From Actinomycetota bacterium (GTDB lineage Bacteria; Actinomycetota; Actinomycetes; Mycobacteriales; Micromonosporaceae), in NCBI GenBank assembly GCA_005885115.1, contig VAXX01000507.1, forward strand, positions 1 through 6,492: DNA of 6,492 nt, given 5' to 3'. Position numbers and translations under genes: made by a program. Shown here piece after piece: positions 1-6,492 of this stretch; the first letter of the stretch is position 1; each line of letters starts with the position of its first letter. The notes beneath the pieces were generated by a model. It did not search any database, had not been told where the DNA came from, and saw only the letters and a program-made list of their open reading frames with translations.

Positions 1-197
1 CCGGCGGCCGGTTGGGCCGCGTCCGGGGCGGCCGGGCTCAGCCCGTACCCGATCAGGAGGATCAGGACCACGACGGCCACCGCCGCCCACTGCTGGCGCC
101 GCCGGTGCCGGCGCCGCGCCCGATCGAAAAGCCCAGGGGGTACGGCCGGGGACGGCGCCTGCTCGGCGATCTCCCGCAGCGTCTCGCGCAGCATCAT
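1..197 (-). CDS. Small single-pass membrane protein next to SigE-type sigma factor (partial, C-terminus off the edge)
   Basis: I translated this from the minus strand; it begins ATGATG at 197 and is still open at base 1, giving 65 complete residues. Residues 1-36 are a cytoplasmic-looking segment with a strongly basic cluster (residues 26-34, RARRRHRRR). A hydrophobic stretch follows at about 37-53 (WAAVAVVVLILLIGYGL), then a Pro/Ala-rich start of an outer segment. This is the layout of a type II (N-in) single-span protein. Its ATG overlaps the TGA of the sigma factor gene (bases 194-197 read ATGA), so translation is probably coupled. Small membrane proteins directly behind SigE-family genes are often anti-sigma or partner proteins. 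No zinc-binding anti-sigma motif is visible in the part present, so that role is inference. The second ATG (194) could also be the start. Confidence 0.7.
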   Translation of the reverse strand, partial: MMLRETLREIAEQAPSPAVPPGLFDRARRRHRRRQQWAAVAVVVLILLIGYGLSPAAPDAAQPAA

Positions 198-697
198 CGC
201 GCCACCCCCACGAGGTCGGCCAGCTCCGGTGCCAGCTCGCGCAGCCGGCGCAGCGCGTGCCGGGTCTGGCTCTTGATCGTTCCGGTGCTGACGCCCAGCA
301 GCATGGCCGACTCCGCCTCGGTACGGTCCTCGTAGAACCGCAGCACGAGCACGGCCCGCTGCCTCGGGGTCAGGCGCCGGATGGCGGAGGCGAGGACGAG
401 CCGGGTGTCGTGATCGGTCTCGCTCGGCCGCTCGGGCGGCACGGCGGTGAGCGTCTCCGGTGGGCGGGCGCGCAGCCGGCGCCAGCGCGACACCGACTGG
501 GTATAGATGACCCGGCGCAGGTACGCCTCCGGGTCGTCAAGCTGCCGCCACCGTACGGCCGCCCTTTCCAGCGCTGACTGCACGAGGTCCTCCGCGTCGT
601 GTGCGTTTCCGGCGACCAGGTAGGCGATCCGCAGCAAGGCGGGCGTCCTGGTACGCACGTACTCCTCGAATGACGCCCGTGTATCCGCGACACCCAC
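194..697 (-). CDS. SigE-family ECF RNA polymerase sigma factor
   Basis: A 167-residue sigma-70 protein of the short actinobacterial SigE family, which directs RNA polymerase core to a dedicated promoter set. Region 2 spans about residues 10-78, with the typical opening SFEEYVRTRTPALLRIAYLV and the AEDLVQSAL motif at 35-43. Region 4 spans about 103-155 and contains LTPRQRAVLVLRFYED and the helix-turn-helix core LLGVSTGTIKSQTRHALRRLR. An upstream ATG at 817 is in frame, but the extra 40 residues are low-quality sequence unlike the family. GTG at 697 has GAGGAGG eight bases upstream and gives the usual family length, so I chose it; GTG at 706 is the alternative. The stop overlaps the ATG of the downstream membrane-protein gene. 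No sigma-specific promoter could be recognised upstream. Confidence 0.9.
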   Translation of the reverse strand: MGVADTRASFEEYVRTRTPALLRIAYLVAGNAHDAEDLVQSALERAAVRWRQLDDPEAYLRRVIYTQSVSRWRRLRARPPETLTAVPPERPSETDHDTRLVLASAIRRLTPRQRAVLVLRFYEDRTEAESAMLLGVSTGTIKSQTRHALRRLRELAPELADLVGVAR

Positions 698-854
698 CTC
701 GGGCACCTCCTCAGCAACTATGACGCCGCTCGATGCCCGGATGGGGGGAACCTCTCGGCACTCCGTCGACGGGTAGCCCGCCGACCCGAGCGCCGGCCGA
801 TCCATCGGTAGCCGCAATGACGACCGGTACCGTACGGGCGCTGCCCGTGGTCGC

Positions 855-868
855 TCCGGTCGACCGGA
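855..868. promoter_or_regulatory. 14-bp perfect palindrome upstream of the sigma factor gene
   Basis: tccggtcgaccgga is a perfect 14-bp palindrome in the 258-nt gap between the oxidoreductase stop and the sigma factor start. It could be a dimeric regulator site, but short GC palindromes arise by chance in DNA this rich. No promoter elements flank it convincingly. Confidence 0.2.
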
Positions 869-903
869 ACAGGGCGGGTTCGGCGTTGCCGCCCGAGGTG
901 TCC

Positions 904-935
904 CCGGCGCCGTACCGTCAGCCGGCGCCGTACCG
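904..935. repeat. Two 14-bp direct repeats just beyond the oxidoreductase stop codon
   Basis: The unit ccggcgccgtaccg occurs at 904-917 and again at 922-935, giving an 18-bp period. The pair sits 20 bases downstream of the oxidoreductase stop on the minus strand and inside the only sizeable gap between that gene and the sigma gene. Function unknown; each unit contains the GC-rich palindrome ggcgcc. Confidence 0.35.
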
Positions 936-955
936 CCGATTCAGCGGGTGGCTCC

Positions 956-1882
956 TTACGCCGTCGGGTCGAGGACGATCTTGCCGAGGGTGTGCCTGCG
1001 CTCCAGCTCCCGGTACGCCGCCCGGACCTCGGTGAGCGGGTACACCCGGGCGATCGGGACCTCGATCGCGCCCTTGTCGACGAGCGCGGCCAGTTCGGCC
1101 AGGGTGTCCGCGCCGGCGCCGGCCGCGTTGCCGTCGGACTTGACGCCGTACTTCGCCGCCGCCGCGAAGTCGATGATGGTGTCGATCCGGTCCCGCTCGA
1201 CCCCGAGGTCGAGGGCGAGCTCGACGTACCCGCTGCCGTACGTGTCGATGAACGCGTCGACCCGACCACCGGAGGTCTCCCGGATCCGCTCGGCGACCCC
1301 GGTGCCGTAGCTGGCCGGGAGTACGCCGTGCCCGGCGAGCCAGCCATGGTGCGTCGCGCCGGCCAGACCGATCACGGTGGCATCCGCAAGCCGGGCCAGC
1401 TGTACCGCGATCGACCCGACCCCGCCGGCCGCCCCGGACACCACGAGGGTGTCGCCGGCGGTGAGCGAGACGGCGCGGACGGCGGCGTACGCGGTCGAAC
1501 CGGCGACGTGCAGCGAACCGGCCACCGCCCAGGGCACGCCACCGGGCCGGTGGACCAGGTGCTCCGGCTGGACCAGGACGTACTCGGCCTGGCTGGCCCG
1601 CTCGTCGGTGTAGCCGATCACCTCGTCCCCGACCGCGAAACCGGTCACTCCGGCACCGAGTCGCGCGACGACTCCCGCCAGGTCGCTGCCCTGCCCGGAT
1701 GGGAACGTCGCCGGCCACCGCTTGGCGTACACCCCCGTGCGGATCGCCACCTCGCCCGGGTTGATCGACGCCGCCCGGACCTGTACCAGCACCTGTCCCG
1801 GGCCGGGCTCCGGCCGGGCCACGTCCGCGACGTACAAGACGTCGATGTCCCCGTACCCGTCGAACCTGACCGCCTTCGGCAT
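956..1882 (-). CDS. MDR-family NAD(P)-dependent oxidoreductase (quinone/enoyl reductase type, zinc-free)
   Basis: A complete 308-residue medium-chain dehydrogenase/reductase. The N-terminal GroES-like domain covers about 1-120, with the conserved Asn in AASINPGEVAIRTG (around 41) and the SDLAGVVARLGAGVTGFAVGD segment (66-86). The Rossmann cofactor domain follows, with the nucleotide-binding loop SGAAGGVGSIAVQLARLA at 149-166. The C-terminus ends in the family-typical ELERRHTLGKIVL. The cysteines and histidines that bind zinc in alcohol dehydrogenases are absent, so this is the quinone-oxidoreductase/enone-reductase branch, which normally moves hydride from NADPH to an activated alkene or quinone. 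The substrate cannot be read from the sequence. The ATG at 1882 has a good ribosome site (AGAAGGGGG, about six bases upstream). It is divergent from the response regulator gene and may share a transcript with the 23-codon ORF upstream. Confidence 0.9.
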   Translation of the reverse strand: MPKAVRFDGYGDIDVLYVADVARPEPGPGQVLVQVRAASINPGEVAIRTGVYAKRWPATFPSGQGSDLAGVVARLGAGVTGFAVGDEVIGYTDERASQAEYVLVQPEHLVHRPGGVPWAVAGSLHVAGSTAYAAVRAVSLTAGDTLVVSGAAGGVGSIAVQLARLADATVIGLAGATHHGWLAGHGVLPASYGTGVAERIRETSGGRVDAFIDTYGSGYVELALDLGVERDRIDTIIDFAAAAKYGVKSDGNAAGAGADTLAELAALVDKGAIEVPIARVYPLTEVRAAYRELERRHTLGKIVLDPTA

Positions 1883-1928
1883 GGCGTACCCCCTTCTGTT
1901 GAACCCAGCCTGCCGCGGCGCGTGGCGC

Positions 1929-2000
1929 TCAGCTATGGGACACGCAGTCGGTGTCGTCGCCGATCGAGGCGAACAGTTCCAAGCTCTCGGGACTGATCAT
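1929..2000 (-). CDS. Possible 23-residue small ORF upstream of the oxidoreductase
   Basis: Minus-strand ATG at 2000 to TGA at 1929 encodes 23 residues, beginning MISPESLELFASIGDD and ending TDCVSHS. Its composition is protein-like (acidic, a single Cys, no Arg), unlike the Arg-rich shadow frames around it. By hand count G/C at codon positions 1, 2 and 3 is about 48, 43 and 87 percent, the pattern of a real gene here. However, a plus-strand frame shares the same third positions, so the bias does not fix the strand. No clear Shine-Dalgarno sequence precedes it. It ends 46 bases before the oxidoreductase ATG and could be a leader peptide for that gene, a small peptide gene, or chance. Confidence 0.3.
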   Translation of the reverse strand: MISPESLELFASIGDDTDCVSHS

Positions 2001-2062
2001 TCGGCCCGCGTCGCCGTACTGGCGTGGCCGAACTGAGCGCGGTCACCACGTTGACCGACGGG

Positions 2063-2068
2063 TACGCT
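2063..2068 (+). promoter_or_regulatory. Candidate -10 element for a leaderless response-regulator transcript
   Basis: TACGCT matches the actinobacterial TANNNT -10 pattern and lies six bases before GTG 2075. This is the spacing expected if transcription starts at the first base of the start codon. No Shine-Dalgarno sequence precedes that GTG, which agrees with a leaderless mRNA. No convincing -35 is seen at 17-18 bases; the nearby TTGACC (2051-2056) is too close. Confidence 0.35.
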
Positions 2069-2074
2069 GGTGGC

Positions 2075-2746
2075 GTGGGTCAACCGGACGGCTCGCAGGC
2101 GATCGCGGTCTTCCTGGTGGACGACCACGCCGTGGTACGCCGCGGGATGCGCGCGTTCTTCGAGATGCTGCCCGACATCGAGATCCGGGGTGAGGCCTCG
2201 GACGGGCGGTCGGCGCTGGACCAGCTCGCCGTCATGGCGGCCCACGACGAGCTGCCCGACGTGGTGCTCATGGACCTGCTGATGCCCCGGCTCGACGGGA
2301 TCGCCACGACGAAGGCGATCAAGCAGCAGTACCCGAGCGTCGAGGTGGTGGCCCTCACCAGCTTCAGTGAGGCCGAGCGGGTACACGGGGCGCTGGAGGC
2401 CGGCGCCGCCGGCTACCTCCTCAAGGACGCCGAGGCCGAGCAGGTGGTAGCGGCGGTCCGGGCGGCCTACCGGGGTCAGGTGCACCTCGACCCCGTGGTG
2501 GCCCGCAAGCTCACCCGGTCGCTGGTCGCCCCGCAGCGTACCGCGACGGCGCTGACCAACCGCGAGCGCGAGATCCTGGTGCTCGTCGCCCAGGGCCGGT
2601 CCAACCGCGACATCGCGAAGGCGCTGGTGATCAGCGAACGCACCGCCCGTACCCATGTCAGCAACGTGCTGGCCAAGCTCGGGCTGGCCTCGCGTACCCA
2701 GGCCGCGCTGTGGGCCGTACGCGAGGGCCTCGTCCCCGGCGCGTGA
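2075..2746 (+). CDS. NarL/LiaR-type two-component response regulator (receiver + LuxR HTH)
   Basis: A 223-residue DNA-binding response regulator. The receiver domain covers about 10-130: acidic pocket D16-D17 (VFLVDDHAVVRRG), phospho-acceptor D67 in VVLMDLLMPRLDG, T95 in VALTSFSE and K117 in YLLKDA, so all switch residues are intact. The LuxR-type helix-turn-helix covers about 158-218 (LTNREREILVLVAQGRSNRDI, then SERTARTHVSNVLAKLGL), all typical. Overall it resembles the LiaR/VraR/DesR branch, whose members usually answer envelope or membrane stress, but the signal here is unknown. The open frame reaches back to GTG 2024. I prefer GTG 2075 because homologues begin just before the receiver core and because of the -10-like element next to it. 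No histidine kinase gene lies on either side, so it is an orphan within this window. It is divergent from the oxidoreductase gene. Confidence 0.92.
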   Translation: MGQPDGSQAIAVFLVDDHAVVRRGMRAFFEMLPDIEIRGEASDGRSALDQLAVMAAHDELPDVVLMDLLMPRLDGIATTKAIKQQYPSVEVVALTSFSEAERVHGALEAGAAGYLLKDAEAEQVVAAVRAAYRGQVHLDPVVARKLTRSLVAPQRTATALTNREREILVLVAQGRSNRDIAKALVISERTARTHVSNVLAKLGLASRTQAALWAVREGLVPGA

Positions 2747-2872
2747 CCAGCGACAAGCGGCGGTATGCGACAAAGGTCGCGCACGAACCGGGTCGGACGG
2801 CCGTCGGCGCCGCCCCCGTCGCGCGGTTGACTCACCAGAGTATGTGCCCATCTGCCTTCCGGGGAGCCGCCC

Positions 2873-3259
2873 GTGCGCGACGACGACCACGACCAACCGC
2901 TCCGCATCCTGATCGTCGAGGACGATCCCCGGGTGCGGACCGCCCTGCGGGCCTTCCTGTCCGAGGGCGGATTCGAGGTCGTGGGCGACGCCGCCACCGC
3001 CGCCGCCGCACTGCGGATGGCCCGCGAGCGCGCTCCGGCCGTGGTACTCGTCGACGTGCTCACCGCCCACGGACCGGACGGCATCGAGCTGCTCCGGGCG
3101 CTCACCGAGTTGCGGATCCCCGCCGTCGCGATCAGCATCCACGGCGGGGTACGGGGTGACGCGCTCGCCGCCGGTGCGTACTCCTTTCTGGACAAGGACA
3201 GCGCGCCGGAACTGCTCGTCGCGACGCTGCGGGAGGCGGCGGCCCACGCGTGCCGGTGA
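2873..3259 (+). CDS. Stand-alone receiver-domain response regulator
   Basis: A 128-residue single-domain response regulator with no output domain. The receiver runs from about residue 10 (LRILIVEDDPRVR, acidic residues E16-D17-D18) to the end, with phospho-acceptor D61 in VVLVDVLTAHGPDG, S88 in VAISIHGG in the Thr/Ser switch position, and K108 in FLDKDS. The loop after D61 is one residue longer than usual and lacks the conserved Met/Leu-Pro pair; D61 to the loop Gly is nine residues instead of the usual eight. GTG 2873 is the start, with GGGGAG six bases upstream. It lies 126 bases behind the LuxR-type regulator on the same strand, so co-transcription is possible. Single-domain receivers act in phosphorelays or by protein-protein contact; partner unknown. 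No cognate kinase is visible. Confidence 0.88.
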   Translation: MRDDDHDQPLRILIVEDDPRVRTALRAFLSEGGFEVVGDAATAAAALRMARERAPAVVLVDVLTAHGPDGIELLRALTELRIPAVAISIHGGVRGDALAAGAYSFLDKDSAPELLVATLREAAAHACR

Positions 3260-3265
3260 CCGGGA

Positions 3266-3282
3266 CGGCCCCTGGCGGGCCG
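3266..3282 (+). terminator. Weak hairpin just after the receiver-domain gene
   Basis: CGGCCC and GGGCCG pair as a 6-bp all-GC stem with a 5-nt loop, starting six bases after the stop codon. There is no T-tract. The position suits a terminator of the actinobacterial kind, but in DNA of this composition such short stems are common. Confidence 0.25.
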
Positions 3283-3360
3283 GCCGGATCCCCCGCAGAC
3301 TTCGGTGACGGCCGGTTCGCCGGCGCCGGCCCCGGTAGTGCTGGGGCAAATGACGTAGTC

Positions 3361-3377
3361 GACGGGTGACACCCGTC
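3361..3377. promoter_or_regulatory. Inverted repeat, 7-bp arms with 3-bp centre
   Basis: gacgggt-gac-acccgtc is a perfect 7-bp inverted repeat in the non-coding stretch ahead of the small gene and IclR gene. The size suits a dimeric helix-turn-helix regulator site. It lies in the less GC-extreme part of the gap, where a promoter would be expected, but I could not identify matching -35/-10 elements. Confidence 0.3.
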
Positions 3378-3402
3378 CCGCCACCGGTTGGCGCAAAGGC
3401 CC

Positions 3403-3467
3403 GGTCACGTCCGGTCAGCCGTCCCGTGAGCTGACCGGTGCGCCGGGGGACAGTCAGAGGGGTCAGC
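3403..3467. promoter_or_regulatory. Cluster of GGTCA repeats including a 9-bp inverted repeat upstream of the small gene/IclR pair
   Basis: ccggtcagc (3411-3419) and its exact reverse complement gctgaccgg (3430-3438) are separated by 10 bases. A further direct copy of ggtcagc lies at 3461-3467 and a shorter ggtca at 3403-3407. Two readings are possible. One is operators for a dimeric regulator, for example autoregulation by the IclR protein encoded just downstream. The other is an RNA hairpin in the leader. The spacing of the arms (centre to centre about two helical turns) suits the operator reading. Confidence 0.4.
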
Positions 3468-3492
3468 AAGCCGCCGTCCGCCGGAGGTCCCG

Positions 3493-3630
3493 ATGACCGA
3501 AAAGTTCCCCAGCCAGGCCGGTACCACCGGCCGGCGGATCAGGGTCACCCGCCGCCCGCAGCGCCGGGACGCGTACCCCGACACCACGGTCACCGAGTCG
3601 TGGCCGCCCCGCCTGAACAAGGCGCTCTAG
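3493..3630 (+). CDS. Small basic protein, 45 residues, coupled to the IclR gene
   Basis: ATG 3493 to TAG 3628-3630 encodes 45 residues that I do not recognise. GGAGG lies five bases before the ATG. By hand count G/C at codon positions 1, 2 and 3 is about 60, 62 and 96 percent (43 of 45 third positions), a strong coding signature. The protein is very basic in its first half (Arg at 14, 15, 17, 20, 21, 24, 25), has no Cys, no membrane segment and no signal peptide, and ends TESWPPRLNKAL. The stop codon directly abuts the GTG of the IclR gene, so the two are surely one transcript and probably translationally coupled. It could be a small DNA- or protein-binding partner of the regulator, a translational leader, or less likely a peptide precursor: it has one Tyr and one Trp but no known precursor motif. 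Confidence 0.65.
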   Translation: MTEKFPSQAGTTGRRIRVTRRPQRRDAYPDTTVTESWPPRLNKAL

Positions 3631-4437
3631 GTGAGAACCCAGGACAGCGGCCGGCCTCTGGCCGGACCTTCCGAGGACACCGCGCAGGCCACCCGGGCGG
3701 TGGTGGACAAGGCGTTCACCGTGCTCGAGGCCTGGCGCCGGCGCGACGAGGTACTGGGCGTCTCCGAGCTGGCCCGCCGTACCGGCCTGCCCAAGTCGAC
3801 CAGCCACCGGCTGCTCGGCCTGCTCGAGGCGGCCGGCGTCGTGGAGCGCGGCGCGGCCGGCCACCGGCTCGGCGACCGGCTGCACGGATTCTCCGCGCTG
3901 CTGTCCGCCGACAGCCCACCCGAGCTGCGCGAGGTGAGCCTGCCGTACCTCCAGGACCTCTACGAACTCACCCACGAGACGATCCACCTCGCGGTACTCG
4001 ACGGCGTCGACGTGCACTGCGTGGAGAAGCTGTACGGCCACCGCCGCTCGCCGCTGCGCTCGCGTGTCGGCGGGCTGCTGCCCGCCCACTCCACCGCGCT
4101 GGGCAAGGCGTTGCTGGCGTACTCGGACCCGGCGACCCAGCGCCGGGCGCTCACCAGGATCCTCGACGGGTACACCACGGCAACGGTCACCCAGCCCTCG
4201 CGCCTGGCCGCCGAGTTGCGTACCACCCGGCTGCGCGGGCTCGCCTTCGACCGCCGGGAAACCCATCCGGAGGTCATGTGCGTGGCGGCGCCGATCCTGG
4301 ACCACCAGGGCCGGGTGGTGGCGGCGATCTCGATCAGCGGTACCCAGCACCGGTTCGATCCGGCCGCCGTGGCCGAGCCCCTGCGCCGTACCGCGCGGGC
4401 CGCCTCGGTCGCGCTCGCCGGCCCTCGCGCCGCCTAG
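3631..4437 (+). CDS. IclR-family transcriptional regulator
   Basis: A complete 268-residue IclR-type regulator. The winged helix-turn-helix covers about 24-87 (VVDKAFTVLEAW, then LGVSELARRTGLPKSTSHRL with recognition helix near 54-65). The effector-binding domain covers about 95-265. Conserved family stretches include HETIHLAVLDG (115-125), LPAHSTALGKALLAY (150-164) and the late AAPILDHQGRVVAAISISG. Such proteins bind as dimers or tetramers and respond to small carboxylic, aromatic or other metabolites; the ligand here is unknown. The GTG at 3631 has no own Shine-Dalgarno sequence and directly follows the TAG of the 45-residue gene, so it likely relies on coupled translation. It converges on the thioesterase-P450 gene and so could be a cluster-border regulator, which is inference. 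The repeats at 3403-3467 are candidate autoregulatory sites. Confidence 0.93.
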   Translation: MRTQDSGRPLAGPSEDTAQATRAVVDKAFTVLEAWRRRDEVLGVSELARRTGLPKSTSHRLLGLLEAAGVVERGAAGHRLGDRLHGFSALLSADSPPELREVSLPYLQDLYELTHETIHLAVLDGVDVHCVEKLYGHRRSPLRSRVGGLLPAHSTALGKALLAYSDPATQRRALTRILDGYTTATVTQPSRLAAELRTTRLRGLAFDRRETHPEVMCVAAPILDHQGRVVAAISISGTQHRFDPAAVAEPLRRTARAASVALAGPRAA

Positions 4438-4449
4438 CAACCCCTACGT

Positions 4450-4491
4450 ACGGTGGAGGCCCGCCCCTGGTCAGGGGCGGGCCTCCACCGT
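4450..4491. terminator. Bidirectional terminator, 20-bp perfect inverted repeat between convergent genes
   Basis: acggtggaggcccgcccctg (4450-4469) is followed by gt and then its exact reverse complement (4472-4491). In RNA this would be an 18-19-bp GC-rich stem with a short loop, in either direction. It fills the 59-base gap between the IclR stop (4437) and the thioesterase-P450 stop (4497). No T-run follows on either side (cttggc on plus, acgtaggggttg on minus), as is common for actinobacterial terminators. Confidence 0.88.
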
Positions 4492-4496
4492 CTTGG

Positions 4497-6492
4497 CTAA
4501 GCGGTCCGCACGTGCAGGGAGGTCAGGCCCCGCAGCACCGGATCGTCCCGGAACGCCGGCGGTACGGCCCCGCCGTCGACCCGCAGCGTCGGGAAGCGCC
4601 GGGCCAGGGTCTGGAACAGGACCTGGCCCTCGATCCGGGCCAGCGCCGCACCGATACAGAAGTGGATCCCGAAGCCGAAACTGAGCTGCCCGTTGGGTTT
4701 GCGGGACACGTCCAGCCGCTCCCCGTCCGGGAACCGGGCCGGGTCCCGGTTGGCCGCCCCGATCACCGGGTACAGCAGCTGGCCCTTTTTGATCAGTTGT
4801 CCGCCGATCTCGACGTCCTCGTCGGCGAGCTGCGGCGTCAGGATCGGGGTCGGGCCGTCGTAGCGCAGCAGTTCTTCGGCGGCGTACTCGGCCAGCGCCG
4901 GGTTGTCGCGCAGCAGCTCAAACTGGTCAGGGTTGCGCAGCAGCGCGTACGTGCCGTTGCCGAGGTAGTTGGCGGTGGTCTCCAGACCGGCGTTGAGCAG
5001 CGCCATGCAGTTGAGGATCAGCTCCTCGTCGGTCAGGGCGCCGTCCGGGCCGCCATCCGTGGCGATGAGCGCGGACAGCAGGTCCTCGCGCGGTTCCCGG
5101 CGGCGCTGCGCGATCAGCCCGGTGAGGTACGTGGTGAACTCCTGCATCGCCGCGTGTGCGGCGCGGGCGATGACGGGTGCGTCCGCCGCGTACTGGGCGC
5201 CGAGCAGGGCCATCAACTGCTGTGCCAGGTACGTCATCCGGGGGTGGTCGGCCGCCGGTACCCCGATGAACTCCATGACCACGGCCGCCGGCAGCGGGTA
5301 GGCGACCTGCGAGATCAGCTCGCCACCGCCGGCCGCCTCGATCCCGTCGAGAAGCTCATCGGTGATCTGCTGGATGCGGGGCCGCATCGCCTCCACCGTG
5401 CGTGGCGTGAACGCCTTGCTGACCAGCTTGCGCAGCCGGGTGTGGTACGGCGGGTTGGTGAAGGGCAGCATCTCCCCGAGCATCCGCTCGAACTCGCTCA
5501 TCTCCTCCCGGTCGGCCTGCGGAACCGAGGCGAACAGGTAGTCGGTGACCGGCGGGCGTACGACGCCGTGGTGGCGCAGCAGTTGGGACACCTCCTCGTA
5601 CCGGGTGAACACCCAGCCGCCGAGGCTGTCCTCGTAGTGGATCGGCGCGGTCTCCCGCAGCGCCCGGTAGAACGGGAACGGGTCGTTGATGAACGCCGGG
5701 TCGAGCGGGTTGAACGCGATCGTCGTCGCCACCGAACCCTGCCGCTGCGGGGCGGCACCGGTGAGCGTGTTGGCGCTGTGCCGCTCCTCCTCGGCCAGGC
5801 AGCGGTGTACCGCCGAGGCCAGCAACTCGTCGTTGGGCTCGACGAACATGGTGAAGTGGTCGCCCGGGATCGGTACCACCTCCAGCTCGCCGAGGTCCAC
5901 GTACTCCCAGCCGTTGGCCGGGGCGTCGAGCTTGAGCGCGGTGTTGCGGTCCGGCTCCATCACCGGCGGGAACCCGCCGGTCGCCTTGATCAGGGTGACC
6001 CGCAGGTCCGACGGCGGCGGCTGGTACTTCACGTTCGCCTCGATGTTGGCCTGGTACACCCGCAGCATGTTGCTGATGTGCTCCTCGACCGGCAGCGAAC
6101 CGTTGGCGCCGAGGAAGCGGCCCAGCCGCTCCTTCTGTTCGGAGATCGCCAGCGACGGGTCGATCTCCACCCCGGCCGGCCCGCCCGAGGCGAAGGCGAG
6201 CCGGTTCATCGTCATCAGCTCCCGGATCGCCGCGGCGTCGTCGACCGGCGGCAGCGGCTGGTCCGGAACCGGTACGTAGGTGTCCAGCAGCACGACCCGG
6301 GTCACCTCCTCGCCCGCCTGGCGGAGCTGCCGGCCCATCTCGTACGCCACGACACCGCCGAACGAATGGCCGCCCAGCAGGTACGGGCCGTACGGCTGGA
6401 GCAGCCGGACGGACTCGATGTACCGCGCCGCGAGTTCCTCGACGGTGTCCAACGGCTCCTCGGCGCCGTCGTAGCCCGGCGCCCGTACCCCG
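4497..6492 (-). CDS. Thioesterase-cytochrome P450 fusion, C-terminal part of an NRPS/PKS-type protein (5' end off the edge)
   Basis: The minus-strand frame is open to the window edge; 664 residues are visible, starting GVRAPGYDGAEEPLDTVEEL. Residues 1-235 are a type I thioesterase (alpha/beta hydrolase): nucleophile S43 in GGHSFGG, D70 in VVLLDTY and H212 in PGDHFTMF, a full triad. About 70 N-terminal thioesterase residues are missing, so whatever precedes it is unseen. A short linker (about 236-254, ERHSANTLTGAAPQRQGS) leads to a complete bacterial P450 (about 255-664): I-helix NAGLETT (500-506, acid-alcohol pair present), ExxR at 540-543 (ELLR) and heme loop FGFGIHFCIG with ligand C612. Thioesterases of this type release or cyclise carrier-bound peptides or polyketides; the P450 would hydroxylate or otherwise oxidise the product using external ferredoxin, since no reductase domain is present. 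TTG 6452 is internal to the thioesterase fold and not the start. Confidence 0.92.
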   Translation of the reverse strand, partial: GVRAPGYDGAEEPLDTVEELAARYIESVRLLQPYGPYLLGGHSFGGVVAYEMGRQLRQAGEEVTRVVLLDTYVPVPDQPLPPVDDAAAIRELMTMNRLAFASGGPAGVEIDPSLAISEQKERLGRFLGANGSLPVEEHISNMLRVYQANIEANVKYQPPPSDLRVTLIKATGGFPPVMEPDRNTALKLDAPANGWEYVDLGELEVVPIPGDHFTMFVEPNDELLASAVHRCLAEEERHSANTLTGAAPQRQGSVATTIAFNPLDPAFINDPFPFYRALRETAPIHYEDSLGGWVFTRYEEVSQLLRHHGVVRPPVTDYLFASVPQADREEMSEFERMLGEMLPFTNPPYHTRLRKLVSKAFTPRTVEAMRPRIQQITDELLDGIEAAGGGELISQVAYPLPAAVVMEFIGVPAADHPRMTYLAQQLMALLGAQYAADAPVIARAAHAAMQEFTTYLTGLIAQRRREPREDLLSALIATDGGPDGALTDEELILNCMALLNAGLETTANYLGNGTYALLRNPDQFELLRDNPALAEYAAEELLRYDGPTPILTPQLADEDVEIGGQLIKKGQLLYPVIGAANRDPARFPDGERLDVSRKPNGQLSFGFGIHFCIGAALARIEGQVLFQTLARRFPTLRVDGGAVPPAFRDDPVLRGLTSLHVRTA

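What the first reader, a model, noticed from the sequence alone, without database searches (positions are those of the whole stretch)
4497..6492. Chain-release thioesterase fused in one frame to a cytochrome P450
The thioesterase has an intact Ser/Asp/His triad of the assembly-line type, and the P450 has an intact I-helix, ExxR and heme-Cys loop. Both are joined by a roughly 20-residue Ser/Thr/Gln-rich linker with no stop. Thioesterases normally end an NRPS/PKS protein and P450s are normally separate enzymes. I recall no well-characterised thioesterase-P450 didomain, though I cannot search. Tethering would allow oxidation of the acyl-enzyme intermediate or immediate capture of the released product, which would be a new order of tailoring versus release.
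Basis: partly seen in the sequence, partly recalled or inferred. Interest (0 to 1): 0.8.

Follow-up and report, generated by a model that had tools for sequence, protein, structure and literature searches.

The report
Fused tail of fatty-acid-oxidising megaenzyme
This bacterial gene joins, in one unbroken reading frame, a thioesterase of the chain-releasing type to a cytochrome P450, a pair that in related bacteria ends a giant enzyme predicted to load, oxidise and release polyunsaturated fatty acids, which would make it a bacterial assembly line for signalling-type lipids.

Summary
The thioesterase (TE)-P450 fusion is real: the frame is open from 6491 down to its stop (4497-4499) with intact TE and P450 motifs. 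The window is one whole contig of a fragmented Micromonosporaceae MAG, so the gene's 5' part is missing. The same fusion occurs in isolates (Micromonospora CB01531; three loci in Lentzea NBRC 105346). In the 45 sequences aligned, TE triad, P450 Thr, ExxR and heme Cys are invariant while linkers vary.

In complete relatives the order is [allene-oxide-synthase-like heme domain, Ohr peroxidase, or nothing] - PUFA-isomerase-like flavodomain - ACP - TE - P450. A fatty-acyl-AMP ligase gene lies directly upstream in 12 of 13 loci; PUFA-synthase-like genes flank 5 of 13 and lie on another contig (C49) of the window's MAG.

I infer that a polyunsaturated chain is loaded on the ACP, isomerised and oxidised while tethered, then released: an oxylipin-type assembly line. 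No product is known and oxidation-before-release is inferred. Ten literature searches returned no such didomain. P450-free and unfused relatives exist.

The parts
5775..6491 (-). Thioesterase domain (residues 1-239 of the fragment); its N-terminal part is cut off by the contig end
   Evidence: PF00975 over cut-off; Ser43/Asp70/His212 in 45 of 45 aligned sequences; nearest solved chains by sequence 4zxh, NocB, Pks13, FAS
5721..5798 (-). Linker between TE and P450 (about residues 232-257), Ser/Thr/Ala/Gln-rich
   Evidence: Open frame; length and make-up vary among relatives; pLDDT mostly 50-63 here, under 50 at 246-251
4500..5723 (-). Cytochrome P450 domain (about residues 257-664)
   Evidence: PF00067 over cut-off; Thr505, ExxR and Cys612 in 45 of 45, Glu504 in 44 of 45; closest folds CYP107P2, P450BioI, CalO2
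4497..4499 (-). Stop codon of the fused frame
3631..4437 (+). IclR-type regulator gene, likely part of the same cluster
   Evidence: PF01614/PF09339; 64.5% identical gene on the Lentzea contig that carries the fused enzyme
2873..3259 (+). Small response-regulator receiver gene
   Evidence: PF00072
2075..2746 (+). LuxR-type response regulator gene, likely part of the same cluster
   Evidence: PF00072 + PF00196; 85-88% identical genes next to the fused enzyme in Lentzea, G827 and G836, against at most 80% elsewhere in 120 other Micromonosporaceae genomes

Best explanation
The window holds the C-terminal thioesterase-P450 end of a multidomain enzyme that likely carries a polyunsaturated fatty acid on its acyl carrier protein, oxidises it there and then releases it. 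Shown in relatives: the order [AOS-like or Ohr or nothing] - PUFA-isomerase-like flavodomain - ACP - TE - P450, an adjacent fatty-acyl-AMP ligase (FAAL) gene and, in five of 13 loci, a PUFA-synthase-like gene set. Inferred: (1) the FAAL loads a free polyunsaturated acid, in some loci made next door, onto the ACP; (2) the flavodomain shifts double bonds into conjugation, as the P. acnes isomerase does; (3) the AOS-like or Ohr domain consumes an acyl hydroperoxide; (4) the P450, held on a flexible linker, oxidises the ACP-bound chain as P450BioI does; (5) the TE hydrolyses or cyclises it off. So oxidation most likely precedes release. That the window's own missing 5' part has this order is itself inferred.
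Against: The window lacks the upstream domains and the flavodomain was not found in its MAG; C49 could belong to the second, broken copy on C355 instead. BioI is tied with CalO2 (45.9) and by sequence CYP107P2 scores best, so the P450 fold does not fix the substrate. P0054, P0055 and P0058 have AOS-like - isomerase-like - ACP - TE and no P450, so the P450 is dispensable in some. A near-identical P450 is on record as a separate 407-aa protein (P0123) and GenBank's CB01531 P450 as a separate 431-aa protein (P0126). Eight of 13 loci have no full PUFA-synthase set in the stretch read, and NRPS-type genes lie near 6 of 13. TE-P450 placement is not resolved (pTM 0.70). No product or assay.
Confidence: 0.58

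Rival explanations
1. The TE releases the chain first and the tethered P450 then oxidises the freed fatty acid; the fusion serves channelling only.
For: Linear order TE then P450 and a flexible linker; many CYP107 P450s act on free substrates (passages of PMC10741444).
Against: P450BioI-acyl-ACP complexes are among the closest folds; the other domains of the chain flank one ACP.
Confidence: 0.22
2. The P450 cleaves the ACP-bound chain like P450BioI, so that the TE releases a shortened acid rather than an oxygenated polyene.
For: BioI chains rank 1-3 by Z; several separate relatives at about 46% identity are named pimeloyl-ACP synthase by a source.
Against: BioI kinship is tied with other P450s; nothing in the neighbourhoods points to biotin or dicarboxylic acids.
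Confidence: 0.1
3. The two domains are made or matured as separate proteins (internal start or cleavage in the linker), so the fusion has no functional meaning.
For: P0123 (407 aa) and P0126 (431 aa) are recorded as separate P450s; P0130 and P0131 are separate P450s; linker sequences are not conserved.
Against: Frame kept open in 45 of 45 aligned sequences that were chosen as fused, and across three linker types; in CB01531 the frame runs through although the record splits it.
Confidence: 0.06
4. It is the release end of an ordinary NRPS/PKS line with a P450 attached.
For: The TE resembles NRPS/PKS/FAS thioesterases by sequence; NRPS-type genes lie within 20 kb of 6 of 13 related loci.
Against: None of the 38 fused relatives P0001-P0013 and P0017-P0041 lists a condensation, adenylation or ketosynthase domain; FAAL next door in 12 of 13 loci.
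Confidence: 0.04

Closest known systems
PUFA-synthase-like 'secondary lipid' synthases (PMC3098273, passages; PMC13291983, abstract and passages)
   Same: KS-AT-ACP-KR, KS-CLF-AT-FabA and PfaD-like genes beside 5 of 13 loci and on contig C49 of the MAG
   Different: The terms thioesterase, P450 and amino oxidase do not occur in the main text of PMC3098273 and cytochrome does not in PMC13291983; here an isomerase-like-ACP-TE-P450 protein is added
P450BioI (CYP107H1)
   Same: Closest fold by Z (46.4-46.5) and 35% identity; acts on ACP-linked fatty acids (passages of PMC10741444)
   Different: BioI is a separate protein and cleaves C7-C8; here the P450 is fused after ACP and TE and its reaction is unknown
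Propionibacterium acnes PUFA (linoleate) isomerase PAI
   Same: Flavodomain of the relatives aligns over 5-422 with 2b9w
   Different: PAI is a stand-alone monomer acting on linoleic acid (passages of PMC2885616); here one domain of a carrier-protein enzyme
Coral allene oxide synthase and AOS-8R-lipoxygenase fusion (1u5u, 3dy5)
   Same: Best sequence and fold match of the Lentzea N-terminal domain; distal His and Asn in 18 of 18, proximal R..Y in 17 of 18 with one gap
   Different: Residue before the distal His is Phe or Leu, not the Thr of 1u5u; fused to isomerase-ACP-TE instead of a lipoxygenase; absent from the window fragment
FAAL-ACP-TE-P450 proteins (P0042; P0044, Luteibacter)
   Same: ACP-TE-P450 order in one chain
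   Different: FAAL fused, no isomerase domain, about 35% identity; P450s outside the main clade in the tree, on long branches

Membership tests
Assembly-line thioesterase (PF00975) | Profile match over cut-off and Ser/Asp/His triad | tested here: met
   87.5 bits against 26.4; triad 45 of 45
Assembly-line thioesterase (PF00975) | Carrier protein directly upstream | tested here: inconclusive
   ACP precedes the TE in CB01531 and Lentzea; cut off in the window
Cytochrome P450 (PF00067) | I-helix Thr, ExxR, heme Cys | tested here: met
   45 of 45 for Thr505, Glu540, Arg543, Cys612
P450BioI-like acyl-ACP P450 | Closest kin is BioI rather than other CYP107s | tested here: inconclusive
P450BioI-like acyl-ACP P450 | Oxidation of an ACP-bound fatty acid | not testable with these tools
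   Needs an assay
PUFA-synthase-like cluster | KS-AT-ACP-KR, KS-CLF-AT-FabA and PfaD-like genes beside the fused gene | tested here: inconclusive
   Beside 5 of 13 related loci; in this MAG KS, FabA and FAAL genes are on contig C49, whose link to C370 is not shown
PUFA isomerase (PAI) | Full-length similarity of the flavodomain to PAI | tested here: met
   In the relative CB01531, E 4e-37 over 5-422; not present in the window fragment
Catalase-related allene oxide synthase | Thr before the distal His (importance recalled, from no call) | tested here: not met
   Phe in 14 and Leu in 4 of 18, aligned with Thr of 1u5u; so 'AOS-like', not AOS

The most novel reading that the evidence does not exclude
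A bacterial oxylipin assembly line: a PUFA synthase hands its chain through a fatty-acyl-AMP ligase to one ACP-centred megaenzyme in which an allene-oxide-synthase-like heme domain or an Ohr peroxidase, a double-bond isomerase and a P450 rework the tethered polyunsaturated chain before the thioesterase to which the P450 is fused lets it go. Chemistry that corals, plants and animals do on free fatty acids would here be done covalently, with oxidation built in before release.
Probability: 0.35. Interest if true: 0.87.

Novelty: new variant of a known kind. Interest (0 to 1): 0.72.

Why it matters
Release is usually taken as the last on-line step, with P450s acting later and as separate proteins. 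A conserved TE-P450 end, behind an isomerase-like domain and an AOS-like or Ohr domain, makes it directly testable whether a P450 is built in cis to work on ACP-bound fatty acids. It also points to an unexplored class of oxygenated polyunsaturated lipids in culturable actinobacteria (Lentzea, Micromonospora CB01531, Kutzneria, Amycolatopsis).

Tried and rejected
Artefact of the MAG: rejected, because named isolates carry the same open fusion.

NRPS/PKS terminal module: rejected for the relatives, although NRPS-type genes lie within 20 kb of 6 of 13 loci: an adenylation gene (with a carrier domain where complete) in the five G893-G897 loci and a C-A-T-TE gene in L144.

N-terminal domain as an ordinary catalase (first guess): rejected, coral AOS matches at E 2.6e-27 and no catalase is among the six chains listed at E up to 1, apart from a catalase-related 33-kDa protein at 0.26. 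A profile search with A3 was uninformative because the whole proteins in it let P450s fill the list.

P0043 and P0045 first looked like further TE-P450 fusions; the P0043 sequence reads P450-A-T-TE and P0045 groups with it (its order was not read), so both were dropped. P0014, P0016 (frames ending inside the P450), P0015 (partial), P0133 (TE missing) and fragments P0124-P0126 were left out of the count. The 45 were chosen as fused from listed rows (120 of 261, 120 of 775) plus the window and CB01531; unlisted rows were not read.

A single origin of the fusion is not shown: one fusion and one split, or two fusions, cost the same in the tree; 4 of 86 rows, all Lentzea P450s, fell out of it.

Lipoxygenase as hydroperoxide source: 7 of 12 fusion genomes against 17 of 390 in the family of Lentzea. 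Fisher P 8e-9, or 6e-4 with the five G893-G897 genomes counted as one, ignores kinship, and the genes were not beside the cluster; a lead only. The VIA-align second look covered only residues 254-664 and so says nothing on the TE fold.

Literature: ten searches of the open-access library. Most papers were seen as listings only; passages of PMC13291983, PMC3098273, PMC2885616, PMC6162330, PMC10741444 and PMC7645780, and outline and abstract of PMC13291983.

Full report
Observation. The window is the whole contig C370 (6,492 bases) of a 607-contig, 77.7%-complete MAG, in the same family as Micromonospora CB01531 (G242). On the minus strand a 664-aa frame, open at the contig end, runs to the stop at 4497-4499. 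The linker, about 5721-5798, has no stop.

The fusion is conserved. One scan of genome contigs gave two isolates with nearly the whole fragment: Micromonospora sp. CB01531 and Lentzea sp. NBRC 105346 (78 and 75% identity). Two protein searches gave 42 further proteins that I used, among them Lentzea tibetensis, Amycolatopsis xylanica and Kutzneria. In 45 aligned sequences, chosen as fused, the TE Ser, Asp and His and the P450 Thr, ExxR and heme Cys are invariant; Glu504 is kept in 44. Linkers are Ser/Thr/Ala-rich in one group, Pro-rich in the second and different again in the FAAL-fused pair. The fusion is rare: 2 of 354 genomes of the window's family, 2 of 397 of the order sample, 10 of 390 in the family of Lentzea.

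What lies upstream. Complete relatives read from the N-terminus: an Ohr peroxidase (TIGR03561 over cut-off in CB01531; 2 of 39), an AOS-like heme domain (12 of 39) or neither (25 of 39), then flavodomain, ACP, TE and P450. The flavodomain aligns end to end with the P. acnes PUFA isomerase (E 4e-37; 2BAB named so in PMC6162330). The Lentzea N-terminal domain folds with pLDDT 92.6; its best fold and sequence match is coral allene oxide synthase, ahead of true catalases.

Gene neighbourhood. Of 13 related loci, 12 have a fatty-acyl-AMP ligase directly upstream on the same strand, overlapping by four bases in six; L144 has none. Five have a PUFA-synthase-like set: CB01531, Lentzea C32, G827 and G836 on the same strand, and Lentzea C2 (L143/L188) divergently (PfaD-like 67.6%, KS part 65%, FabA part 59-60% identity to CB01531). 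Four of these five have the Ohr or AOS-like domain. NRPS-type genes lie within 20 kb in six loci (L144 and the five G893-G897 loci), so a peptide partner is not excluded there. The window's own genome has KS, FabA and FAAL genes on contig C49 at 65-81% identity to CB01531, ending inside the FAAL. C49 may join C370 or C355, which carries a second copy with an open linker but two internal breaks; the flavodomain was not found in the MAG. The window's response regulator is 85-88% identical to those beside the fused gene in Lentzea, G827 and G836, above any other match in a sample of 121 genomes of its own family (80% in the one same-genus genome, 63% or less otherwise); its IclR gene has a 64.5% counterpart on the Lentzea contig. 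So the window most likely lies in the same kind of cluster.

Against it. Substrate and product are unknown; BioI kinship is not exclusive; the AOS-like domain lacks the Thr before His. Relatives ending at the TE exist (P0054 Nocardia, P0055 Streptomyces, P0058 Amycolatopsis), as do close separate P450s (P0130, P0131), a near-identical P450 recorded alone (P0123) and a GenBank record that splits CB01531's frame (P0126). The hydroperoxide source is open: a lipoxygenase occurs in 7 of 12 fusion genomes against 17 of 390 in the family, but not in CB01531, Lentzea NBRC 105346 or the incomplete window MAG.

Verdict. Observation confirmed. The domains are known; the combination is a new variant of PUFA-synthase-linked specialised-lipid machinery, not described in the searches run.

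Noticed in passing
L160 6586-7284, L161 11932-12615, L162 12799-13491, L163 12054-12746, L164 7659-8339: A 226-232 aa P450-like protein without I-helix acid-Thr motif and heme-Cys loop follows the fused gene in 5 of 5 loci of this group (G893-G897), about 9 bases downstream; no Pfam match for the one tested. Possibly a heme-less P450 helper.
   Followed up: partly
L040 (G000:C355) 1025-3199: Second fused copy in the same MAG: linker open, but two stretches of about 30 residues (one holding the TE Ser) are missing, each with a frame change. Pseudogene or assembly fault; not mended.
   Followed up: partly
G827, G836, G893-G897: A lipoxygenase gene (PF00305), absent from 14 control genomes, occurs in 7 of 12 fusion genomes against 17 of 390 genomes of the family of Lentzea; not beside the fused gene.
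   Followed up: partly
window 2075-2746: The response regulator is closer to genes of another family (85-88%, Lentzea, G827, G836) than to the best of its own family sample (80%), which suggests that the cluster moved between families.
   Followed up: partly
P0046-P0050: Proteins of 1457-1527 aa that join a P450 to an adenylate-cyclase/ATPase/TPR signalling protein (Pfam lists).
   Followed up: no
P0043 (P0045 alike in Pfam list): A P450 at the N-terminus of an A-T-TE protein, the reverse order of the same partners.
   Followed up: no
L043 4268-5578 (-): FAD-dependent oxidoreductase / Trp-halogenase-like gene inserted between the FabA-type subunit and the FAAL in Lentzea only.
   Followed up: no
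window 194-817 and 956-1882 (-): Sigma-70-family factor (r2 + r4) and zinc-binding-dehydrogenase-like gene at the other end of the contig; no link to the finding seen.
   Followed up: no
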